A DNA stretch of 64,000 nt from Methanocella arvoryzae MRE50 (GTDB lineage Archaea > Halobacteriota > Methanocellia > Methanocellales > Methanocellaceae). Shown here in pieces: positions 1 through 64,000 of this stretch; positions within the stretch are counted from its first letter, which is position 1, and the number at the start of each line of letters is the position of its first letter. Location of the stretch: assembly GCF_000063445.1 (NCBI RefSeq), contig NC_009464.1, forward strand, positions 124,001-188,000. Direction: 5' to 3'. The position numbers and the translations under genes are program-made. A model generated the notes under the pieces. The model made no database searches, was not told where the DNA came from, and was given only the letters and a program-made list of their open reading frames with translations.

Positions 1-402
1 GAGATCATCCGTCGGCTTAACCAGCGTGAGCTTTTCAAGAGGGCTTTATTCGTGGGCTTCGAGTCCGTGGACCGGAACATCGTGCGGTACTCGAGCGTGC
101 ACCGGGACGCAGAAGTGGAAATCGCCCGGCTGGCTGGTATCGATCGGGGCTATGTGTTAGTCGATATTCCTAAAGTGCCCGACTTCAAGGAGCGCAACAT
201 GAAAGTGCTCACCGAGAACGACCAGTTGAAATACCTCGACAGTGTCTCCAACCTGGCCCGGATCATGGAAAGCTCATACACCGATGACTGGCGGATGGGC
301 GTCTACACCCTGCCGGAATACCGGGAGAAAGTGGGCCAGATCGCCAGGGACTACTTTAACGTAGAGAAGGTGCCGAAGCAAAGTAAGCTGGAGATTGCAT
401 GA
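1..402 (+). CDS. HD-domain phosphohydrolase-like protein, C-terminal part (5' end off window)
   Basis: The reading frame is open from base 1, so only the last 133 residues are present. The first visible residues (RRLNQRELFKRAL) resemble the segment that follows the HD core in archaeal dGTPase-like HD phosphohydrolases, and the rest is a helical, charged tail. No metal-binding HD residues lie inside the window, so the assignment rests on this C-terminal resemblance only. The stop overlaps the next gene start by 4 bp (ATGA), suggesting co-transcription with the lpdD-like and ubiX genes. A GTG at 52 is internal and is not taken as the start. Confidence 0.5.
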   Translation, partial: EIIRRLNQRELFKRALFVGFESVDRNIVRYSSVHRDAEVEIARLAGIDRGYVLVDIPKVPDFKERNMKVLTENDQLKYLDSVSNLARIMESSYTDDWRMGVYTLPEYREKVGQIARDYFNVEKVPKQSKLEIA

Positions 403-761
403 ATAGCCAGATCGTTCTCGAGAAGTCAGCAGGGCGGCTTACGGTCCGCCTGAGCGCTACCCGTATCGGGCCCGACCTGCTGGTCGTAATCTCCGGGGGA
501 GCGGCTCACATCGGTGCCGTAGGTGCGGGCAATACCTGCTCTGGCCTGGCCAGTTCTTCGGTCATCACTATGCCAGGGCACAGGGACGACCGGATAGCGA
601 AAGATGCAGCTGAACTTCTGGCCAAAAAGTTCGACTGTAACTGCGTGGTTGTGGTCGGAGTGCACTATGACGATATAACCCCCCAGGAGATCAAAGACGT
701 GATGATCATGAGTAATTCCCTTATCTCGGAGATGGAGGAAGCGCTACGAACCGCAGAATAG
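399..761 (+). CDS. LpdD-like prenylated-flavin chaperone family protein
   Basis: A 120-residue protein with a Gly-rich strand-turn (HIGAVGAGN, about residues 37-45) and a second conserved stretch around FDCNCVVVVGVHYDDIT. This resembles the small LpdD-type family that accompanies UbiX and UbiD decarboxylases and is thought to help deliver or stabilise prenyl-FMN. The context fits: it starts inside the stop of the upstream gene, and its own 3' end overlaps the ubiX reading frame. The family call is from recognition plus context. A UbiD-type decarboxylase lies 2.4 kb downstream. Confidence 0.6.
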   Translation: MNSQIVLEKSAGRLTVRLSATRIGPDLLVVISGGAAHIGAVGAGNTCSGLASSSVITMPGHRDDRIAKDAAELLAKKFDCNCVVVVGVHYDDITPQEIKDVMIMSNSLISEMEEALRTAE

Positions 762-1363
762 TCATCGGAATTACCGGCGCGAGCGGCGTCCAGTACGCCA
801 TCCGGCTGCTGGATGTACTCAACGGGCATGTAGAGACTCACCTGATCATCTCAGAGCAGGGCAGAGAAATTATCGAGTACGAGACGGATATCCCGGTCGA
901 CAGGGTCATTAAAAAGGCTACCTTCTACCACGATGATGGAGACTTCATGGCACCGGTGGCCAGCGGCTCTTACCGGTGGGATACAATGGTCATCGTGCCA
1001 TGCACCATGAAAACCCTGTCCTCCATCGCCACCGGCTTCGCCGATACGCTCATCAGCCGGGCTGCAGACGTGACCTTAAAGGAGAGCCGCAGGCTTATCA
1101 TTGTGCCCAGGGAGATGCCTCTAAATCTCGTCCACCTCGAGAACATGGTCAAGGTAAAGCAGGCTGGCGCAGTCGTCATGCCCGCATGCCCTGGCTTCTA
1201 TAACAAGCCTCAGACGATCGACGACCTCGTCGATAACGTCGTCGGGAGAATACTTGATCAGGCGGGCATCGACAACGATATTTTCCGGCGGTGGGGGGAG
1301 CCGGAGAAGAAAAAGAGCACCCTGCCGGCTTCGTCGACGAAGATACGGAGAGAGAAGCAATAA
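746..1363 (+). CDS. ubiX: UbiX-type flavin prenyltransferase, apparent ACG start
   Basis: UbiX joins dimethylallyl phosphate to FMN to make prenyl-FMN, the cofactor of UbiD decarboxylases. The N-terminal flavin motif (RIVIGITGASGVQYAIRL), the PCTMKTLSSIATG segment and the C-terminal PREMPLNLVHLENM and MPACPGFYN motifs are all present, about 205 residues in total. The coding frame runs back to a stop at 713-715 with no ATG, GTG or TTG before the flavin motif. An ACG at 746, preceded by GGAGG (734-738), gives the expected N-terminus. The first ATG, at 947, would remove the flavin-binding domain. It overlaps the lpdD-like gene by 16 bp, so translational coupling is likely. Confidence 0.85.
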   Translation, partial: TNRRIVIGITGASGVQYAIRLLDVLNGHVETHLIISEQGREIIEYETDIPVDRVIKKATFYHDDGDFMAPVASGSYRWDTMVIVPCTMKTLSSIATGFADTLISRAADVTLKESRRLIIVPREMPLNLVHLENMVKVKQAGAVVMPACPGFYNKPQTIDDLVDNVVGRILDQAGIDNDIFRRWGEPEKKKSTLPASSTKIRREKQ

Positions 1364-1400
1364 GCAGCCGGGTATCTCTCCCGGCAGCATGTCTTTTCGA

Positions 1401-2144
1401 TTAGGGCTTGCCACAGGCAGCGCAGGCAGGATTACGCTCGATTTTCAGCTCATGGAACTCCATATACTCCCCATCGTAGACAAGCAGCCGTCCCGCGAGG
1501 GGTTCACCTATTCCCAGTATCACTTTTACCGCTTCGGTAACCTGGAGTGTGCCGATGACACCAGGGGTGGCTCCAAGCACCGGGAATACTTCCTTCGGCG
1601 GCGCCTTCGGGAAGATACATTCGAGGCAGGGCGTCTTTCCCGGTATCAAAGTGGTGATCCTGCCTTCCATGCCCCAGACCGAGCCGTGGATAAGCGGAAT
1701 GTTGTGATGAAGCGAGGCCCTGTTGAGCAGGTACCGGGTTTCGAAGTTGTCCATGGCGTCCATGATCAGGTCACAGCCTTTCGTGAGCTCGATCACATTA
1801 TTTTCGTCTATACGGCCGTTGAAGGGCTCTATATTGATCGACGGATTGATCTGGGCCAGTTTTTCATAGCCGCTCTTTACCTTGTCCTCTCCCACGTTTT
1901 TATCCCAGTGCAGGATCTGCCGATTCAGGTTGGATAGGTCGACGATGTCCATGTCTGCGATGACCAGCGTACCGAACCCGGCGACTGCCATGTATGTAGC
2001 AATCGGGCTGCCCAGCCCTCCGCACCCGGCGATGAATACTCTGGCCTTCCTGAGCTTTTCCTGGCCGGCTTCCCCGAAGCCCCTGATAAGCATCTGGCGG
2101 TTGTAGCGGCGGCGGTCGTAGTCTGTCAACGCAAGTGGCTGCAT
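1401..2144 (-). CDS. ThiF/MoeB/HesA-family adenylyltransferase
   Basis: An E1-like enzyme that adenylates the C-terminal Gly of a ubiquitin-like sulfur carrier (ThiS/MoaD/SAMP type). The 247-residue protein has the nucleotide-binding loop GCGGLGSPIATYMAVAG (about 40-56), the DLSNLNRQILH segment, the Asp-rich DAMDNFETRYLLN motif and two zinc-binding CxxC pairs (CLEC near 176, CAAC near the C-terminus). MoeB, ThiF and SAMP-activating UbaA share these motifs, so I give no symbol. It stands alone, transcribed towards ubiX (convergent, 37 bp apart) and divergently from tRNA-Cys. Confidence 0.85.
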   Translation of the reverse strand: MQPLALTDYDRRRYNRQMLIRGFGEAGQEKLRKARVFIAGCGGLGSPIATYMAVAGFGTLVIADMDIVDLSNLNRQILHWDKNVGEDKVKSGYEKLAQINPSINIEPFNGRIDENNVIELTKGCDLIMDAMDNFETRYLLNRASLHHNIPLIHGSVWGMEGRITTLIPGKTPCLECIFPKAPPKEVFPVLGATPGVIGTLQVTEAVKVILGIGEPLAGRLLVYDGEYMEFHELKIERNPACAACGKP

Positions 2145-2216
2145 CAGTATTAAGTCTCACTTTCTGGTTAATATTGGTTGCCCAGAAATGCATTTATGCG
2201 CAATCTCACTGGTAAA

Positions 2217-2226
2217 TTTTATATAT
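2217..2226 (+). promoter_or_regulatory. TATA box of tRNA-Cys
   Basis: TTTTATATAT lies 31-40 bases before the tRNA, the normal spacing for an archaeal tRNA promoter. It is the only strong TATA element in the divergent gap between the ThiF-like gene and the tRNA. Confidence 0.6.
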
Positions 2227-2256
2227 CAAAAAGTGCCTATGAGATGTGCTCGATGC

Positions 2257-2328
2257 GCCAACGTGGCAGAGCGGTCATGCAAACGCCTGCAGAGCGTTTT
2301 CAACCCGGTTCGACTCCGGGCGTTGGCT
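2257..2328 (+). tRNA. tRNA-Cys (GCA anticodon)
   Basis: A full cloverleaf can be drawn by hand. The acceptor is GCCAACG/CGTTGGC with discriminator U, the D arm is GCA...TGC, and the anticodon stem AACGC/GCGTT has loop CTGCAGA (anticodon GCA at 34-36). The variable loop is TTCAA and the T arm is CCCGG TTCGACT CCGGG. There is no intron and CCA is not encoded. A T-rich stretch from about 2328 to 2353 follows and probably ends transcription. Confidence 0.95.
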
Positions 2329-2381
2329 TTAAAAATACTTTTTGTTATCTTTTCAATGACTGGAAAAGGGTTATAGGCCGT

Positions 2382-3029
2382 CTAATATTTCCTGAAAGAC
2401 TTCAAGATCCCGGAAGATCGAATCTCTGGCTGTATGTGCAACTCGGGAGCCTTCGGTGAAAACTTTCTGTACGGGAGAATGTCGATTTCCATCTGGCTAA
2501 TCTTGTCATACAGCTTTCTCTGCTTTCTGATCGGCCAGAGCTGGAAGAGAAAAACAGTGACCGGTTCCCACATGGCTACCCAGCCCGTCACTTCCAGGGC
2601 GGTTGAAACAAGGTGTGCTGCCGGGTGCTGGCCTGCATAGGTATCTATTGCCATGCTGGCAATGGTCGCTATTGCCAGAAAAGTAAGCCCGACGACGAGC
2701 GCAAACTCTCCATAGATCAAACGTTCCCGGAACTTGCGTCTCTCCATATGCGACCGGTATTCGAAGTGCGACCTGATCGCCTTTGCAATTTCCACCGATA
2801 CTTTTGTGTTAATGTCTCTGTCCGGGAGATAAATGACGATCTTGAACCGGGTCTTCGGGGGGAAATCCTTGACTGCGTCGATGATGTACTCCTCGGCGTA
2901 CTTATCCAGCTCTTTCTCGTGGAAGGGGGCAGGGTCAAGCGAGTTAAAAAGCTGCAGTACGGAGGATAAGTTCATCTCGATTAGGACACGCTCGTTCTCT
3001 ACTTTGTAGAGCGAGTCTATGCTTGCCAT
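2382..3029 (-). CDS. Conserved hypothetical protein with two transmembrane helices
   Basis: A 215-residue protein of unknown function. Residues 1-100 are soluble and charged. Two hydrophobic helices lie at about 107-129 and 145-165, separated by a short loop (DTYAGQHPAAH), followed by a basic cytoplasmic tail. With both ends on the same side it looks like a hairpin membrane anchor for an N-terminal cytoplasmic domain. It is divergent from the UbiD gene, with the shared 173-bp promoter region containing several AT-rich elements. I recognise no enzyme motif. Confidence 0.7.
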   Translation of the reverse strand: MASIDSLYKVENERVLIEMNLSSVLQLFNSLDPAPFHEKELDKYAEEYIIDAVKDFPPKTRFKIVIYLPDRDINTKVSVEIAKAIRSHFEYRSHMERRKFRERLIYGEFALVVGLTFLAIATIASMAIDTYAGQHPAAHLVSTALEVTGWVAMWEPVTVFLFQLWPIRKQRKLYDKISQMEIDILPYRKFSPKAPELHIQPEIRSSGILKSFRKY

Positions 3030-3202
3030 GATCTATTCACTCCCTGTCCCGGTATACATAATTTCCTCTAAACTGTACACTCTGGCAGGCGCATGCCACC
3101 AATAAATTTATTATCTCCAGGCCTCGGTATAATAAAAAATACAGTGCCTGCAGGAGTTCTGCCTGGAACCCCGGCTGAGGCACGAAAAGCAGAGGCTCTG
3201 GT

Positions 3203-4462
3203 ATGACCACAGGATTCAGAGAATTCATCGAAATGCAGCGAAAAGAAGGCAATGTGCTGGACGTGACGAAGACTGTATCACCGATCTTCGAGGCGCCGCG
3301 CATGGCGTACAACGACAAGCGCTGCATTGTCTTCCACGACTGTTTCGGCCGCAAGGCTGCCATGAATGTGATGAACTCACGAGAGCAGTTAGCGAGGGCC
3401 CTGGGAGTCAGCCAGGACCAGATCATCAGCAAGCTCAGCAGCACTGGCTATGACGGCCAAATCCGGAGGGTCGATGACTCCCCGATGTTCGAGGTCAAGT
3501 CTAAGGCGAACCTGAGCACTCTGCCCATCATGAAGCACTTCAAGAAAGATGGCGGCGCATACATTACAGCAGGCATAGTCGTTTCTAAGTATAAGGATCA
3601 GGTGAATGCCTCCATCCACCGTCTGATGGTTGTCAACGACAACACTCTGGCAGCCCGGCTGGTTCCGCCCCGCCACACCTACGTGCTCCACAAGGAAGCC
3701 GCTAAACACAACGAGCCCCTGCAGGTCGGCATCGTCATCGGCGTAGACCCTGTGACCGTTTTCGCAGCATCCACCCGGGTGCCCGAAGGCCTCGAGTGGA
3801 ACTATGCCGCAGCCCTCAAGGGCGAGCCGCTGGAACTGGTCACGCTGGACAACGGCGTGGAGGTGCCTCACGGCGAGATCGTCCTCGAAGGCGAGATCGA
3901 CCCGACGGAGAAGGTCAAGGAGGGCCCCTTCGTAGACATAACCGGCTCTTACGATCACATCCGCCCCGAACCCGTCATCCACCTGAAAAAGATGTACTCC
4001 CGGAAAGACCCGATCTACCACGGCATCCTGCCCGGCGGCGCAGAGCACAAGCTACTCATGGGCGTGCCCTACGAGCCGCTCATCTACAAAGCCGTCGGCG
4101 GCGTAACCAAGGTGAAGAACGTCGTCCTCACCGAGGGCGGGTGCTGCTACCTGCACGCGATCGTGCAGATCGAGAAACAGACCGAAGGCGACGGCATGAA
4201 CGCCATCATGGCAGCGTTCGCCGCCCACACCAGCCTCAAGCACGTGGTCATCGTGGACACTGACATCAACATTTTCGACCCGATGGACGTCGAATATGCG
4301 ATCGCTACCAGAGTCAAGGCCGATAAGGACGTCATGATCATCTCCAACGTCCGGGGCAGCTCGCTGGACCCGGTCTGCGAGGACAATGTGACCTCCAAAA
4401 TGGGCATTGACGCGACCAGGCCGCTGAAAGCCAGCGATAAATTCGAGAGGGCGAAGATCTGA
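3203..4462 (+). CDS. UbiD-family decarboxylase, candidate anhydromevalonate phosphate decarboxylase
   Basis: A prenyl-FMN-dependent decarboxylase of the short archaeal UbiD type (419 residues). The conserved core is present: the segment VLEGEIDPTEKVKEGPFVDITGSY carries the Glu residues of the family's Arg-Glu-Glu catalytic set, and PILPGG-like (GILPGGAEHKLLMG) and (V/I)VDxDINIFD motifs follow. In methanogens a UbiD relative catalyses the last decarboxylation of the archaeal mevalonate pathway (anhydromevalonate phosphate to isopentenyl phosphate). The short length and the nearby ubiX, lpdD-like and cis-prenyltransferase genes favour that role. Substrate is inferred. No dehydratase partner is in the window. 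Confidence 0.85.
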   Translation: MTTGFREFIEMQRKEGNVLDVTKTVSPIFEAPRMAYNDKRCIVFHDCFGRKAAMNVMNSREQLARALGVSQDQIISKLSSTGYDGQIRRVDDSPMFEVKSKANLSTLPIMKHFKKDGGAYITAGIVVSKYKDQVNASIHRLMVVNDNTLAARLVPPRHTYVLHKEAAKHNEPLQVGIVIGVDPVTVFAASTRVPEGLEWNYAAALKGEPLELVTLDNGVEVPHGEIVLEGEIDPTEKVKEGPFVDITGSYDHIRPEPVIHLKKMYSRKDPIYHGILPGGAEHKLLMGVPYEPLIYKAVGGVTKVKNVVLTEGGCCYLHAIVQIEKQTEGDGMNAIMAAFAAHTSLKHVVIVDTDINIFDPMDVEYAIATRVKADKDVMIISNVRGSSLDPVCEDNVTSKMGIDATRPLKASDKFERAKI

Positions 4463-4531
4463 AACCGGAGATCTGAAACTATTTATTTTAAACTGTAAAC
4501 CCACAGTATCAAATACAGGACAGGTCCCGAT

Positions 4532-5593
4532 ATGGTCGCAGACATCGGCAGACAACCCGTCAAAGACGATACAGGCTCTATGTACTATAGCCTCTGCGAT
4601 GGATGCAGGCTCTGCCATCAGGGCGCCAAGATGGTACTCTTCATTACTGGCGTCTGCGGAAGAGACTGCTACTACTGTCCCATATCTTCCGAGAGAAAGA
4701 ACGTTGATTCTACTTACGCCAACGAGCGAATGGTCGAGTCCGACCAGGATGTGCTTGAGGAAGCCCGGGGTATGGATGCCCTGGGTACTGGTATCACCGG
4801 GGGCGAGCCGCTGGCGAGGCTGGAGCGTACCCTCTACTATATCCGGCTGCTAAAGGCTGAGTTCGGGCAGGAGCATCACATCCACCTCTACACGTGTACT
4901 GCGCCGTCCCGGGATGTCCTTATGCAGCTGAAGGATGCCGGCCTGGACGAGCTGAGAATGCATCCGCCCCGGGAGCTATGGGATCACTTCTACGGCTCTA
5001 AATATCACGATTCACTTAAGCAGGCTATAGAACTCGGCATGAGCGCGGGCATCGAGATACCTGCCATCGCTAAAGTGCCCGAGATAGAGCGGGCGATTGT
5101 CAAAGCCGGGGCTTTCCTGAACCTGAACGAGCTGGAATTCTCCGACACCAACAGCCAGGCGATGAAGCAGAGAAACTATCGCCTGAGGGATGCGGTATCC
5201 AATGCAGTCCAGGGCTCTGAAACTCTGGCGCACGAGATAGTTTTAAATAGCAGTGCAAATATTAGGTATTGTTCCTCGCGTTTTAAGGATGCCATTCAGC
5301 TGCGGCAAAGGCTGAAGCGGACAGCGTCGAGGATAGCGAGAGAGTTCGACGAGATCACCGACGATGGTACAATCGTTTACGGGGAGATCCGGGGCGACCT
5401 CGCAAAAGCCCGGACGGTTATCCAGACTCTGGGCGTTCCGCAGGAGATGTATGCCTGCATCGACAAAGAACGGATTGAACTCGCCTGGTGGATCCTCGAT
5501 GACATCGCCGAGGAACTGGCCGGTTTTGAGAAGTCCATTGTCGAAAGGTATCCCCTGAAAGACGGGCTGGTCGTGGAGAGAATACCTTTATGA
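4532..5593 (+). CDS. Radical SAM protein of the archaeal COG2108 type
   Basis: A 353-residue radical SAM protein with the 4Fe-4S motif CGRDCYYC (about residues 43-50) preceded by a second cysteine pair (CDGCRLC, about 22-28), and the GGE motif (GTGITGGEPLARL) near residue 90. The C-terminal third carries no recognisable accessory domain. Its substrate is unknown. It begins 70 bp after the UbiD gene behind its own AT-rich promoter (about 4484-4494), and only 78 bp separate it from the preferred DUF2551 start. I place it in the uncharacterised archaeal family by its overall pattern. Confidence 0.8.
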   Translation: MVADIGRQPVKDDTGSMYYSLCDGCRLCHQGAKMVLFITGVCGRDCYYCPISSERKNVDSTYANERMVESDQDVLEEARGMDALGTGITGGEPLARLERTLYYIRLLKAEFGQEHHIHLYTCTAPSRDVLMQLKDAGLDELRMHPPRELWDHFYGSKYHDSLKQAIELGMSAGIEIPAIAKVPEIERAIVKAGAFLNLNELEFSDTNSQAMKQRNYRLRDAVSNAVQGSETLAHEIVLNSSANIRYCSSRFKDAIQLRQRLKRTASRIAREFDEITDDGTIVYGEIRGDLAKARTVIQTLGVPQEMYACIDKERIELAWWILDDIAEELAGFEKSIVERYPLKDGLVVERIPL

Positions 5594-5671
5594 TTAATGA
5601 CAATTTACAGACTATTGATTTCATTATCTCATCATCCGGGAGTGGTCACTCTGAATAGTACGGAAGACGAA

Positions 5672-5965
5672 ATGGTGCTCGTAAGGATCAAGGATTACCT
5701 CAGCCGGGATAAGGACGGCCGTCGCCGTGCAGTTCTGGAGATGTTCCTTGAGAACGGGCCCTATGAGACAAAAGACATAGACGACAGGCTCCGGGAAAAG
5801 AACTTCGACGTCAAGAACAAGGGTACCCCTGCAATGGTAGGCCTGATGGGCTCCAAGACCGGTATCCTCAGTGTGGACGTCACCGGTGACCACAACGTGT
5901 ATTCCATTAAGGAAAAATACAAGCACCTCGTCAGAGAGGCGCTGAGAGAGACTGAGAACGCGTGA
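5672..5965 (+). CDS. DUF2551 family protein
   Basis: A small (97-residue) archaeal protein of unknown function with the family signature of an N-terminal helical pair followed by (L/V)GLMGSKTGILSVDVTGDHN, resembling a winged-helix fold. The frame is open back to an ATG at 5597, but that extension (rich in His and Ser) is unlike the family, so I prefer the ATG at 5672. Its end overlaps the next gene (GTG at 5962) by 4 bp, so the two are translationally coupled. A DNA-binding role is only an inference. Confidence 0.7.
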   Translation: MVLVRIKDYLSRDKDGRRRAVLEMFLENGPYETKDIDDRLREKNFDVKNKGTPAMVGLMGSKTGILSVDVTGDHNVYSIKEKYKHLVREALRETENA

Positions 5966-6951
5966 GTATGCAGCTTAAAGGTATCCTACGCAACATGCTG
6001 TTTTCCAGGTGGTACGAGCACATACCTGTCATTTACAAGTGGTATGAGCTTTCCATGAAGCGCGAGATACTGAAAGGCCCGATTCCCCAGCACATCGCCA
6101 TCATCATGGACGGCAACCGCCGATATGCAAAGCGCATGGGCGAGGTGGTCGAAAAAGGGCATATGCTGGGTGCCGATACGACTGAGCGGGTCATCCAGTG
6201 GTGTGAGCAGCTCAGAGTTCGCCAGCTGACGCTTTACTCCTTTTCGACTGAAAATTTTCAGCGAAACGAACGCGAAAAGAAGGCGATTTTTAACCTGATC
6301 AAGGACAAGCTGAGAAAATCCCGGGAGAGCCCCGAGACTCATAAGTATAAGATCCGGATCAACTGCATAGGCGACATGGACATGCTGCCGGACGACATGC
6401 GGGAAGAGATCCGGGAAACCCACAATGCCACAGGTAAATACGATAACTTCTTCCTCAACGTGGCACTGGCCTACGGCGGCCGCAAAGAGATCGTAGACGG
6501 CGCTGCCAGAATCGCGGAAAAGGTCAAGGCCAGAGAAATGAATCCGGAAGAGATCACCGAGGACACCATAGACCAGTACCTGTACTTCGACAAAAAGCAA
6601 AAATCCAGCGTCGACCTGATCATCCGCACAGGCGGGGACGAGCGTACGTCCAATTTCCTCCCCTGGCAGGCGAGCGGCAACGAGTGTGCAATATACATTT
6701 CAGCACCCTACTGGCCTGAATTCCGCAAGATCGACTTCTACCGGGCAATCCGGGCTTACCAGAACCGGGACCGGGACCACAAGGTCAAGTACGCGCTGAG
6801 AGTTATCAAGATCAAAAAACGGGCCGGCCAGTTCAGGAAAACTGAGGTCGTCGACTGCCTGAAATCCGGGCTCTCCTTAACCGCCGAAGAGGCGGACTCG
6901 ATTTTGAAAGACCCGCACGTAGTCCGGGCGATGAAAGGCGCTGCCGCATAA
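5962..6951 (+). CDS. uppS: cis-Prenyltransferase (polyprenyl diphosphate synthase)
   Basis: Condenses isopentenyl diphosphate units into the long cis-polyprenyl (dolichyl-type) carrier used for glycan assembly. The 329-residue protein has the catalytic IIMDGNRRYAK motif (Asp near 49), the LTLYSFSTENFQR motif, and the C-terminal DLIIRTGGDERTSNFLPW and E-C-A-I-Y motifs. Compared with bacterial UppS it has an N-terminal extension of about 35 residues and a basic C-terminal tail of about 50 residues. It starts at GTG within the DUF2551 stop. The lipid it makes would serve the envelope-glycosylation-like genes at 19-25 kb. Confidence 0.92.
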   Translation: MSMQLKGILRNMLFSRWYEHIPVIYKWYELSMKREILKGPIPQHIAIIMDGNRRYAKRMGEVVEKGHMLGADTTERVIQWCEQLRVRQLTLYSFSTENFQRNEREKKAIFNLIKDKLRKSRESPETHKYKIRINCIGDMDMLPDDMREEIRETHNATGKYDNFFLNVALAYGGRKEIVDGAARIAEKVKAREMNPEEITEDTIDQYLYFDKKQKSSVDLIIRTGGDERTSNFLPWQASGNECAIYISAPYWPEFRKIDFYRAIRAYQNRDRDHKVKYALRVIKIKKRAGQFRKTEVVDCLKSGLSLTAEEADSILKDPHVVRAMKGAAA

Positions 6952-7041
6952 GGCATCAACATTGTCGAATCCAGATCCACATTACTTTCACCCCACATAA
7001 CGCGTATTTATCTTCTCAGATCGCCATTATCCAGTTACTAT

Positions 7042-8325
7042 ATGGATGCCGTTTTCTCATCCGGGGACCCTTTTAAAGATACCGGCCGCAAAGGCTTTTT
7101 TGCTCAGCCTGAGCCTTCGCTCTGTGTGGCCTGCAAGGGGACGAAGATGCTCTGCTCTAAGTCGCGCTGCCCGATCATGATCAAGCACTATGCGAAGCTG
7201 AAGACGGCACCGCAGATCGACAGCACTTCACTTTACGGTTCTGCGCCGGGGGTGTTTGTCGGGCGGCACGGGTACCCGCTTGTATCGATCGGGCCTCTGA
7301 TACCTCCCGTGATCGGGGATACCTCGGAGATGGACACGCCCGAGCGGTGGATTGGCAAGACGATCGACGACATCGTCGGGTTCCGGAGCTCGCTTGTCAG
7401 GGGACTATATAAGGTCAACGTACGGAAGCCGGAGCAGTGCGGGAAAATCGTGGAGGACATGACGCTGCTTTCGATGGCAAGTAACCCTGTGGATACCGCC
7501 GCTGAATTTCTCCGCAAGCCGGCCGGCAGGATTGAGCTGGACGACGAAGTTCAGCCGTTCGGCCCGTCGGCGCCGCTGAAGAAGGCGGAAATCGGAAACT
7601 TCAGGCTCGACCATCGGATAGAGAAAGCCCACTACGATGGCGATCTTTTAGCCAGGGATGCGGTGCTGGAGCTTTATAAAGACGAAACAATGGTCACCCG
7701 CATCCAGCGGGCCTTTAGCATGGGGGCGTTCGGAGTAAAGAAGTCCCGGCGTATAGTTCCCACCCGGCAGAGCATCACCGCAGTCGACAGCATTATAGGG
7801 GAGACTTTGATGGAGCAGGTCAAGGACCTGCCCCTGATCAACGAGTACCGGGTTTTCGAGAGCTGGCAGCTGGATAACCGTTTCATCGTGCTGATGATCC
7901 CGGAGCCCTGGAGCTATGAGCTGGTGGAGGCCTGGTACCCCGACACGATCTGGAACCCTGCGGGCAGGGAGATCATGATCATCTCCGATGCCGAACGCTA
8001 TGAAGGAAGGACTACCTACGCGAGCATAGGCGGCTGCTATTATGCTGCCAGGCTGGCCACTTGCGAGTACCTCGTCAGGGAGGGCAGGCAGGCTAAAGTG
8101 GTGATTCTGAGAGAGGCCCATTCTGGCTATGTGATGCCTGTGGGCGTCTGGAATGTCCGGGAGAATGTCAGAAACGCCTTAAAGGGACCGTGCTCTAAAT
8201 TTAACACCCTGAATGAGGCGCTCACATACATTCAGACCCGGTTCGACATACCTATGAGCCGCTGGACGCTGAACAGCTATGTACTTAAGGATTCGAGATT
8301 CCAGCGGAGGCTGACGGATTTCTGA
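7042..8325 (+). CDS. nreA: NreA-type archaeal DNA repair protein with C-terminal PIP motif
   Basis: Nre proteins are archaea-specific; in Haloferax, loss of Nre sensitises cells to mitomycin C, and the protein binds PCNA. This 427-residue protein begins with a Cys cluster (CVACKGTKMLC...C, about residues 28-43) that could bind zinc. It has the conserved Nre core (IGPLIPP, VKKSRRIVPTRQSITAVD, SIGGCYYAARL) and ends in QRRLTDF, a PIP-like motif in the place expected for NreA. It starts at ATG 7042 behind a TATA-like CGTATTTAT near 7001. It is followed after 10 bp by a spore-photolyase-like gene, suggesting a repair operon. Confidence 0.9.
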   Translation: MDAVFSSGDPFKDTGRKGFFAQPEPSLCVACKGTKMLCSKSRCPIMIKHYAKLKTAPQIDSTSLYGSAPGVFVGRHGYPLVSIGPLIPPVIGDTSEMDTPERWIGKTIDDIVGFRSSLVRGLYKVNVRKPEQCGKIVEDMTLLSMASNPVDTAAEFLRKPAGRIELDDEVQPFGPSAPLKKAEIGNFRLDHRIEKAHYDGDLLARDAVLELYKDETMVTRIQRAFSMGAFGVKKSRRIVPTRQSITAVDSIIGETLMEQVKDLPLINEYRVFESWQLDNRFIVLMIPEPWSYELVEAWYPDTIWNPAGREIMIISDAERYEGRTTYASIGGCYYAARLATCEYLVREGRQAKVVILREAHSGYVMPVGVWNVRENVRNALKGPCSKFNTLNEALTYIQTRFDIPMSRWTLNSYVLKDSRFQRRLTDF

Positions 8326-8335
8326 GAGTGCCATC

Positions 8336-9139
8336 ATGAAGTATGAAGAGATCAACTGTAAGACCGCTTTAAGTAAGTCCTCGCTGCCCGAGCTGGACTA
8401 TTCCCTTAACCCGTACAGGGGCTGTGAGCACGCCTGTAGCTATTGCTATGCGCCATCCACGCTACACTATAGTGGTAAAGATTCCTGGGGCTCTTTCGTG
8501 CAGGCAAAGGTCAACATGCCAGCCATCCTCGAGAAAGAGGCAAGGAAGTTCAAGCCGGGCACCGTCGGCCTGAGCACCGTCACAGATCCTTACCAGCCGC
8601 TGGAAAAAAAGCTGCGGCTGACCCGGAGTTGCCTGGAAGTGCTGCTGGCCAAGAGTTTTCCTGTCTGCATACAGACGAAATCTGCGCTGGTGCTCAGAGA
8701 TCTCGATCTGATATCCGAGTTCCGTAAGAAAGAAGTAGGCTTTACTATCACTACGCTTGACGACAGAATATCCCGTATAATAGAGCCCGGGGCCAGTGTA
8801 GCGAGCGAACGGCTCGAGGCAATGAAAAAACTCTCTGAAAGCGGCATAGCCACGTGGGCATTCATCGGGCCGATTATTCCCGGCATACTCACCGAAGATA
8901 ACGTCCTTGAGCTTATCAGAGAGATCAAGGCCGCGGGTAGCTCGCGGATACTCATCGACCCGCTCCGCCTGAAGCCAGGCTTAGATGTTGCTATGGATAA
9001 GCCCCTGAAGCAATTATCCGAACTGACAGGCCGCGCCTGTGTAATAAGGCCGTCAGAAGCCCTCTGGTATGAAAAACTGAAGGGAAAAATATTCGGGCTC
9101 TGCGCAGGCGAGAAAATCGACTGCGAACAGGGCCTCTAA
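8336..9139 (+). CDS. Spore-photoproduct-lyase-like radical SAM protein (SplB family)
   Basis: A 267-residue radical SAM protein with the motif CEHACSYCYAPS (first Cys near residue 30) and the NPYRGCEHAC context typical of the COG1533/SplB-like family. Bacterial SplB repairs the thymine dimer formed in spores, but most archaeal relatives are uncharacterised and lack its conserved C-terminal Cys region, so the reaction cannot be stated. It follows nreA by 10 bp in the same direction, which points to DNA repair. An SD-like GAGAG lies before ATG 8336. Confidence 0.85.
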   Translation: MKYEEINCKTALSKSSLPELDYSLNPYRGCEHACSYCYAPSTLHYSGKDSWGSFVQAKVNMPAILEKEARKFKPGTVGLSTVTDPYQPLEKKLRLTRSCLEVLLAKSFPVCIQTKSALVLRDLDLISEFRKKEVGFTITTLDDRISRIIEPGASVASERLEAMKKLSESGIATWAFIGPIIPGILTEDNVLELIREIKAAGSSRILIDPLRLKPGLDVAMDKPLKQLSELTGRACVIRPSEALWYEKLKGKIFGLCAGEKIDCEQGL

Positions 9140-9141
9140 GT

Positions 9142-9375
9142 TTAGTCAATCAACGTATCCAGGTTGCCGTGGATACAGTAGTAGCCGCCATCAAGCTGAT
9201 GCTGGATGGCCACAGGGCACATGCCACATTTGCAGCCTTTTCTGACGATATTGCCAGAGCTATTCCCTCTGGAGCAAAAAAGTAGTTTACCTCCCTCTTT
9301 CTGGAAACTCGGGCACGAGCCACAGTACTGCATACAGATGTTTTTATTCTCCTGGCTGTTTTCGACGAACATCAT
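9142..9375 (-). CDS. Small cysteine-rich protein, DUF2769-like
   Basis: A 77-residue protein with nine cysteines arranged as C-x3-YCGSCPS, LFCS, CKCGMCPV and YCIHG. This is the spacing of a small archaeal family (DUF2769) that may bind iron-sulfur clusters or zinc. The open frame continues upstream to 9426, but a TATA box (AATATATAAATAC, about 9411-9423) sits inside that extension. GGGTGA precedes the ATG pair at 9375/9372, so I place the start there. It is convergent with the SplB-like gene, 2 bp from its stop. Confidence 0.7.
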   Translation of the reverse strand: MMFVENSQENKNICMQYCGSCPSFQKEGGKLLFCSRGNSSGNIVRKGCKCGMCPVAIQHQLDGGYYCIHGNLDTLID

Positions 9376-9537
9376 TTCACCCGACCAATACTGACATAGA
9401 ATCAATCTTTTAATATATAAATACACGGCGTAATAAAAAACCGCAGCTTAATTGCGCTGGCAATTATCAACGAACCTTGCGGAATGTACACGTAACTTTA
9501 TTAAAAGTCCGGGTAGTCGTCCTATCTGTGATCTAAA

Positions 9538-9876
9538 ATGCAGGAACTTCAGGTCAGGCGGATGTCCATCGAAGAGCTTAAAAAGCGAATGAAACTCGAA
9601 AAGCCTTTCATCCTCGCAGATGCCAGAGACATCGACTCGTATGATTCATCGCATATTCCGGGAGCTATCCCTATCCCCGTAGATGAGGTTGATCAACTGG
9701 CAGAAGGCTATGACCGGGATATGGATATTATCACGTACTGCAGCAGCTATGAGTGCACTGCGAGTACTGCCGCAGCTAAAGCGTTTCTTAAAAAAGGGTT
9801 CAGGAATGTGTGGGACTATAAAGGTGGTTTACAGGAGTGGCAGGAGCAGGGTAATCCACTGGAGAGTAATAAATAG
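9538..9876 (+). CDS. Single-domain rhodanese-like sulfurtransferase
   Basis: A 112-residue single rhodanese domain. The N-terminal DARD...HIPGAI motif and the active-site loop CSSYECTAS (catalytic Cys near residue 68) are intact, so persulfide transfer from thiosulfate or a cellular donor is plausible. The final GGLQEWQEQGNPL matches the conserved rhodanese C-terminus. A TATA-like ACTTTATTAAAAG lies at about 9492-9504. A second, apparently inactive paralog begins 172 bp downstream. Confidence 0.9.
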   Translation: MQELQVRRMSIEELKKRMKLEKPFILADARDIDSYDSSHIPGAIPIPVDEVDQLAEGYDRDMDIITYCSSYECTASTAAAKAFLKKGFRNVWDYKGGLQEWQEQGNPLESNK

Positions 9877-9955
9877 CGGGATCCGGACTTCGCTTTCAGC
9901 CCCCTGATGACCCTCCGGTAGCAATGGCTCTGTCATCTACCCGCGCGGGCATATT

Positions 9956-9975
9956 CCGATAATATCTATTATCGG
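9956..9975. promoter_or_regulatory. Perfect inverted repeat between the two rhodanese genes
   Basis: CCGATAAT-ATCT-ATTATCGG is an 8-bp perfect inverted repeat with a 4-base loop, 80 bp after the first rhodanese and about 50 bp before the TATA box (about 10007-10018) of the second. It could be an operator or a weak terminator. There is no T run on either side. Confidence 0.4.
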
Positions 9976-10048
9976 GCTGAGAGATGTTCTCTCTTTATCT
10001 TAGTCATTTTTATATTAATTACCTTTGTACTCTGCTCTGGTGATAAAT

Positions 10049-10477
10049 TTGTACGCACAGCAGATCAAAGAGATCAGCGTCGACGACCTGCAAAACCAGA
10101 TGAGGCGCAGAGAGCGTGGATACGTCATTGTAGATGCCAGAGAGTTAACCGAGTATTATAAGGGCCACATTCCCGGCGCATGCTCGCTTTTCGACGGGGA
10201 GATGAACGCTATAGCCAAAAACCTGGACAAGAACGCTAATATCATTGTTTATGGTCCCGGCCAGACTACGCCTTCCCCCCGGATGGAAGACAGACTGGCA
10301 GGAGACGCGGCAATGAAGCTCTCGAGCCTCGGCTTTAAAAACGTGACAGTCCTCAAGGGTGGCTTGCAGGAATGGGCAAACAGGGGTAACCGGCTGGACC
10401 GGTCGGAACCTGAGAGCATCAAGCCGGCTAAAACGTCGATCATGTCGGAAACTGTCCGCAGTGTAGAAGATATCTGA
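10049..10477 (+). CDS. Rhodanese-like domain protein lacking the catalytic cysteine
   Basis: A 142-residue paralog of the preceding gene: VDAREL..YKGHIPGA and the C-terminal LKGGLQEWANRGN are conserved. The active-site loop reads YGPGQTTPSPRMEDR, with no Cys, so it cannot act as a classical sulfurtransferase and may bind a partner or ligand. The start is inferred. GGTGAT at 10039-10044 precedes TTG 10049, and a TATA box at about 10007-10018 would place transcription start near 10035, ruling out the in-frame TTG at 10025. Confidence 0.8.
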   Translation: MYAQQIKEISVDDLQNQMRRRERGYVIVDARELTEYYKGHIPGACSLFDGEMNAIAKNLDKNANIIVYGPGQTTPSPRMEDRLAGDAAMKLSSLGFKNVTVLKGGLQEWANRGNRLDRSEPESIKPAKTSIMSETVRSVEDI

Positions 10478-10504
10478 TTCGGTTGATCAAAGAATGGAGT
10501 ATCC

Positions 10505-10523
10505 GGGGAAGGGGTGCTTCCCC
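10505..10523. terminator. Hairpin between convergent genes
   Basis: GGGGAAG-GGGTG-CTTCCCC, followed on the plus strand by TTTATTATTTG, lies between the converging rhodanese and MFS genes. It may serve either direction. Confidence 0.55.
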
Positions 10524-10527
10524 TTTA

Positions 10528-11820
10528 TTATTTGTCCGATACCTTTATAACTGCCTCAGTTTTCTTCTTCCAGAACTTTACGGGGGTACCGTTCGCTTTA
10601 GCCGGCACTATGCGGGCGAGTAGCAGGAAGCCGAAACTGCAGACGACAAAGAGGGCACCAACGACAAGCCACATGGAGGGCACATTGTTGTTCATCGAAT
10701 CTTTCAGGACGCCGCCGAAGAGCGGGCCTATAGCGTAACCGACCTGGGTGAACAGGCTGCTGAAGCCAAAGTATCCGCCTCTCCGGTCTTCCGGTGCCAG
10801 GTTGGCCTGTAGCGTAGCTGCAGCGGGAGACCATATCATCTCCGCGATTGTCAGGACGGCGACTGCTATGAAGGGCAGGACGACAATCGTAGAAGTGGCC
10901 AGCATTCCGAAGCCGGCGGCAAAGATCAGGCAACAGACCACAAGTGCAGTCGTCATCCTGAATTTTTTCACCTGCGCCGAGACTGCAAACTGGGTGAGGA
11001 CCACAATAATGCCGCTCTCCGCGAAAATCACGCCAACCCAGAACTCGTTTAAGCCTACGTAGGACGACGAGTACACCGAGAGCAGCGTATACATCTGCTG
11101 GTACGGGACCAGCATGAGCGCCCAGAGGATACAGAAGAATAAAAACACCCTGTCGCTCAGAATGTATTTTATATCCTTCAGGTTCAGTTTCTGTTTCACT
11201 GTAGCAGGCTTAGTATCTCTGAGCAGGAACACGGCGATCAGGAGGTAGATAAACGTGGTTAGAGCTGTGATGTAGAAGACGCTGGAGTAAGGCATGAACA
11301 GCAGCAGAGAGCCGCCGAGTACAGGTCCTATTACCCAGCCTAGATTAGCCCCTATACGAAGCAAACCGTAAGCTTCGACCCGCTTTGAGGGCTCTACTAC
11401 ATCGGCTACCATGACTTCTGGTATAGGCCTATAAAGGCTTCCAACCAGCGCATTGATGGCCATAACTATGACCATATATGAGAATGAGAAGTTAGCATCG
11501 AGCGCATAGCTGAATAACAGATATACGCCTACCTGCATAGCCAGGCCTGCGATCAGGATCTTTTTCCGGCCGACAGAGTCTGCGAGCGAACCGCCTATGT
11601 ACGATGCGACGGCACCTATGATGGCTGATACGAAAAAGCCGATGCCCACATCGGTCATCGATATGCCCATGTTTGTGTACATGTATATGGCCAGGAAGGT
11701 GTTGACCAGGGAAGTGCCAAGCACATTGATTATGTCTGCAACGAACAGCGTCCATACTTGCCTGTCAAAATACTTTAGAGTCCTGGTTAGCCTGGTTATC
11801 GTTTTCATAGGAAAGACCAT
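10528..11820 (-). CDS. Major facilitator superfamily transporter
   Basis: A 430-residue protein with about 12 hydrophobic helices and the MFS motif A (GGSLADSVGRKK) between helices 2 and 3, with a half-repeat after a central cytoplasmic loop. The first ATG of the frame (11931) would add a non-hydrophobic stretch that spans the promoter. The TATA-like region at about 11856-11870 and the MFS start pattern favour ATG 11820 (or 11808). It is clearly paralogous to the MFS gene at 28001 (shared DRQ(V/I)W and TDVG segments near the N-terminus). Drug or metabolite export is likely; the substrate is unknown. Confidence 0.85.
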   Translation of the reverse strand: MVFPMKTITRLTRTLKYFDRQVWTLFVADIINVLGTSLVNTFLAIYMYTNMGISMTDVGIGFFVSAIIGAVASYIGGSLADSVGRKKILIAGLAMQVGVYLLFSYALDANFSFSYMVIVMAINALVGSLYRPIPEVMVADVVEPSKRVEAYGLLRIGANLGWVIGPVLGGSLLLFMPYSSVFYITALTTFIYLLIAVFLLRDTKPATVKQKLNLKDIKYILSDRVFLFFCILWALMLVPYQQMYTLLSVYSSSYVGLNEFWVGVIFAESGIIVVLTQFAVSAQVKKFRMTTALVVCCLIFAAGFGMLATSTIVVLPFIAVAVLTIAEMIWSPAAATLQANLAPEDRRGGYFGFSSLFTQVGYAIGPLFGGVLKDSMNNNVPSMWLVVGALFVVCSFGFLLLARIVPAKANGTPVKFWKKKTEAVIKVSDK

Positions 11821-12016
11821 GTTCTTGTCGCCTGAGTCAACCTGTAGATCAATTATATGGCCATATATACATAGAGGACTACTGTCTGAAAGTAATGCCT
11901 GTATATTTGAATGGCTGCAGAGTAGCACCAAAAAGGATACTTCGCTTATATATAGTTACCGAAATACAGACGCTTATAAAAAGATGTCCGGGGGCCCGTA
12001 TGGACCTCCCGCTGGC

Positions 12017-12181
12017 TTAGTCTTGCTGTTTGCCTCTGTTGATGAGGTCCCTGACCTTCTGTCCTCCCTTGTGGCCAATCTGGACATAGAAGTCATGGCC
12101 GTGGGTCTTCTTCGTGGTCTCTCCACCCTTCCGTCCGGCCTCTCTGACAGTCATTTCTCCACGTTCTTCTCTTCTAGCCAT
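12017..12181 (-). CDS. Small KGG-motif stress protein (copy 1)
   Basis: A 54-residue hydrophilic protein, MARREERG at its start, with the paired Gly motif (GRKGGETTKKTHG...IGHKGGQKVRDL) of the KGG/Em-like general stress family. Such proteins are thought to be desiccation or stress protectants. GGTGAT sits just before ATG 12181. The open frame extends 72 codons further upstream, but that part is AT-rich leader without family similarity. A second KGG gene lies at 17545-17679. Confidence 0.8.
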   Translation of the reverse strand: MARREERGEMTVREAGRKGGETTKKTHGHDFYVQIGHKGGQKVRDLINRGKQQD

Positions 12182-12554
12182 AGGTATCACCAACACACGT
12201 TTTAATATGTATGTTAATGAATATATCCTGTGTAAATGTGTCATAGCTGTCCGAAAAATAAAGAAGAATATAAAAACCCTGCCGATGCTATGATAATTAG
12301 AATAAATTCCTAAAACGCTCGTTACTTTGATAATTAACCTTATTTTGTGATATATGTAGAATATATGATTTAATTCATCACCTGTTCCTGGTATCACTCA
12401 TTTTGCGGGTCCCATACTGAGGACAGGGCCTTGGATCATTGCTGCATTACTATACCGTTTTCAGGCTGTGCCTGTTATGCTGGCAGGCCTGTTGTGATCT
12501 GCGATGATCACCACCTGCCTGCCAGCGTGCAATTACATGAGGCTTTCTTACAAT
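12182..12554. other. 373-bp intergenic region
   Basis: It contains the AT-rich promoter of the KGG gene (minus strand, roughly 12190-12360) and, beyond it, a large hairpin at 12480-12525 after the glnK stop. I see no further gene in it. Confidence 0.6.
12480..12525. terminator. Long two-part hairpin downstream of glnK
   Basis: The outer stem is CTGGCAGGC/GCCTGCCAG (9 bp, perfect). The inner stem is GTGATC/GATCAC around a 6-base loop. It starts 30 bp past the glnK stop on the minus strand. There is no U run, so it may be a processing or 3' stability structure of the amtB-glnK mRNA instead of a terminator. Confidence 0.5.
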
Positions 12555-12893
<339 letters not shown>

Positions 12894-12909
12894 TTACCGA
12901 ATCCATATT

Positions 12910-14127
12910 TTAGTTGAAAGCCCGCTCCCCGTGCTGCGAAAGGTCCAGGCCGACGTATTCTTCCTCTTCCTTTACCGTCATGCCGATCGTCTTATCCAGG
13001 ATGTATACCAGGACGAAGGTCACGACGAACGCGTAGGCGATCGATGCGCCACTGGCGATGATCTGGCTGACGAACTGCTGGATGTTGCCGTAGAGCAGGC
13101 CGGTGTAGTCCGGCTGGATCGCAGCCGTGGCAAAGATACCTGTTGCAAGTGCACCCCACAGGCCTCCCATGCCGTGTACCGACCAGCAGTCGCAACTCTC
13201 GTCGAGGCCTTTCTTGATCCTGAAGAGCATGGCTGCGTAGCAGATGATCGAGGCAACGATACCGATGGCTATGGCGCCGAAGATGTCGACGAAGCCTGCA
13301 GCGGGAGTGATCGCTACGAGACCAGCGACAGCACCGCTTGCGAATCCGAGCGAGGCGGGCCTGCCCTTAATCCAGCTAAGTACCATCCAGGTCAGGGCTG
13401 CTGCCGCTGCGGCCGTGTTTGTCACCACGAAAGCACTTGCGGCGAGTCCGTTCGCCGTCAGGGCGCTGCCCCCGTTGAACCCGAACCAGCCGAACCAGAG
13501 CAGCGATGCTCCGAGCAAAGCCAATGGTATGTTACTGGGCTCCATCAGATCTTTGCCGAACCCGATGCGCTTGCGTATCACCAGGGCAATAGCCAGGGCC
13601 GAGAAACCTGCGCTGATGTGGACGACAGTGCCGCCCGCGAAGTCGAGCGCTCCAAGCTGAGCCAGCCAGCCGCCGCCCCATACCCAGTGAGCGAGCGGGT
13701 CATAGACCAGCGTGGTCCATAGCAGCCCGAAGATGATGAACGAGCTGAGTTTAACTCTCTCCGCAAATACCGACGTTATGATCGCAAGGGTGACTGCAGC
13801 GAACACCAGCTGGAAGATCATGAATGCCAGTGCAGGGTATGTCGCAGTCTCCGATCCGGGCTCCATGCCGATACCTTTAAGCCCGATGTGGTCCAGGCCG
13901 CCGATGATCCCCATGCCGTTGAGGTCGGGTGCAAAAGCCAGGCTGTAGCCGAAGAGCACCCACTGGAGGCTTACCAGCGCAAAAGCGACCAGCGACAGGG
14001 TAATCATGTTAACTATGTTCTTCCTCCTTACCAGGCCGCCGTAGAAGAAGCCTACTCCCGGTGTCATCAGCATGACCAGCGCGATCGAGATGAGCAGCCA
14101 TGCTGTATCTCCTGTATCAAGTACCAT
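12910..14127 (-). CDS. amtB: Ammonium channel AmtB
   Basis: A 405-residue Amt/Rh channel with about 11 transmembrane helices. The first helix contains the [14 protein letters not shown] motif. The conserved pore histidines are present in [11 protein letters not shown] and [10 protein letters not shown]. Lacking an N-terminal signal peptide, it is like other archaeal Amt proteins. It is the first gene of the amtB-glnK unit. A leader of about 150 bp precedes it, with AT-rich promoter elements near 14295-14312 and a possible nitrogen-repressor site at 14280. Confidence 0.95.
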
Positions 14128-14471
14128 TTTAGAACCTCATAGAGTCTTGTCTGACAGTTATGGCGATACCTGTCGTATGCTCCAATACGTAGGTTGATAG
14201 GAATACCTCCAGAAGCTGTTCATTGAGACTTCTCCTGGCAACTTCATGGGCTTTCATAGCGATCACAAGTATCACCGTAGGATATGCTATTCCTATATCT
14301 AATACTTATATTTTTCTACAACATTGTGTTCATAAAATCGCTTAACAGTTATGAATTTTTTATGATTTCTTAAAATAGCGTGGTAATATTGATTCGGTTC
14401 TCTGGTAGTTATAAAAAATAGCGTATGTGTAGTAACCTATATATATATGTGTAATAGGCAATGTTCTTCCA
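14128..14471. other. Divergent promoter region, amtB / ribbon-helix-helix regulator
   Basis: 344 bp without a gene. The amtB side has AT-rich elements at about 14295-14312. The other side has a strong TATA (CTATATATATATG, about 14438-14450) some 25 bases before ATG 14472, so the regulator mRNA is probably leaderless or nearly so. Confidence 0.55.
14280..14293. promoter_or_regulatory. Possible NrpR-like operator of amtB
   Basis: GGAT-ATGCTA-TTCC differs at one base from the GGAA-N6-TTCC consensus of the methanogen nitrogen repressor NrpR. It sits next to the presumed amtB TATA element. This is a short pattern, so the support is weak. Confidence 0.3.
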
Positions 14472-15065
14472 ATGAAGTCTCCTATCCGGGTTACCATATC
14501 CTTCGACGAGGAATCGTTCGAGAACTTTGAGAACCTGAAAACCGATCTCAAAGTCTCCCAGAGTGAGCTTATCCGACGATGTATTAGATTTTATTATGAG
14601 AACCGGATAGCGCTTGGTAATGGTAACCGGGAGAGAACCCATGAATATGTAGAGCTGCTTTCCGAAGGAGAGCACGTGATCCTCGACGTCGACCACTGGC
14701 TGCTGTTCCTGAAGATGGTAGAAAGCTCGGCTGGTCAGACAGAATTCTGGGAGACTCACAGAGAGATCGCCCGGTCTCACGCGGAACAGCTGAGCAGGAA
14801 AGTGACGACACCCGACGCGCTGCTCCGCAGGCTTGAAACTTGCAACTTCTTCAAGATCACGACTTCCGGCAACTCTCCAAAAGAATATACACTGTTAACC
14901 GGCCCCGGCACACAGCGGCGCTTCATTCGGGAATTCCTGGAAGAGACCTTTGCAGGCATGGGCTTCAATGCCATCATCAAGGAGGATTACTCTAAGCTTA
15001 GAGTAATTCTTAAAGAAGATGTCGTTGATAAGCAGGAAGCTCAAGCCTCAGTTTCAGGCCGTTGA
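14472..15065 (+). CDS. Ribbon-helix-helix transcriptional regulator
   Basis: 197 residues. The N-terminus (IRVTISFDEESFENFENL then VSQSELIRRCIRFYYEN, residues 5-45) is a classic ribbon-helix-helix DNA-binding unit of the CopG/NikR type. The remaining 150 residues (EHVILDVDHW... and a C-terminal part ending near VILKEDVVD) form a domain I do not recognise, probably for dimerisation or sensing. It is divergent from amtB, which makes amtB a possible target, though that is inference from position only. Confidence 0.8.
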   Translation: MKSPIRVTISFDEESFENFENLKTDLKVSQSELIRRCIRFYYENRIALGNGNRERTHEYVELLSEGEHVILDVDHWLLFLKMVESSAGQTEFWETHREIARSHAEQLSRKVTTPDALLRRLETCNFFKITTSGNSPKEYTLLTGPGTQRRFIREFLEETFAGMGFNAIIKEDYSKLRVILKEDVVDKQEAQASVSGR

Positions 15066-15075
15066 CTTTTTTCTT

Positions 15076-16431
15076 TTACTTCCTCGGCCTTCTGAACCCG
15101 CCTTTCTTCTTGCCGCCCTGCTTTGGTTCGGTCAGGACGACGGGCGTCTTGTCCGGCTCTTTGATGAGCATCGTAAGCGCAGCAGAGACTAGTGTGACGG
15201 AGTCGTTATCATTCAGCAGTTTTTCGGCGAGGTGACGGTACCTTAGTGCATCCTCCCCGTATGCGGCCTCTCTCAGGCTGTCGATAACCTTCCGCTGTTG
15301 TTCTTCGATTGCCTCTTCCAGTGTGGGCACTTCCATCCGCTCCATCCTTCTGGCGGAAACCTGCTCGATAAGCTTAAGCAGCTTGATCTCCCTGAACGTC
15401 ACGAAGGTGATCGATATACCGCTCTTTCCTGCCCTGCCGGTCCTGCCGATGCGGTGGACATAGCTTTCCGGGTCCCGTGGAATGTCGAAGTTGAACACGT
15501 GGCTGACGTCGCTGATGTCCAGACCCCTGGCTGCCACGTCAGTAGCCACGAGCACCTGTGTCTTGCCATTCTTGAACTGCTTCATGATGCTGTTGCGTCT
15601 CTGCTGGTCCATGTCGCCATGCAGCCCGACAGCCGCATATCCTCGCCTGGTCAGGCCTTCCTGGAGCTCGTCTACTCTGACCTTGGTCCTGACGAACACG
15701 ATGGCAAGGTCGGGGCATTGAGTATCGAGGATCCTGCACAGGGCTTCGAATTTACCGCTCTCATGCACTTCTACATAATGCTGGGAGATGGCCGGGGATT
15801 TCACCTTCTTCGATTCCTGTCCTACGATGTGCGGTTTCTTCATCAGCTCGACAGCGATCTTCTTGATCTCGGGCGACATGGTTGCAGAGAAGAGCAGCGT
15901 CTGGCGTTCGGCCGGCAGTTTCTCCATGACCGCGTAGATGTCATCGATAAAGCCCATGTCCAGCATCTCGTCTGCCTCGTCCAGGACCAGCATCTTGACG
16001 TCGTTACCCTTAATGCTCTTCTGCTTGGTCAGGTGATCCATTAGCCGTCCCGGGGTGGCCACGATAATCTGAGGCTTTTCTTTCAGGCCTTTCATCTGCC
16101 ACTTGTATTCCTGGCCGCCGTAGATGGGCAGCGCCCGGATACCTTTGAACTGGCCGATCTTGTTCAGCTCTTCCGATACCTGTATGGCGAGTTCTCTGGT
16201 GGGCGTGATGACGATCGCCTGAATGCTGGGACTGTTGTCGCATATCTCGATCATCGGGATGCCGAACGCGGCGGTCTTTCCGGTGCCTGTGGGTGCCTGC
16301 CCTATGACGTCCTTGCCTTTCAGCGCAAGGGGAATGGTGCTATCCTGAATGTGGGTGGACTCCTCGAAGCCCATGCTGGCCAGAGCCTTCATGACCGGCT
16401 CGCTCAGCTTTAAGTTTTCAAATGAACTCAT
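15076..16431 (-). CDS. DEAD-box ATP-dependent RNA helicase
   Basis: A 451-residue helicase with the Q motif (TPTHIQ-like STHIQDSTIP), motif I APTGTGKTAA, motif II DEAD, motif III SAT, and motif VI HRIGRTGRAG. The C-terminal tail is basic (KQGGKKKGGFRRPRK), as in RNA-binding cold-shock helicases of the DeaD/CshA type. ATG 16431 is preferred to the in-frame TTG at 16443. The leader upstream holds a nested hairpin (16459-16513), reminiscent of the long structured leaders of cold-regulated deaD genes, including one reported in a methanogen. It is convergent with the regulator gene. Confidence 0.92.
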   Translation of the reverse strand: MSSFENLKLSEPVMKALASMGFEESTHIQDSTIPLALKGKDVIGQAPTGTGKTAAFGIPMIEICDNSPSIQAIVITPTRELAIQVSEELNKIGQFKGIRALPIYGGQEYKWQMKGLKEKPQIIVATPGRLMDHLTKQKSIKGNDVKMLVLDEADEMLDMGFIDDIYAVMEKLPAERQTLLFSATMSPEIKKIAVELMKKPHIVGQESKKVKSPAISQHYVEVHESGKFEALCRILDTQCPDLAIVFVRTKVRVDELQEGLTRRGYAAVGLHGDMDQQRRNSIMKQFKNGKTQVLVATDVAARGLDISDVSHVFNFDIPRDPESYVHRIGRTGRAGKSGISITFVTFREIKLLKLIEQVSARRMERMEVPTLEEAIEEQQRKVIDSLREAAYGEDALRYRHLAEKLLNDNDSVTLVSAALTMLIKEPDKTPVVLTEPKQGGKKKGGFRRPRK

Positions 16432-16865
16432 ACTGTTTATCAATCCTTTTACATTAGCAATCGGGACGGCCGCGTGATTAAACTCTGGCAGCCAGAGTGC
16501 GGAAATCCCGATTTCATAAGCCCAAACTCGTCTGCGAAAATCTTTCAGAGCCTCGAGGGTAAACCTCTAAAAGCCGCTTAAATTTTAGAAGAGCGATATG
16601 ATCTGTACTTATCTGACTCTACAATGGCCTCGAAGTATATCATTCTTTCTGTCGGCTGATGCCGGCTAAAGATAACGACCTGTTTAGGGTATGATTGCTT
16701 ACGGGCCAATCGAAAGGTTCATAATCATTTACAATATATATTATATATATAATAACTGTTTGGGGTAAGTGTCTCAGATTATCGGCCGGGTAGCCGGGCC
16801 TGGGGCCGGGTATTGATCAGGCTGTGGATGTTCGGGTAAATCAACCTTTGGCGAGGGCCTGAACA
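16432..16865. other. 434-bp divergent intergenic region
   Basis: It holds the helicase leader with nested hairpin (16459-16513), a helicase TATA-like element on the minus strand (around 16577-16590), and an extended AT repeat (ACAATATATATTATATATATAATAA, about 16730-16754) that is the likely promoter of the gene at 16866. No gene is seen. Confidence 0.55.
16459..16513 (-). promoter_or_regulatory. Structured 5' leader element of the helicase gene
   Basis: An outer 8-bp perfect stem AATCGGGA/TCCCGATT encloses a second hairpin ACTCTGGC-A-GCCAGAGT (16482-16498). The element ends 28 bases before ATG 16431. It could act as a thermosensor or autoregulatory site for the helicase. The structure is seen directly; the role is inferred. 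Confidence 0.5.
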
Positions 16866-17174
16866 ATGGTAGAAGTGAAAGCGTTTATCGGGCAGCTGTT
16901 AAGTCGCCCTGCTCCAAAAGAGCTTGTAGAAACACGGGCAGCATCAGGGTATGTAGAAAAAGACGACATGGTGTCGACGGTTAAATGGGGTATATCCTGC
17001 ATGTCCTGTCCACTGACTGATTATACCAGAAAAGGGCAGTGCTTATCTGGCTTTACCTATGAAATGGTTCGGTACGAAAGTCTGAGGTGCAACCATCTCG
17101 TCAGCATAGGTGGCCGACTGGCGTCAAAAGAGGGGCATGGTGTATTTGTCATGTGTAGGGGCCCAGGCGGTTAG
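16866..17174 (+). CDS. Hypothetical protein with a CxxC motif
   Basis: A 102-residue protein I do not recognise. It has a CMSC pair near residue 46 and single cysteines near 57, 73 and 95, so it may bind a metal, but no family pattern is clear. No membrane segment or signal peptide is visible. It starts at ATG 16866, about 110 bp after a strong AT-rich promoter-like stretch, which implies a long leader. Coding is supported by normal codon choice but not by homology. Confidence 0.5.
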   Translation: MVEVKAFIGQLLSRPAPKELVETRAASGYVEKDDMVSTVKWGISCMSCPLTDYTRKGQCLSGFTYEMVRYESLRCNHLVSIGGRLASKEGHGVFVMCRGPGG

Positions 17175-17312
17175 ATTGTTTATCATTTGTTTTTCAGGCG
17201 CGGATGGAAGATCGGGTACCTGGTGACTATCGGCAGGGCGCCAGATTTGTGATCGTACTGCCTGCCGCCGATTAACTACAATAGTTAGCCTTAGTTCATC
17301 ATCTATAAAAAC

Positions 17313-17352
17313 AAAAAGCCCAAATCCCCACCCGGGAGATCTGGGCTTTTTT
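17313..17352 (-). terminator. Strong hairpin-T terminator after tRNA-Glu
   Basis: AAAAAGCCCA pairs with TGGGCTTTTT around a 20-base loop. It is immediately downstream of tRNA-Glu on the minus strand and symmetrical enough to stop transcripts from the plus strand as well. Confidence 0.7.
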
Positions 17353-17357
17353 ATCAG

Positions 17358-17432
17358 TGCTCCGATGGGGATTTGAACCCCAGTCGACGGAGTGAGAGTC
17401 CGTCATGATTGGCCGGTCTACACTATCGGAGC
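17358..17432 (-). tRNA. tRNA-Glu (CTC anticodon)
   Basis: On the minus strand the acceptor is GCTCCGA/TCGGAGC with discriminator A. The anticodon stem ACGGA/TCCGT encloses loop CTCTCAC (anticodon CTC), and the T arm is TGGGG TTCAAAT CCCCA. CCA is not encoded and no intron is present. A TATA-like TTTAAATA lies about 35-45 bases upstream (near 17468-17476). Confidence 0.95.
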
Positions 17433-17544
17433 ATTACTGTTGTGCGACACATAGAAGTCATTTATGATATTTAAAATTTGCGTTCGGTATCATGGGTTTA
17501 TTCAATCTTACTGTATTAAAATCAGGATAGAACATAAAGTACCC

Positions 17545-17679
17545 CTACTTCCTGGTTGCCATCTGCTGCCGTGCTTCCTTCCCTCTCCGGATAAGCTCCC
17601 GGACTCTTTGCCCGCCTTTGCGGCCTGCATCTTCGACCGTCATTTTGCCCTTCTGCTCTACTTTGGTCCTTTCTGCCAT
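17545..17679 (-). CDS. Small KGG-motif stress protein (copy 2)
   Basis: A 44-residue hydrophilic protein starting MAERTKVEQKGK, with one KGG motif (EDAGRKGGQRVRELIRRGK) and a basic tail. It is shorter than the copy at 12017 (one KGG block instead of two) and shares the MTV-x-AGRKGG core. GGGGAT sits before ATG 17679 on the minus strand. A likely role is stress or desiccation protection, as proposed for KGG proteins. The gene lies between tRNA-Glu and fprA. Confidence 0.75.
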   Translation of the reverse strand: MAERTKVEQKGKMTVEDAGRKGGQRVRELIRRGKEARQQMATRK

Positions 17680-17824
17680 TAGATCCCCGCGCTCTGATGT
17701 GAGTGTATTGTTAAAACTATATGGTGATGCTTAAGCGTGCATATCCATGACGTGAGTCGACTGCTCTACAGGCTGGCCATGCCCAGGTGTAAGTGTAAGG
17801 TGTAAAAAAGTATAGGCTGAAGCA

Positions 17825-17894
17825 CTTCTGCCGGTCCGGGGGTGATTATTGCATACCGACCTGTCATTCGTCTGTTTTGCCAGACCGGCAGAAG
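17825..17894. repeat. 12-bp perfect inverted repeat downstream of fprA
   Basis: CTTCTGCCGGTC (17825-17836) is matched by GACCGGCAGAAG (17883-17894), separated by 46 bases. It lies 65 bp after the fprA stop. It may be a terminator-like 3' structure or a dispersed palindromic unit. Confidence 0.5.
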
Positions 17895-17958
17895 CGCCTC
17901 TGGTTTAATCTATGGGTACTTACTGGTGTTTGATGTTTAATAATCCTTAGCCAGCAAC

Positions 17959-19176
17959 TCACATCGCTTTGACGCGGCGTGCGATCTCCTTGCCCATCTC
18001 GTAGCATTGCTTCTGCTCTGCGTCGTCGGGCTTGTAGTAGACCTCGTATCCGTCGTTGATCACTTCGATGCCCGCGGCTTTGAGCTCGGCATTAATCAGC
18101 TTTATGGTGCCGCCGTGGCCGCCGTGGGAGCCGAAGGCGCAGCCGATTTTCTTCTTGCCCAGCTTACCGGGCTCCACGCCCTTTAAGTAGCAGAGGAAAT
18201 CAGCTACAGTCGGATACATCTGGTTCTGCAGGGTGGGCGATCCGACCAGGATGGCCTTGGAGTCGAGGACGTCAGTGACTACGTTGCTCCTGTGGGTGCC
18301 TTCGTGCTTGCCATCCTTGAGGATGTGGACCTTGACTTCCACGCCCTCTGCCATAATGCCCTCGGCGAGCATCTTCGCCATGGCATCTGTCGATCCGTGC
18401 ATGGTGTCATAGACGATGGTTACCTTGTTCCTGGATTCTCCCTTGCACCAGCTGACGTAAGAGCCGAGCAGGTCTCCGACGTAGGATCTCCAGATGACGC
18501 CATGGCTGGGGGCGATCATCTTGATCTCAACCTTGAGGTTAGTGACCTCATCGAGCTTCTTGATCACTCTCGGTGCCAGGGGCACGATCAGGTTGGCGAA
18601 GAACTTTTTCGCATGCTTGAGTGATTCTTCCTTGCCAAGCTCGTCGTCGAACCTCTCGCAGCCGGCGATGTGCTGGCCGAAGGCGTCGTTCGGGAAAAGG
18701 ACCTTTTCTTCAGCGAGATAAGTGAACATGCTGTCCGGCCAGTGGAGCATGGGGGCTTCCAGGAAGACCAGAGTTTTACCATTGCCCAGGCTGAGCGATT
18801 CAAGGCTCTTGACAGTCTTGAAGTTCCAGCCGACGGTGTCATAGTGCTTGCCGAAGCCTTTGACTGCGTTCTCGGTGCAGTAGATGGGTACGTTCGGGAG
18901 CATCTTCTGCAGCATCGGAAGTGCTCCCGAGTGGTCCTTCTCCACATGGTTCATGATAATGTAGTCGATCTTCTTCGGGTCGACGACGGACTTGATCCTC
19001 TCGATCATCTGCTTCTCGTGGCCCGGGTAGGTGTTGTCGATCAGTGCCACTTTCTCTCCTACGATCAGGTAGGCGTTGTAAGTGGTGCCCGGCAGCGTGT
19101 AGCCGTGGTAGTCCCTTAAGTTCCAGTCGATCGCTCCGACCCAGTATACGCCGTTGGAAATTTCTACTGCTTTCAT
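17959..19176 (-). CDS. fprA: F420H2 oxidase FprA (flavodiiron protein)
   Basis: Reduces O2 to water with electrons from reduced coenzyme F420, protecting methanogens from oxygen. The 405-residue protein has an N-terminal metallo-beta-lactamase-like domain with the diiron ligands His77-x-Glu79-x-Asp81-His82, His145, Asp164 and His225. A C-terminal flavodoxin domain follows (about 250-400; FMN loop TMHGSTD). The F420H2-using type is inferred from the methanogen context. The promoter region carries repeated GTTCG/CGAAC elements. Confidence 0.95.
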   Translation of the reverse strand: MKAVEISNGVYWVGAIDWNLRDYHGYTLPGTTYNAYLIVGEKVALIDNTYPGHEKQMIERIKSVVDPKKIDYIIMNHVEKDHSGALPMLQKMLPNVPIYCTENAVKGFGKHYDTVGWNFKTVKSLESLSLGNGKTLVFLEAPMLHWPDSMFTYLAEEKVLFPNDAFGQHIAGCERFDDELGKEESLKHAKKFFANLIVPLAPRVIKKLDEVTNLKVEIKMIAPSHGVIWRSYVGDLLGSYVSWCKGESRNKVTIVYDTMHGSTDAMAKMLAEGIMAEGVEVKVHILKDGKHEGTHRSNVVTDVLDSKAILVGSPTLQNQMYPTVADFLCYLKGVEPGKLGKKKIGCAFGSHGGHGGTIKLINAELKAAGIEVINDGYEVYYKPDDAEQKQCYEMGKEIARRVKAM

Positions 19177-19237
19177 GCTGTTAGTCTCCGGTAAATTGGT
19201 TAAGTGATATGTCGTTTGAATATCTGACTACTTAAAA

Positions 19238-19274
19238 GTTCGTGATATAACGAACGTTCTATTGTATGCGAACG
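19238..19274. promoter_or_regulatory. Cluster of inverted GTTCG repeats in the fprA promoter
   Basis: GTTCGT-GATATA-ACGAAC (19238-19255, perfect 6+6) overlaps the palindrome GAACGTTC (19252-19259), and a further GCGAACG lies at 19268. They flank a TATA-like TTTTAAGT on the minus strand, 60-100 bp before the fprA start. A redox- or oxygen-responsive regulator is a reasonable guess. Confidence 0.5.
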
Positions 19275-19349
19275 ATTGTATTTTAAGGTTTCGGCTGGCC
19301 AGAGAGGAAAAATATAATAAAAAATTATGATTGGGTGGCTATCATTGCG

Positions 19350-21215
19350 TCACTCGACGCGATAGATCCTGTATTGTTCGCCATTGGGCGCAGTCCAGTC
19401 AAACACCGGCTCCCAGTATTCAAACAGCGACTGGTTTACGTGGTACATCTGAGATCGGAGCTCCTGGGGCCCTAAATGTACGTAGCTGATGTTTTGTTCT
19501 TTTAACCGTTCTATCATCGCGTGCATGCTCTCAGCATTATATATGCTCCTCACTGTCTGGACTCGATCGTTTGTATCTACTCCGTGGGTGTACATCCATG
19601 GGTAGTATCCCAGGTATGACAGCCGCCCGGCGAGGGCGATCACCGGGTGCGTGGGCGCGTCGCCCGTCAAAAACACGGCGTCCGGGGGAGTATTTTGCAT
19701 AACCCAGTCGGCTACATAGATGTCGTTCTTGGAGAACTCCACGTATGGCTGGGAGACTATGAAAAAGGCTACGAGTGCGCCAGTCAGGATTGTCAGGGCG
19801 AAGACCAGGGCGAAAAGGGGCTTCCCGGCAACTCTGAAGTCATAAATACGGAGGAGTGCCACTGCGATAAACAGGGCGGAGGGCATGAGCCAGAAGCTGA
19901 ACATCTTGTGGTTATCATAGTCCCAGGCCTGGAAGACGATGACGTTGGCGACGATAAAGATGGCCAGGTAGGGAAGGTAGAACATGGCTTTCTTCTTGCC
20001 TGCTATCAGCAATCCAGCGATCAGCAGGAAGAGTTCCAGGCCCATATTCATAATCCAGAAGCCAGGTATGTCCGTCAGGGATCCGGCCATCCAGCCGAGC
20101 TGTACTCGAATCAATGACTGGGCGCCCTGTCCAGTGATGTAGACGGCCTGGGGAAGAGCGAGGATAATGGCCGGTAGCATGAAGTAGTACCACTGTCTCT
20201 CCCGGTACAGTATGAAGAGGAATACCATCGAGATCATGACGCAGGCGTAAGAATACGTGTGGAGTAAAGGCAGCAGGCCGGCCAGCACGCCTATTACGAG
20301 GAGAGTCATTCTGCCCGATTTGCCATCTTTGTTTTTCTCAAGATATTGTGTATAGGATATGAGTATGATCAGAGCTCCGACGGCAAACCCGATCAAAGCT
20401 GCCCGCTGGGCCATGATAATGATGAGGAAGTTGGTAAAGACGTAGTTGAGGTCGAAGACGCAGGTATAATTAAGGTTATTCGTAGTCAGGAAAGTCATGA
20501 TGGGCTGTCCTGATGTGCTCCAGTCTTTGAAGGCCTGTATGAACTGTAGCCCGCCGCTGAAGGCAACAACTGATGCAGTGATCAGGCCGCCGGCCACTCT
20601 TCCCGTAAACCTGCACCCCAGAGAATAAATCAGGTAGAACAGCGACGTCATCAGGCTGATGCCGGGGAGTACTACGCTCCACTGGATGCCGCTGCCCAGC
20701 CGGTCCAGCAGCGCTGAGTAGAAGTCTATCAGGAATGTGTACCTCAACAGGTGCCCGGACATGATCGGGTACTGTGGAAGGTAGTTGCTGCCCTGGGAAA
20801 AGGAAGTGATGATCGAGGTGTGGAAAGCAGCGTCTCCGTAGAAGGGAAAGGCGATGTGGTACTCTCCCCCGTAGTACGTGAGTAAGCCCTGGTACATGAG
20901 GATGGCAGACGCAGCCAGGATCAGGAGGAATGCGGGGAGATGTTTTTTCTCCGGGGCCGGCCTGTCGGTCCATGGCTTCAGATATATTATGGCCGCAATC
21001 ATCAGCAGAGTCGTTAGAAGAATGCTGATATCCAGGCTGCCGGTGAACAGGTAAACTACCAGTGCTACCCAGGTAGCAGGGATGATGCCGATCACTGGCG
21101 AAGCGGCAGCAGCCTCCATCCAGGTCAGGTGACTTCGCAAGCGGATGGCCAGAGCATAGCCGGCGAAGATTGTCAGTGCGAAGAAGATCAGCGCAACCAG
21201 TCCGTACAGGAACAC
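19350..21215 (-). CDS. Polytopic membrane protein with C-terminal ectodomain, GT-C-like
   Basis: 621 residues. At least twelve hydrophobic helices fill the first 490 residues, followed by a soluble domain of about 130 residues (VADWVMQNTPPDAVFLTGD..., ending YRIYRVE). The acidic first loop (YGGEYHIAFPFYGDAAFH, near 115-130) is placed as in GT-C lipid-linked sugar transferases of the PMT/STT3/DUF2298 kind. The C-terminal domain resembles that of the protein at 23088. It faces the 21305 operon divergently. A role in envelope glycosylation is inferred. Confidence 0.7.
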   Translation of the reverse strand: MFLYGLVALIFFALTIFAGYALAIRLRSHLTWMEAAAASPVIGIIPATWVALVVYLFTGSLDISILLTTLLMIAAIIYLKPWTDRPAPEKKHLPAFLLILAASAILMYQGLLTYYGGEYHIAFPFYGDAAFHTSIITSFSQGSNYLPQYPIMSGHLLRYTFLIDFYSALLDRLGSGIQWSVVLPGISLMTSLFYLIYSLGCRFTGRVAGGLITASVVAFSGGLQFIQAFKDWSTSGQPIMTFLTTNNLNYTCVFDLNYVFTNFLIIIMAQRAALIGFAVGALIILISYTQYLEKNKDGKSGRMTLLVIGVLAGLLPLLHTYSYACVMISMVFLFILYRERQWYYFMLPAIILALPQAVYITGQGAQSLIRVQLGWMAGSLTDIPGFWIMNMGLELFLLIAGLLIAGKKKAMFYLPYLAIFIVANVIVFQAWDYDNHKMFSFWLMPSALFIAVALLRIYDFRVAGKPLFALVFALTILTGALVAFFIVSQPYVEFSKNDIYVADWVMQNTPPDAVFLTGDAPTHPVIALAGRLSYLGYYPWMYTHGVDTNDRVQTVRSIYNAESMHAMIERLKEQNISYVHLGPQELRSQMYHVNQSLFEYWEPVFDWTAPNGEQYRIYRVE

Positions 21216-21254
21216 GGCTGATAGTAAAAGGGCATCGCTATTAAACCTTTTTGA

Positions 21255-21282
21255 GGTTTTTACACCAGGGCGGTTTTTACAC
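21255..21282. promoter_or_regulatory. Direct repeat GGTTTTTACAC in the divergent promoter
   Basis: Two exact 11-bp copies (21255-21265 and 21272-21282), start to start 17 bp apart, lie between the divergent envelope genes. They could be a regulator site for one or both directions. Confidence 0.4.
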
Positions 21283-21304
21283 TGACTTGCAGTAAACTAT
21301 ATGA

Positions 21305-21925
21305 ATGAAAGACTTGAATTTAGATCGTACTATGAGCAAAGGGGAGCATATTGTCAAATCTGTCCTGGTCCTTATCCTGTTTGCGGCGATGGCTTACGCT
21401 TCTTATAGCTGGCACGGTTTCGATAAGGATTACATACTGATCCCGCAGGACGCGCTTCCCAGATACATTATCCCTGTCGAGCCGAATACTTACATCTTCT
21501 TCCCCGAAGTCCCCTGGTTTTCCCAGTGCTGGATGGGCGTCCAGGTACTGAAGGGCGAGCTCGAAGCCACTGAATGGATCAAGGAGAACACTGCTGAGAC
21601 AGATAAATTCGTCAACGACATTCCCGGAGCAGAACTGGTCATGGGTATGACTACCAGGGTATCCACGGTGGGCGGCGACTGGGCGAACGCCCCGAACGCG
21701 GTACAGGATATGTACGATAATTCTGAAATATACAGCACGGCCGATGCAAAAAGGGCACACGATCTGGCGGTAGGCATGAATGCCACCTACGTGGTCTCGC
21801 CCAATCGCAATGTCTGGGCCGGCGCTTACGATAACTACGGGAACCGGGAAAAGTTCGAGGATACGAGGTATTTCGAGCCGGTCTATCGTAATAACGATGT
21901 CACTATCTACAAGGTGTTACCGTGA
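21305..21925 (+). CDS. Membrane-anchored ectodomain protein of the envelope cluster
   Basis: 206 residues: a short basic N-terminus, one transmembrane helix (about 17-35), then an extracellular domain. The part from TEWIKENTAETDKFVNDIPG onwards resembles the C-terminal soluble domains of the neighbouring polytopic proteins (compare AQWIKANTPRDAV at 23088 and ADWVMQNTPPDAV at 19350). It ends NNDVTIYKVLP, like the other domains' endings. The next gene, starting within its stop, encodes the membrane part without such a domain, so the two look like a split version of a normally single protein. Confidence 0.65.
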   Translation: MKDLNLDRTMSKGEHIVKSVLVLILFAAMAYASYSWHGFDKDYILIPQDALPRYIIPVEPNTYIFFPEVPWFSQCWMGVQVLKGELEATEWIKENTAETDKFVNDIPGAELVMGMTTRVSTVGGDWANAPNAVQDMYDNSEIYSTADAKRAHDLAVGMNATYVVSPNRNVWAGAYDNYGNREKFEDTRYFEPVYRNNDVTIYKVLP

Positions 21926-23091
21926 ACATAGAAGAGTTTATCAAGCGCTACTGGTATTACGGGGCACTCCTTATTATTGTCCTCATAGCCTTACTGTACC
22001 GGGCTCAAATTCTGGGCAACTTCCTGATTCCCACGTGGGGCAACACTATGTATCACGTGGGTATCGAGCGGGAAATGATCGAGACCCAGCATTACCCGAC
22101 GACCGAGCTATCCTACGGCGGGGGTTTCCCCAACTTCTACGTGCCTGGTTTCCGGCTTCTCGTAGCCTCGCTATCCATCGCCACAGGCATCGACGTGATG
22201 GTCATGTCAGCCCTGATCGTTCCGGTGCTCGGGGTGTTCGGCTTGCTGGCAGTCTATGCAATCGCCTACCGGCTCAGCGGCGGCAATAAATTCGTAGGGC
22301 TCTTTGCGGCATTCTTTTTCCTGCTCTCGCCCGACATCACGCTCAACACCGTCAGGCCTTTCCCTCAGCTAATGGGCTTGTTTATCCTGCCGCTGGCCTT
22401 GTACTTCCTGTTGCGGGAAGACTGGCCTATGGCTATTCTCATGTCGGTCACGATGGCGCTGACCCACCAGCAGTCCATGTTCACGATGGTCGGCATCATG
22501 GGCCTGTACATGGTCTTCCAGTTTGCATATGCCGCCATCAAGACTAAAGACTTCAAAAAGCCGGCGATGGTGACGATCTGTATCCTGGCGCTGGTCATGA
22601 CCTATGCGATATGGCAGATGCTGACCATGGGCACCCTGAACATCCTGAATATCGCTCAGATCACCTACCATGAGGCGTGGCCTGTAACGATGTCCACCAT
22701 TATCCAGACCGGGCTGTTCGTGCTCCTGTTCTTCATCCCCGGGCTCGTCTACATCTTCCTGGAAAACGACTCGAAAAAGGCTGCTGCCGGCCAACCGCCA
22801 GCGTCTGCTCAGGCAGGCCGGAAAGCCCGGAATAACTATAACCTGAACATCTCCGTCGACGCGAAGCTCCTCATACTCTCCTGGATCGCTGCCACCGTAA
22901 TCCTGTTCAAAAACGAAATGTGGGGCATCTGGCTATCTGCGCTCACGCACATCAGCGCGTTCAACCTCTCCACAATGCAAAGCCGGTTCTACACCTACTT
23001 CACCGAGGTAGCCATCATCATCGCCGCCTTCGGCATGTACTGGCTGCTGTCGCTGATCAACTTCGACGTCATGCTGGAGAAGCAGGAATGA
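21922..23091 (+). CDS. Polytopic membrane protein, GT-C-like (membrane half)
   Basis: 389 residues with about ten transmembrane helices and a GTG start overlapping the preceding stop by 4 bp. The first outer loop (GNTMYHVGIEREMIETQHYPTTEL, roughly residues 40-63) has the acidic pattern and position seen in GT-C enzymes. A hydrophilic Ala/Gln-rich linker interrupts the helices near 290-310. Unlike its neighbours it ends right after the last helix, without an ectodomain. Its partner is probably the protein of 21305. Substrate unknown. Confidence 0.65.
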   Translation: MNIEEFIKRYWYYGALLIIVLIALLYRAQILGNFLIPTWGNTMYHVGIEREMIETQHYPTTELSYGGGFPNFYVPGFRLLVASLSIATGIDVMVMSALIVPVLGVFGLLAVYAIAYRLSGGNKFVGLFAAFFFLLSPDITLNTVRPFPQLMGLFILPLALYFLLREDWPMAILMSVTMALTHQQSMFTMVGIMGLYMVFQFAYAAIKTKDFKKPAMVTICILALVMTYAIWQMLTMGTLNILNIAQITYHEAWPVTMSTIIQTGLFVLLFFIPGLVYIFLENDSKKAAAGQPPASAQAGRKARNNYNLNISVDAKLLILSWIAATVILFKNEMWGIWLSALTHISAFNLSTMQSRFYTYFTEVAIIIAAFGMYWLLSLINFDVMLEKQE

Positions 23092-24983
23092 GAAGAGAGT
23101 ACTGGCTCGGGCTTACCCTCGCAGGCCTCGGGATGATGCTTCCGCTGGGCTGGCTTACTTTCGTACTGCTGCTAGTCATTCCTGGGCTGGCGATCCTGCT
23201 CCTGCTGAAAGATCGGATGACTCTGTCCGAATTGATAGGTGTTTCGGGCACCCTGTCCATACTGGTTTTTCCCCTTGTAATACTGTTCATATCGCCAGTA
23301 TCAGTCCGGCTTGCAGGCATACTGCTCGGATTGATTGTCATCGCTGCAGGATTCTACGGCTTCTGGAAACGGAAAACGATCACCGTGGACACTTCCGACT
23401 GGCAGGTGCAGGTCATCGCAGCCCTCATCTTCCTTATCGTGCTGTTCATCATGCTGAAGACCTTCGTGATTACTGACAAGGGGCTGGAGATCGCTACCAC
23501 ACATGCCTCAGACCTGAACTGGCACCTGTCGATCGCCCAGCGCTTTATCGAGGCCCCTCAGCTGCCTCCGCAGGACCCTTATCTGCCAGGTTATGAGATC
23601 GTCTACAACTGGTTTATGCAGGTCGTATTCGGAGAGCTGACCCTGTTGACCGGACTAAGCCTGTTCGAGGTCTTCAAAGTACTGATTACCTTTGTATCTG
23701 CCCTCATCTTTATCGACGCTTACCTGCTGGCCCGCACCATATTTGACGAAGACTTGAAAGCCTCATTGCTGGCGGGGATCATATATGTAGTAAGTTCAGG
23801 ACTTTCATGGCTGTATCTTGCCTATCTTGCACTGAGTGACCGATCTATAGATATGTTCCGGATCCTCATCTTCGAGTGGACCGGTATCATGGGGCTGAAG
23901 TACGATTCGCCATCGCTTTACATGCTGCTGCCCCAGACCCAGACGTTCGGCCTGCTGGCCATGATTTTTGGACTTTACATTTACCTTCAGGCAGTGAGTA
24001 AAAAATCGCTCGCCATCTCGATCGTAGCGGGAGTTGCCCTTGCGTCGCTGGTCATGTTCCACGTGATCACCGCATTCCCGGTATTCATGGCGCTCGGCCT
24101 GTACTTCCTGTACTTACTATTCAAAGAGCGTAAACAGATCCTCGGGAACAGAGACCTCAGCATTATCCCTGTAGCTGCGATCCCCTTAATCATGGCTGCC
24201 ATAGCCACAATTTATGAGATCATGCTGATGTCCTCGAACGCGGGCTCGCAGATCAGCCTCGGCCACCACCCCGACGTATATGTGACCCTGCTCGTGACTC
24301 TCGGGCCGCTGTTACCGTTCGCCATCTGGGGTATGTACAGGGCTAAAAATAACCAGTATGCCGTGCTCCTGATGATCTTCGCGGTGCTGAACTTCGTCTT
24401 CCTCAACATCTTCGAGATGACGATGACTCACAATACCTACCGGTTCCTCGTCTACCTGGCGCTGCCGGTATCGCTCTTCGCCGGCCTGGCTCTGTCGAAG
24501 TGGCTGTTCTCTGCCTCGAAGCTTAAGATCATTACCGCAGCCCTCATCATTCTCGCTCTGGTCCCTTCGACGGTATGCATAATCATGTTCTACAACGACT
24601 CGTCCTATGTACACGCCCCTCCGGGAGACGTTAAAGCGGCACAGTGGATTAAGGCCAACACTCCAAGAGATGCGGTCATATACGAGGAGCCGACACACTT
24701 CGTCAGGGTTCCGGTCATGACCGGCAGAAACGATGCGTACGCCGGAGAGATATACACGCTACAGTATCATAACGTGAACAAGCAGAGGGAGATGGAAGCC
24801 ATCCTCCATATGACCGATAAGGACGCGCTGTACAATACTATGCTCTCCGAGGGCGTAGACTACGTGTTCGTCGGGTCGAAAGAAAGCGGCTACTCGTTTG
24901 CAGAGACACTGAAAAGCAATCCGGGCTTTACAGTGGTGTATGACGAGGAAGGCGTAAAAATATATCAGGTAAACCGACCATAG
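23088..24983 (+). CDS. Polytopic membrane protein with C-terminal ectodomain, GT-C-like
   Basis: 631 residues from ATG 23088, which overlaps the stop of the previous gene (ATGA). The open frame continues 56 codons upstream but there overlaps the conserved 3' end of that gene. The first 500 residues hold 12 or more helices. The first large outer loop contains THASDLNWHLSIAQRF, a GT-C-like acidic motif. The last 130 residues (AAQWIKANTPRDAV..., ending GVKIYQVNRP) form the same ectodomain type as in 19350 and 21305. Likely part of a surface glycan system. Confidence 0.7.
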   Translation: MRREYWLGLTLAGLGMMLPLGWLTFVLLLVIPGLAILLLLKDRMTLSELIGVSGTLSILVFPLVILFISPVSVRLAGILLGLIVIAAGFYGFWKRKTITVDTSDWQVQVIAALIFLIVLFIMLKTFVITDKGLEIATTHASDLNWHLSIAQRFIEAPQLPPQDPYLPGYEIVYNWFMQVVFGELTLLTGLSLFEVFKVLITFVSALIFIDAYLLARTIFDEDLKASLLAGIIYVVSSGLSWLYLAYLALSDRSIDMFRILIFEWTGIMGLKYDSPSLYMLLPQTQTFGLLAMIFGLYIYLQAVSKKSLAISIVAGVALASLVMFHVITAFPVFMALGLYFLYLLFKERKQILGNRDLSIIPVAAIPLIMAAIATIYEIMLMSSNAGSQISLGHHPDVYVTLLVTLGPLLPFAIWGMYRAKNNQYAVLLMIFAVLNFVFLNIFEMTMTHNTYRFLVYLALPVSLFAGLALSKWLFSASKLKIITAALIILALVPSTVCIIMFYNDSSYVHAPPGDVKAAQWIKANTPRDAVIYEEPTHFVRVPVMTGRNDAYAGEIYTLQYHNVNKQREMEAILHMTDKDALYNTMLSEGVDYVFVGSKESGYSFAETLKSNPGFTVVYDEEGVKIYQVNRP

Positions 24984-24992
24984 GGTGATAAG

Positions 24993-25304
24993 ATGGAAAT
25001 CTCGATACTAGACTGGATTGCCTTTATCCTTGCATTCCTGTACCTGCTCATACTGCCGGGCGCCAACATCCTCCGGACTACCGGCTGGGTGAAGACGAAG
25101 GGCTACAACCTGCCCGAAACCATCGTCGTAGCATTCGGCATCAGCGTCGCAATCCTCGTCATAGTCTCTCTTGGGCTTGCACTGTGGTTCAGCATAGGGC
25201 TAAATTTTTATACGTTAATGATCGCTGAAACACTGGTGATCATCCTCACTACAAGAGAAGTCGTGGGCTTTTTCCGCCGGATGATCAGGAAGCCTGCGGC
25301 ATAA
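24993..25304 (+). CDS. Small membrane protein, DUF1616-like N-terminal segment
   Basis: 103 residues with three hydrophobic helices (about 9-24, 47-67 and 70-88) and a basic C-terminus. The start, with (L/I)LPGANILR after helix 1 followed by a second helix pair, resembles the start of archaeal DUF1616 membrane proteins. It follows the large gene at 23088 by 9 bp with GGTGAT before ATG 24993. It is probably an accessory subunit of the envelope cluster; no function is known. Confidence 0.6.
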   Translation: MEISILDWIAFILAFLYLLILPGANILRTTGWVKTKGYNLPETIVVAFGISVAILVIVSLGLALWFSIGLNFYTLMIAETLVIILTTREVVGFFRRMIRKPAA

Positions 25305-25307
25305 ATC

Positions 25308-26237
25308 ATGGAGAGCACAGTGACAGCGGCTAATCTCATCGATCTTTTACGGAAGCAGGGGTACCATATACTCGGCAGGCACAGCGCTATCAAGCCCTGC
25401 CTGTGGCTGAACCGGTCGATCAAGGCTAAGGGTTCCTGCTATAAAGCCCAGTTCTACGGCATTAGTTCCCACCGCTGCGTCCAGATGACGCCCTGTGTCG
25501 CCTGCAATCAGCGTTGCCTTCACTGCTGGAGGCCGGTAGAAGAACCATTCACCATAGAATCCTGGGATAAGCCAGAACTGATCGCAGAGCAGGCAATAGC
25601 CGAGCAACTCCGCTTCGTATCAGGATATGGCGGTACCGACTCTGCGGACAAGGCCATATGGAAAGAGGCGTTCAAGCCAAAACACGCGGCCATCTCGCTC
25701 GTAGGCGAGCCTACCTTATACCCTTACCTGGACGAGCTTATAGAGCTGTTCAAGAGTAAGGAAATGTCTACTTTTATCGTCACCAACGGGACTCGTCCGG
25801 ATGTGCTGGCGCAGATCAGCCCCAGCCAGCTTTACATGTCGCTCGACGCTCCGGATCACGAGACCTATCTGGCAACCTGCAACCCTGCCGGAGACCTGTG
25901 GAATAAAGTACAGGAATCTCTCGAAGTCCTCGGATCCCGGCCTCAGCAGCGCAGAGCCCTGCGCATCACCCTCGTCAAAGGCCTGAACATGAAAGACCCG
26001 GCAGGCTATGCCCGGCAGATCAGTACTGCAAAGCCAGACTACGTGGAAGTCAAAGCATACATGCATTTAGGATACAGCCGGTACCGGCTTCCCCGTGAAG
26101 CGATGCCCCGCCATGCTGAAGTGTTAGAGTTCGCTAAAGACGTAGCGGCCGCATGCGGCTACAAGCTGGCAATGGACGTGGAACTCAGCAGAGTCGTATT
26201 ACTGAGCAGAGACGGGACGGCCAGACGGCTTGAGTAG
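25308..26237 (+). CDS. taw1: tRNA 4-demethylwyosine synthase (Taw1/TYW1)
   Basis: Radical SAM enzyme that condenses pyruvate with N1-methylguanosine-37 of tRNA-Phe to build the tricyclic wyosine base. Residues Cys66-x3-Cys70-x2-Cys73 (CNQRCLHC) bind the SAM cluster. Cys31, Cys44 and Cys57, spaced 13 and 13, match the second cluster of archaeal TYW1. SLVGEPTLYPY follows in the usual place. The 309-residue length is normal and, as usual for archaea, the flavodoxin domain of eukaryotic TYW1 is absent. It starts 3 bp after the membrane gene, so it is probably the last gene of that transcript. Confidence 0.95.
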   Translation: MESTVTAANLIDLLRKQGYHILGRHSAIKPCLWLNRSIKAKGSCYKAQFYGISSHRCVQMTPCVACNQRCLHCWRPVEEPFTIESWDKPELIAEQAIAEQLRFVSGYGGTDSADKAIWKEAFKPKHAAISLVGEPTLYPYLDELIELFKSKEMSTFIVTNGTRPDVLAQISPSQLYMSLDAPDHETYLATCNPAGDLWNKVQESLEVLGSRPQQRRALRITLVKGLNMKDPAGYARQISTAKPDYVEVKAYMHLGYSRYRLPREAMPRHAEVLEFAKDVAAACGYKLAMDVELSRVVLLSRDGTARRLE

Positions 26238-26390
26238 TGCGCCTGCTGATCGAGTCCCCTCACTGTTACCTGTTTATTGCTTGTCTCGGCCAGTTTTATT
26301 CTTTCCGCATTTCCCCTCTCCATCGTCACAGGCCTCTAAAATTTTTTTATAAATGTGCCGGATTTCAGAAGTTAAAGGGGATGGTTTAGA

Positions 26391-27164
26391 ATGAGAACCC
26401 GAAGATTGATAACAGGACTAATCTTGTCTGTCCTGATCTCTGTCCTGTTTGTAGCGACGGTGACAGGAATCGCACTCGCAAACGTGCCCGGCGTAGCCCT
26501 AAACGCTCCGCCTCCGCCGCCGGCTCCGAACGTGCCAGTGCAGGGAGGCGAAGGGCTGGTAAAAATAGTGGTAACTCACCGGGACAGCATGGTGCCGGCG
26601 ACCCACTATGTCGATCACGTCTACCTCTTCGACGGGACAAACCTGATCAAGGAATGGAAGTACACAGAAGCCAGCGCGAATCCGAACGAGATATTCACTG
26701 AAGCAGTAGTGCTTCCCGCCACTAAGGACATGAACCTGAGGGCTATCGCACACTGCACCCTTCACGGCTACAGTTCTGCCAACGTGATGGTTACTGTACT
26801 GCCCGCAGGTACCACGCCTCAACAGATGGTCTCGATGAATGTAAAGAACGCTGGCATGCAGATCAATGGTATAGCCGATCCCTCCCAGGCTGCCGGAATG
26901 GTCAACGCCCAGGACCTGGCGCTGATTAAGCAACTACAGTCTAAGGAGATGAACACGATCCAGCAGCACCAGATGCAGACCACGCAGTTCTTCCAGACTG
27001 AACAGGGCAAACAGTTCCTGAAGCAGTTCGACTTCACGGCAAAACAGGGAGCCCAGCCGATGCAGGGTGCCCAGCAGATGCAGGGTGCCCAGCAGATGCA
27101 GGGTGCCCAGCAACCCGGGATGATGAAGAAGCCTGGTAACCAGACACTAAAAATGGGCGCTTAA
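26391..27164 (+). CDS. Secreted superoxide-reductase-like domain protein with Gln/Met-rich tail
   Basis: 257 residues. A signal peptide (about 1-30) and Pro-rich linker (38-50) precede a domain (55-138) whose pattern resembles desulfoferrodoxin/superoxide reductase: VTH63, THYVDHVYLF (His72, His76) and IAHCTLHGY with Cys122-x2-His125, the place of the axial Cys and His iron ligands. His spacing differs from canonical enzymes, so activity is uncertain. The tail is low-complexity, with three exact 18-bp repeats encoding MQGAQQ. An AT-rich promoter (about 26340-26353) precedes it. It may be an exported redox or metal-binding protein. Confidence 0.6.
   Translation: MRTRRLITGLILSVLISVLFVATVTGIALANVPGVALNAPPPPPAPNVPVQGGEGLVKIVVTHRDSMVPATHYVDHVYLFDGTNLIKEWKYTEASANPNEIFTEAVVLPATKDMNLRAIAHCTLHGYSSANVMVTVLPAGTTPQQMVSMNVKNAGMQINGIADPSQAAGMVNAQDLALIKQLQSKEMNTIQQHQMQTTQFFQTEQGKQFLKQFDFTAKQGAQPMQGAQQMQGAQQMQGAQQPGMMKKPGNQTLKMGA
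27060..27113 (+). repeat. Three tandem 18-bp repeats inside a coding region
   Basis: ATGCAGGGTGCCCAGCAG occurs three times in a row (the last copy ends in A), encoding repeated MQGAQQ near the C-terminus of the secreted protein. Copy number may vary between strains. Confidence 0.85.
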
Positions 27165-27274
27165 ATAATGCGCTAATGGCAGAGTCTGGAACCGATAAGC
27201 ATGACATGGCCAGCAGCGACTGGCCTTACATTTTTTACCTGCAGTTTCAATACCTATCAGGACAATGATACCTT

Positions 27275-27907
27275 ATGAACCACGGGATTGAGGAAATCTG
27301 CGACAGAATACGGGCAAGGTTTGACGCCATGGATAAGGCTAGGGAACAATCTCTGGCACTCTCGAGGAAGATCACCAGAAACTCCGGCGACGCCATCAAA
27401 GCCATACACCGTGGGGAGTGGGACCAGTCTGCAAAACTGATAGACGAGACAAGGTCGCTGGTGTTGCAGGTGAACGATATCCTGAGGGATTTTCCCGACA
27501 TCTACTATTCCGGCTACGTCGGCAACGCGCAGACGGAATATGCAGAAGTATCTATTCTAAATGCTGTGCTGCACGGCGAAAATATCCCTTCGCCGGATGA
27601 GCTTCAGGTAGACTATGCCGCTTACTTGAATGGGGTGGGGGATACTATCGGCGAGCTCCGCCGGCACATCCTGGATCAGATCCGCACTGGCAGGCCTGAA
27701 GAGGGAGAAAAATATCTCGATCTGATGGATGAGCTATATACGGAACTGATGTCTTTCGACTACCCCGACGCCATCACCCATGGCCTGCGCAAAAAGACAG
27801 ACGTGGCCCGCTCCCTGATCGAGCGCACCCGCGGCGAGATCACCAACGCCCTGCAGATCAAAGACCTCAAGGATGCGATGGGCAGCTTTAAGCAGAAGAT
27901 CAAATGA
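27275..27907 (+). CDS. Translin family protein
   Basis: A 210-residue all-helical protein of the translin family (COG2178). Translin binds single-stranded RNA and DNA as a ring, and archaeal members may act in RNA processing. The features seen are the N-terminal helical pair with LALSRKITRNSGDAIKAIHRGE, the middle GNAQTEYAEV segment (matching the Q-E-x-x-E region of translin) and the C-terminal LRKKTDVARSLIERTRGEIT. It stands alone between the secreted protein and the MFS gene. Confidence 0.85.
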   Translation: MNHGIEEICDRIRARFDAMDKAREQSLALSRKITRNSGDAIKAIHRGEWDQSAKLIDETRSLVLQVNDILRDFPDIYYSGYVGNAQTEYAEVSILNAVLHGENIPSPDELQVDYAAYLNGVGDTIGELRRHILDQIRTGRPEEGEKYLDLMDELYTELMSFDYPDAITHGLRKKTDVARSLIERTRGEITNALQIKDLKDAMGSFKQKIK

Positions 27908-28000
27908 TACCCTTTAGTTATTCTCTAATTTTTTGGGCGCTCATCAATCCGAAATGCTGATATACTCTGGCAGTATTCATCATGAGCCATCGGTGAAGCT

Positions 28001-29239
28001 TTGATAGACGGAATTTTCAGACGGTACGATAGGCAGATATGGATTCTGACCGGAGGCTCCCTCATCAACAGCTTCGGCTTTTCCATTGCATATCCGTTTA
28101 TTTCACTTTACCTCTACATGTACCGCGGCATTCCGATGACCGATGTGGGCATGGCTTTGCTGATCGCCGCTGCCATCGGCCTTCTGGGCCAGGTTGCCGG
28201 TGGGGAACTGTGTGACAGGATCGGGCGTAAGGCAGTCATGAGCTTTGGCATTGCTCTGAACGTCGTTGCTTTCGGCCTGCTGACCACTGCGATTCTCTTT
28301 CAGGCAGGATATCCTGTATTTGTGGTTTTGCTCTGCCTTCGAGAGATAGCGGGAGGCCTGTACAAGAACGTGCCGTCGGTGATGGTATCCGACGTGGTGC
28401 CTGAAGGCGACCGGAACGGGGCTTTCAGCCTGCTGCGCATCGGCGGCAATCTCGGCTTTGCCATCGGCCCGATCATCGGCGGCATCCTGGCTACATATTC
28501 GTATGCTTACATGTTTGCCGTCACGATGTTTACCAGTGCCATCTTCCTGCTGATCACCATCTTCCTGCTCAGGGATACCCGGCCTGACCAGTGTGGTGCT
28601 AATTTTGCTATAAACGGTGCGAAGGTCTGGTCTGATCATCCGTTCCTCTGGTTCTGCATCGTATCGGCAGTGATATCCGTGGTCTATTCCCAGATGCTTA
28701 GCACCTTCAGCACATATTCAGGCAGCTACGGGCAGATCAACGAGTCGATGATAGGGCTGCTGTTCTCGCTGAACGGCTTCATGATCGTCTTTCTGCAATA
28801 CCCGATTGCAGTATTCCTCGAGCGTTTCAGGCTGACTACCGCCCTGATCGTCGGCTCTCTCCTGTACGCGGCAGGCTTCGGCATGGTCGGCTTCTGTACG
28901 GGCTTCTGGCCGCTATTCCTCTGCATGCTGATAATATCTACAGGCGAGCTGGTCTTCTCTCCGCCTTCCATGAATATCGTGTCCCGGATGGCCAGCCCGG
29001 AGAACAGAGGCAGGTACATGAGCATTTCAGGCGTGCTCGGCAGCGCAGGCTTCGCAGCGGGGCCGTTTATCGGAGGTTTCCTGATGGACCAGTTCTCGGG
29101 GACGATATCTCTCATGTGGCTTATTTTAGGCTTACTCGGGGTGGTATGCGTGCTCGGGTTCATAGTGCTGCGGTCCATGGTCAGCAGCGAGATCGATAAA
29201 GCAGAGGGCGTACCAGAGGTTTATCCGATACAAAGGTAG
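28001..29239 (+). CDS. Major facilitator superfamily transporter (paralog of 10528)
   Basis: 412 residues with 12 predicted helices. Motif A reads GGELCDRIGRKA between helices 2 and 3, and a second half-repeat begins after the central loop near residue 210. The start is TTG 28001, preceded by GGTGAAG. It shares the DRQIW and RGIPMTDVG pattern with the MFS protein at 10528, so the two are recent enough paralogs to suspect related substrates. No regulator gene is adjacent. Confidence 0.85.
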   Translation: MIDGIFRRYDRQIWILTGGSLINSFGFSIAYPFISLYLYMYRGIPMTDVGMALLIAAAIGLLGQVAGGELCDRIGRKAVMSFGIALNVVAFGLLTTAILFQAGYPVFVVLLCLREIAGGLYKNVPSVMVSDVVPEGDRNGAFSLLRIGGNLGFAIGPIIGGILATYSYAYMFAVTMFTSAIFLLITIFLLRDTRPDQCGANFAINGAKVWSDHPFLWFCIVSAVISVVYSQMLSTFSTYSGSYGQINESMIGLLFSLNGFMIVFLQYPIAVFLERFRLTTALIVGSLLYAAGFGMVGFCTGFWPLFLCMLIISTGELVFSPPSMNIVSRMASPENRGRYMSISGVLGSAGFAAGPFIGGFLMDQFSGTISLMWLILGLLGVVCVLGFIVLRSMVSSEIDKAEGVPEVYPIQR

Positions 29240-29329
29240 GGGATAGTAAAATTTAAGCGGTGTAGGCTATATATGAGTGTCCGCTTTATAAAATACTAAA
29301 TCAGATGCTATATGATAGAGGAGAAACTT

Positions 29330-31363
29330 ATGTCAGAGTTCCCATGCGACAAACCGGTACTGGTGACCTGTGGCCTGCCCTACGCTAACGGCTCCGCCCA
29401 CATCGGCCACCTGAGGACGTATATACCCGCGGATATGTTCGTGAGGACCCTGAGAATGATGGGCCAGGAAACCGTCTTTGTATGCGGTTCGGATGCCCAC
29501 GGCACTCCTATCATCGTCAATGCGGAGGAGCAGAAGATCTCTCCGCGTCAGCTTGTTGACAAGTATCATGTTCAGTTTGACTCCATCTTTAAGAAATGTG
29601 GTGTCATTTTCGACAGGTATGGAAACACGGATGACCCCACGAATCACGCCCGCACGAAGTCGATTGTCTCAGAGTTGCAGAAGAACGGCTACGTGTACCC
29701 GAAAGAGATCAAGGTAGCTTATTGCCCGCAGTGCCAGCGCGGCCTGCCGGACCGGTATGTAGAAGGCGTGTGTCCGTACTGCAGCTCGATCGCCCGGGGC
29801 GACGAGTGCGACATCGGCTGCCAGCGGCACCTCGAGCCGGGAGAGATCCTTGACCCTAAGTGCAAGGTTTGCGGCTCGAAGGCCGAGGTCAGGACGCAGG
29901 AGCACTTCTTCTTCAAGCTCTCGGAGTTCGGAGATTTCCTGCAGGAGTACCTGAACACTCTCCACGCTACCCCTAATGCAGTCAACTATGCAATGGAATG
30001 GGCGAAAGAGCTGAAAGACTGGTGTATCACCAGAAACCTCGAATGGGGAGTCAAGTACCCCGGCCACGAAGATCTCGTCGTCTACGTCTGGGTAGACGCG
30101 CCTATCGGCTACATAGCGTTCACTGAAGAGTACGCTAAGGCAGCCGGCAAAAACTGGGAAGACTTATGGAAGGGCGACAGCCGGATCATCCACTTCATCG
30201 GCGGGGACATCATCTACCACCATTGCATTTTCTGGCCTGCAATGCTCAAGGGCGCGGGCTACACCCTGCCATGGGGAGTCGTCGCCTCGGGCATGATTAA
30301 GGTGAACGACAAGAAGTTCAGCAAGAGCAGAGGCTACATTGTGTGGGTGGAGGACGACTACCTCGCTCACGGGTTCCACCCGGACCTTTTAAGGTACTAC
30401 ATCCTCAGCTACACGTCCCACACCAAGGACATCAACTTCTCCTGGACCGAGTTCCAGACAAAGATCAACAAGGAACTGGTCGGCAGCTACGGTAACTTCG
30501 TGAACCGTGTCCTGACTTTCATCGACTCGAAGGGCATCGATGTGAAAGGCACGATCGACCCAAAGATCTCCTCTGCGATTAAGACTGCTATAGACATGGT
30601 CAAGACCGAGATCGGCAACTATGAGTTCAAGAAGATCTGCGATTCGATCATCACCCTCTCGGACGTCGGCAACACCTATTTCCAGAGCCACGAGCCCTGG
30701 AAGCTGATCAAGGAGAACCCTGCCGCTTGCGAGAATGTGCTTTTCAATTGCATACAGATCGTGAAAGCCCTCGCAATCCTGTCCGAGCCCACGGTGCCCG
30801 AAAAGGCAAAGGAAATCTGGGGCATGCTGGGCTACGATCCGGCGACTCTCGCGAGCGCCCGCATTGACGATGCGCTGGTGCCCTATGAGAACCGCCCGAG
30901 GCCGAAGCCCTCCATCCTGTTCACAAAGCTCGAAGACAAGAAAATTGCGGAGATGACGAAGATCATGGACGAACGTGTAAAGGCTGCCGAGGCAAAGCTC
31001 AACGGCAAGAAGGCCGAAGAAGAGCTGGAACCCCAGTTACCCCCAATCACGATCGACGACTTCGCGAAGATGGAGCTCCGGGTCGGAAAAGTAATAGCCA
31101 GTGAGAAGATTAAGGGCAGTAAAAAACTGCTCAAGAACCTGATCGACCTCGGCGAGGACAAGCCCAGGCAGATCGTCTCAGGTATCGCAGAAGTCTATAC
31201 ACCTGAAGAGATGGTGGGCAAGACCGTTATCGTCATCGCCAACCTGAAGCCGACTAAGATTATGGGGGTAGAATCCAACGGCATGATCCTGGCTGCGGAC
31301 TCTAACGGGGCAACACTGCTGACCGTGGAGAAGCCGTCCGAGCCGGGCACAAAAGTCCGATAG
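29330..31363 (+). CDS. metG: Methionyl-tRNA synthetase
   Basis: Charges initiator and elongator tRNA-Met. The 677-residue protein has the HIGH signature as HIGH-L ([10 protein letters not shown]), the four-Cys zinc knuckle pairs (CPQC, CPYC, CDIGC and CKVC), the KMSKS motif as KFSKSRG, and the C-terminal tRNA-binding OB domain (from about residue 575: [17 protein letters not shown]). Thus it is the fused type in which the Trbp111-like domain is attached. GAGGAG (near 29317-29322) supports ATG 29330 over ATG 29312. Confidence 0.96.
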
Positions 31364-31505
31364 TCGGGCCTCCGGGGACCGGCATCGCCGGTATCCCGCC
31401 GACCTGTTTTACTGTAATCCTTCGTCGTTGCTACCAGGGAGATTCTAAAAGTATAAGGCATATTACGTACATATTCCAGTTTCATCAGGGGTATCAGGTG
31501 TTTGT

Positions 31506-32198
31506 ATGGTGTTACCCGAGTACTTTAAGTGCGTCATCACTAACTGGGATTATATCTACGGACTTTGCAGGAACATTTCTAAAGACGTGCGAAAATCAGG
31601 GTACACTCCCGACGTAATTGTGGCGCTGGCCCGGGGCGGCTGGTTTGCCGGCAGGGTTCTCTGCGACTTTCTAAACCTGAACGACCTCACGAGCCTGAAG
31701 ATCGAGCACTACACGGGTACGGCGAACGTCTCAGAAGGGCCTAAAGTCAGGTACCTGTTCGACGGCGCCTCCGTAAAAGGCAAAAACGTCCTCATCGTAG
31801 ACGATATTACCGACACCGGCAAAAGCCTGCTTACGGCGAAGGAGTACATATCAAGATATGAGCCGGCCTCGGTCAAGACTGCCACGCTGCAGCACCTGAC
31901 CTGTTCCCAGTTCAAGGCGGACTACGTGGGAGAAGTCCTGGACGAGTGGGCCTGGGTGGTGTTTCCATGGAACTTCATGGAAGACATGTGTGATCTGACC
32001 TGTCAGGTCGCGGACAAGGAAAAGCTGAAAGTATTCACTGTCAACGATATCAAGGCCTGCCTGAAAAAGTACCATCAGATTGAGCCGACATATTTCGAGA
32101 TCAGCCAGCCCGGGCGCATGCAGGAGATCATGTGCGAAATGGAGTACAGAGGCAAGATCCGCTCCGCGGGCAACGAGCGCTGGCAGTTTGTAAAGTAA
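31506..32198 (+). CDS. Phosphoribosyltransferase of the archaeal hypoxanthine/xanthine type
   Basis: 230 residues. The PRPP-binding motif VLIVDDITDTGKSL (about 96-109) and the N-terminal (V/I)VALARGGWFAGRVL are diagnostic of the class I PRTase fold. The C-terminal 90 residues (from WVVFPWNFMEDMCDL) are an archaeal extension containing a helical domain. Similar proteins are annotated as purine phosphoribosyltransferases in archaea, but the base is not established. The next gene begins shortly after its stop, so the pair may be co-transcribed. Confidence 0.85.
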   Translation: MVLPEYFKCVITNWDYIYGLCRNISKDVRKSGYTPDVIVALARGGWFAGRVLCDFLNLNDLTSLKIEHYTGTANVSEGPKVRYLFDGASVKGKNVLIVDDITDTGKSLLTAKEYISRYEPASVKTATLQHLTCSQFKADYVGEVLDEWAWVVFPWNFMEDMCDLTCQVADKEKLKVFTVNDIKACLKKYHQIEPTYFEISQPGRMQEIMCEMEYRGKIRSAGNERWQFVK

Positions 32199-32230
32199 CG
32201 GGGTGACTGAATAAGCCGGGGGTATGTGCC

Positions 32231-32710
32231 ATTTCGACTGATATCATAGAAAAGACCGACACGACTCTTTACATCATCGAGCGGCATGATAAGAGCGCAC
32301 GTATCACCTGCACCACAGGTAAGATTACCATCAGCATGAAACAGGGGATCGACAAAGATGTCCTCGCCCTGATTCTTATCTCGCTCTCCGAAGTCGATTC
32401 TACCGTCGTCTACGAGTTCGAAACCATGTGCCCCTACGACGATATCAACAGCTATCGGCAGGACGACTACATCGTCATTTCTTATTCTAAAGCCGATGAC
32501 GCCTACAAGACGATATTCAACGTCCCGTTCTCCAGGCGGAAAGCTCTGAGGCGCCTCGCACTGGGCCTGATTGAGCAACTTCGAGAAGCTGATTTCGACA
32601 TGCCGATTCTATGGGATGGCAACCCGTCCAAGATCAACCAGCTATACGAAGTCCTTGGCGACAGCTCGAGCTGGAGACTGCAGGTCATCGAAGCTAATAA
32701 GGAAGGTTAG
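32231..32710 (+). CDS. Hypothetical protein, apparently without a canonical start codon
   Basis: The frame is open from 32207 to 32710. The first ATG in frame, 32336, lies in the middle of a coherent strand pattern (TLYIIERHDKSARITCTTGK...), so translation probably begins earlier. No ATG, GTG or TTG is available between the stop at 32204-32206 and 32336. ATT 32231 has GGGGGT seven bases upstream and CTG 32207 is another option. The product (about 159 residues) has a beta-rich first half and a helical second half ending LQVIEANKEG. I do not recognise the family. Confidence 0.55.
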   Translation: MSTDIIEKTDTTLYIIERHDKSARITCTTGKITISMKQGIDKDVLALILISLSEVDSTVVYEFETMCPYDDINSYRQDDYIVISYSKADDAYKTIFNVPFSRRKALRRLALGLIEQLREADFDMPILWDGNPSKINQLYEVLGDSSSWRLQVIEANKEG

Positions 32711-32735
32711 ATTATAGTCCTGTGAAAATGAGGTT

Positions 32736-32815
32736 ATCGTCGGCGCCCGGCCGCCTTGTTTTTAGTTCGCAAAGGCGCAACGTCGCAGCGACGCAAAGTC
32801 TAATCAGAAAACCTT
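32736..32815 (+). repeat. Dispersed repeat, copy 1
   Basis: 80 bp beginning ATCGTCGGCGCC and containing CGCAAAGGCGCAA and GACGCAAAGTCTAATC. It aligns without gaps to the reverse complement of 62952-63031 (about 69 of 80 bases by hand). Its core also matches the reverse complement of 33299-33358. Confidence 0.8.
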
Positions 32816-32914
32816 CTCGTTCTATGAAACTTGTTGATTCGGCGAGGGTTGCAAGGCTTCCCGGCAACCAGCTTATTATAACTGTTTTTTCTACTTAAGC
32901 AGATGAAAAATACC

Positions 32915-33100
32915 TGGAGGTCGGGGAGTTCCCGGGAGGTCGGGGAGGATTTTCAAGCTGGGAGGTCTGAGAGGTAAGAGAGGTTGGAGAGGAGGTTGGA
33001 GAGTGTGGAAAGGTCTGAGAGGATTTACGTACGAATATTCTCTCTAAACTCCCTGAGCCTCTCCGACCTCCTCCCGGACCTCTCAACACCTCCCTGACCC
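32915..33100. repeat. Purine/pyrimidine-asymmetric imperfect hairpin
   Basis: The left arm (to about 33024) is almost all purine and contains two exact copies of GGAGGTCGGGGAG (32916-32928, 32935-32947) and many GAGAGG units. The right arm (33038-33100) is its pyrimidine complement, for example CTCCGACCTCC at 33061. TACGTA lies at the centre. Confidence 0.7.
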
Positions 33101-33124
33101 AGATTTTTCATGAAACGTCAAGGG

Positions 33125-33264
33125 GCCAGGCACGCCAGAGACTTTTTCGATCGGAATCACGCCGATCACTGAAATTATTGTCTGGCGTTCGATAAAAAAT
33201 GTCTATCCTGGCGTTCCATGAAAAATTTATCTCTTGGCGAGCTTGGCTTCTTGGCGTGCCTGGC
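33125..33264. repeat. 13-bp inverted repeat with internal direct repeats
   Basis: GCCAGGCACGCCA (33125-33137) is mirrored by TGGCGTGCCTGGC (33252-33264). Between them CTGGCGTTC occurs twice (33182 and 33208), each followed by an AT-rich stretch. Confidence 0.7.
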
Positions 33265-33298
33265 GGTATTTTCGACCTATACTGTGCTAACTTTCAAT

Positions 33299-33358
33299 TT
33301 TTGCGACCTTGCGCCCCTGCGCCTTTGCGATTTAAAACCGAGGCCTCCCGGGGCCGAG
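33299..33358 (-). repeat. Dispersed repeat, diverged copy 3 (inverted to copy 1)
   Basis: The reverse complement reads CGGTTTTAAATCGCAAAGG then CGCAGGGGCGCAAGGTCGC, matching the middle of copies 1 and 2. With copy 1 it brackets the hairpin island in inverted orientation. Confidence 0.6.
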
Positions 33359-33469
33359 CCAGTTCACTTTTACGTATCCCTTACTTGAAAACCCATTTTT
33401 CATCAGAGAGCAATTCTTAAATTTTTTAGGACTGTCAGGTATCAATTAAAATACTATTTGTATAAAAAC

Positions 33470-33489
33470 GGAGTGCTTCGATGCACTCC
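33470..33489. promoter_or_regulatory. Small hairpin upstream of hxlB
   Basis: GGAGTGC-TTCGAT-GCACTCC, a 7-bp perfect stem, about 16 bp before the presumed hxlB TATA region. It could be an operator. Confidence 0.35.
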
Positions 33490-33573
33490 AACCGCCTGCG
33501 CCGGATAACCTTTATTAAGTAGTTCACCGAATATGGGACACAACCATTTAAGCCCTTTGAGGAGCCGCACAAT

Positions 33574-34209
33574 ATGGAAGTAAAATCCCCTCGCACTGAC
33601 GCGCCGATTAATGTCAATACCAACCAGGTAGTCACAGACACGATGATCTCTATTGCAGACAGTCTGATCAACATTGCCGACTCTATTGATGCTTCAAACC
33701 TCGACGAGTTTGCCAGCATGCTGACCTCGGCCAACCGCATCTTTGTCATGGGAGCAGGCCGCTCAGGCCTTGTGGCGAAATCGTTTGCCATGCGCCTGAT
33801 GCACATCGGATTCCAGGTCTACGTCGTAGGCGAAATTATCACCCCCGCGGTAACGGCAGGCGATGTAGTCGTCGCTATCTCGGGCAGCGGCAACACCCGC
33901 ACGATCTCTGAATTCGGGGAAATCTGCAAAAAGCTCAATGTGAAGCTGGTCACGGTGACCACTAACAAGGATTCTGCCCTGGGCCGGATGTCGGACCTCG
34001 TGGTGATTCTTGACAACAAGCAGAAGCCGGTCCAGAGCAAGGAATATATGGAACGGCAGCTCAGGGGCAACCACAAATCACTGACCCCGCTGGGCACTCT
34101 GTTCGAGCTTACGGCAGCAGTCTTCCTGGATGCCTTCATTGCCAAGATGATGGTGATCAAGGGCGTAGACGAGTCGTTCCTGAAGCAGCGCCATACTGTA
34201 CTCGAATAA
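33574..34209 (+). CDS. hxlB: 6-Phospho-3-hexuloisomerase
   Basis: Interconverts D-arabino-hex-3-ulose 6-phosphate and fructose 6-phosphate. In archaea lacking the pentose phosphate pathway this runs in reverse to supply ribulose 5-phosphate. The 211-residue protein is a single SIS domain with MGAGRSGLVAKSFAMRLMHIG, AISGSGNTRTISE and the terminal TPLGTLFELTAAVFLDA motif. No hexulose-phosphate synthase gene is adjacent. A short N-terminal extension (first 25 residues) is variable. The Met at 33574 is preceded by an AT-rich promoter. Confidence 0.93.
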   Translation: MEVKSPRTDAPINVNTNQVVTDTMISIADSLINIADSIDASNLDEFASMLTSANRIFVMGAGRSGLVAKSFAMRLMHIGFQVYVVGEIITPAVTAGDVVVAISGSGNTRTISEFGEICKKLNVKLVTVTTNKDSALGRMSDLVVILDNKQKPVQSKEYMERQLRGNHKSLTPLGTLFELTAAVFLDAFIAKMMVIKGVDESFLKQRHTVLE

Positions 34210-34353
34210 ACCTTTTTATGCGCCTGGAGTACAATATCTTATTTTTCAAGACATAAATATTCAAGCACATAATAAAATTGCCCCTGTTTCTCGTTTTATG
34301 GCCAAGATATCGAGCAGCAGGCTTTTTAAACCAGAATATCCAATTAGGGGTAT

Positions 34354-35082
34354 ATGCACCTTGCCAGAACAGGATTAGTCGCCGTGATTATCTTTAGCGC
34401 AGCAGCTGTCTTGTTTTCCTCTGCAGGGTATAGCCAGGAAAGCATACCGGTCTTCAACATGACACTGACGATTGAAGAAACTGGCGCTTTGCACTATAAG
34501 ATAGTGCAGACCATGCCGGCAAGCAGGGATGGGGTAACGAATGCCAGACTGGAGCTCCAGAAGCAGTACCGGCCTGAAAATGTCTCTATATACGATTATG
34601 CCACTGGCAAGCCATTGAAGTATAACCTAAAAGAGCAGGAAAATGTGCTGATCTACGATGTGCACTTTGATCGGCCCTACTTCACAGGGTATACCTTTGT
34701 CGTGGAATACGATAATCACAACCGCATCGTAGAAGAAGGCAGAGGGGTTTACAGCATCGGCTACCGGCCTGGAGTAGACATCAACAGGGTGGAACGTATA
34801 TCCACAGTCATTTTGCCGCCGAAAAATTTTACTTATCTGGACTATAATCATGCGCTCGACAAGCCGGTATCAGTGCAAAACGTCGACGGCAGAACGATCG
34901 TTCAGTTCAGGAATATCAGTAGCGCACCTGCAGAGTATGCCTGGGAAATCAAATTCCGGGCTGTAGGTATCAAGGATGAGCTTAAGACGCCGAAAAGTGG
35001 CTCACCTGTAGCTGTCCCAGGTATGACAGCGGTCATTTCTCTTATTACTCTTATCGCAGCAGTCCGGCTGATTAAAAAATAG
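34354..35082 (+). CDS. Secreted, C-terminally anchored surface protein
   Basis: 242 residues: a signal peptide (about 1-27), a beta-rich extracellular domain, and a C-terminal anchor made of VPGM, a hydrophobic helix and a final Lys-Lys. The PGx-helix-basic arrangement resembles PGF-CTERM sorting signals processed by archaeosortase, although Phe is replaced by Met. The ectodomain (TLTIEETGALHYKIVQTMPA...) is reminiscent of DUF2207- or bacterial-type sandwich domains but is not identified. It lies 29 bp upstream of another secreted protein gene. Confidence 0.65.
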   Translation: MHLARTGLVAVIIFSAAAVLFSSAGYSQESIPVFNMTLTIEETGALHYKIVQTMPASRDGVTNARLELQKQYRPENVSIYDYATGKPLKYNLKEQENVLIYDVHFDRPYFTGYTFVVEYDNHNRIVEEGRGVYSIGYRPGVDINRVERISTVILPPKNFTYLDYNHALDKPVSVQNVDGRTIVQFRNISSAPAEYAWEIKFRAVGIKDELKTPKSGSPVAVPGMTAVISLITLIAAVRLIKK

Positions 35083-35111
35083 CCGGTAAATCGACTGTCG
35101 GAAGGGTTAAG

Positions 35112-35663
35112 ATGAAGCTATGGAAGCTGGCAATCATACTACTGGTCATTACTATTGCCTTACCAGTCACATGCATAGGCGTTGATATGCTGAGCAATCA
35201 GGGGAAAGAAGCCATCGTATTCCTGGAGCATAAAAATAATGTCAGGGGACAGCTAGTGTCCGGGCACTTTCCTGGTAAAACTCTCTCAGGAGAAGAGTAC
35301 ACTTTCGACGCGGAACGGTCTGTCCTCACCTGCAGGCAGAATCCAGGAATAAACGGCTCGCTTAAAGTCCTCGTAGGCACTACCCAGAGCCTGATGCAGG
35401 ACGCCGGGTACGGGATATCCACAAGGTTGCTCGGCGTTCCATCCTATCCTGCAAACGTCGACGGGATCAACATCGACGGCGTACTGGAAGACGGGACTGT
35501 GCTTATCAGGTATAATGGCTCTTCTATACGGCTTTCTCCAGGCCAGCGGTGGGTAAAAGTATATACGGAGAACGTAGAGACCGATGATTACAGGGTTAAG
35601 CTGACGAACACCGAGATCATTAAAAATAATGGGAAAATCCGGCTTGAGCCGGCCATTGTGTGA
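35112..35663 (+). CDS. Hypothetical secreted protein
   Basis: 183 residues with an N-terminal hydrophobic segment (residues 5-23, cleavable or anchoring) followed by a beta-rich domain (IVFLEHKNNVRGQLVSGHFPG..., VLIRYNGSSIRLSPGQRWVKVY). The DGTVLIRYNG and LSPGQ pattern suggests an exported sandwich fold, but I cannot name it. It follows the surface protein at 34354 by 29 bp, with AGGGTTAAG before ATG 35112, so the two are probably made together. Confidence 0.6.
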   Translation: MKLWKLAIILLVITIALPVTCIGVDMLSNQGKEAIVFLEHKNNVRGQLVSGHFPGKTLSGEEYTFDAERSVLTCRQNPGINGSLKVLVGTTQSLMQDAGYGISTRLLGVPSYPANVDGINIDGVLEDGTVLIRYNGSSIRLSPGQRWVKVYTENVETDDYRVKLTNTEIIKNNGKIRLEPAIV

Positions 35664-35674
35664 AAAGAGTAATA

Positions 35675-35971
35675 TCAGCCAAGCACTCTGGCATAGACTG
35701 TCTCGTCCCAGTCATAGATTTCCTGGAGCCTCTTGCACATTTCCTGGGCAAGCTCGTATGCATTCATGTACCGGTATTTTTGTTCGAGGTCGTCGAGGAA
35801 CTCGTGGGTCCACGTGCCCGTCATCTTGAACTCGATCTCGCACATCTTGGCGAGGATCTCCTTTTTAGTCAGGTCCACGCAGCCAGTGGGGTAGCATACT
35901 TCTACCGTTTCATCAAGGTTTTCTATTCCTTTGATTTCGTTGTCAAGCAGGTGCTCATAATCAATTCTCAT
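35675..35971 (-). CDS. Small conserved-type hypothetical protein
   Basis: 98 residues from ATG 35971, which has GGAGAG upstream. The frame is open to 36151, but that part overlaps the conserved end of the upstream gene in another frame. The protein is acidic and helical (EILAKMCEIEFKMTGTW, YELAQEMCKRLQEIY) with three cysteines. It starts 14 bp after the ribose-1,5-bisphosphate isomerase gene, so it is presumably co-expressed with it. No family is recognised. Confidence 0.6.
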   Translation of the reverse strand: MRIDYEHLLDNEIKGIENLDETVEVCYPTGCVDLTKKEILAKMCEIEFKMTGTWTHEFLDDLEQKYRYMNAYELAQEMCKRLQEIYDWDETVYARVLG

Positions 35972-35985
35972 CTCGCTCTCTCCGG

Positions 35986-36924
35986 TTACATGATGTTTTC
36001 GTCTGCTTCCTCTATCTCCCAGCCGAGCTTTTCGGTGATCACCCAGTAGGCCATCTCCGGGGGAATCGCTCCGATCTCGGTGCAGATCAGGTCGATGTAG
36101 CTGTGCGGAGTGATGTCGAACGCCGGATTGGCGATTTTGAGGTTGGGCCACTTTTTCTGCATTTCGGGGCTCAGGACCTCTGACGGGTCTCTTTCCTCGA
36201 TTTCCACCAGCTCGCCAAGCAGAGTTCTCGGGCTGAATTTGTAGGTTTCCGCAGCCACGATGAAAGGCACCCGGGCTTCGTGGGCTGCCAGCGCCAGCTG
36301 AGAGGTTCCTACCTTGTTGATAAGGTTACCGTTGACTGTGATCGCATCTGCGCCGACTACGACGGCGTCGACTTTTTTCATGAAGTACCTGACAGCAGAG
36401 TCGAGGATGAGGGTAGTCGGTATCCCTGCTTTTTGCATGACGTCTACGGTCACGTAGCCCTGCATCCTGGGCCTGGTTTCTGTGGCTATCACGCTGATAT
36501 TTTTCTTCGACTTGAAAGCGGTCTGGATGATCTGGGCTGCGGCAGACGAGTTGCAGTGGGTCATGATCGTGAAATCGTCCTTGATCCGCCTTGCTCCGAT
36601 CTCCCCAATCCTCTTTACCGCATTTTCTGATCCAGTGACGAAGGCGTCCGCGTTGGCTATGATCTGGCTGCGGGCTTCTGCGACCGTGGATGCTTTGTAG
36701 CGCATGACGATGCGCAGTGCGTTGGGAAGCGATACTGCAGTCGGGCGAGTCTGATACAACAGTTTATAAGCCGCCTTCATCTTAGCGTTGAACTCGTCAA
36801 GGCTGTCGGTATCTATAGACTTAGCTTCGTCTTTCAAGGCAAGGGCTGCAGCTCTGGCGATCCTTCCTGCCCCTCTAATCTCCATATTTTTAATCTTCTC
36901 TGCGGTTTCGTGTAGTATTGTCAT
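35986..36924 (-). CDS. Ribose 1,5-bisphosphate isomerase
   Basis: Converts ribose 1,5-bisphosphate to ribulose 1,5-bisphosphate in the archaeal AMP pathway, feeding type III RuBisCO. The 312-residue protein belongs to the eIF2B-like/MTNA superfamily. TRPRMQGY, the catalytic-Cys segment MTHCNSSAAA and the Asp in VVGADAITVNGNLINKVGTSQLAL are typical of the R15P isomerase branch. ATG 36924 (MTILHETAEKI) is preferred over the frame start at 36963. RuBisCO and AMP phosphorylase genes are not in the window. Confidence 0.85.
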   Translation of the reverse strand: MTILHETAEKIKNMEIRGAGRIARAAALALKDEAKSIDTDSLDEFNAKMKAAYKLLYQTRPTAVSLPNALRIVMRYKASTVAEARSQIIANADAFVTGSENAVKRIGEIGARRIKDDFTIMTHCNSSAAAQIIQTAFKSKKNISVIATETRPRMQGYVTVDVMQKAGIPTTLILDSAVRYFMKKVDAVVVGADAITVNGNLINKVGTSQLALAAHEARVPFIVAAETYKFSPRTLLGELVEIEERDPSEVLSPEMQKKWPNLKIANPAFDITPHSYIDLICTEIGAIPPEMAYWVITEKLGWEIEEADENIM

Positions 36925-37106
36925 CTTTGAACGCCCTCGCTGAATGACGATGTCAGTATGCAATATTATTATGGATATGGATTGTTATAGCCTTTTGCAT
37001 AAACTGGGCTGTCATCACGTTATTTCTATAGCTATATTTTACTTTCAAATTTATAAGAAAAGATTGATTATTACTCCTGTAATTGATTGTTTTAAAAATA
37101 GTTGCA

Positions 37107-38642
37107 ATGGGGATACTGTTGAAAGAGAAAGTCCTTGTCGTGGAAGATGAAGCAATCGTTCAGCTCGATATTAAGAACCGGCTGATAAATCTTGGCTACG
37201 ACATTGTCGGAACTATAGCATACGGAGAAGAGGCTGTCAAAAAGGTCAGTACGGACAGCCCTGATATCGTACTCATGGATATCGGTCTCAAGGGTAAGAT
37301 CGATGGCATCGAGGCGGCAAAACAGATCAAGGCGATCCATAACATACCGATTATCTACATGACGGCAAACTCGGACTATACTACGTTGCAGAAGTCCAAG
37401 ATTACAGGCCCGTTCGGCTATATCCTCAAGCCTTTCGACGAGCGTGAAATGCGCACCACCATCGAAATGGCCCTGTATAAACATAAGATGGACGCAGAGC
37501 TTAATGAGGCCAGGCATCTGCTTGAAACCACCTTAAACAGCATCAGCGATGCAGTCGTCTCTACAAACTCAGACCTCCTCATCACCTACATCAACCCTGC
37601 GGTAGAAACTATGACTGGCTGGACAGCAGCAGAAGCCGCGGGAAAGAACATCCATGAGGTCATCCATGTTCTTGACTCAGAAACAGGCAGAGAGGTGGAA
37701 TGCCCGGCAGCTGAAGTCCTGGAAACTGGAACTACCTGCACGTCTAAAGGGATGATGACTCTGGTCGGGAGGAACGGTAACCGGTGTCCCGTAGACTGTA
37801 CCTTATCCCCTATTTTCGGAGAACACGGGAAGATCGATGGTGTAGTATTTGTCTTCCGGGACGTCAGCGAGAAGCTCGAAGCAATTGAAGCATACAAGGT
37901 CAGCGAAATGCGGCTTGCCAGAGCTCTCAGCCTTGCTCATATGGGTAACTGGGACTGGGACATCGTAAAAGGCACTATATGGCTCTCTGATGAGTCGAAA
38001 AACATCTTTGGCATAGAGTCAGATAATTCTGTATTTAGTTTTGATTTGATCAAGTCGATGATATTACCCGAAGATCAGGCTCTCCTGATGGAAAAAATAA
38101 ACCTGGCTCCACCAGAGCTTCTATCGACCACTTTCGACTTCAGAATACGCCGTCCGGACGGTGAATTACGCTATCTCCGGGACGAGGCTGAGTTCATCAG
38201 GGATGCCAGTGGTGCAATTATAAGGATGCTCGGCACAACCCAGGACGTGACTTCCCGGGTGCTTGTTGAACAGGCGTTGAGGGAAAGCGAGGAAAAGTTT
38301 TCCCTGGCGTTCCAATACAATCCACTGCCGATGAGCATCTCCACTCTCGAAGATGGTATGATTATCGATGTCAACCGACGCTTCACAGACTTATTCGGTT
38401 TCTCGAGGGAAGAGACGATCGGAAAGACTTCTTTAGAGCTCGGCATTATTACGCCTGAGGACCGGAGCCGGTTAATCGAGCAGGTTATTAAGACTGGCAG
38501 GATTATCACTTCAGCGATCCATTTCCGCGCTAAAGATGGCTCCACAAGGTCTGGCACGACTTCGTATGACGTCATCACGATCAACGGGCGAAAGCACCTG
38601 CTGGGGGTCTTTACAGAGAGTCAACCTGTAAAAGTACATTAA
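37107..38642 (+). CDS. Response regulator with REC and three PAS domains, no output domain
   Basis: 511 residues: a receiver domain (about 7-125; acidic pair VVEDEA, phospho-Asp in VLMDIGLKG, Lys in LKPFDE), then three PAS domains at roughly 135-265, 275-395 and 400-505. No histidine kinase, GGDEF or DNA-binding domain follows. The protein would sense by PAS and signal by protein contact. ATG 37107 has no ribosome site; an alternative TTG 37119 has GGGG six bases upstream. No partner kinase is adjacent. Confidence 0.85.
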   Translation: MGILLKEKVLVVEDEAIVQLDIKNRLINLGYDIVGTIAYGEEAVKKVSTDSPDIVLMDIGLKGKIDGIEAAKQIKAIHNIPIIYMTANSDYTTLQKSKITGPFGYILKPFDEREMRTTIEMALYKHKMDAELNEARHLLETTLNSISDAVVSTNSDLLITYINPAVETMTGWTAAEAAGKNIHEVIHVLDSETGREVECPAAEVLETGTTCTSKGMMTLVGRNGNRCPVDCTLSPIFGEHGKIDGVVFVFRDVSEKLEAIEAYKVSEMRLARALSLAHMGNWDWDIVKGTIWLSDESKNIFGIESDNSVFSFDLIKSMILPEDQALLMEKINLAPPELLSTTFDFRIRRPDGELRYLRDEAEFIRDASGAIIRMLGTTQDVTSRVLVEQALRESEEKFSLAFQYNPLPMSISTLEDGMIIDVNRRFTDLFGFSREETIGKTSLELGIITPEDRSRLIEQVIKTGRIITSAIHFRAKDGSTRSGTTSYDVITINGRKHLLGVFTESQPVKVH

Positions 38643-38757
38643 TTAGATTGCTGATCTGTACAGTTTATCTAAACTGCACAAACGCAGGGGTACCAGCACC
38701 GACCAAAAAGTACATTTTAAAATATGGCCATTTTTTTGCATTATCTGGTGTTTTCAC

Positions 38758-39888
38758 ATGACCGATCTCTTTGATCTTAACGTCGGCTACGTCAGGTTTA
38801 AAAACCCTGTAGCCGTTGCATCTATGGCAGGCATCACCGGCGGCGACTTTTTCGAGAGCTGCAAGGATGCAGGCTTATATGTTATGGGGGGCTACAGCCT
38901 TGATGCTGCCACTATGGCCGCATCTCGCGAGATTGCAGAAAGGGGCAGAAAAGAGTTTATCACGGACAGGCCGCTCGAACTGATCGAGGGCGACCTTAAA
39001 AAGGTCTCCGGAAAAGGCGTTGCCATAGGGATCAACGTAAGGGCTGCCAGCCTAGAGCCTCTAATCGCCGCAGCGAAACTGGCAAAAAAATATGGGGCGA
39101 TACTGGAGCTGAACGCTCATTGCAGGCAGGAAGAGATGGCTGCGATAGGCGTAGGCGAAGTCATGCTCAAAGACCGCATCGGACTTTCAAAGACGATTGT
39201 GGAACTAAAAAAGACTGGCGTAGTGCTGTCGCTGAAGATGAGGGCAGGTATTGTCGACGAAGTGCCTCTTCTCCGCCTGCTCGAGAAAGCCGGACTGGAC
39301 ATCGTCCACATCGACACGATGGGCACCCGGGGGCCGAACGTAAACGTCCTTAAGAAGCTACGGGACGGCACCGGGCTCTTCATCATCGGCAATAACTCGA
39401 TAAATGGCTACGAGTCAGCACAGGCTGCCTACTCTGCCGGCTGTGACATGATCTCGCTGGCCAGGCCGGTGCTGGAAAACCCTAAGATCATCAAGAGCCT
39501 GGTTACATATACTGAAGACCAGCAGCGCATGTCGGGCTGGTATAACGCGCCCTCCCACATCTGTCGCGGAGGGGATCTCAGGGGTCTGGCCTGGTGTTGT
39601 CCTCCTGTCAAGGACTGCGCGATCCACATGGCTCTACGGAGGGCTAACATGTCCCCGGATACATTCGCGAGGATCAAGATGGGTTTCGGCAAGGCCACTA
39701 AACTGGGGGACGGCAGCATGACGTGCTTCGGAAGCATGGTGTGGTGCTGTAAGTTCAACAAGCACTGCTACCTCAGGGACGGCTCCATGGAGGAGAAAGC
39801 GCTGGGTATGAAAGAGTACGTCGAGCTAAAGAAAAAGCTGGCCGACGAGATCATGAAAAACATCGACAAAGACCGGGTCGTCACGTAA
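38758..39888 (+). CDS. Methanogenesis marker protein 9
   Basis: 376 residues. The first two thirds are a TIM barrel like dihydroorotate dehydrogenase or dihydrouridine synthase (AGITGG..., GINVRA, ELNAHCRQ, HIDTMGTRGPN, GNNSINGYESA). The C-terminal part carries the Cys-rich signature of the family (ICRGGDLRGLAWCCPPVKDC and MTCFGSMVWCCKFNKHC), suggesting an iron-sulfur cluster. Marker 9 is found across methanogens but its reaction is not known. It heads a tight three-gene unit with the CitG-like and DUF447 genes. Confidence 0.85.
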   Translation: MTDLFDLNVGYVRFKNPVAVASMAGITGGDFFESCKDAGLYVMGGYSLDAATMAASREIAERGRKEFITDRPLELIEGDLKKVSGKGVAIGINVRAASLEPLIAAAKLAKKYGAILELNAHCRQEEMAAIGVGEVMLKDRIGLSKTIVELKKTGVVLSLKMRAGIVDEVPLLRLLEKAGLDIVHIDTMGTRGPNVNVLKKLRDGTGLFIIGNNSINGYESAQAAYSAGCDMISLARPVLENPKIIKSLVTYTEDQQRMSGWYNAPSHICRGGDLRGLAWCCPPVKDCAIHMALRRANMSPDTFARIKMGFGKATKLGDGSMTCFGSMVWCCKFNKHCYLRDGSMEEKALGMKEYVELKKKLADEIMKNIDKDRVVT

Positions 39889-39889
39889 C

Positions 39890-40738
39890 ATGGAGCGCCT
39901 GCTGACACCTTCCTACATAGCCCGTTGTGCGGTCCTTGCCATGGCTCTCGAGGTCTCGGGAACCCCCAAGCCCGGCAACATCGACCGTGACCACGATTAT
40001 GCTGATACGAAGTACGAAGACTTCATAGCTGCGGCAATCGGCGTATATCCCGTGATGGAACGAGCCGTCCGGAGCGACGGTATCGGACAGCTCATCCTCG
40101 ACGCCTGCGAAGAAAGCACCTCCTGGCAGCAGGGCGGCAACACACATTTCGGGGCATACATACTACTGTTTCCCCTGATCAAGGCTGCGACGTCCAACTT
40201 CCACGACCTGCAGAATACAGCGATTAACATTGTCAGAGAGACCACGGTCGAAGATGCCGTCCAGTTCTACCGGGCGTTCGGCAAAGTGCAGGTTAAGATG
40301 AAAGGCTCTGAGGAGCTTGATGTCGCAGACGAGAAATCACTGGACGAGATCAGGCAGCGGGAGCTAACCTTGTTCGGTATCATGGACATGTCTTCAAAGA
40401 AAGACATGGTGGCAAGAGAGTGGACTAATGGGTTTTCCCGGTCCTTCAAGGCTGCAGAGCTTATCTACGAGCGCCGCCTGACTGGCACGCTCAACGATGC
40501 AATCGTCCTCACTTATCTCGATTTGCTGGCTGACGAACCTGACACATTCATCGCGAAGAAGTACGACTTAGAGAAAGCGGTCTATGTGCAGGGCCTGGCA
40601 ATAGACGTGCAAGAGCGCAGGATGACGCTGACGGAGCTTTCGAACCGGCTGTACCGCGAGAAGATCAACCCTGGCTCCACTGCCGACATCATTATCGCAG
40701 GCATCTTTATCGCGCTGCTCAGGGGCATGAAGGTGTAA
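39890..40738 (+). CDS. CitG/MdcB-like triphosphoribosyl-dephospho-CoA synthase homolog
   Basis: 282 residues. The motif EVSGTPKPGNIDRDHDY near residue 22 and the GGNTHFGAYILLFPL segment near 82 are typical of the CitG family, which in bacteria makes a prosthetic group from ATP and dephospho-CoA. Methanogens have no citrate lyase, so the archaeal branch must do something else. Nucleotide transfer in cofactor assembly is a fair inference. It begins 1 bp after the marker 9 stop and is followed 4 bp later by DUF447. Confidence 0.8.
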   Translation: MERLLTPSYIARCAVLAMALEVSGTPKPGNIDRDHDYADTKYEDFIAAAIGVYPVMERAVRSDGIGQLILDACEESTSWQQGGNTHFGAYILLFPLIKAATSNFHDLQNTAINIVRETTVEDAVQFYRAFGKVQVKMKGSEELDVADEKSLDEIRQRELTLFGIMDMSSKKDMVAREWTNGFSRSFKAAELIYERRLTGTLNDAIVLTYLDLLADEPDTFIAKKYDLEKAVYVQGLAIDVQERRMTLTELSNRLYREKINPGSTADIIIAGIFIALLRGMKV

Positions 40739-40742
40739 AAGA

Positions 40743-41309
40743 ATGACTGACGGGATGACTGACGAGATCTTCGAGGAAGGCATTACGGAGACCATTGTGA
40801 CTACTCTGTCGGCTGCCGGAGTACCGAATGCCGCGCCTATGGGTGTAATAAAGCGGGGGGAGAGCCTTTTCATCAGAATGTACCCTGGCTCCCGCACTTA
40901 TGCAAACGTAAAAGAAACCGGGCACCTCGTAGCCAACATTGTAACCGATCCAGTGCTCTTCGTCACTACCGCGTTCGAGGATCTGGAGAACAGCTATTAT
41001 CTTCCGCAGCAGGATATGCCGCCGGTCATTAAAGATGCCTATGCCTGGGCCTATTTCAAAGCTGATGTGCAGGGGACTGTTAAGCTGTCTACTGTGTGCT
41101 CGAAAATATTGAAAACCAGGGTACCCAGGTTCAGCCGGGGATTTGCATCAGTGATCGATGCGACGATTACCGGCACCAGATTAAGTATTCTAGGCCAGCC
41201 CGGAAAAAGCCGGATACTGGACGACGATATCCTTGTCAGGAAATGCGGCACCCCGAGAGATATCGAGGCCATGGACCGGCTGAAAAAGCTACTTGGGCTA
41301 TCTGCCTAA
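40743..41309 (+). CDS. DUF447 flavin-binding-like protein
   Basis: 188 residues. The N-terminus (EGITETIVTTLSAAGVPNAAPMGV) and GSRTYANVKETGHLVANIV belong to the DUF447 family, a split-barrel fold related to flavin reductases and pyridoxamine oxidases. The family is mostly limited to methanogens and to bacteria with tetrahydromethanopterin-linked C1 metabolism, as I recall. Its place directly after a CitG-like gene repeats an arrangement seen in such organisms. It is likely tied to methanogen cofactor biosynthesis; the reaction is unknown. Confidence 0.8.
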   Translation: MTDGMTDEIFEEGITETIVTTLSAAGVPNAAPMGVIKRGESLFIRMYPGSRTYANVKETGHLVANIVTDPVLFVTTAFEDLENSYYLPQQDMPPVIKDAYAWAYFKADVQGTVKLSTVCSKILKTRVPRFSRGFASVIDATITGTRLSILGQPGKSRILDDDILVRKCGTPRDIEAMDRLKKLLGLSA

Positions 41310-41536
41310 CGTTTTTTATATCTGGCGAGGATTTGCACCACACCAGCCAGCACTCCCAGAATGAAGCCCAGGCCTGTGAATAGCAGCCTGGTCTCTCCTT
41401 TTATGTCTAAGCCGGTCAGCATCTCGATGCCGCCTATCAGAGCACTGTTGAAGTGGGGGAACAACTCTATGACCCATCCGGCTATGTATCCAACAATAGC
41501 ACCGAATATTGCGCTCAGTATCGCTCCCATCACCAT
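41306..41536 (-). CDS. Small two-helix membrane protein
   Basis: 76 residues with hydrophobic helices at about 4-23 and 51-68 and a basic terminal RYKKR. The Gly-rich first helix (AIFGAIVGYIAGWV) may permit tight packing. It overlaps the DUF447 stop by 4 bp tail-to-tail and lies 53 bp after the HTH regulator on the same strand. Function unknown. Confidence 0.55.
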   Translation of the reverse strand: MVMGAILSAIFGAIVGYIAGWVIELFPHFNSALIGGIEMLTGLDIKGETRLLFTGLGFILGVLAGVVQILARYKKR

Positions 41537-41589
41537 GTCAATTCCCTCATATCTTGAGTATTAGTTAAGAAAATATGTAGTTTTTCTGC

Positions 41590-41973
41590 TTATTTCAGCT
41601 TGCTCTTGATCTTCTTGATCTTTTCGATATACTGGGAAGTCTCCTTGCGTTTTCTCTCTTCCAGGATCGCAAGTACGTGATCCATCGAGCCGGACAGCCG
41701 GTAGTGCATGATCTCTCTTTCGGCATCCTTCTCGGCCTTTTTAGAGCCAGTCACTATCTTATCTTCCCTCAGTTTTTTAAGAATGATGCTCACTGTCGAA
41801 GACTTGATTCCAGTGATAATCTCAATCTGCCTGCTAGTACACTCCTGGTGAAGTGCAAGACAGATGATGATTTTTGCCATAGATCGGCCGAGGCCGAAAT
41901 TTTCCAGCACCCGGACGTACTCATCATCTTTCTCATCAAGTACAATAATTTCTGCTTCTCTCATTTTTTTCAA
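41590..41973 (-). CDS. Winged-helix transcriptional regulator
   Basis: 127 residues. Residues 25-95 form a winged helix (GRSMAKIIICLALHQECTSRQIEIITGIKSSTVSIILKKL..., wing near ILEERKRK) of the MarR/TrmB-like type common in archaea. The C-terminal 30 residues are a Lys/Glu-rich coiled coil, likely for dimerisation. An AT-rich region upstream (about 41990-42120) may contain its promoter. The target genes are unknown; the small membrane protein downstream and the DUF116 gene upstream are candidates. Confidence 0.8.
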   Translation of the reverse strand: MKKMREAEIIVLDEKDDEYVRVLENFGLGRSMAKIIICLALHQECTSRQIEIITGIKSSTVSIILKKLREDKIVTGSKKAEKDAEREIMHYRLSGSMDHVLAILEERKRKETSQYIEKIKKIKSKLK

Positions 41974-42179
41974 CCTTGAGCCGAACTTGAAGGATAGTCA
42001 TTTTTGTAACTATTATGAGGTCAGTCAGGTAGTGTAACCTGAGGGACCGTATAATACGTTTTACAAAGGACTACAAATGTTACGTTCTTTAAATCACTAC
42101 TCGCATATATTTTTTTGCTTTTGCTTTCATATCTAAAGCATGCTATTAAAAATTGTAGTACAGTTTGCCAGTTTTATTT

Positions 42180-42929
42180 TCACCGGGATGGAATAGATAC
42201 CTCTGCCAGGGCATCCTTAAAGCCTGTTGTTTCAGGCTGCTGTTCCCTCTGATCAACCGGTGAGTCGCTGAGGTTCATGATCTCGTACAGCTTTTGCCAG
42301 TCCAGCGTCGTCGAGACGCAGCCAGCCCTGTCCATAATGACGCCCATCGCCGGTATCTTGCTCCGGTGCATCATGTCCAGCCCTTCCCGGACTTCGCAAA
42401 GGCAGCCTACGCCAATGATGGCTTCGGGCTGGTACTGCCTGATCATGCGGATGATAAAGCTCGAGCCGGGGACGATGAAAAATTTATAGCCCAGCTTCGT
42501 AGCCTCTTTTCTGGCGCTGGCAATGCCGCAGGCACCGCAATCCTTGCACATGATGCCTTCGGGGGAAAGTGCCGCAGGACAGCGGACAGACCGCAGGCAC
42601 TGGGGGACAAAGATTGCTCTTTTACTGAAGGGTGTTTTCCTGAACGAAGGGCAAATCGCCCTGTTTTTCATGCGGATGCCGATCCTGTCGATCCTGCTTT
42701 CTCCAACTCCGAAAGCGCGAAAGATCGTCTTGACGGGGCTGTCGAAGAACATCAGCCCGGAGATCATAAGGTTGGGGAAGAGCACGTTTCCGGTTTTAAA
42801 CGAATATGCGAGAAGAAGTGCGACAATACCTGTAATGACCATAGATACCAGTATTACCAGTATCACCGCCGAGCCTAAGATCAGGGCAAGGTAGTATAAT
42901 AACCCCAATAATGTTTCCATAACACCCAT
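42180..42929 (-). CDS. DUF116 family membrane-anchored cysteine-rich protein
   Basis: 249 residues. Two hydrophobic helices (about 8-45) precede a cytoplasmic domain with the Cys pattern CLRSVRCPA, CKDCGACG and GVGCLCEV, which is typical of DUF116 and could hold an iron-sulfur cluster. The family is conserved in methanogens and some anaerobic bacteria, without known function. It stands alone, divergent from iorA. The last 25 residues are Pro/Gln-rich and probably disordered. Confidence 0.8.
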   Translation of the reverse strand: MGVMETLLGLLYYLALILGSAVILVILVSMVITGIVALLLAYSFKTGNVLFPNLMISGLMFFDSPVKTIFRAFGVGESRIDRIGIRMKNRAICPSFRKTPFSKRAIFVPQCLRSVRCPAALSPEGIMCKDCGACGIASARKEATKLGYKFFIVPGSSFIIRMIRQYQPEAIIGVGCLCEVREGLDMMHRSKIPAMGVIMDRAGCVSTTLDWQKLYEIMNLSDSPVDQREQQPETTGFKDALAEVSIPSR

Positions 42930-43086
42930 ATTTTACGATTAAGTAGTCACAGGTTATATAAAGCTTCCTGACTGACCAGCCCCGGGAAGATTCAACATCT
43001 GCATATTCTGCCGTCGCGGAGCTATTGAAGAAGCAGATTTCTGCTAGCTTTTTATAGTTTAGAGTCTTGTAGAAAATTGAGGTACG

Positions 43087-44871
43087 ATGTCAAGCAAAGA
43101 ATTTTTACTGGGTAACGAGGCGATTGCCCGGGGCCTTCTCGAAGCGGGGATCGACGTAGCCACCGGCTACCCTGGAACACCCTCTTCAGAGGTCCTTGCA
43201 GCGCTTGCCCCGTCAGCTAATGAAAGAAAATTCCACATCGAATGGTCGGTCAACGAAAAAGTAGCCCTGGAAGTAGCCATCGGCGCATCGTGGGCGGGGG
43301 CAAGGTCCGTATGTACGATGAAGCACGTAGGGCTGAACGTGGCTGCCGACCCATTTATGACCTTATCTCACACGGGCGTTGTAGGCGGCCTCATCCTGCT
43401 GTCGGCTGACGACCCGTCCTGCCACTCATCCCAGAACGAGCAGGACACCCGGATGTATGCCCGGTTCGCCAAGGTACCCTGCTTCGATCCGGCATCCCCT
43501 CAGGAAGCCATGTCGATGATCGGGTATGCTTACGAGTTCTCTGAGAAACACCAGATACCCGTCATCCTTCGCCCCACGACCCGTGTATCTCACGGCAAGT
43601 CCGACGTGACACTCGGGGAGCTGCCATCAGAGCGCCGGGAGAAGAAGTTCGTCAAGAACATGGAGCGTTTTGTCGTCCTGCCAAAGCACACCCGCTCCCT
43701 GCTCAAAAAGCTCAACGCAAAGCAGGAAGTGATGGCAAAGGAGCTGGCATCGTCCCCCTGGAACCGGCTGACACTGAAGCCGGGCGCAAAGCTTGGCATC
43801 ATCGCTTCAGGCGTGGCCACCGCCTATGTTGAAGAAGTACTGGCAGGCATCGACTTACCGGTATCATACCTGAAGATCGGCGCCTACCCCATCGATTCCG
43901 AGCTGATCATCAGGCTGGCTGCCGGAGTCGAAAAAGTCCTCGTCCTCGAAGAGCTGATGCCGGTGGTCGAAGAGCAGACCCGCATCTACGCTAAGAGTGT
44001 CATGGGCAAGATGACGGGTGAAGTCCCGCACGAAGGCGAGTTCGACCTGCTCTGCGTCAGGAACATCATTAACAAGGCTCTCGGGCTTCCGGTTTGCGAC
44101 CCGCAGGTTCCCCAGATCTGCGTAGAGCTGCCCCAGCGGCCTCCTGCTCTATGCCCCGGCTGCCCGCATCGAGCGACTTTCTACGCACTCAAGAGCGTAT
44201 TCAAGGAAGACTCCATCTTTGCCAGCGACATCGGCTGCTACACCCTTGGAACCCAGCTGGGCGCTGTAGATACGTGTCTCTGCATGGGCGCAAGCATCAC
44301 GATCGCTTCCGGGCTCAGCATCTCAGGCATCAACAATCACGTCGCCTGCACCATCGGCGACTCCACATTCCTCCACACGGGTATCCCGGGCTTGATTAAT
44401 GCGGTGTACAACAAGGCAAACATCACCGCCGTCATCCTTGACAACCGGACCACCGCGATGACCGGCCACCAGCCCCACCCGGGCATTGGCCAGACGATTA
44501 CCGGGGCACCATCCGACGAAGTCTCGCTGGAGTCGATCGTCAAGGCCTGTGGCGTCAAATACCTGCAGACTGTCGATCCCTTCGATATGGAAACGACAAA
44601 GGCTGCGTTCAAGAAAGCCTATGCAACCGACGGAGTCAAAGTCATCATCGCCCGCCAGCCCTGCATTATCACGGCGAAAAAGGAAGGTATCAGACGGAAA
44701 CGCTATGAGGTCATCCCTGAACTCTGCGAAGGCTGCCGCCGCTGCGTCAAGTTCGGCTGCCCCGCCATGGAGTTCAAGGACGGCAAAGCGGTCTCCAACG
44801 AGATGTGCGCCGGCTGCGGCGTCTGCTCTGACCTTTGCCAGTTTGGCGCTATAAAGGTAAGGAGTGATTAA
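43087..44871 (+). CDS. iorA: Indolepyruvate:ferredoxin oxidoreductase, alpha subunit
   Basis: Large subunit of the thiamine-diphosphate enzyme that oxidatively decarboxylates aryl pyruvates, or in reverse incorporates aryl acetates into aromatic amino acids. The 594 residues contain GYPGTPSSEV at the N-terminus, the TPP region with CPGCPHRATFYAL and GDSTFLHTGIPGL, and two C-terminal 4Fe-4S motifs (CEGCRRCVKFGC and CAGCGVCSDLC). iorB follows with a short overlap or adjacent start. The gene order iorA-iorB is standard in archaea. Confidence 0.96.
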   Translation: MSSKEFLLGNEAIARGLLEAGIDVATGYPGTPSSEVLAALAPSANERKFHIEWSVNEKVALEVAIGASWAGARSVCTMKHVGLNVAADPFMTLSHTGVVGGLILLSADDPSCHSSQNEQDTRMYARFAKVPCFDPASPQEAMSMIGYAYEFSEKHQIPVILRPTTRVSHGKSDVTLGELPSERREKKFVKNMERFVVLPKHTRSLLKKLNAKQEVMAKELASSPWNRLTLKPGAKLGIIASGVATAYVEEVLAGIDLPVSYLKIGAYPIDSELIIRLAAGVEKVLVLEELMPVVEEQTRIYAKSVMGKMTGEVPHEGEFDLLCVRNIINKALGLPVCDPQVPQICVELPQRPPALCPGCPHRATFYALKSVFKEDSIFASDIGCYTLGTQLGAVDTCLCMGASITIASGLSISGINNHVACTIGDSTFLHTGIPGLINAVYNKANITAVILDNRTTAMTGHQPHPGIGQTITGAPSDEVSLESIVKACGVKYLQTVDPFDMETTKAAFKKAYATDGVKVIIARQPCIITAKKEGIRRKRYEVIPELCEGCRRCVKFGCPAMEFKDGKAVSNEMCAGCGVCSDLCQFGAIKVRSD

Positions 44872-44872
44872 A

Positions 44873-45457
44873 ATGGCCACGACCAAAACGTTCGACTTAG
44901 TAATCGTAGGCGTAGGCGGCCAGGGCGCCATCCTAGCCTCTGATATCATAGGCAAAGCTGCAGTAGCTGAAGGCCTGCCCGTAACCGCATCGGAGACCCA
45001 CGGCATGGCCCAGCGGGGCGGAGCGGTAGAGAACCACGTCCGCATCGGCTGCAAATATGGCAGCCTCATCCCCGCTGGAGGAGCCGACTGCCTGATGAGC
45101 ATGGAACCATTAGAAGCCCTGCGCTTCGCCAGGTACCTCAAAAAGGACAGCGTGGCTGTCATCAACACCCAGCAGATCGTCCCGGTGACCGTGTACTCCC
45201 AGAAAATACCCTACCCTGAGCTCGACCAGATCATCGAGATCATGGAAAACGTCACCCCCAATGTCAAGGCCGCCAACTTTACTGAACTGGCAAAAAAGGC
45301 CGGCGCAGCCCAGGCCCTCAACGTTGCCATGATCGGAGCGGTGTCGAAGTACATGCCGTTAAATCCGGACAATCTGAAAGAAGTCATCGCCAGGTCCGTC
45401 CCGCCCAAAACAGTCAACGTCAACCTGAAGGCGTTTGACCTCGGGCGAGACGCCTGA
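44873..45457 (+). CDS. iorB: Indolepyruvate:ferredoxin oxidoreductase, beta subunit
   Basis: 194 residues. The Rossmann-like Gly motif (VGVGGQGAILASDIIG) and SETHGMAQRGGAVENHVRIG are characteristic of the gamma-type domain of 2-oxoacid oxidoreductases, which forms the IorB chain. GGAG at 44859-44862 is well placed for ATG 44873. An in-frame GTG at 44864, overlapping the iorA stop, is less likely. It completes the IorAB heterodimer. Confidence 0.95.
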   Translation: MATTKTFDLVIVGVGGQGAILASDIIGKAAVAEGLPVTASETHGMAQRGGAVENHVRIGCKYGSLIPAGGADCLMSMEPLEALRFARYLKKDSVAVINTQQIVPVTVYSQKIPYPELDQIIEIMENVTPNVKAANFTELAKKAGAAQALNVAMIGAVSKYMPLNPDNLKEVIARSVPPKTVNVNLKAFDLGRDA

Positions 45458-45488
45458 CTATTTTTAACTATTTTTTACTCTTTTCTAC

Positions 45489-46406
45489 TCACTTTCTCTC
45501 AGCTATGTACATACCAGCGCAGACGGCTATCCCGCCGATGATCGATAGCAGCGTCATGCTTTCTCCGAGGATGAGCCATGCCAGAATAATCGTGGACAGA
45601 GGCACTACATAGATGAAAAGTGCCACTCTTGAGGCGTCCATCTTTTCCAGGGCGACGTTATAGATGAGGTACGCAATGATAGAGCAGAATATGGACAGGA
45701 AGACGATCGCCCCTAATGCGTCGAGCGGCAGGCTGGCCGGGTTCTGGTGAGGCGTCAGCAGGTAGAAGGGGATGATGCCGATCGTGCCGAGGATGAAGAG
45801 ATAATTCAGCACGGTCAGCGGATCGTATTTGGCAGCGATCTTCTTGCCGTAGATGGAATATACTGACCAGAGCAGCGCGCAGAATAAGATCATGGCGTCG
45901 CCGATCACGTGTAGTCCTACATCCAGCGAGAGGTTGCCTCCTGAGACCAGTAGTGCTACCCCTCCGAAACCGATCACTGCACCCAGTACTTTATGGACGC
46001 TCAGCTTTTCCGCGAGGAACATGGCGCTGAGGAACATGATGAAGAAAACGGAGGTGTTGATCAGCAGTGACGCGTTTATAGCTGTGGTGTAATTCTGTGC
46101 TGTGACCTGGATGACGTACTGGAGGGTGACTCCGGTCAGGGCCATTATGATGAGGACTCCCAGGTCCTTCAGGTCAATCCTGAATATACTCCAGCCTTTC
46201 CATGCCAGTGTAACGATCACGAGTAGCGGCGCAGCGATAAAGAACCGCAGGGCTGCGATTTCGATCGGGCCCATACTTTTCAAAGCTATGGCGTTGGCGA
46301 TGAAGGATCCGCCCCAGAATACGTTGATGATGAACAGCCCTATCAGAATTAAGGCGTGATTTTGCTGCGGATTTTCGCCGGCCATACGATCATCGCTAAA
46401 CGCCAC
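45489..46406 (-). CDS. EamA-family (drug/metabolite) transporter
   Basis: 305 residues, ten predicted helices arranged as two EamA repeats (the first about 20-150, the second about 165-300). The N-terminal motif NVFWGGSFIANAIALK and the second-half SIIAYLIYNVALEKMDASRVALFIYVVPLSTI are typical of the DMT superfamily. The upstream neighbour on the same strand (46421) is a close paralog, so tandem duplication is likely. Substrate unknown; amino acid or metabolite export is common in the family. Confidence 0.9.
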   Translation of the reverse strand: MAFSDDRMAGENPQQNHALILIGLFIINVFWGGSFIANAIALKSMGPIEIAALRFFIAAPLLVIVTLAWKGWSIFRIDLKDLGVLIIMALTGVTLQYVIQVTAQNYTTAINASLLINTSVFFIMFLSAMFLAEKLSVHKVLGAVIGFGGVALLVSGGNLSLDVGLHVIGDAMILFCALLWSVYSIYGKKIAAKYDPLTVLNYLFILGTIGIIPFYLLTPHQNPASLPLDALGAIVFLSIFCSIIAYLIYNVALEKMDASRVALFIYVVPLSTIILAWLILGESMTLLSIIGGIAVCAGMYIAERK

Positions 46407-46420
46407 GCTATAGCTTAAGT

Positions 46421-47419
46421 TTAATGGTGGCCGGCATCAGGAGGCTCGGCAGGAACTTCGACGGGCTTTTTCCTGCGCCGGGTGAATATCCGGATATTGT
46501 TGTCAGCCATTCCGATCCCGAGGACGGTCATTATGCCACCGACCAGTATAAAGCCGGTCAGGGGCTCGTTCAGCAGCAGGATGGCGAAAATGACTGCGAA
46601 CACCGGCTCGAGATACTGGTAGATGGCAGACTTTGAGGGCCCGATCTTGATGATCGCGTCGTTGAAGAAGAAGTACGCGATGATGGAGCAGAAGATCGCC
46701 AGGTAGAGGAGCGATGCCCACGATACTGTCGATAGTTGCGAAAGGTCATGGTGAGGCGTCAGGAAGTAGAAGGGCAGCAGCCCTATGAAGCCGATGACGA
46801 ATATGTAGTTGAGCTGGGTGAGCACAGAGTATTTGCCGGCGAGCTTGTTGCCGATGAGGATGTATACCGCCCACAGGGCGGCGGATATGAGAATGATGCC
46901 ATCTCCGATCAATTGAGGCGAGAACTCGATCTTGCCGTTGGTCACTACCAGCGCCAGCCCGGCGAAGGCGATGACGATGCCCAGCAGGTTATCGACGTTG
47001 AACTTTTCCTTGAGGAAGATAATAGAGGGGATAACGACAAAGAAGGTGCCCATATTGATAAGCAGGGCAGTGTTGGTCACGGTCGTATAGGTCATGGCGA
47101 TTAGCTGAGTAATGTATTGAAGGGTGATGCCAGTCATGGCCATGCCTACCAGTACCCACAGGTCTTTCTTTTCTATAATCAGCGATCTCCAACCGTAGAA
47201 AAGTAGCGTGAAGGCCAGTAAAACAGGTGTCGCGATGGCAAAGCGAAGCGTGGCCAGCTCAATGGGATACATCCCGTCCAGGCCGACTTTTGACGCTATG
47301 AACGAGCCGCCCCATACAATCATGACCAGCACGAGAAGTATCTTGGCTGTGGACTGGCTCGCCGGCGGTGCTTTTCTCACGCGGCTGATGATTTTCGGAA
47401 GGAAAGACGGGTTGAACAT
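46421..47419 (-). CDS. EamA-family (drug/metabolite) transporter, tandem paralog
   Basis: 332 residues with ten helices. It shares with the protein at 45489 the VWGGSFIASK(V), GMAMTGITLQYITQL and SIIAYFFFNDAIIKIGPSK patterns and even the loop LTPHHDLS / LTPHQNPA. It has an extra hydrophilic N-terminus (25 residues) and a longer basic C-terminus (TRRRKKPVEVP...). It is separated by 14 bp from its paralog. The pair may form homo- or heterodimers. No regulator is adjacent. Confidence 0.9.
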   Translation of the reverse strand: MFNPSFLPKIISRVRKAPPASQSTAKILLVLVMIVWGGSFIASKVGLDGMYPIELATLRFAIATPVLLAFTLLFYGWRSLIIEKKDLWVLVGMAMTGITLQYITQLIAMTYTTVTNTALLINMGTFFVVIPSIIFLKEKFNVDNLLGIVIAFAGLALVVTNGKIEFSPQLIGDGIILISAALWAVYILIGNKLAGKYSVLTQLNYIFVIGFIGLLPFYFLTPHHDLSQLSTVSWASLLYLAIFCSIIAYFFFNDAIIKIGPSKSAIYQYLEPVFAVIFAILLLNEPLTGFILVGGIMTVLGIGMADNNIRIFTRRRKKPVEVPAEPPDAGHH

Positions 47420-47548
47420 TTTTATCCGGCACGGCAGCGAGATTTACAGTAACCTGTAGACATGCCGTACACTAACCAGTGGCTCTTTAGTTAGATTAAG
47501 ATGTTGGTCTGAGTGAGAAAATAAGTTCAGACATGCCCACAGTTCTGC

Positions 47549-48397
47549 TCACAGACTCTTCTTTACCAGTGGCTTATACCAGACGTTTGCGCTCTCGAAG
47601 CATTCTGAATCACGGGTATTATTCACCAGTGTGCCACAATAGAAATAGCCTTCCCGGGCGAATACGGCGTTAACCGGGTATGCTAATGCCCTGACCGTGG
47701 TGTACGATACCTTCATGCACTCTGCCCGCATCTCCTCATCCATCCGGCAGAGTAAAAATCCGGATACACCGTTCATACTGAAGTCAGGATGAGTTACCAG
47801 GTCGGCCAGCTCCACGTTTTGTACGTCAGTATCTATGCGTGCAGACAATGAGGCGATAATTTCACCCTTATGCCGGACATAATAGTACCTGACGCCATTT
47901 TCCATAGTTTTCTTTAGATATGCTTCGTTATAATCCTGAAAAGGTTTAATGTCAAGTGCTGTTTTATACAGCACTGCCAGTTCGCCCGCATCATTTCTGT
48001 CCGCCAGATAAAATCTCAGGCCGGCCTCTGGCAGGGCAGCTTTTCTTAAGCATGCCATTGTCATAGCCTTTCGCATGACTTGCCGGGCCTGGATCTTTTT
48101 ATACTCTTGTTTTCGGCTGTGTTTCAGATACCGGGCAAGGAAGTAGCCATCTTCGCTACCATGGAAAAATCCGGGGATCATCGCTTCGATCATATACCCT
48201 TTGCTCTTGAAATGGGAGAGCCGCGATTCAGGTGCTCTTACCAAAATCTTGGAGTAGCCGTTATCCTCTGCGATCTCTTTCAGCCTGTCGATAATCCATG
48301 GCACGTCCTGTCTTGCCAGCCTGAGGACTGATAACCTCTCATTAAACCTGCCTTGCTGTACGAGAGTATCTCCGATATGGGTGAGTGTGTCAGACAT
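47549..48397 (-). CDS. ablB: Beta-lysine N-acetyltransferase (AblB-like)
   Basis: Acetylates beta-lysine to N-epsilon-acetyl-beta-lysine, a compatible solute of methanogens. The 282-residue protein has the family pattern ESRLSHFKSKGYMIEAMIPGF and DGYFLARYL near residues 55-90, then a GNAT acetyltransferase domain (about 125-275, including the acetyl-CoA part near LADLVTHPDFSMNGVSGFLL). ATG 48397 has GGATGATGG upstream. The usual partner, lysine 2,3-aminomutase (ablA), is not next to it. An osmotic channel gene lies 138 bp upstream. Confidence 0.85.
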   Translation of the reverse strand: MSDTLTHIGDTLVQQGRFNERLSVLRLARQDVPWIIDRLKEIAEDNGYSKILVRAPESRLSHFKSKGYMIEAMIPGFFHGSEDGYFLARYLKHSRKQEYKKIQARQVMRKAMTMACLRKAALPEAGLRFYLADRNDAGELAVLYKTALDIKPFQDYNEAYLKKTMENGVRYYYVRHKGEIIASLSARIDTDVQNVELADLVTHPDFSMNGVSGFLLCRMDEEMRAECMKVSYTTVRALAYPVNAVFAREGYFYCGTLVNNTRDSECFESANVWYKPLVKKSL

Positions 48398-48535
48398 GCC
48401 ATCATCCTGCAGGAGATTCGACGACGTCGATGTGTTCAATGATCGTTTTTCGCAAAGTAGCATCCCTTCTTCGATTTCGTTTCAGAGGGTTACTAGAAAA
48501 GCTTTTGATTCAGTCTCTAAATACTTTATCGTACT

Positions 48536-49381
48536 TTAGTCGGATATTGTCTGGTATCTTATATCCTTTGTAGGATAAGGCATATTGATACCTTCAGATG
48601 CGAAACTTTTTACGGCCTGCTCGTAAATCCAGCCGGGCACATCCGAATCTCTCCTCAAGTTCTCCACCCATACCAGCAGTACCAGATTGATGCCGTATTT
48701 ACCCAGCTCTTCTACATAGACTGCCGGAGCAGGTTCTTTGAGTACCCCATACATTCCGGAGGCAACGTCAGTCAGAATCTTCGTTGCCTTTTCAACGTCA
48801 GAACCGTATTCTATGCTAAAGCGAAGGGTATGCCGTATCCGGGAGTCCGGTAAAGAATAATTGTTGATGTTTGCGCTGGCGATGCTGGCGTTCGGTAAGA
48901 CGACCACCCGGTTATCCAGCGTCTTAAGTCTCGTACTCCTGATACCTATCTCCACAATATCCCCGTACTCGCCACTCGATAGCTTGACTCTGTCGCCAAG
49001 CTTAAACGGGCGATCGATAAAAATGGCTATGGCGCCGAAAAAGTTGGAGAAGAGGTCCTGGGATGCCAGTGCCACAGCGATCCCCGCAATTCCCAGACCT
49101 GCGAGAAGTGGTGTGATAGAAATATTCAGGTAGGCCAGAATTGTGATGAAGGCGATACTAAATATAACGAGGTTCAGCGATTTACTGGCAAATGACGTTA
49201 TGGAGAGCGTTAAAGTACGGCTGCCCGCTGCTTCAGCCCTCATCTGATACCAGCTCAGAAAACGGCCGAGGAGATTCGATGCCAGAAAAGCGGCTGCCAA
49301 TATCAATGTTATGACAAACAGAGTACCCGCGTTAGCCCATATGCTTTCAAGCAGCTCTTTCATCATCCTCATAGACCCCAT
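48536..49381 (-). CDS. mscS: MscS-family mechanosensitive channel
   Basis: Releases solutes on hypo-osmotic shock. 281 residues: three N-terminal helices (about 17-37, 60-82 and 88-112, the last with the Gly/Ala-rich pore pattern LAGLGIAGIAVALASQDLFSN), then the conserved beta domain (DRPFKLGDRVKLSSGEYGDIVEIGIRST, LPNASIASANINNYSLPD) and a C-terminal alpha/beta domain. The AT-rich TTTTTATAAC at about 49485-49495 is the likely promoter. It lies beside ablB, making an osmoadaptation pair. Confidence 0.93.
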   Translation of the reverse strand: MGSMRMMKELLESIWANAGTLFVITLILAAAFLASNLLGRFLSWYQMRAEAAGSRTLTLSITSFASKSLNLVIFSIAFITILAYLNISITPLLAGLGIAGIAVALASQDLFSNFFGAIAIFIDRPFKLGDRVKLSSGEYGDIVEIGIRSTRLKTLDNRVVVLPNASIASANINNYSLPDSRIRHTLRFSIEYGSDVEKATKILTDVASGMYGVLKEPAPAVYVEELGKYGINLVLLVWVENLRRDSDVPGWIYEQAVKSFASEGINMPYPTKDIRYQTISD

Positions 49382-49516
49382 CTTGTGGCCGTATCATCAT
49401 CCGACTCGTTGAAACGGCTGCCCCGAGTCGCACAATTGGGGGCAGGCTCGTCGCATAACTTCTAAACGGCTATAGCTTCAGCGTTATAAAAACTTAGTGT
49501 TTTTGTGATCTAAGGA

Positions 49517-50095
49517 TTACAGTACACCTTTAGTGCTCGGGATTCCCCGCCGCTCGTTTTTGGCCGCGGCCATAGACAGGGCGAGGCCGAGAGCCTTGAA
49601 CATGGCTTCCACCATGTGGTGGTCGTCTTCACCTTCTATCTTTACATTAATGGTTATGCCTGCAGACCTGGCGAAGGAGTCTATGAAATGCCTTGTCATT
49701 GCTGTCGAATAGTCTCCAATCTTAGGCTGCCTGAAATCGGCTTTGAATACTGAGTAGCCTCTGCCGCTAATGTCGACTGCCACGACTGCCAGCGCCTCGT
49801 CCATAGGGACCAGCGCGTGGCCGAAACGCTCGATGCCGGTCTTTTCTTTTAGCGCGTCCCTGTAGGCTTCGCCGAGCGAGATGCCGATGTCTTCGACGGT
49901 ATGGTGATCGTCGACCTGTAAGTCGCCTCTGGCCTTGATCATCAGGTCTACCAGACCGTGCTTGGCGAACGAGGTGAGCATGTGATCTAAAAAGCCGATG
50001 CCGGTATCGATAGTCGAATTACCTTTTCCGTCGAGGCTGATCTCTACGGTGATGTCCGTCTCTCTGGTCTGCCGGTGCACGGTGGCCGATCTCAT
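49517..50095 (-). CDS. hisB: Imidazoleglycerol-phosphate dehydratase
   Basis: Sixth-step enzyme of histidine biosynthesis. The 192 residues carry both metal-binding motifs (GIGFLDHMLTSFAKHG and DHHTVEDIGISLG in the first half; EGEDDHHMVEAMFKALG near the end). It is a monofunctional HisB without phosphatase domain, as in archaea. It begins at ATG 50095, overlapping the hisA stop by 4 bp, and must be co-translated with it. No other his genes are nearby, so histidine genes are scattered. Confidence 0.96.
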   Translation of the reverse strand: MRSATVHRQTRETDITVEISLDGKGNSTIDTGIGFLDHMLTSFAKHGLVDLMIKARGDLQVDDHHTVEDIGISLGEAYRDALKEKTGIERFGHALVPMDEALAVVAVDISGRGYSVFKADFRQPKIGDYSTAMTRHFIDSFARSAGITINVKIEGEDDHHMVEAMFKALGLALSMAAAKNERRGIPSTKGVL

Positions 50096-50817
50096 GATAC
50101 CTTATCTATTGCTTCTCTTAACGTAAATAAACCTTTGTATAGCGCAGAACCGACAACTACGCCTGCCGCACCGGTGTTTTTGATCTTGACGAGGTCATCG
50201 ATTTTGGCGACTCCGCCTGAGGCTATGACCGGTATTGTTACACTGTTGACCAGTGATCTAACCGGGTCCTCGTTGACGCCTTTCAGCAGGCCTTCTACGT
50301 CGACGTTAGTGTAAAGTATGCTGCCTGCCCCGATCTCAGAGAAAAATTTACCCATTTCATTCGTGGTTTTGCCTGAAGATTCCGTCCAGCCTTCGATCAC
50401 GACTTCGCCCTGCTTCGAGTCCAGGGATACCATGACAGTTTCGCTCCCGAACTCGTCTGCCAGTTGCCTGACTAAGTCCGGGTTCTTAATCGCAGCAGTG
50501 CCCAGGATCACCCTGTCGATACCCAGGCTCAGCAGGTATTTCGCCGTCTCGTAGTCTCTGATACCCCCGCCGACCTGCACGTCGACGTCAAATTTAGATA
50601 CTATGTCTTCCATGATGTACGCGTTTTTCCGGCTGCCGCTGAACGCCCCGTCCAGGTCGATGATGTGCAGGGTCTTCGCCCCCTGGCCCACCCAGCCAGC
50701 CGCCACCTCGACAGCGTCGTCTATAGAAACCATTTCCGTGCCCGGGACACCCTGGACAAGCTGCACACACTTGCCGCCCTTCAGGTCGATCGCCGGTATG
50801 ACATTGAATGACATCAC
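50092..50817 (-). CDS. hisA: Phosphoribosylformimino-AICAR ribotide isomerase
   Basis: Amadori-type isomerase of histidine synthesis. A 241-residue beta/alpha barrel with the catalytic Asp in IPAIDLKGGKCVQL (near residue 10) and the second in VNTDVEG-like YTNVDVEGLLKG (about 168). The phosphate-binding loops VGGGIRD and ASGGV are also seen. The start is GTG 50817 or ATG 50814, the two adjacent codons. It heads the two-gene hisA-hisB unit. Confidence 0.95.
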   Translation of the reverse strand: MMSFNVIPAIDLKGGKCVQLVQGVPGTEMVSIDDAVEVAAGWVGQGAKTLHIIDLDGAFSGSRKNAYIMEDIVSKFDVDVQVGGGIRDYETAKYLLSLGIDRVILGTAAIKNPDLVRQLADEFGSETVMVSLDSKQGEVVIEGWTESSGKTTNEMGKFFSEIGAGSILYTNVDVEGLLKGVNEDPVRSLVNSVTIPVIASGGVAKIDDLVKIKNTGAAGVVVGSALYKGLFTLREAIDKVS

Positions 50818-50862
50818 TTGAGTAACAGGCTTTGAAAAGATAAAAGTTTAATGGGAACACAA

Positions 50863-51402
50863 TTACTGGGTGATTTCAATTTCCCAGCCGGAGCCATAGT
50901 CTAAGCTGATCTCGTAAGCCCCGTCCCGGGGAATGGTTTTAACAATACTGATGTCCCCGGCTCCGCTGACTCCGCTGAACTCGTGCGTGGAGCGATAGGA
51001 GAACGGCCCGTCAGCGTTAGTCAGCGTAAGGGTGTAGCTCTCCCCGATCGTATAGTCGGGCAGCCGGATATGGAAGTTTGCTTTGCCTGCCTTAAGCTGT
51101 ACCTGCACTACATCACTGGTGCCGGGAGCATCCGTAAGAATGTAGCCGGTGTCAGTCCTGATAACCGCAGGCCCGGGGATGGCCGGAGCTGGCGTCGGGG
51201 TCTCAGTCATCCCGGGGTCCGAAGATAGTACCTGGCCTGTCACAGGGCTGGCATCACCGGTCGGCTGTACTGCCGGAGTCGAATGCTCTGGAGTGTTGGG
51301 GCTGCTGCTCAGACAGCCGCTGACAGCAAGTCCGGATAGCAGGATAAGGACTAATAACAAGGTGGTAACGGTAATTTTACTGGCTGACTGACGCACGATC
51401 AT
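50863..51402 (-). CDS. Predicted lipoprotein
   Basis: 179 residues. A signal peptide with a lipobox-like VSGC (Cys near residue 30) suggests lipid attachment. A Ser/Pro/Thr-rich spacer (about 30-80) follows, then a beta-rich domain of about 95 residues (VQVQLKAGKANFHIRLPDYTIGES..., ending SGWEIEITQ). The role is unknown; it may be an outer-surface binding protein. It is divergent from the AEC transporter gene, with an AT-rich shared promoter at about 51415-51470. Confidence 0.7.
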   Translation of the reverse strand: MIVRQSASKITVTTLLLVLILLSGLAVSGCLSSSPNTPEHSTPAVQPTGDASPVTGQVLSSDPGMTETPTPAPAIPGPAVIRTDTGYILTDAPGTSDVVQVQLKAGKANFHIRLPDYTIGESYTLTLTNADGPFSYRSTHEFSGVSGAGDISIVKTIPRDGAYEISLDYGSGWEIEITQ

Positions 51403-51487
51403 CAGTAATCTTTACATTTATATAATATTTGTCAGCGCCTGAATCTGCTGACAACCTTTTTATAACTACTTTGAACATTTAGTCTCG

Positions 51488-52420
51488 ATGAGCTTTATCG
51501 GCGTGGTCGTCCCCATCTTCGGGCTGATGCTTATCGGGTGGCTGCTGAAAGCTACCGGGATTTTTCCCGAATGGCTGGTAAAGCTTGTCAACGACTACGT
51601 TTATTATATAGGCATTACAGTCATTACGTTCCTGAGCCTGCATGATACGGATAAGAGGCTGCTGTTAGACCCATCAATATACCTGCTGAACCTGCTGCCG
51701 ATAATCCTGATCGTCGTCCTGGCGCTGGCAGCAGCCCACCTGTTGAAGCTTGACCGGCTCGCGATACCGGTCCTGATCACATGCGCGTTTTTCGGTAATA
51801 CCGGCTATATCGGCTTTCCGCTCAATGCCAGCGTCCAGGGGACAGACTCCCTCGGGCTGACCGCATTCATCTCCACGTTTTATACAATAATCGTCTTCAC
51901 GTTTGGCGTGTACCTGTTCAGGTACTATTCCCGGCCGGAACCCGGAGAACAGGAGCATCGGGATGCAGGAAATGATCTAAAAACGATGATAACAGGCCTG
52001 CTTAAGCTCCCAATCGTATGGGCGACAATACTGGGCCTGGCGCTGTCACCCGTGGTTCTGCCCGACCTTCTCCGGATTCCCATGGAATGGATCAGTGCCA
52101 GCACTTCGCCTCTGGCTCTGCTCGCAACTGGTGCCATGATCTCCGGCAGCGGGTTCAGGGAAAACCTGAAAGCCCTGGGTGTTATCAGTATCCTTAAGCT
52201 GGCGGTCATGCCAGCCATCGTCATCGTTATGGGGGCCGTAATGGGTATGAGCGGGACGGTTTACCGGACCTCGCTGCTCGAAGCAGCTACGCCTGTGGGT
52301 GTGACAAACGCGGTGATCGCTGAGCAGTACAGGGCTGATAAAACACTGGCTTCCGGAGCAGTCGTCATATCGACTGTACTCTTTCTGGGATCGCTGATAG
52401 TCGTCCTGTTGTTCGTATAA
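51488..52420 (+). CDS. AEC-family (auxin efflux carrier-like) transporter
   Basis: 310 residues with ten hydrophobic helices in two halves separated by a hydrophilic loop (about 148-165). FFGNTGYIGFPLNASVQG in the fourth-fifth helix region and EAATPVGVTNAVIAEQY near the C-terminus are hallmarks of the bile/arsenite/riboflavin superfamily AEC carriers. Substrates in prokaryotes include malate and other organic acids; here it is unknown. It is convergent with the universal stress protein gene, 4 bp apart. Confidence 0.88.
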   Translation: MSFIGVVVPIFGLMLIGWLLKATGIFPEWLVKLVNDYVYYIGITVITFLSLHDTDKRLLLDPSIYLLNLLPIILIVVLALAAAHLLKLDRLAIPVLITCAFFGNTGYIGFPLNASVQGTDSLGLTAFISTFYTIIVFTFGVYLFRYYSRPEPGEQEHRDAGNDLKTMITGLLKLPIVWATILGLALSPVVLPDLLRIPMEWISASTSPLALLATGAMISGSGFRENLKALGVISILKLAVMPAIVIVMGAVMGMSGTVYRTSLLEAATPVGVTNAVIAEQYRADKTLASGAVVISTVLFLGSLIVVLLFV

Positions 52421-52424
52421 GCAT

Positions 52425-53243
52425 TCACTGAGCGGAGCTGGTAGTCTTTATCATCAGGACCGGGCAGGATGACTTTTTGATCAGTCTGTCTGCAGTAGAC
52501 CCTGTAACGAAATTATACGGCTGCTGTCGTTCTGTAGCTCCGATCGCAATCAAGTCGTAGTTCTTCTCAGCTTCGGCAAGGATAGTTTCGACGACGGGGC
52601 CGGTGCGGAAGATGGCGCGGTGCTTCAGGCCATTGCCCTTGAGGTCGCTGGTGACCGGGGTGATGACCTGCCGGGGATCATCTTTCTCGGTCCCTACGTA
52701 CATGACGGTAATCTCGCTGCCATATTTCTTTGCGAGGAGTTCAGCCATTTTTATCGCCCGCAGCGCGTGTTTATAGCCGGATATTGGGATCAGGATGCGC
52801 CCGTATTTCAGGGGCATGTCGTCCCGGTAGCTGATCACGGCAGTCTCGATCGGCGAATTACATATCACTTCATCGATCTTGTTGCCGAACAGGTGGTTTA
52901 AGTGTCGCCTGTATGTGGAGTTTGCGAAGAGGATCAGGTCATAGCCCTCGGACCAGGCCTCGTCAAGTATGCCGGTCACGATGGAAGACGAGTTTTTGAC
53001 TGCATAATATACTTGCATGCTACCTTCGCCCTTGAGCATGTGCGTGGTAGATATCGCGTTCAGGGCGCGTCGCCATTCTCCGGGGGAGATTGGTATCGTA
53101 TTCGAGACGGTGACGTGAAGAAAAGTGATCTTGCCTCCCTCATGTAAAAAGTGGTTGACGAACTCCATGATGTATTTCATGTTAGTGGTTCGAGATACTG
53201 GGATCAGAATTTTTTTGTACACAGCCTCACCGTTGTTTTCCAT
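52425..53243 (-). CDS. Double universal-stress-protein-domain protein
   Basis: 272 residues from ATG 53243. Two UspA domains: the first (about 10-130; KKILIPVSRTTN start) is degenerate, lacking a clear G-x2-G-x9-G(S/T) ATP loop. The second (from about 145) has GRILIPISGYKHALRAI and the ATP-binding tail GATERQQPYNFVTGSTADRLIKKSSCPVLMI. The frame continues to 53300 but that stretch spans the TATA box (about 53271-53281). It is divergent from polB. A role in stress or nucleotide sensing is likely. Confidence 0.88.
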   Translation of the reverse strand: MENNGEAVYKKILIPVSRTTNMKYIMEFVNHFLHEGGKITFLHVTVSNTIPISPGEWRRALNAISTTHMLKGEGSMQVYYAVKNSSSIVTGILDEAWSEGYDLILFANSTYRRHLNHLFGNKIDEVICNSPIETAVISYRDDMPLKYGRILIPISGYKHALRAIKMAELLAKKYGSEITVMYVGTEKDDPRQVITPVTSDLKGNGLKHRAIFRTGPVVETILAEAEKNYDLIAIGATERQQPYNFVTGSTADRLIKKSSCPVLMIKTTSSAQ

Positions 53244-53344
53244 TATTTTACAGGAGTATGTCCTGCGACTTATAAATAGCCGCTGTAAGAATACTTTCAT
53301 TGCCCGCAGAAGCTTTTAAACGTTTTCGGTCAGACTATATATTA

Positions 53345-55741
53345 ATGAAATTTCACGGCTGGCTCCTTGACGTTGATTATGTGGTCGAAAATGACAGGCC
53401 TGTTATTCGTATGTGGTGTATAGACGACGAGGGGCGCAGTGCCGTCCTTTTTGACAGGACCTTCGAGCCCTATTTTTACGTTGTACCTTATGGGGATGTG
53501 CCGATCAATACACTGGAGAATATCGCTGATGAAGTCGGTGGGGAGATAATCCGGCCTGTGCGGGTAGACGTTGTAGATCGCAAAAATTTTGGCGTGCCAG
53601 TCAAGGCGTACCGGCTGTTCACCCGGCTCCCCCGAGACGTACCCTATCTCAGAGAGATCGCCAAACGGTACGGCGACGTAAGAGAAGCAGATATCCTGTT
53701 CGGCGTCCGCTACATCATTGATAAACGATTGATCCCCATGGGCGGCATAGAGGCGGAAGGCGAGCCAGTAGAGGTAGACTACGTCGACATAGCCCTGAAC
53801 TGCGAACAGCCCAAAGGTATGCCCCGGGATGGCGAGCCGCCGGTAAAGATCATGGCTTTCGACTGCGAGATGTTCAACCCTCGCGGCATGCCCAACGCAA
53901 AAGAAGATCCGATCGTCCTGATCTCGATATGCACGGGAAATCAGGTCAGGATACTTGAGGCTTCGAACCAGAATGATAAGCAGATCATCAAAGACTTCAT
54001 CGCTTTTATCGATGAATACGACCCAGACATCATAGTGGGATACAACCAGGACTCGTTCGACTGGCCTTATATTATTGAGAGAGCCAAACGCCACAAGATC
54101 AAGCTGAACGTTTCAAGAGACGGCTCAACTCCACTGCATGGCAGAGGCGGACTGCAAAAGAAGGTCAAGCTGATCGGGCGGCTTAACGTGGACCTTTACC
54201 AGGTAGCCGCCAGGGACGTCGACGGCGTCAAGATCAAGACGCTGGATAACATAGCCGACTATGTCGGCGTGATGAAGAAGGACGAGCGAGTCAATTTGTC
54301 CGGCGTTGAGATTTACCAGTACTGGCTCGACCCCGAGCGCAGGAAAGATTTGATCGCCTACAGCAGGGATGACGTAGTAAGCACCTATGGCCTGGCAAAA
54401 GAGCTGCTGCCTTTACAGTACGAGTTTACCCGTATGATCCACGAGCCTCTGGATAACGTATCCAAGATGGGCAGAGGCCGGCAGGTCGAAGCGTACCTCG
54501 CCTATATCGCGTATGAGCATGGCGAGCTAATCCCGTCGAGAGCAGGAGAGGTAGAGACTTACGCAGGAGGCTTCGTCTTCGAGCCAGTGAAAGGCCTGCA
54601 CAAGAACGTAGCGGCGCTTGACTTTTCAGCGATGTACCCGTCGATCATGATCGCTTACAACATCTCGCCCGATACAGTATGCGAGGCAGGCGATCAGGAC
54701 TGTTCAGAACCGGCACCGGAAGTGGGCTACAGGTTCAAGAAGCAGCCTGAAGGGTTCTTCACCACCATTCTGAAGAACCTCGTCACCCATCGCAGTACCC
54801 TGAAAAAAAGGCTCGCGCAGCTCGACAGGAAGAGCAACGAATACCGTATGCTCGATCTCAGACAGAAGTCGATCAAGATCCTGACCAACGCTTTCTACGG
54901 GTATACCGGGTGGGCGCAGGCCAAATGGTATCGCAGGGAATGTGCAGAAGCCACCTCTGCCTGGGGCCGGTATTTCATCAAAAAAGCCAACGATATTGCG
55001 ATCGAGATGGGCTTGCAGGTGCTATACGGCGATACGGATTCTCTGTTTGTAGAGATGGAAGACAATAAACGGCTCATGGACGTGGTGCGCCAGTACATCC
55101 AGCGGGTGAAAGCAGAGCTGCCGCTGGACATGGACATAGATAACGTTTACAGAATTATCTTCTTCACCGAGTCCAAGAAACGTTACGCCGGCCTTACTGA
55201 TCGAGGAGAAATTGTCGTCAGGGGCCTCGAAGTGCGCAGGGGCGACTGGTGCGAGATCGCAAAGGAGCTTCAGTCGGAAGTCATCAGGATCATCCTGGAA
55301 GAGGAGAATCCGGACAAGGCTGCGAAGTTCGTCAAGGACACAGTTCAGAAAGTCAAGTCCGGCAAGGTGCCCCTCGACGCTCTTGTCATCCACAAAACTC
55401 TCACCAAGAGCGTCACCAGGTACGAGAGCGCCCAGGCCCACGTAAAAGCGGCCGAAAGAGCCATGGAAAGGGACATGGCCGCCGAAATCGGCAACAAGAT
55501 CAGCTACGTGATCGTCAAGGGCACGGGCACGTTAAGCGACCGCGCCTATCCGGTGGACATGTTCCACAAGTTCAAGGACAGCAAACTCTACGCGAAGGAT
55601 AAGACATACGAGATCGATGCCGATTACTACGTCGATAAACAGCTGATACCTACTGCCTTGAGGATACTCGGCTACTTCGGGTATACGGAAGATGCGCTGA
55701 AAGGCCGGAGTGTCCAGGGCACGCTGGAGAGCTTTTTCTAG
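53345..55741 (+). CDS. polB: Family B DNA polymerase (replicative) with C-terminal PIP box
   Basis: 798 residues from ATG 53345; TATA-like CTTTTAAACG (53311-53320) lies 25-35 bases before, so the mRNA is probably leaderless. Exonuclease motifs: FDCEMF near residue 175, GYNQDSFDWPYI near 236, and YSRDDVVSTY near 339. Polymerase motifs: DFSAMYPSIM near 425, KILTNAFYGYTGW near 514 and YGDTDSLFV near 560. The C-terminus QGTLESFF is a canonical PIP box for PCNA binding. It is a typical euryarchaeal PolB with proofreading. Confidence 0.97.
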   Translation: MKFHGWLLDVDYVVENDRPVIRMWCIDDEGRSAVLFDRTFEPYFYVVPYGDVPINTLENIADEVGGEIIRPVRVDVVDRKNFGVPVKAYRLFTRLPRDVPYLREIAKRYGDVREADILFGVRYIIDKRLIPMGGIEAEGEPVEVDYVDIALNCEQPKGMPRDGEPPVKIMAFDCEMFNPRGMPNAKEDPIVLISICTGNQVRILEASNQNDKQIIKDFIAFIDEYDPDIIVGYNQDSFDWPYIIERAKRHKIKLNVSRDGSTPLHGRGGLQKKVKLIGRLNVDLYQVAARDVDGVKIKTLDNIADYVGVMKKDERVNLSGVEIYQYWLDPERRKDLIAYSRDDVVSTYGLAKELLPLQYEFTRMIHEPLDNVSKMGRGRQVEAYLAYIAYEHGELIPSRAGEVETYAGGFVFEPVKGLHKNVAALDFSAMYPSIMIAYNISPDTVCEAGDQDCSEPAPEVGYRFKKQPEGFFTTILKNLVTHRSTLKKRLAQLDRKSNEYRMLDLRQKSIKILTNAFYGYTGWAQAKWYRRECAEATSAWGRYFIKKANDIAIEMGLQVLYGDTDSLFVEMEDNKRLMDVVRQYIQRVKAELPLDMDIDNVYRIIFFTESKKRYAGLTDRGEIVVRGLEVRRGDWCEIAKELQSEVIRIILEEENPDKAAKFVKDTVQKVKSGKVPLDALVIHKTLTKSVTRYESAQAHVKAAERAMERDMAAEIGNKISYVIVKGTGTLSDRAYPVDMFHKFKDSKLYAKDKTYEIDADYYVDKQLIPTALRILGYFGYTEDALKGRSVQGTLESFF

Positions 55742-55890
55742 ACAATAGGGCGTAGGACTCCTGTATACTGGCAGGTGTACCAAACTATACTGTATTTGAA
55801 AAATTCACGCCCCATCAGCACATTTTCGCTAATTAGAATTATCTACATTTTTATCGATAGCTGCAGCATATTTATCGATGGGGGTATTCA

Positions 55891-56238
55891 ATGATCGAGC
55901 ATAAGCTCATTTTCACCAGTCTGGCCGTACTGGCTGTCCTCGCTTTCACCATGCCGGCGACTGCCCAGATGGCGGAAGTGACCTTTGGGCCTTATGGGCC
56001 TTTTCCTGAGACGTACTATTCGCTGATAAACGCAGGCCTCACACCAGGTATAGGGAGCTGGGGCGGGTATAGCATTTTCGGGCCGTTCGGGCTATACGAT
56101 CAGTACGGGTTGTTCGGGGCGCACGGGCTATTCGGGCCGCATGGGCCGGGCTATGGAAACGGGCTGGGCTTCGGAGGGTTCGGCATGCATGATCCGCTGG
56201 CATTGCTAAAGCTGAAAGCGCAGGGGGTTACAGTTTAA
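55891..56238 (+). CDS. Small secreted Gly/Phe-rich protein
   Basis: 115 residues with a signal peptide (about 1-25, ending ATAQ) and a low-complexity mature part. Repeated short motifs of the form (F/Y)GPxG and (L/I)FGxxGLF (YGPFPE, IFGPFGLY, LFGAHGLFGPHGPG) are seen. Such Gly/aromatic repeats suggest a flexible or adhesive surface polymer. Cysteines are absent. ATG 55891 follows GGGGGT. Function unknown. Confidence 0.65.
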   Translation: MIEHKLIFTSLAVLAVLAFTMPATAQMAEVTFGPYGPFPETYYSLINAGLTPGIGSWGGYSIFGPFGLYDQYGLFGAHGLFGPHGPGYGNGLGFGGFGMHDPLALLKLKAQGVTV

Positions 56239-56334
56239 TAGTTTCTGCCGGACACATAAAAATTTTCCATTTTTCGATACTTTCAACACGCTCTCGGCTT
56301 CGGATTATATCCTTTTCTGCCAATCAAGTAATCG

Positions 56335-57447
56335 ATGGGCGAGAAGTACTTTTCACTGGAAGAGCGAATGCGTATCCTGTCGGCAGGCACTAAGTACGAC
56401 AGCTGCAACAGTACTACCACCTGCCACACATTCACTCCTGACGGGCGGTGCATTCAGCTGTATAAGACACTGATGACAAACCGCTGCAGCGGCGAGTGCC
56501 TCTACTGCCCCAACCGGTGCGGCAGAGACGCTACGAGGGCTTCTCTTTCTGCGGAGGAAATCGCTAAGATCACCTGGGACTTCTACCGTAGAAATGCTAT
56601 CGAAGGTCTCTTTCTATCGTCTGGCATCGTAGGCGACCCTGAGCACACGGCCCAGAAGCAGCTGGACGTGATCAAAGGGCTGCGTGACAGCGGTTTCCCT
56701 GGTTATATTCACGTACGCCTGATGCCGGGCACTCCCCGGGACATCATCCGGGAAGTATCTCTCTACGCTAACAAGTTCGGGATCAACGCTGAGACTACCT
56801 GCCGGTCCCGGTACGAGGAAATATGCCCTAACTTCGACTACGACATCGATATTCTGCGCAGGATGTCGTGGACCTACGAGAACGTAAAGAGGCGGCGTAG
56901 TGAAGTGAGGTACGGAGAAGGGATCGTCGGTTCAAACGATACTCAGTTTGTCGTCGGGGCGTCAGGAGAGCCTGACCTCGAGATCATCTCCACCATCGAG
57001 CATTTCATGGGTGAGTATGGCCTGCGGCGCCCGTTCTTCATGAGCTTCGATCCGGTGCCTGATACTCCTCTGTCATCCGGTAAGCCGTCCCCGCTCTGGA
57101 GAGAAGTCCGGCTGTACCAGACCTCTTACCTGATGAAGGACTACGGCCTCAAGTGTAAAGACCTGGAGCCGGTTCTGACGGATGGAGGATTCCTGCCGGA
57201 CGAGGATCCCAAGATGGTGATGGCCCGGCTTAACAAAGATCTGTTTCCGGTGGACGTGAACAATGCGTCCTACGAGGACCTGATCAAGGTGCCGGGGATA
57301 GGGCCCAGGACCGCAAATCAGATACTCCGCTGCCGCCCGATCCTGAATTACGTGCAGCTGAGCAATATGGGCGTCGTGCTCAAGCGGGCCAGGCCGTTCA
57401 TCAAGGTGGGGAATAAAGTACAGGCAAGTCTGGAGGCTTTCACATGA
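56335..57447 (+). CDS. Radical SAM protein with helix-hairpin-helix, putative DNA repair/modification
   Basis: 370 residues. The radical SAM cysteines are in MTNRCSGECLYCPNRC (near residue 50), with a second Cys-rich part upstream (CNSTTTC). The C-terminal VDVNNASYEDLIKVPGIGPRTANQIL (about 303-330) is a helix-hairpin-helix DNA-binding motif. This matches the family annotated as putative DNA modification/repair radical SAM (TIGR03916), always found next to the partner encoded immediately downstream (4-bp ATGA overlap). The substrate lesion or base is unknown. Confidence 0.85.
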   Translation: MGEKYFSLEERMRILSAGTKYDSCNSTTTCHTFTPDGRCIQLYKTLMTNRCSGECLYCPNRCGRDATRASLSAEEIAKITWDFYRRNAIEGLFLSSGIVGDPEHTAQKQLDVIKGLRDSGFPGYIHVRLMPGTPRDIIREVSLYANKFGINAETTCRSRYEEICPNFDYDIDILRRMSWTYENVKRRRSEVRYGEGIVGSNDTQFVVGASGEPDLEIISTIEHFMGEYGLRRPFFMSFDPVPDTPLSSGKPSPLWREVRLYQTSYLMKDYGLKCKDLEPVLTDGGFLPDEDPKMVMARLNKDLFPVDVNNASYEDLIKVPGIGPRTANQILRCRPILNYVQLSNMGVVLKRARPFIKVGNKVQASLEAFT

Positions 57448-58286
57448 TCATCGGCTACAAAAAGAACGTCTGGGACGTACTGAGGGCGGCCATCGCCATG
57501 AACAGGGAGCCGGGGGCTACATTCGTCTGCGGCAAAGACCAGCGAGACCTTGATCAAAAACTGGCCCAGTACCACGGGGAAATCATCGAAAAAGTCGAAG
57601 TCATGGTACCTCAAGTCCCTGTATCGGTCAAGCTCAAGCTCCGGGAACGCCTTCCGTGCACTGGCAGCCGGTGCCAGCCATCTCTTCATACGTATATCAC
57701 CTACTCGCTCAAGCACAGGAAATGCGTGCCTAACGAGCTGGTGCGGATGCTGGCCGGGTATTATCCTGACATAGGGCAGGCGCTGGGGCATAAGGATGAG
57801 CTGTCGAAGAAATATTACAGCCTCGAGATGGACGTGATGCGGGAGATCGAGCGGCTGCGCGCGATGACCCGGCCCCGGCCTGCCGGCAACCTGATGTACG
57901 TCGAGATCGCTCCCGAGCACTACGTGATCGATCTCTACCTGGAATGGCTGGGAAAGCGTGTTACAGATCGGGCCTCAGTAGTAAAGTGTCACAGGGACTA
58001 CTACCTGGTCAACGCCCATTTCCTCGGGTACGACGGCCAGTACAAGGAGATATCGCCGGAGGAGGCTTCTCGCATTCTCGGAAATGTGCCCGACGCCGAC
58101 ATTTCAGTATGGGAAGCGTTCTATGATTCCCAGGCAATAGAGAGCAGGCGAAACCGGGAGTATGCATCCGCTAAGATTCCGGCAAAGTGTGCCAGCTTAA
58201 GCCACGAAATAAAAATTGAGAGAAAGAAGATAGAGCGCGGCATCCCGCGCAACAGTCTGGACGACTTCTTCAGCCTTCAGACTTGA
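57444..58286 (+). CDS. DUF4130 partner of the radical SAM repair protein, PIP-like C-terminus
   Basis: 280 residues, matching the family (TIGR03915/DUF4130) that in many bacteria is fused to a uracil-DNA-glycosylase domain; that domain is absent here. Conserved features are GYKKNVWDVLRAA at the start and NLMYVEIAPEHYVIDLYLEWL and FRDYYLVNAHF-like segments (HRDYYLVNAHFLGYDG). The C-terminus RNSLDDFF resembles a PIP box (with Arg in place of Gln), suggesting PCNA recruitment. It overlaps cofE tail-to-tail by 17 bp. Confidence 0.82.
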   Translation: MIIGYKKNVWDVLRAAIAMNREPGATFVCGKDQRDLDQKLAQYHGEIIEKVEVMVPQVPVSVKLKLRERLPCTGSRCQPSLHTYITYSLKHRKCVPNELVRMLAGYYPDIGQALGHKDELSKKYYSLEMDVMREIERLRAMTRPRPAGNLMYVEIAPEHYVIDLYLEWLGKRVTDRASVVKCHRDYYLVNAHFLGYDGQYKEISPEEASRILGNVPDADISVWEAFYDSQAIESRRNREYASAKIPAKCASLSHEIKIERKKIERGIPRNSLDDFFSLQT

Positions 58287-59076
58287 TCTTCTTAGAATTT
58301 TCTCTGTGCACGCTGGAAGCTTCCCTATCTAATTTTTCGTACAGCGCCTGTTTGACGAGGTCTGTCTCGTCGGAGCGGTAGCATACTTTGATTCCCCGGT
58401 CGTCTTTGACGTACCGGTAGCCCCGGATGATTGCTATGGGGGTGCCTTCGTTTGCCTCGCCCATGATCATGTTGGCACAGGAGGCCACCTCGTCGGTGAT
58501 GCCCTGTATGGTGATTTTGAGCTCGTGGCCGAAAAGGTCTACATCTCCTCTGCGGTCGTGCACCGCTGCGATGCCGGCGCAGCCTACTGCGACGCCGATC
58601 TGGCCTTCCCTGAACGATCTGCCGTTGGTATCGGTGATTACGACGGCCACAGTCTTTCCGGTAAGCTCTTTGAGCCGGTCCCGTATCTCCCGGGCGCTCC
58701 TGTCCGAGTCCTCCGGTAACAGCAAAATGTAGCCGGATTCAGTATTTGAGCGGTCGATGCCTGCGTTGATACACACGTTACCGTAGATCGTCTGCACTAG
58801 AAGCGGGTGCTTAAGGAGCACTCTGGTGCTGTTATCCAGCACGTACTGGATGAATTTCGGGTCTTCCTTGTTAAGCAGGGCCAGTTCCCGGGCCTCTGCG
58901 GTCGGCTCGATGGCATCGAGTAAAAATCTGCGGCCCTCAGCCTTGGACACGATGGTCGAAGCGAACACAACGATGTCGTCATTCTCGAGACATGCCCTGT
59001 CAGCGACAATTTTCGCCAGATCATCGCCCTTCTGGATCATCGGCACGTCCTCGACGGTAAAAGCGGATATCTTCAC
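58270..59076 (-). CDS. cofE: Coenzyme F420-0:L-glutamate ligase
   Basis: Adds the glutamate tail to F420-0 using GTP. The 268 residues have the CofE start (SAFTVEDVPMIQKGDDLAKIV, with TIVSKAEGR), ITDTNGRSFREGQIGVAVGCAGI and the GITDEVASCANMIMGEANEGTPIAIIRG region. The C-terminal tail (VHRENSKKIKSEG) is extra and overlaps the converging gene. ATG 59076 is preceded by GAGGG. A TATA-like TTTAAGTA on the minus strand lies at about 59121-59129. Necessary for F420 function, including FprA. Confidence 0.96.
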   Translation of the reverse strand: MKISAFTVEDVPMIQKGDDLAKIVADRACLENDDIVVFASTIVSKAEGRRFLLDAIEPTAEARELALLNKEDPKFIQYVLDNSTRVLLKHPLLVQTIYGNVCINAGIDRSNTESGYILLLPEDSDRSAREIRDRLKELTGKTVAVVITDTNGRSFREGQIGVAVGCAGIAAVHDRRGDVDLFGHELKITIQGITDEVASCANMIMGEANEGTPIAIIRGYRYVKDDRGIKVCYRSDETDLVKQALYEKLDREASSVHRENSKKIKSEG

Positions 59077-59132
59077 CAGAACACCCTCTGTTAATGTAAA
59101 GACAGCTAGGACGGTGTAATTACTTAAACCTT

Positions 59133-59152
59133 GTGAGGCCGTCAGGCCTCAC
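59133..59152. terminator. Hairpin upstream of cofE
   Basis: GTGAGGCC-GTCA-GGCCTCAC, a perfect 8-bp stem, 47 bp after the small gene at 59199 (minus strand) and just before the cofE TATA element. It could end the upstream transcript. Confidence 0.45.
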
Positions 59153-59198
59153 GAGAAAAGCCAAAAATAGTCCGGTAATGAGCCGGCAAGATTGCATG

Positions 59199-59351
59199 TT
59201 ACTTGAACTCAAAGGTTTCTTTGCCTGACTGGCCCTTGACCATCTCTTCTACCGGCTCGACATTACCCTTGATCTTTTTCTTCTTGCGTAGCTCTTCCTC
59301 TTCCCGCCGCTTACGGGGTTCTACGTGTCCGCGTTCTGGTTCTTCCTTCAT
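59199..59351 (-). CDS. Small highly charged hypothetical protein
   Basis: A 50-residue protein (start MKEEPERGHVEPRKRRE) made mostly of Lys, Arg and Glu, ending in GKETFEFK. The start ATG 59351 is preceded by GGTGACACT, so translation is plausible. No family recognised. It follows another small charged gene on the same strand (59404-59742), 52 bp upstream of its start, so they may be co-transcribed. Confidence 0.5.
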   Translation of the reverse strand: MKEEPERGHVEPRKRREEEELRKKKKIKGNVEPVEEMVKGQSGKETFEFK

Positions 59352-59403
59352 CAGTGTCACCATCCGTCAGATGTCAGATAAAAATAGTCCGCCGGCCTTC
59401 AGC

Positions 59404-59742
59404 TTACAACTCATAGTTAGCCGGTCTGGAGTCCCTGCTCCGGTGCCCGTGCCGGTGTTCCCGGTCTATATTATCATTATCGTCCTTGTCCGAACTGGCC
59501 GCGTCTATCCAGGTTACCGCGCCATGCTGGATCTCCTGCATTTCTTCAGGCGTGGCAATATACTGTCTGTTTGCGCTTGCCGTAGGCCATCTGGGCACGT
59601 TCTCTGTCGCGTAGTAAAGCTTGCCCTTACGTACGACCTCTTCCGAGGCCCCCTCCTCATCACGAGGTGCTACATAGGGATCCCGGCCTTCGTCAGGCGG
59701 TTTTCCAGGTGGCTGTTTCCTTCTTTTTTGCTGCTCTGCCAT
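59404..59742 (-). CDS. Small charged hypothetical protein
   Basis: 112 residues, with hydrophilic, disorder-prone ends (MAEQQKRRKQPPGKPPDEGR; C-terminal Asp/His/Arg-rich) and a compact central segment (KGKLYYATENVPRWPTASANRQYIATPEEMQEI). No cysteines, membrane segments or known motif. The central region might bind a partner. Function unknown; it shares polarity and orientation with the gene at 59199. Confidence 0.55.
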   Translation of the reverse strand: MAEQQKRRKQPPGKPPDEGRDPYVAPRDEEGASEEVVRKGKLYYATENVPRWPTASANRQYIATPEEMQEIQHGAVTWIDAASSDKDDNDNIDREHRHGHRSRDSRPANYEL

Positions 59743-59858
59743 AATAATGCCCGCGTATATACTGTGTTAGATTTACGACCTTATCAACGATGGGCGGGAA
59801 TATGGCGGCTTGAGTTCTGTGATTAAAAGATGCTGTGATTAAAAGATGTGGATTATTG

Positions 59859-61046
59859 TTATTCTTGAGAGAGATCGAAAGAGACGATGCCATATTTCAG
59901 AGAAGCGTCAGACTGGAGATCAATCAGTCCGAAGGCGCTGCCGTTGAAAAGGCGTCTTTTGAAAGCGTATGGCAGATGGTTACCAGGCCTGACCCTGTCT
60001 GGATTACGGGTTACGTGGAAGGTGCCTTCATCGATCGAGAGAAGCCGGTATTCGAGAGGCTTTTTCACGTTCACTGTCACATTGCGGAGGCTGAGGTAAA
60101 AGGGGAGTGCCAGTATAAACCTGAATCCCTCCTCCACTGTCTTAAAATCGAGTTCCATGTCTGCCCTGTACCACCCGTTGGAAGTAATCTCCCACTTGAG
60201 TATATATCCGGTCCCGGTGGTAAAAGTAAACTTTTTACAGACGGGTACTGGCAGCGGGCCGTTTTTATGATATGAGCCGGGAGCGAAAAAGTTGCCCTTA
60301 AAAGGGATCGCTTCGGCATTGACCTTTTCTTCCTCCTCGTCAGTGACCGAGATCGATCTGACCATGCCAGGCTTTTCGGGGAAAAAGAGACCTATGCCCG
60401 GAGCGCCATCCTGGTTCCTGGACAGTAAACTGGAATCGACGCCCGGGAAGCCCAGTACCAGCCCGAGCGTTACTTTGTCAGGAGCTATGTTAAGTTCGAT
60501 ATTCCTGAGTATGGCGTGGACACCGGAATATGCACGGGGAGTATAGTAGTCGGCAGAAGTGGAATCTGCCGTTTCTCCGGCGGGCAGTTCATCTTTGGTC
60601 CGCTCAAGCATCTCCAGCATCGAGATTACTCTGGACGCAAGAGCATCGTTCTTCTGAGAGAGGGAAATGTGCAACGCTTCTTGAAGTGTATCTTCTGCCT
60701 GTTCGAATTCGCACATGCCCCGGCAGGCCTCTGCCAGCCCGATCAGCGAGCCGGCGATCTCCGGGTTATTCGTCATCGGCCGCCGGATAGCTACCGCGTC
60801 CGCAAAGGCCGTCCGGGCATCCTGGTACTTATTGAGAAGCAGGTTCGTCATGCCGATGCTGTGAAGCACGCCGGCAATATCCTCGTTCAGCCGGCCGTCG
60901 GTATTCTCGTTGCGCAACGAAAAAAGTGCCACCCTGAGCTCAGACAGGGCTTCGCTATACATGCCCGCCGCGGCCAGCGACTTCGCCTTATCGCGGTGAG
61001 ACATCCCGATCCTTGCCAGCCGGGTCAGCTTTTTTCGAGCGGCCAT
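59859..61046 (-). CDS. TPR-repeat protein with C-terminal beta domain
   Basis: 395 residues. Residues 15-150 hold about four tetratricopeptide-like helical pairs (SHRDKAKSLAAAGMYSEALSEL, LHSIGMTNLLLNKYQDARTAFADAV, IGLAEACRGMCEFEQAEDTLQEAL). The second half (about 175-395) is a beta-rich domain of unknown type (ILRNIELNIAPDKVTLGLVLGFPG..., ending SFDLSQE). No signal peptide, so probably cytoplasmic. A 20-codon relic of a paralog lies at 62836-62897, showing that this gene was once duplicated together with the NHL gene. Confidence 0.75.
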   Translation of the reverse strand: MAARKKLTRLARIGMSHRDKAKSLAAAGMYSEALSELRVALFSLRNENTDGRLNEDIAGVLHSIGMTNLLLNKYQDARTAFADAVAIRRPMTNNPEIAGSLIGLAEACRGMCEFEQAEDTLQEALHISLSQKNDALASRVISMLEMLERTKDELPAGETADSTSADYYTPRAYSGVHAILRNIELNIAPDKVTLGLVLGFPGVDSSLLSRNQDGAPGIGLFFPEKPGMVRSISVTDEEEEKVNAEAIPFKGNFFAPGSYHKNGPLPVPVCKKFTFTTGTGYILKWEITSNGWYRADMELDFKTVEEGFRFILALPFYLSLRNVTVNVKKPLEYRLLSIDEGTFHVTRNPDRVRPGNHLPYAFKRRLFNGSAFGLIDLQSDASLKYGIVSFDLSQE

Positions 61047-61107
61047 CTAACAAATGTAACCTTAAAAAGTATTAAAAGTCATCGAAAGCCGGATAAATAA
61101 GAATAAG

Positions 61108-61127
61108 GCGGGGATGGTAATCCCCGC
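61108..61127 (-). terminator. Terminator hairpin of the NHL-repeat gene
   Basis: GCGGGGAT-GGTA-ATCCCCGC just after the stop at 61132 (minus strand), followed by TTATTCTTATTTATCC on that strand. The same design occurs after the paralog (63064-63086). Confidence 0.65.
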
Positions 61128-61131
61128 TCTT

Positions 61132-62676
61132 TTATTTCCTTAAGAACAGGAAATATGTGCCTACGGCAATTACGATTACGACGAGCGAGATCAGGAGAAT
61201 CCATATAGCGAATCCTGACTGAGATCCTCCCGTTTCAGTCGGGCCTGCCGTCTGAGAGGGTGGGGCTGCGAGTGTCGGGGAGGACGATACCGTTGCTGTC
61301 GGCGTTACCGTCATAGCTGTCGTTCCACCCGTAACCGGCGTGGCAACCGGTGTCACTGTCGGGGTTGGTGTCGGGGTTGGTGTCGGTGTCGGTTGTCTGC
61401 CGTACAGCATATCCATCGAGATCGTGCCGCTTCCGATGATTCTATCTGGAGTGTTATAAACAAACACATCCGAACCGGCGACATGAGCCACATTCCACAC
61501 CTGAATCCTATGATTATAGCTGTCGGATACGTATATGTTGCCCCTGCCATCAACCGCTATACCACGAGGTCGATCGAATTCTCCTGGCTGGATGCCATTG
61601 CTTCCCATTGTTGTCCAGGTGTTTGTGGTTTTGTTCCATACCTGAATCCTGTGATTATAGTCGTCGGCTACATATATGTTGCCAGCGTCATCCACCGCTA
61701 TATCCTTAGGCTCGTAGAATTCTCCTGGCTGGATGCCATTGCTTCCCATTGTTGTCCAGGTGTTTGTGGCTTTGTTCCATACCTGAATTCTATAATTAAG
61801 GGTGTCGGCTACGTATATGTTGCCAGCGCCATCAACAGCAATACCTTTAGGCTCGTAAAATTGTCCCGGTTCGGTTCCATTGCTTCCCATTGATATCCAG
61901 GTATTATCGGTTTTGTTCCATACCTGAATCCTGTCATTAAAGGTATCGAGTACGTATATGTTGCCAGTGTCATCAACCGCAATACCAAACGGTCGATCGA
62001 ATTGTCCTGGCTCGGTTCCATCGCTTCCTATTATTGTCCAGGTGTTTGTGGTTTTGTTCCATACCTGAATCCTGTAATTGTAGGTGTCGGCTACGTATAT
62101 GTTGCCAGCGCCATCAACCGCAATACCCCGCGGAGAGCTGAATTGTCCCGGATCGTCGTCAGGGCTGCCTGTTGTTGTCCAGGTGTTTGTGGCTTTGTTC
62201 CATACCTGAATCCTGTCATTAAAGGTGTCGGCTACGTATATGTTGCCAGCGCCATCAACCGCAATAGCGTGCGGCCTGTAGAATTCTCCCGGTCCGTCGC
62301 CACGGCTGCCTATTGTTGTCCAGTAAGGTGTGGTGTTTAGCTTTATTGTGTATATGCCGTTCGGCACATTAGTGCCGTTCGTGTATTTACCGTTCCATGA
62401 CGTCTGGAATGTTCCGTCAGTGGCTGTGCCCTGATCCAGTATGTTTATCAGACTGCCGCTGTTCTCGACATACACCATGTACTCCTGGCCATTCGTGTTC
62501 ACCAGGCTATACGTAACCTCAGTAACTGAACCACTCTTGATAGTGGCAGGATCAGCCGTCACTGAACCGGTAACCATACCGGCAGCATGAGCCTGAGATA
62601 TAATCATGGACAGTAACAATAATATAATGAACACCTTAGAAAGGACCCTGACTCCTGGCACTCTTCCTACCTCCAA
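61132..62676 (-). CDS. NHL-repeat surface protein with Pro/Thr stalk and C-terminal anchor
   Basis: 514 residues: signal peptide (about 1-32), a beta domain (about 35-110), six NHL repeats of 47 residues (about 112-395; each with IAVD-x-GNIYV-x-D-x2-N-x-RIQVW) that should close into one six-bladed propeller, then a Pro-Thr stalk (PTPTPTP) and a C-terminal helix followed by RK. It is an exported cell-surface protein, perhaps for adhesion or ligand binding. TATA-like sequence lies at about 62711-62730. Confidence 0.85.
   Translation of the reverse strand: MEVGRVPGVRVLSKVFIILLLLSMIISQAHAAGMVTGSVTADPATIKSGSVTEVTYSLVNTNGQEYMVYVENSGSLINILDQGTATDGTFQTSWNGKYTNGTNVPNGIYTIKLNTTPYWTTIGSRGDGPGEFYRPHAIAVDGAGNIYVADTFNDRIQVWNKATNTWTTTGSPDDDPGQFSSPRGIAVDGAGNIYVADTYNYRIQVWNKTTNTWTIIGSDGTEPGQFDRPFGIAVDDTGNIYVLDTFNDRIQVWNKTDNTWISMGSNGTEPGQFYEPKGIAVDGAGNIYVADTLNYRIQVWNKATNTWTTMGSNGIQPGEFYEPKDIAVDDAGNIYVADDYNHRIQVWNKTTNTWTTMGSNGIQPGEFDRPRGIAVDGRGNIYVSDSYNHRIQVWNVAHVAGSDVFVYNTPDRIIGSGTISMDMLYGRQPTPTPTPTPTPTVTPVATPVTGGTTAMTVTPTATVSSSPTLAAPPSQTAGPTETGGSQSGFAIWILLISLVVIVIAVGTYFLFLRK
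61484..62333 (-). repeat. Six NHL units, 141-bp DNA repeats
   Basis: The six propeller blades are nearly identical in DNA, for example TATATGTTGCCAGCGCCATC recurs through the array, so blade number could change by recombination. The period is 141 bp (47 codons). Confidence 0.8.
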
Positions 62677-62835
62677 TTTTTAACACTAGCAATGCCTGTC
62701 TAAACAGCATTCTAGATATATAATATATCAATCATTGCAGAATTATTTCGGTATGTGGTAGCCGGATTATAAATAATTTACCAGCAAGCTATTGCTCAAA
62801 ATATGGATTGCCCGGAAAGTGATCAGGTTCGGGGC

Positions 62836-62897
62836 TCATAGAGCGCCTCGCTGTACATGCCTGCCGCTGTCAGAGACTTCGCTCTATCACTATGAGA
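62836..62897 (-). pseudogene. Fragment of a TPR-protein gene
   Basis: On the minus strand the bases encode SHSDRAKSLTAAGMYSEALYE, matching residues 15-35 (SHRDKAKSLAAAGMYSEALSE) of the TPR protein at 59859. There is no start codon and the frame ends shortly after. It is a relic, in the same relative position behind an NHL gene as the intact TPR gene. Confidence 0.75.
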
Positions 62898-62928
62898 TTG
62901 TTGATTGTGTAAACATTACCTGTCTGTC

Positions 62929-63031
62929 AGGCGCAAAGGCACGAAGACGCAAAGGTTTTCAGATTAGACTTTGCGTCGTTGCGCCCTTGTGCCTTTGCGA
63001 ATTAAGTAGAAGGCGGCCCGGCGCTGACGAT
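62929..63031 (-). repeat. Dispersed repeat, copy 2, with internal palindrome
   Basis: Bases 62952-63031 are the inverted match of copy 1 (32736-32815). Next to it CGCAAAGGCAC (62932-62942) and GTGCCTTTGCG (62989-62999) form an 11-bp perfect inverted repeat. Confidence 0.8.
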
Positions 63032-63063
63032 ATCATTTTTTTATAAGACTATAATGGAATATA

Positions 63064-63086
63064 GCGGGGAGGGTATTGCTCCCCGC
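63064..63086 (-). terminator. Terminator hairpin of the second NHL gene
   Basis: GCGGGGAG-GGTATTG-CTCCCCGC immediately after the stop at 63091 on the minus strand. It is closely related in sequence and placing to the hairpin at 61108. Confidence 0.6.
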
Positions 63087-63090
63087 CCGG

Positions 63091-64000
63091 TTATTTCCTG
63101 AAGAACAGGAAATATGTGCCCGCTGCCACTACTATTACAGAGAGTGCGAGCAGAAGAATCCATACAGGAAATCCTGACTGATCCTGTTCTGGTGCCGTGG
63201 GGCTTGCACTTTGGGAAGGTGAAGTTGCGGGTGTCGGTGAGGACGATACAGTTGGAGTCGGCGTTACCGTCACCTCTATCGTTCCACCCGTAACCGGAGT
63301 AGCAACCGGTGTTGCTGTCGGTGTCGGTTGTCTGCCATACATCGTATCCATCGAGATCGTGCCGCCTCCAATAATTCTCTCTGGACTGATAAACCGGTTG
63401 AACGAGATAGTCTGCACTGACTCCATGTTCTCCGCATTATCTACAGAGCGATAACTCACATTACTGGAAATATTCAGGGTAAACGGCCCCGTATACCTGA
63501 TCCAGGACCCATTATTCACTCTATACTCCGTGTAGTTCACCCCTGAAACGGTGTCTGTAGCAGTCAATGTGACTGTTACATCTGAATAATATGTATCCTG
63601 TACTTTGGTTCCGGTGAGACTGGCTGTGGTTGTCGGGGCAACTTTGTCGAGGGGTAATTCTATGTTACCCAGTGCAGAATTCCCGGCGTTATCTGTAACG
63701 TTCCAGTACACAGTATTCATGCCTTCCATAGATACCGTGAAAGGTGCTGTGTAGGAGTTCCAGTTCACATTATCCAGGCTATACAGGATCGAGCCGATCC
63801 CTGAGCCCTCATCTACCGCAGACAAGGTGACCGGTATATCAGCAGTATACCATCCGTTGACCGGAATACCTCCAGGAGTACACATAACAATGGGCACTGT
63901 ATTATCAACGAACACATCCGAACCCGCAACAGCATCAACCACATTCCACACCTGAATTCTGTCAATCCTGGTGTCGGCTACGTATATGTTGCCCGCGTCA
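63091..64000 (-). CDS. NHL-repeat surface protein, C-terminal part (5' end off window)
   Basis: Open to the window edge: about 303 residues are visible. The first residues (DAGNIYVADTRIDRIQVW) are the last blade of an NHL propeller. Two Ig-like/big-type beta repeats follow (SAVDEGSGIGSILYSLDN..., TATDTVSGVNYTEYRVNN...), then the Pro-Thr stalk (PTPTATPVATPVTGG) and a C-terminal helix ending FFRK. The stalk and anchor closely match those of the gene at 61132; the Ig-like repeats are absent from that paralog. Both are surface proteins of one family. Confidence 0.8.
   Translation of the reverse strand, partial: DAGNIYVADTRIDRIQVWNVVDAVAGSDVFVDNTVPIVMCTPGGIPVNGWYTADIPVTLSAVDEGSGIGSILYSLDNVNWNSYTAPFTVSMEGMNTVYWNVTDNAGNSALGNIELPLDKVAPTTTASLTGTKVQDTYYSDVTVTLTATDTVSGVNYTEYRVNNGSWIRYTGPFTLNISSNVSYRSVDNAENMESVQTISFNRFISPERIIGGGTISMDTMYGRQPTPTATPVATPVTGGTIEVTVTPTPTVSSSPTPATSPSQSASPTAPEQDQSGFPVWILLLALSVIVVAAGTYFLFFRK

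Follow-up and report, generated by a model that had tools for sequence, protein, structure and literature searches.

Two overlapping genes of the Methanocella genome, encoding a radical SAM/helix-hairpin-helix protein and a DUF4130 protein, probably form a radical SAM module for DNA repair or modification that is tethered to the sliding clamp, with DUF4130 as the partner. The window examined was the complete 64,000-nucleotide stretch from position 124001 to 188000 of a one-contig, 3.18-Mb archaeal genome; coordinates given below are window positions on the forward strand unless marked otherwise. The radical SAM gene (P0001, 370 aa, TIGR03916-like; 56335-57447) was assigned from its open reading frame, profile matches and an AF2 model, and the DUF4130 gene (P0002, 280 aa; 57444-58286) from its open reading frame and a PF13566 match above cut-off. 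An earlier note on this DNA had described a pair overlapping by 4 bp; both reading frames were recovered at the same positions, and the overlap that joins them is an ATGA start/stop junction (57444-57447). The corresponding junctions in related genomes are likewise 1-4 bp, and the ATGA overlap suggests translational coupling of the two genes. A TATA-like element lies about 28 bp 5' of the first ATG (56304-56311), and the pair may therefore possess its own promoter and a near-leaderless transcript.

Besides the three closest genomes, the pair was found in genomes of the Methanosarcinaceae-like type and in archaeal family f19, whose DUF4130 protein has about 200 aa. It also occurs in a few other archaea (Woesearchaeota, Micrarchaeota and Methanofastidiosum) and in bacteria (Bacteroidota, Bacillota, Pseudomonadota, Myxococcota, Elusimicrobiota, Margulisiibacteriota and others). 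DUF4130 was present in 50 of the 394 genomes of the phylum, and the radical SAM gene was present in all 50. As the adjacency recurs in relatives and in bacteria, and as co-occurrence is complete, the pairing does not appear to be a matter of chance. The radical SAM family is also common on its own: more than half of the archaeal relatives in the phylum have no DUF4130 neighbour, implying that part of its function does not need DUF4130. Relatives were recovered from the genome contigs with an alignment query, a search with the single protein having found none. A gene encoding a MutS-V/HhH protein follows the pair in Methanosarcinaceae-like genomes. It was rejected as a third member, since a homologue is present in 329 of the 394 genomes of the phylum; nor is it specific to the pair in Methanocella, where a homologue is found elsewhere in the genome (G000:C1:45170-47250, outside the window). 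The Methanocella homologue consists of two overlapping frames of 585 and 148 codons (L211, L212); in each of the three closest relatives the copy is a single frame.

The radical SAM cluster motif of P0001, CX3CX2C (Cys51, Cys55 and Cys58; codons at 56485-56508), is invariant in both alignments (A1 and A4), and the protein scores slightly under the cut-off of the Pfam Radical_SAM model (26.2 bits against 29.5). A helix-hairpin-helix of the ComEA/RuvA type was located by sequence and profile matches at residues 305-334 (57247-57336), with a Pfam match of 32.2 bits against a cut-off of 24 over residues 308-332; it is probably a DNA-binding element. Both elements that the earlier note had attributed to this protein are thus present. 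P0001 matches TIGR03916 (rSAM_link_UDG, COG4277; a putative DNA modification/repair radical SAM family) over its full length at 293.1 bits, spanning model positions 33-382 of 415. This is under the curated cut-off of 343.5, which is passed by none of the 394 genomes of the phylum. P0001 shares with TIGR03916 proteins full-length homology, the CX3CX2C motif, an N-terminal Cys triad, the helix-hairpin-helix and an adjoining DUF4130 partner gene. It differs from them in its score, in having a C-terminal PIP box instead of QLSLF, and in a locus that contains no UDG-family domain.

The AF2 model of P0001 (pLDDT 89, pTM 0.85) was closest, among solved structures, to HydE, PFL-activating enzyme, BioB, HydG, lipoyl synthase (LipA), ThiH and viperin. 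Spore photoproduct lyase appeared neither in the top 50 structural matches nor among the profile matches. The modelled radical SAM core therefore resembles that of HydE, BioB and LipA, and not that of spore photoproduct lyase (SplB), whose architecture is not known to include the N-terminal Cys triad and the helix-hairpin-helix seen in P0001. This comparison bears on a proposal that has some basis in the literature. Aravind and colleagues (PMC3765255) regarded DUF4130 as an enzyme with a predicted role in mutagenesis and connected it with UDG and with radical SAM proteins resembling SplB; their 2013 paper proposed action on thymines for the SplB-like partner. In addition, a study of Bacteroidetes (PMC8565304) predicts LexA control of the two-gene COG1573-COG4277 operon, as of dinB, umuDC and splB, such that the operon and splB fall in the same predicted regulons. 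P0001 and SplB accordingly have in common the radical SAM domain, a DNA-lesion hypothesis and, in bacteria, predicted LexA regulation, and the radical SAM enzyme could be imagined to reverse a photoproduct in the manner of spore photoproduct lyase, splitting a thymine lesion with the assistance of DUF4130. However, the structural neighbours of P0001, its helix-hairpin-helix and its partner protein all set it apart from SplB, and photoproduct reversal is considered quite unlikely.

A further set of cysteines lies N-terminal to the radical SAM motif, comprising Cys24, Cys30, which is directly followed by His31, and Cys39 within the sequence DGRC (codons at 56404-56451); it was recognised by its conservation in DUF4130-partnered representatives. 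All 60 radical SAM representatives that have a DUF4130 partner (19 archaeal and 41 bacterial) carry the triad; of the 34 archaeal representatives lacking a partner, none has the Cys30/Cys39 pair. Because the patterns used to find the bacterial loci partly included DGRC, while the archaeal loci came mostly from an HMM, the archaeal subset (19/19 versus 0/34) is the less biased comparison. In a tree built without the triad columns, the triad and the DUF4130 partner underwent four changes each, which coincided in 4 of 4 cases; the corresponding sign test gave p 0.125, four independent events being too few for significance. The link between the triad and the DUF4130 partner was not found in the searched literature and is apparently new. 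The triad may form an auxiliary cluster or metal site.

Extra cysteines of this kind recall auxiliary-cluster enzymes, and the nearest folds (BioB, LipA and HydE) belong to enzymes that insert sulfur or act on complex substrates. Both observations would suit an enzyme that modifies DNA and does not repair it, introducing sulfur, a methyl group or some other change into bases at the replication fork, where clamp tethering would permit modification of new DNA. However, the predicted SOS regulation in bacteria and the fusion of DUF4130 to UdgX (see below) are indicative of damage, no accompanying gene for sequence recognition, regulation or restriction was seen, and the pair had no match among the PADLOC models of anti-phage defence. 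Modification in place of repair is consequently judged very unlikely.

P0002 exceeded the gathering cut-off for PF13566/DUF4130 (38.5 bits against 27) and scored under the curated cut-off of TIGR03915 (SAM_7_link_chp; 30.4 bits against 112.25). Profile-profile comparison nevertheless gave clear homology between archaeal DUF4130 proteins and bacterial TIGR03915 members (98-99% probability), and Arg143, Trp223, Arg235, Asn237 and Pro246 within the Pfam DUF4130 region (residues 117-248; 57792-58187) are conserved in archaea and bacteria. The standalone TIGR03915/DUF4130 proteins of Bacteroidota, Bacillota and Acinetobacter share these residues with P0002, together with a PF13566 match above cut-off and a gene position after the radical SAM gene. 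The archaeal proteins differ from them by the addition of a C-terminal PIP-like tail and by lacking the YDGxF N-terminus and the PKRYWK..E end.

Searching PDB sequences with P0002 or its alignment profile yielded no credible relative. The AF2 model (pLDDT 75, pTM 0.57) consists of an N-terminal alpha/beta unit, a long connecting helix (residues 119-141) and a C-terminal mixed sheet, as expected of DHH-DHHA1 proteins. A Foldseek search of the PDB with this model returned a best E of 1.2e-4, and nearly all of the top 45 matches belonged to the DHH/RecJ/Cdc45 family, the nearest chains being a DHH-family PAP phosphatase, PggH, GdpP, DhhP, RecJ and Cdc45. In BFVD the best E was 2.0e-4, and the named top viral models were mostly DHH phosphohydrolases, NrnB and RecJ. 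The TM-scores to DHH proteins are low (0.2-0.42) and derive from a model of moderate confidence. An hhalign comparison of DUF4130 with RecJ- and NrnA-type profiles built from archaeal loci gave a probability under 2%, and a Pfam scan of 44 DUF4130 members gave no DHH match; the claim was therefore kept as a structural one. The N-terminal part of DUF4130 has no invariant Asp or His, and the metal-binding DxD/DHH motifs are missing. P0002 may share with DHH/DHHA1 phosphoesterases, RecJ and Cdc45 the predicted two-domain fold with a long connecting helix, as suggested by Foldseek in two libraries, but it lacks their metal-binding motifs and any detectable sequence-profile similarity to them. The chance that DUF4130 has a DHH/RecJ/Cdc45-like fold devoid of metal ligands is put at about even. 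These predicted fold neighbours were not found in the searched literature and are apparently new.

The association with the sliding clamp is suggested by the termini of both proteins. A comparison of 116 archaeal tails identified a C-terminal PIP box in P0001, Q363-ASLEA-F369 (57421-57441), in the terminal peptide KVQASLEAFT; the Q-x-x-L-x-x-F pattern is present, position 8 is Thr and the second aromatic residue is absent. This box had been missed by the earlier note, which reported only the PIP-like tail of the DUF4130 protein. That tail, RNSLDDFF (residues 269-276; 58248-58271; C-terminal peptide PRNSLDDFFSLQT), is indeed present, with the Leu and both Phe residues in place and the Gln absent, and it is conserved in archaea: Leu272 and Phe275 occur in 16 of 16 archaeal seed sequences. 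The xLDxF(F) tail is an archaeal feature, absent from bacterial DUF4130 homologues.

Most of the 116 archaeal radical SAM tails read Q[TSAK]x[LIF]xx[FW] or a near variant, with or without a DUF4130 neighbour, and it is at the extreme C-terminus that known archaeal PIP motifs are found (PMC6881253). The PIP pattern was present in the last 20 residues of 42 of 56 representatives (86 of all 116). From the remaining sequence of these proteins 1.1 would be expected, and shuffled tails gave a mean of 2.5 (maximum 8). Bacterial radical SAM homologues end instead in QLSLF, QMSLF, QLTLF, QLDLF and similar forms of the beta-clamp motif. Counted with the published clamp-binding consensus QL[S/D]LF/QxxLF (PMC12309361), the strict motif was present in the last 40 residues of 58 of 76 bacterial radical SAM proteins and nowhere else in them. 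It was found in 0 of 116 archaeal radical SAM proteins, and the PIP pattern occurred at chance level in the bacterial ones; TTLEMW and QRRLF are examples of the degenerate motifs that account for several of the misses in these counts. The bacterial DUF4130 proteins have an excess of QxxLF in an N-terminal loop (23 of 63, against a shuffled mean of 3.7 and maximum of 10). From these motifs, recruitment of the archaeal pair by PCNA is probable. The switch between an archaeal PIP box and a bacterial beta-clamp motif appears to be new, no account of it having been found in the literature searched. A large group of archaeal radical SAM/HhH proteins (L051-L070, L165-L210) stands alone, with neither DUF4130 nor the Cys triad, but carries this PIP box at the C-terminus; its members may have a separate function on PCNA.

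Fusion of DUF4130 to a uracil-DNA glycosylase, which the earlier note had mentioned as occurring elsewhere, was confirmed in bacteria. DUF4130-UdgX fusions (TIGR03915 plus TIGR03914; 343 bits for the UdgX domain of L043) are frequent in Alphaproteobacteria and also occur in a Myxococcaceae bacterium. The DUF4130 domain of these proteins, like P0002, stands beside the same radical SAM enzyme; P0002 differs in having no fused UdgX, a uracil-excising, DNA-crosslinking domain. In the tree the fusions group together in one clade (SH-aLRT 100), which lies among bacterial lineages whose DUF4130 is standalone, a form that is common in bacteria. By this phylogeny the fusion is a derived bacterial state, and an ancestral fused glycosylase that PCNA could have replaced probably never existed. 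The beta-clamp motif is carried by radical SAM partners of fused and unfused DUF4130 alike (for UdgX fusions, L090, L100 and L118 are examples), which suggests that clamp tethering is general and that PCNA tethering is no substitute for a lost glycosylase. Of the earlier suggestion that the archaeal pair relies on PCNA in place of a fused glycosylase, recruitment by PCNA is therefore retained as probable and the replacement is discarded.

The fusions also raise the question of whether the pair is a component of base excision, processing uracil or other deaminated bases with the fused UdgX in Proteobacteria or with an unlinked family-4 UDG in Methanocella. The COG1573-COG4277 pair has been named a putative UDG base excision repair system (PMC8565304), and a search for a separate glycosylase gene did find a family-4 UDG in the Methanocella genome. 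However, this UDG is of the general family-4 type and lies about 120 kb from the pair, no UDG stands beside the archaeal pairs or the bacterial pairs with standalone DUF4130, and the UdgX fusion is confined to its single derived clade; a base excision role is thus unlikely. Two UDG genes were found in the genome, at C1:59564 and C1:675995, neither of them in the window. The latter (G000:C1:675995-676297, L042) is a short UDG-like frame of 151 aa with a weak match (29 bits); it lies close to a transposase-like ORF and is possibly a mobile or degraded UDG relative.

The relevant papers in the searched literature were PMC3765255 and PMC8565304 only. No biochemical study of the radical SAM/DUF4130 family was found there, nor any experiment showing DNA binding, PCNA binding or radical chemistry for a member. 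The view of the earlier note, that this is a DNA repair or modification pair of undescribed chemistry, is supported by the analysis presented here. The sequences themselves establish the gene pair, its motifs with their conservation and the co-occurrence of the Cys triad with DUF4130; PCNA binding and the DHH-like fold are predictions. In the preferred reading, a clamp-tethered module, the radical SAM protein would bind duplex or branched DNA through its helix-hairpin-helix and be held on PCNA by its C-terminal PIP box, and the Q-less PIP-like tail of DUF4130 would allow both proteins to share one PCNA trimer. The CX3CX2C cluster would cleave SAM to yield a deoxyadenosyl radical directed at a damaged base or sugar. 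DUF4130, with its predicted DHH/RecJ-like fold and no metal ligands, would be a non-catalytic or non-canonical nucleic-acid-binding partner that holds or presents the DNA strand and does not cut it. The joint reaction would make use of an auxiliary cluster or metal bound at the Cys triad, which is found only in enzymes coupled to DUF4130.

To our knowledge, very few radical SAM enzymes act on DNA, and we know of none shown to work on a sliding clamp. It can be suggested, more tentatively, that the pair represents a new class of replisome-coupled repair, in which a radical SAM enzyme borne on the clamp in bacteria and archaea, and a pseudo-RecJ (Cdc45-like) partner tied to an auxiliary Cys site, would bring radical chemistry to the fork. 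The family is widespread in both domains and uncharacterised, with SOS regulation predicted in some bacteria. Its switch of clamp motif provides an easily tested handle, and the coupling of the Cys triad to DUF4130 allows point mutants that separate the joint function from that of the standalone enzyme.

Several neighbouring genes were also noted. A family B DNA polymerase gene (PolB, 53300-55741) precedes the pair by about 600 bp on the same strand, and its product ends in a canonical PIP box, QGTLESFF, a handy in-genome reference for PCNA clients. PolB was set aside as a functional partner and taken as a neighbour; the upstream gene differs in the nearest relative. Downstream, the gene for CofE (coenzyme F420-0:L-glutamate ligase; 58270-59076, reverse strand) is convergent with the DUF4130 gene, an order kept in two related genomes (L004 and L005). 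Further along, the reverse strand at 61132-62676 encodes a 514-aa protein composed of repeated GQFxxPxGIAVDxxGNIYVADTxNxRIQVWN units (an NHL-like beta-propeller) with a C-terminal membrane anchor.
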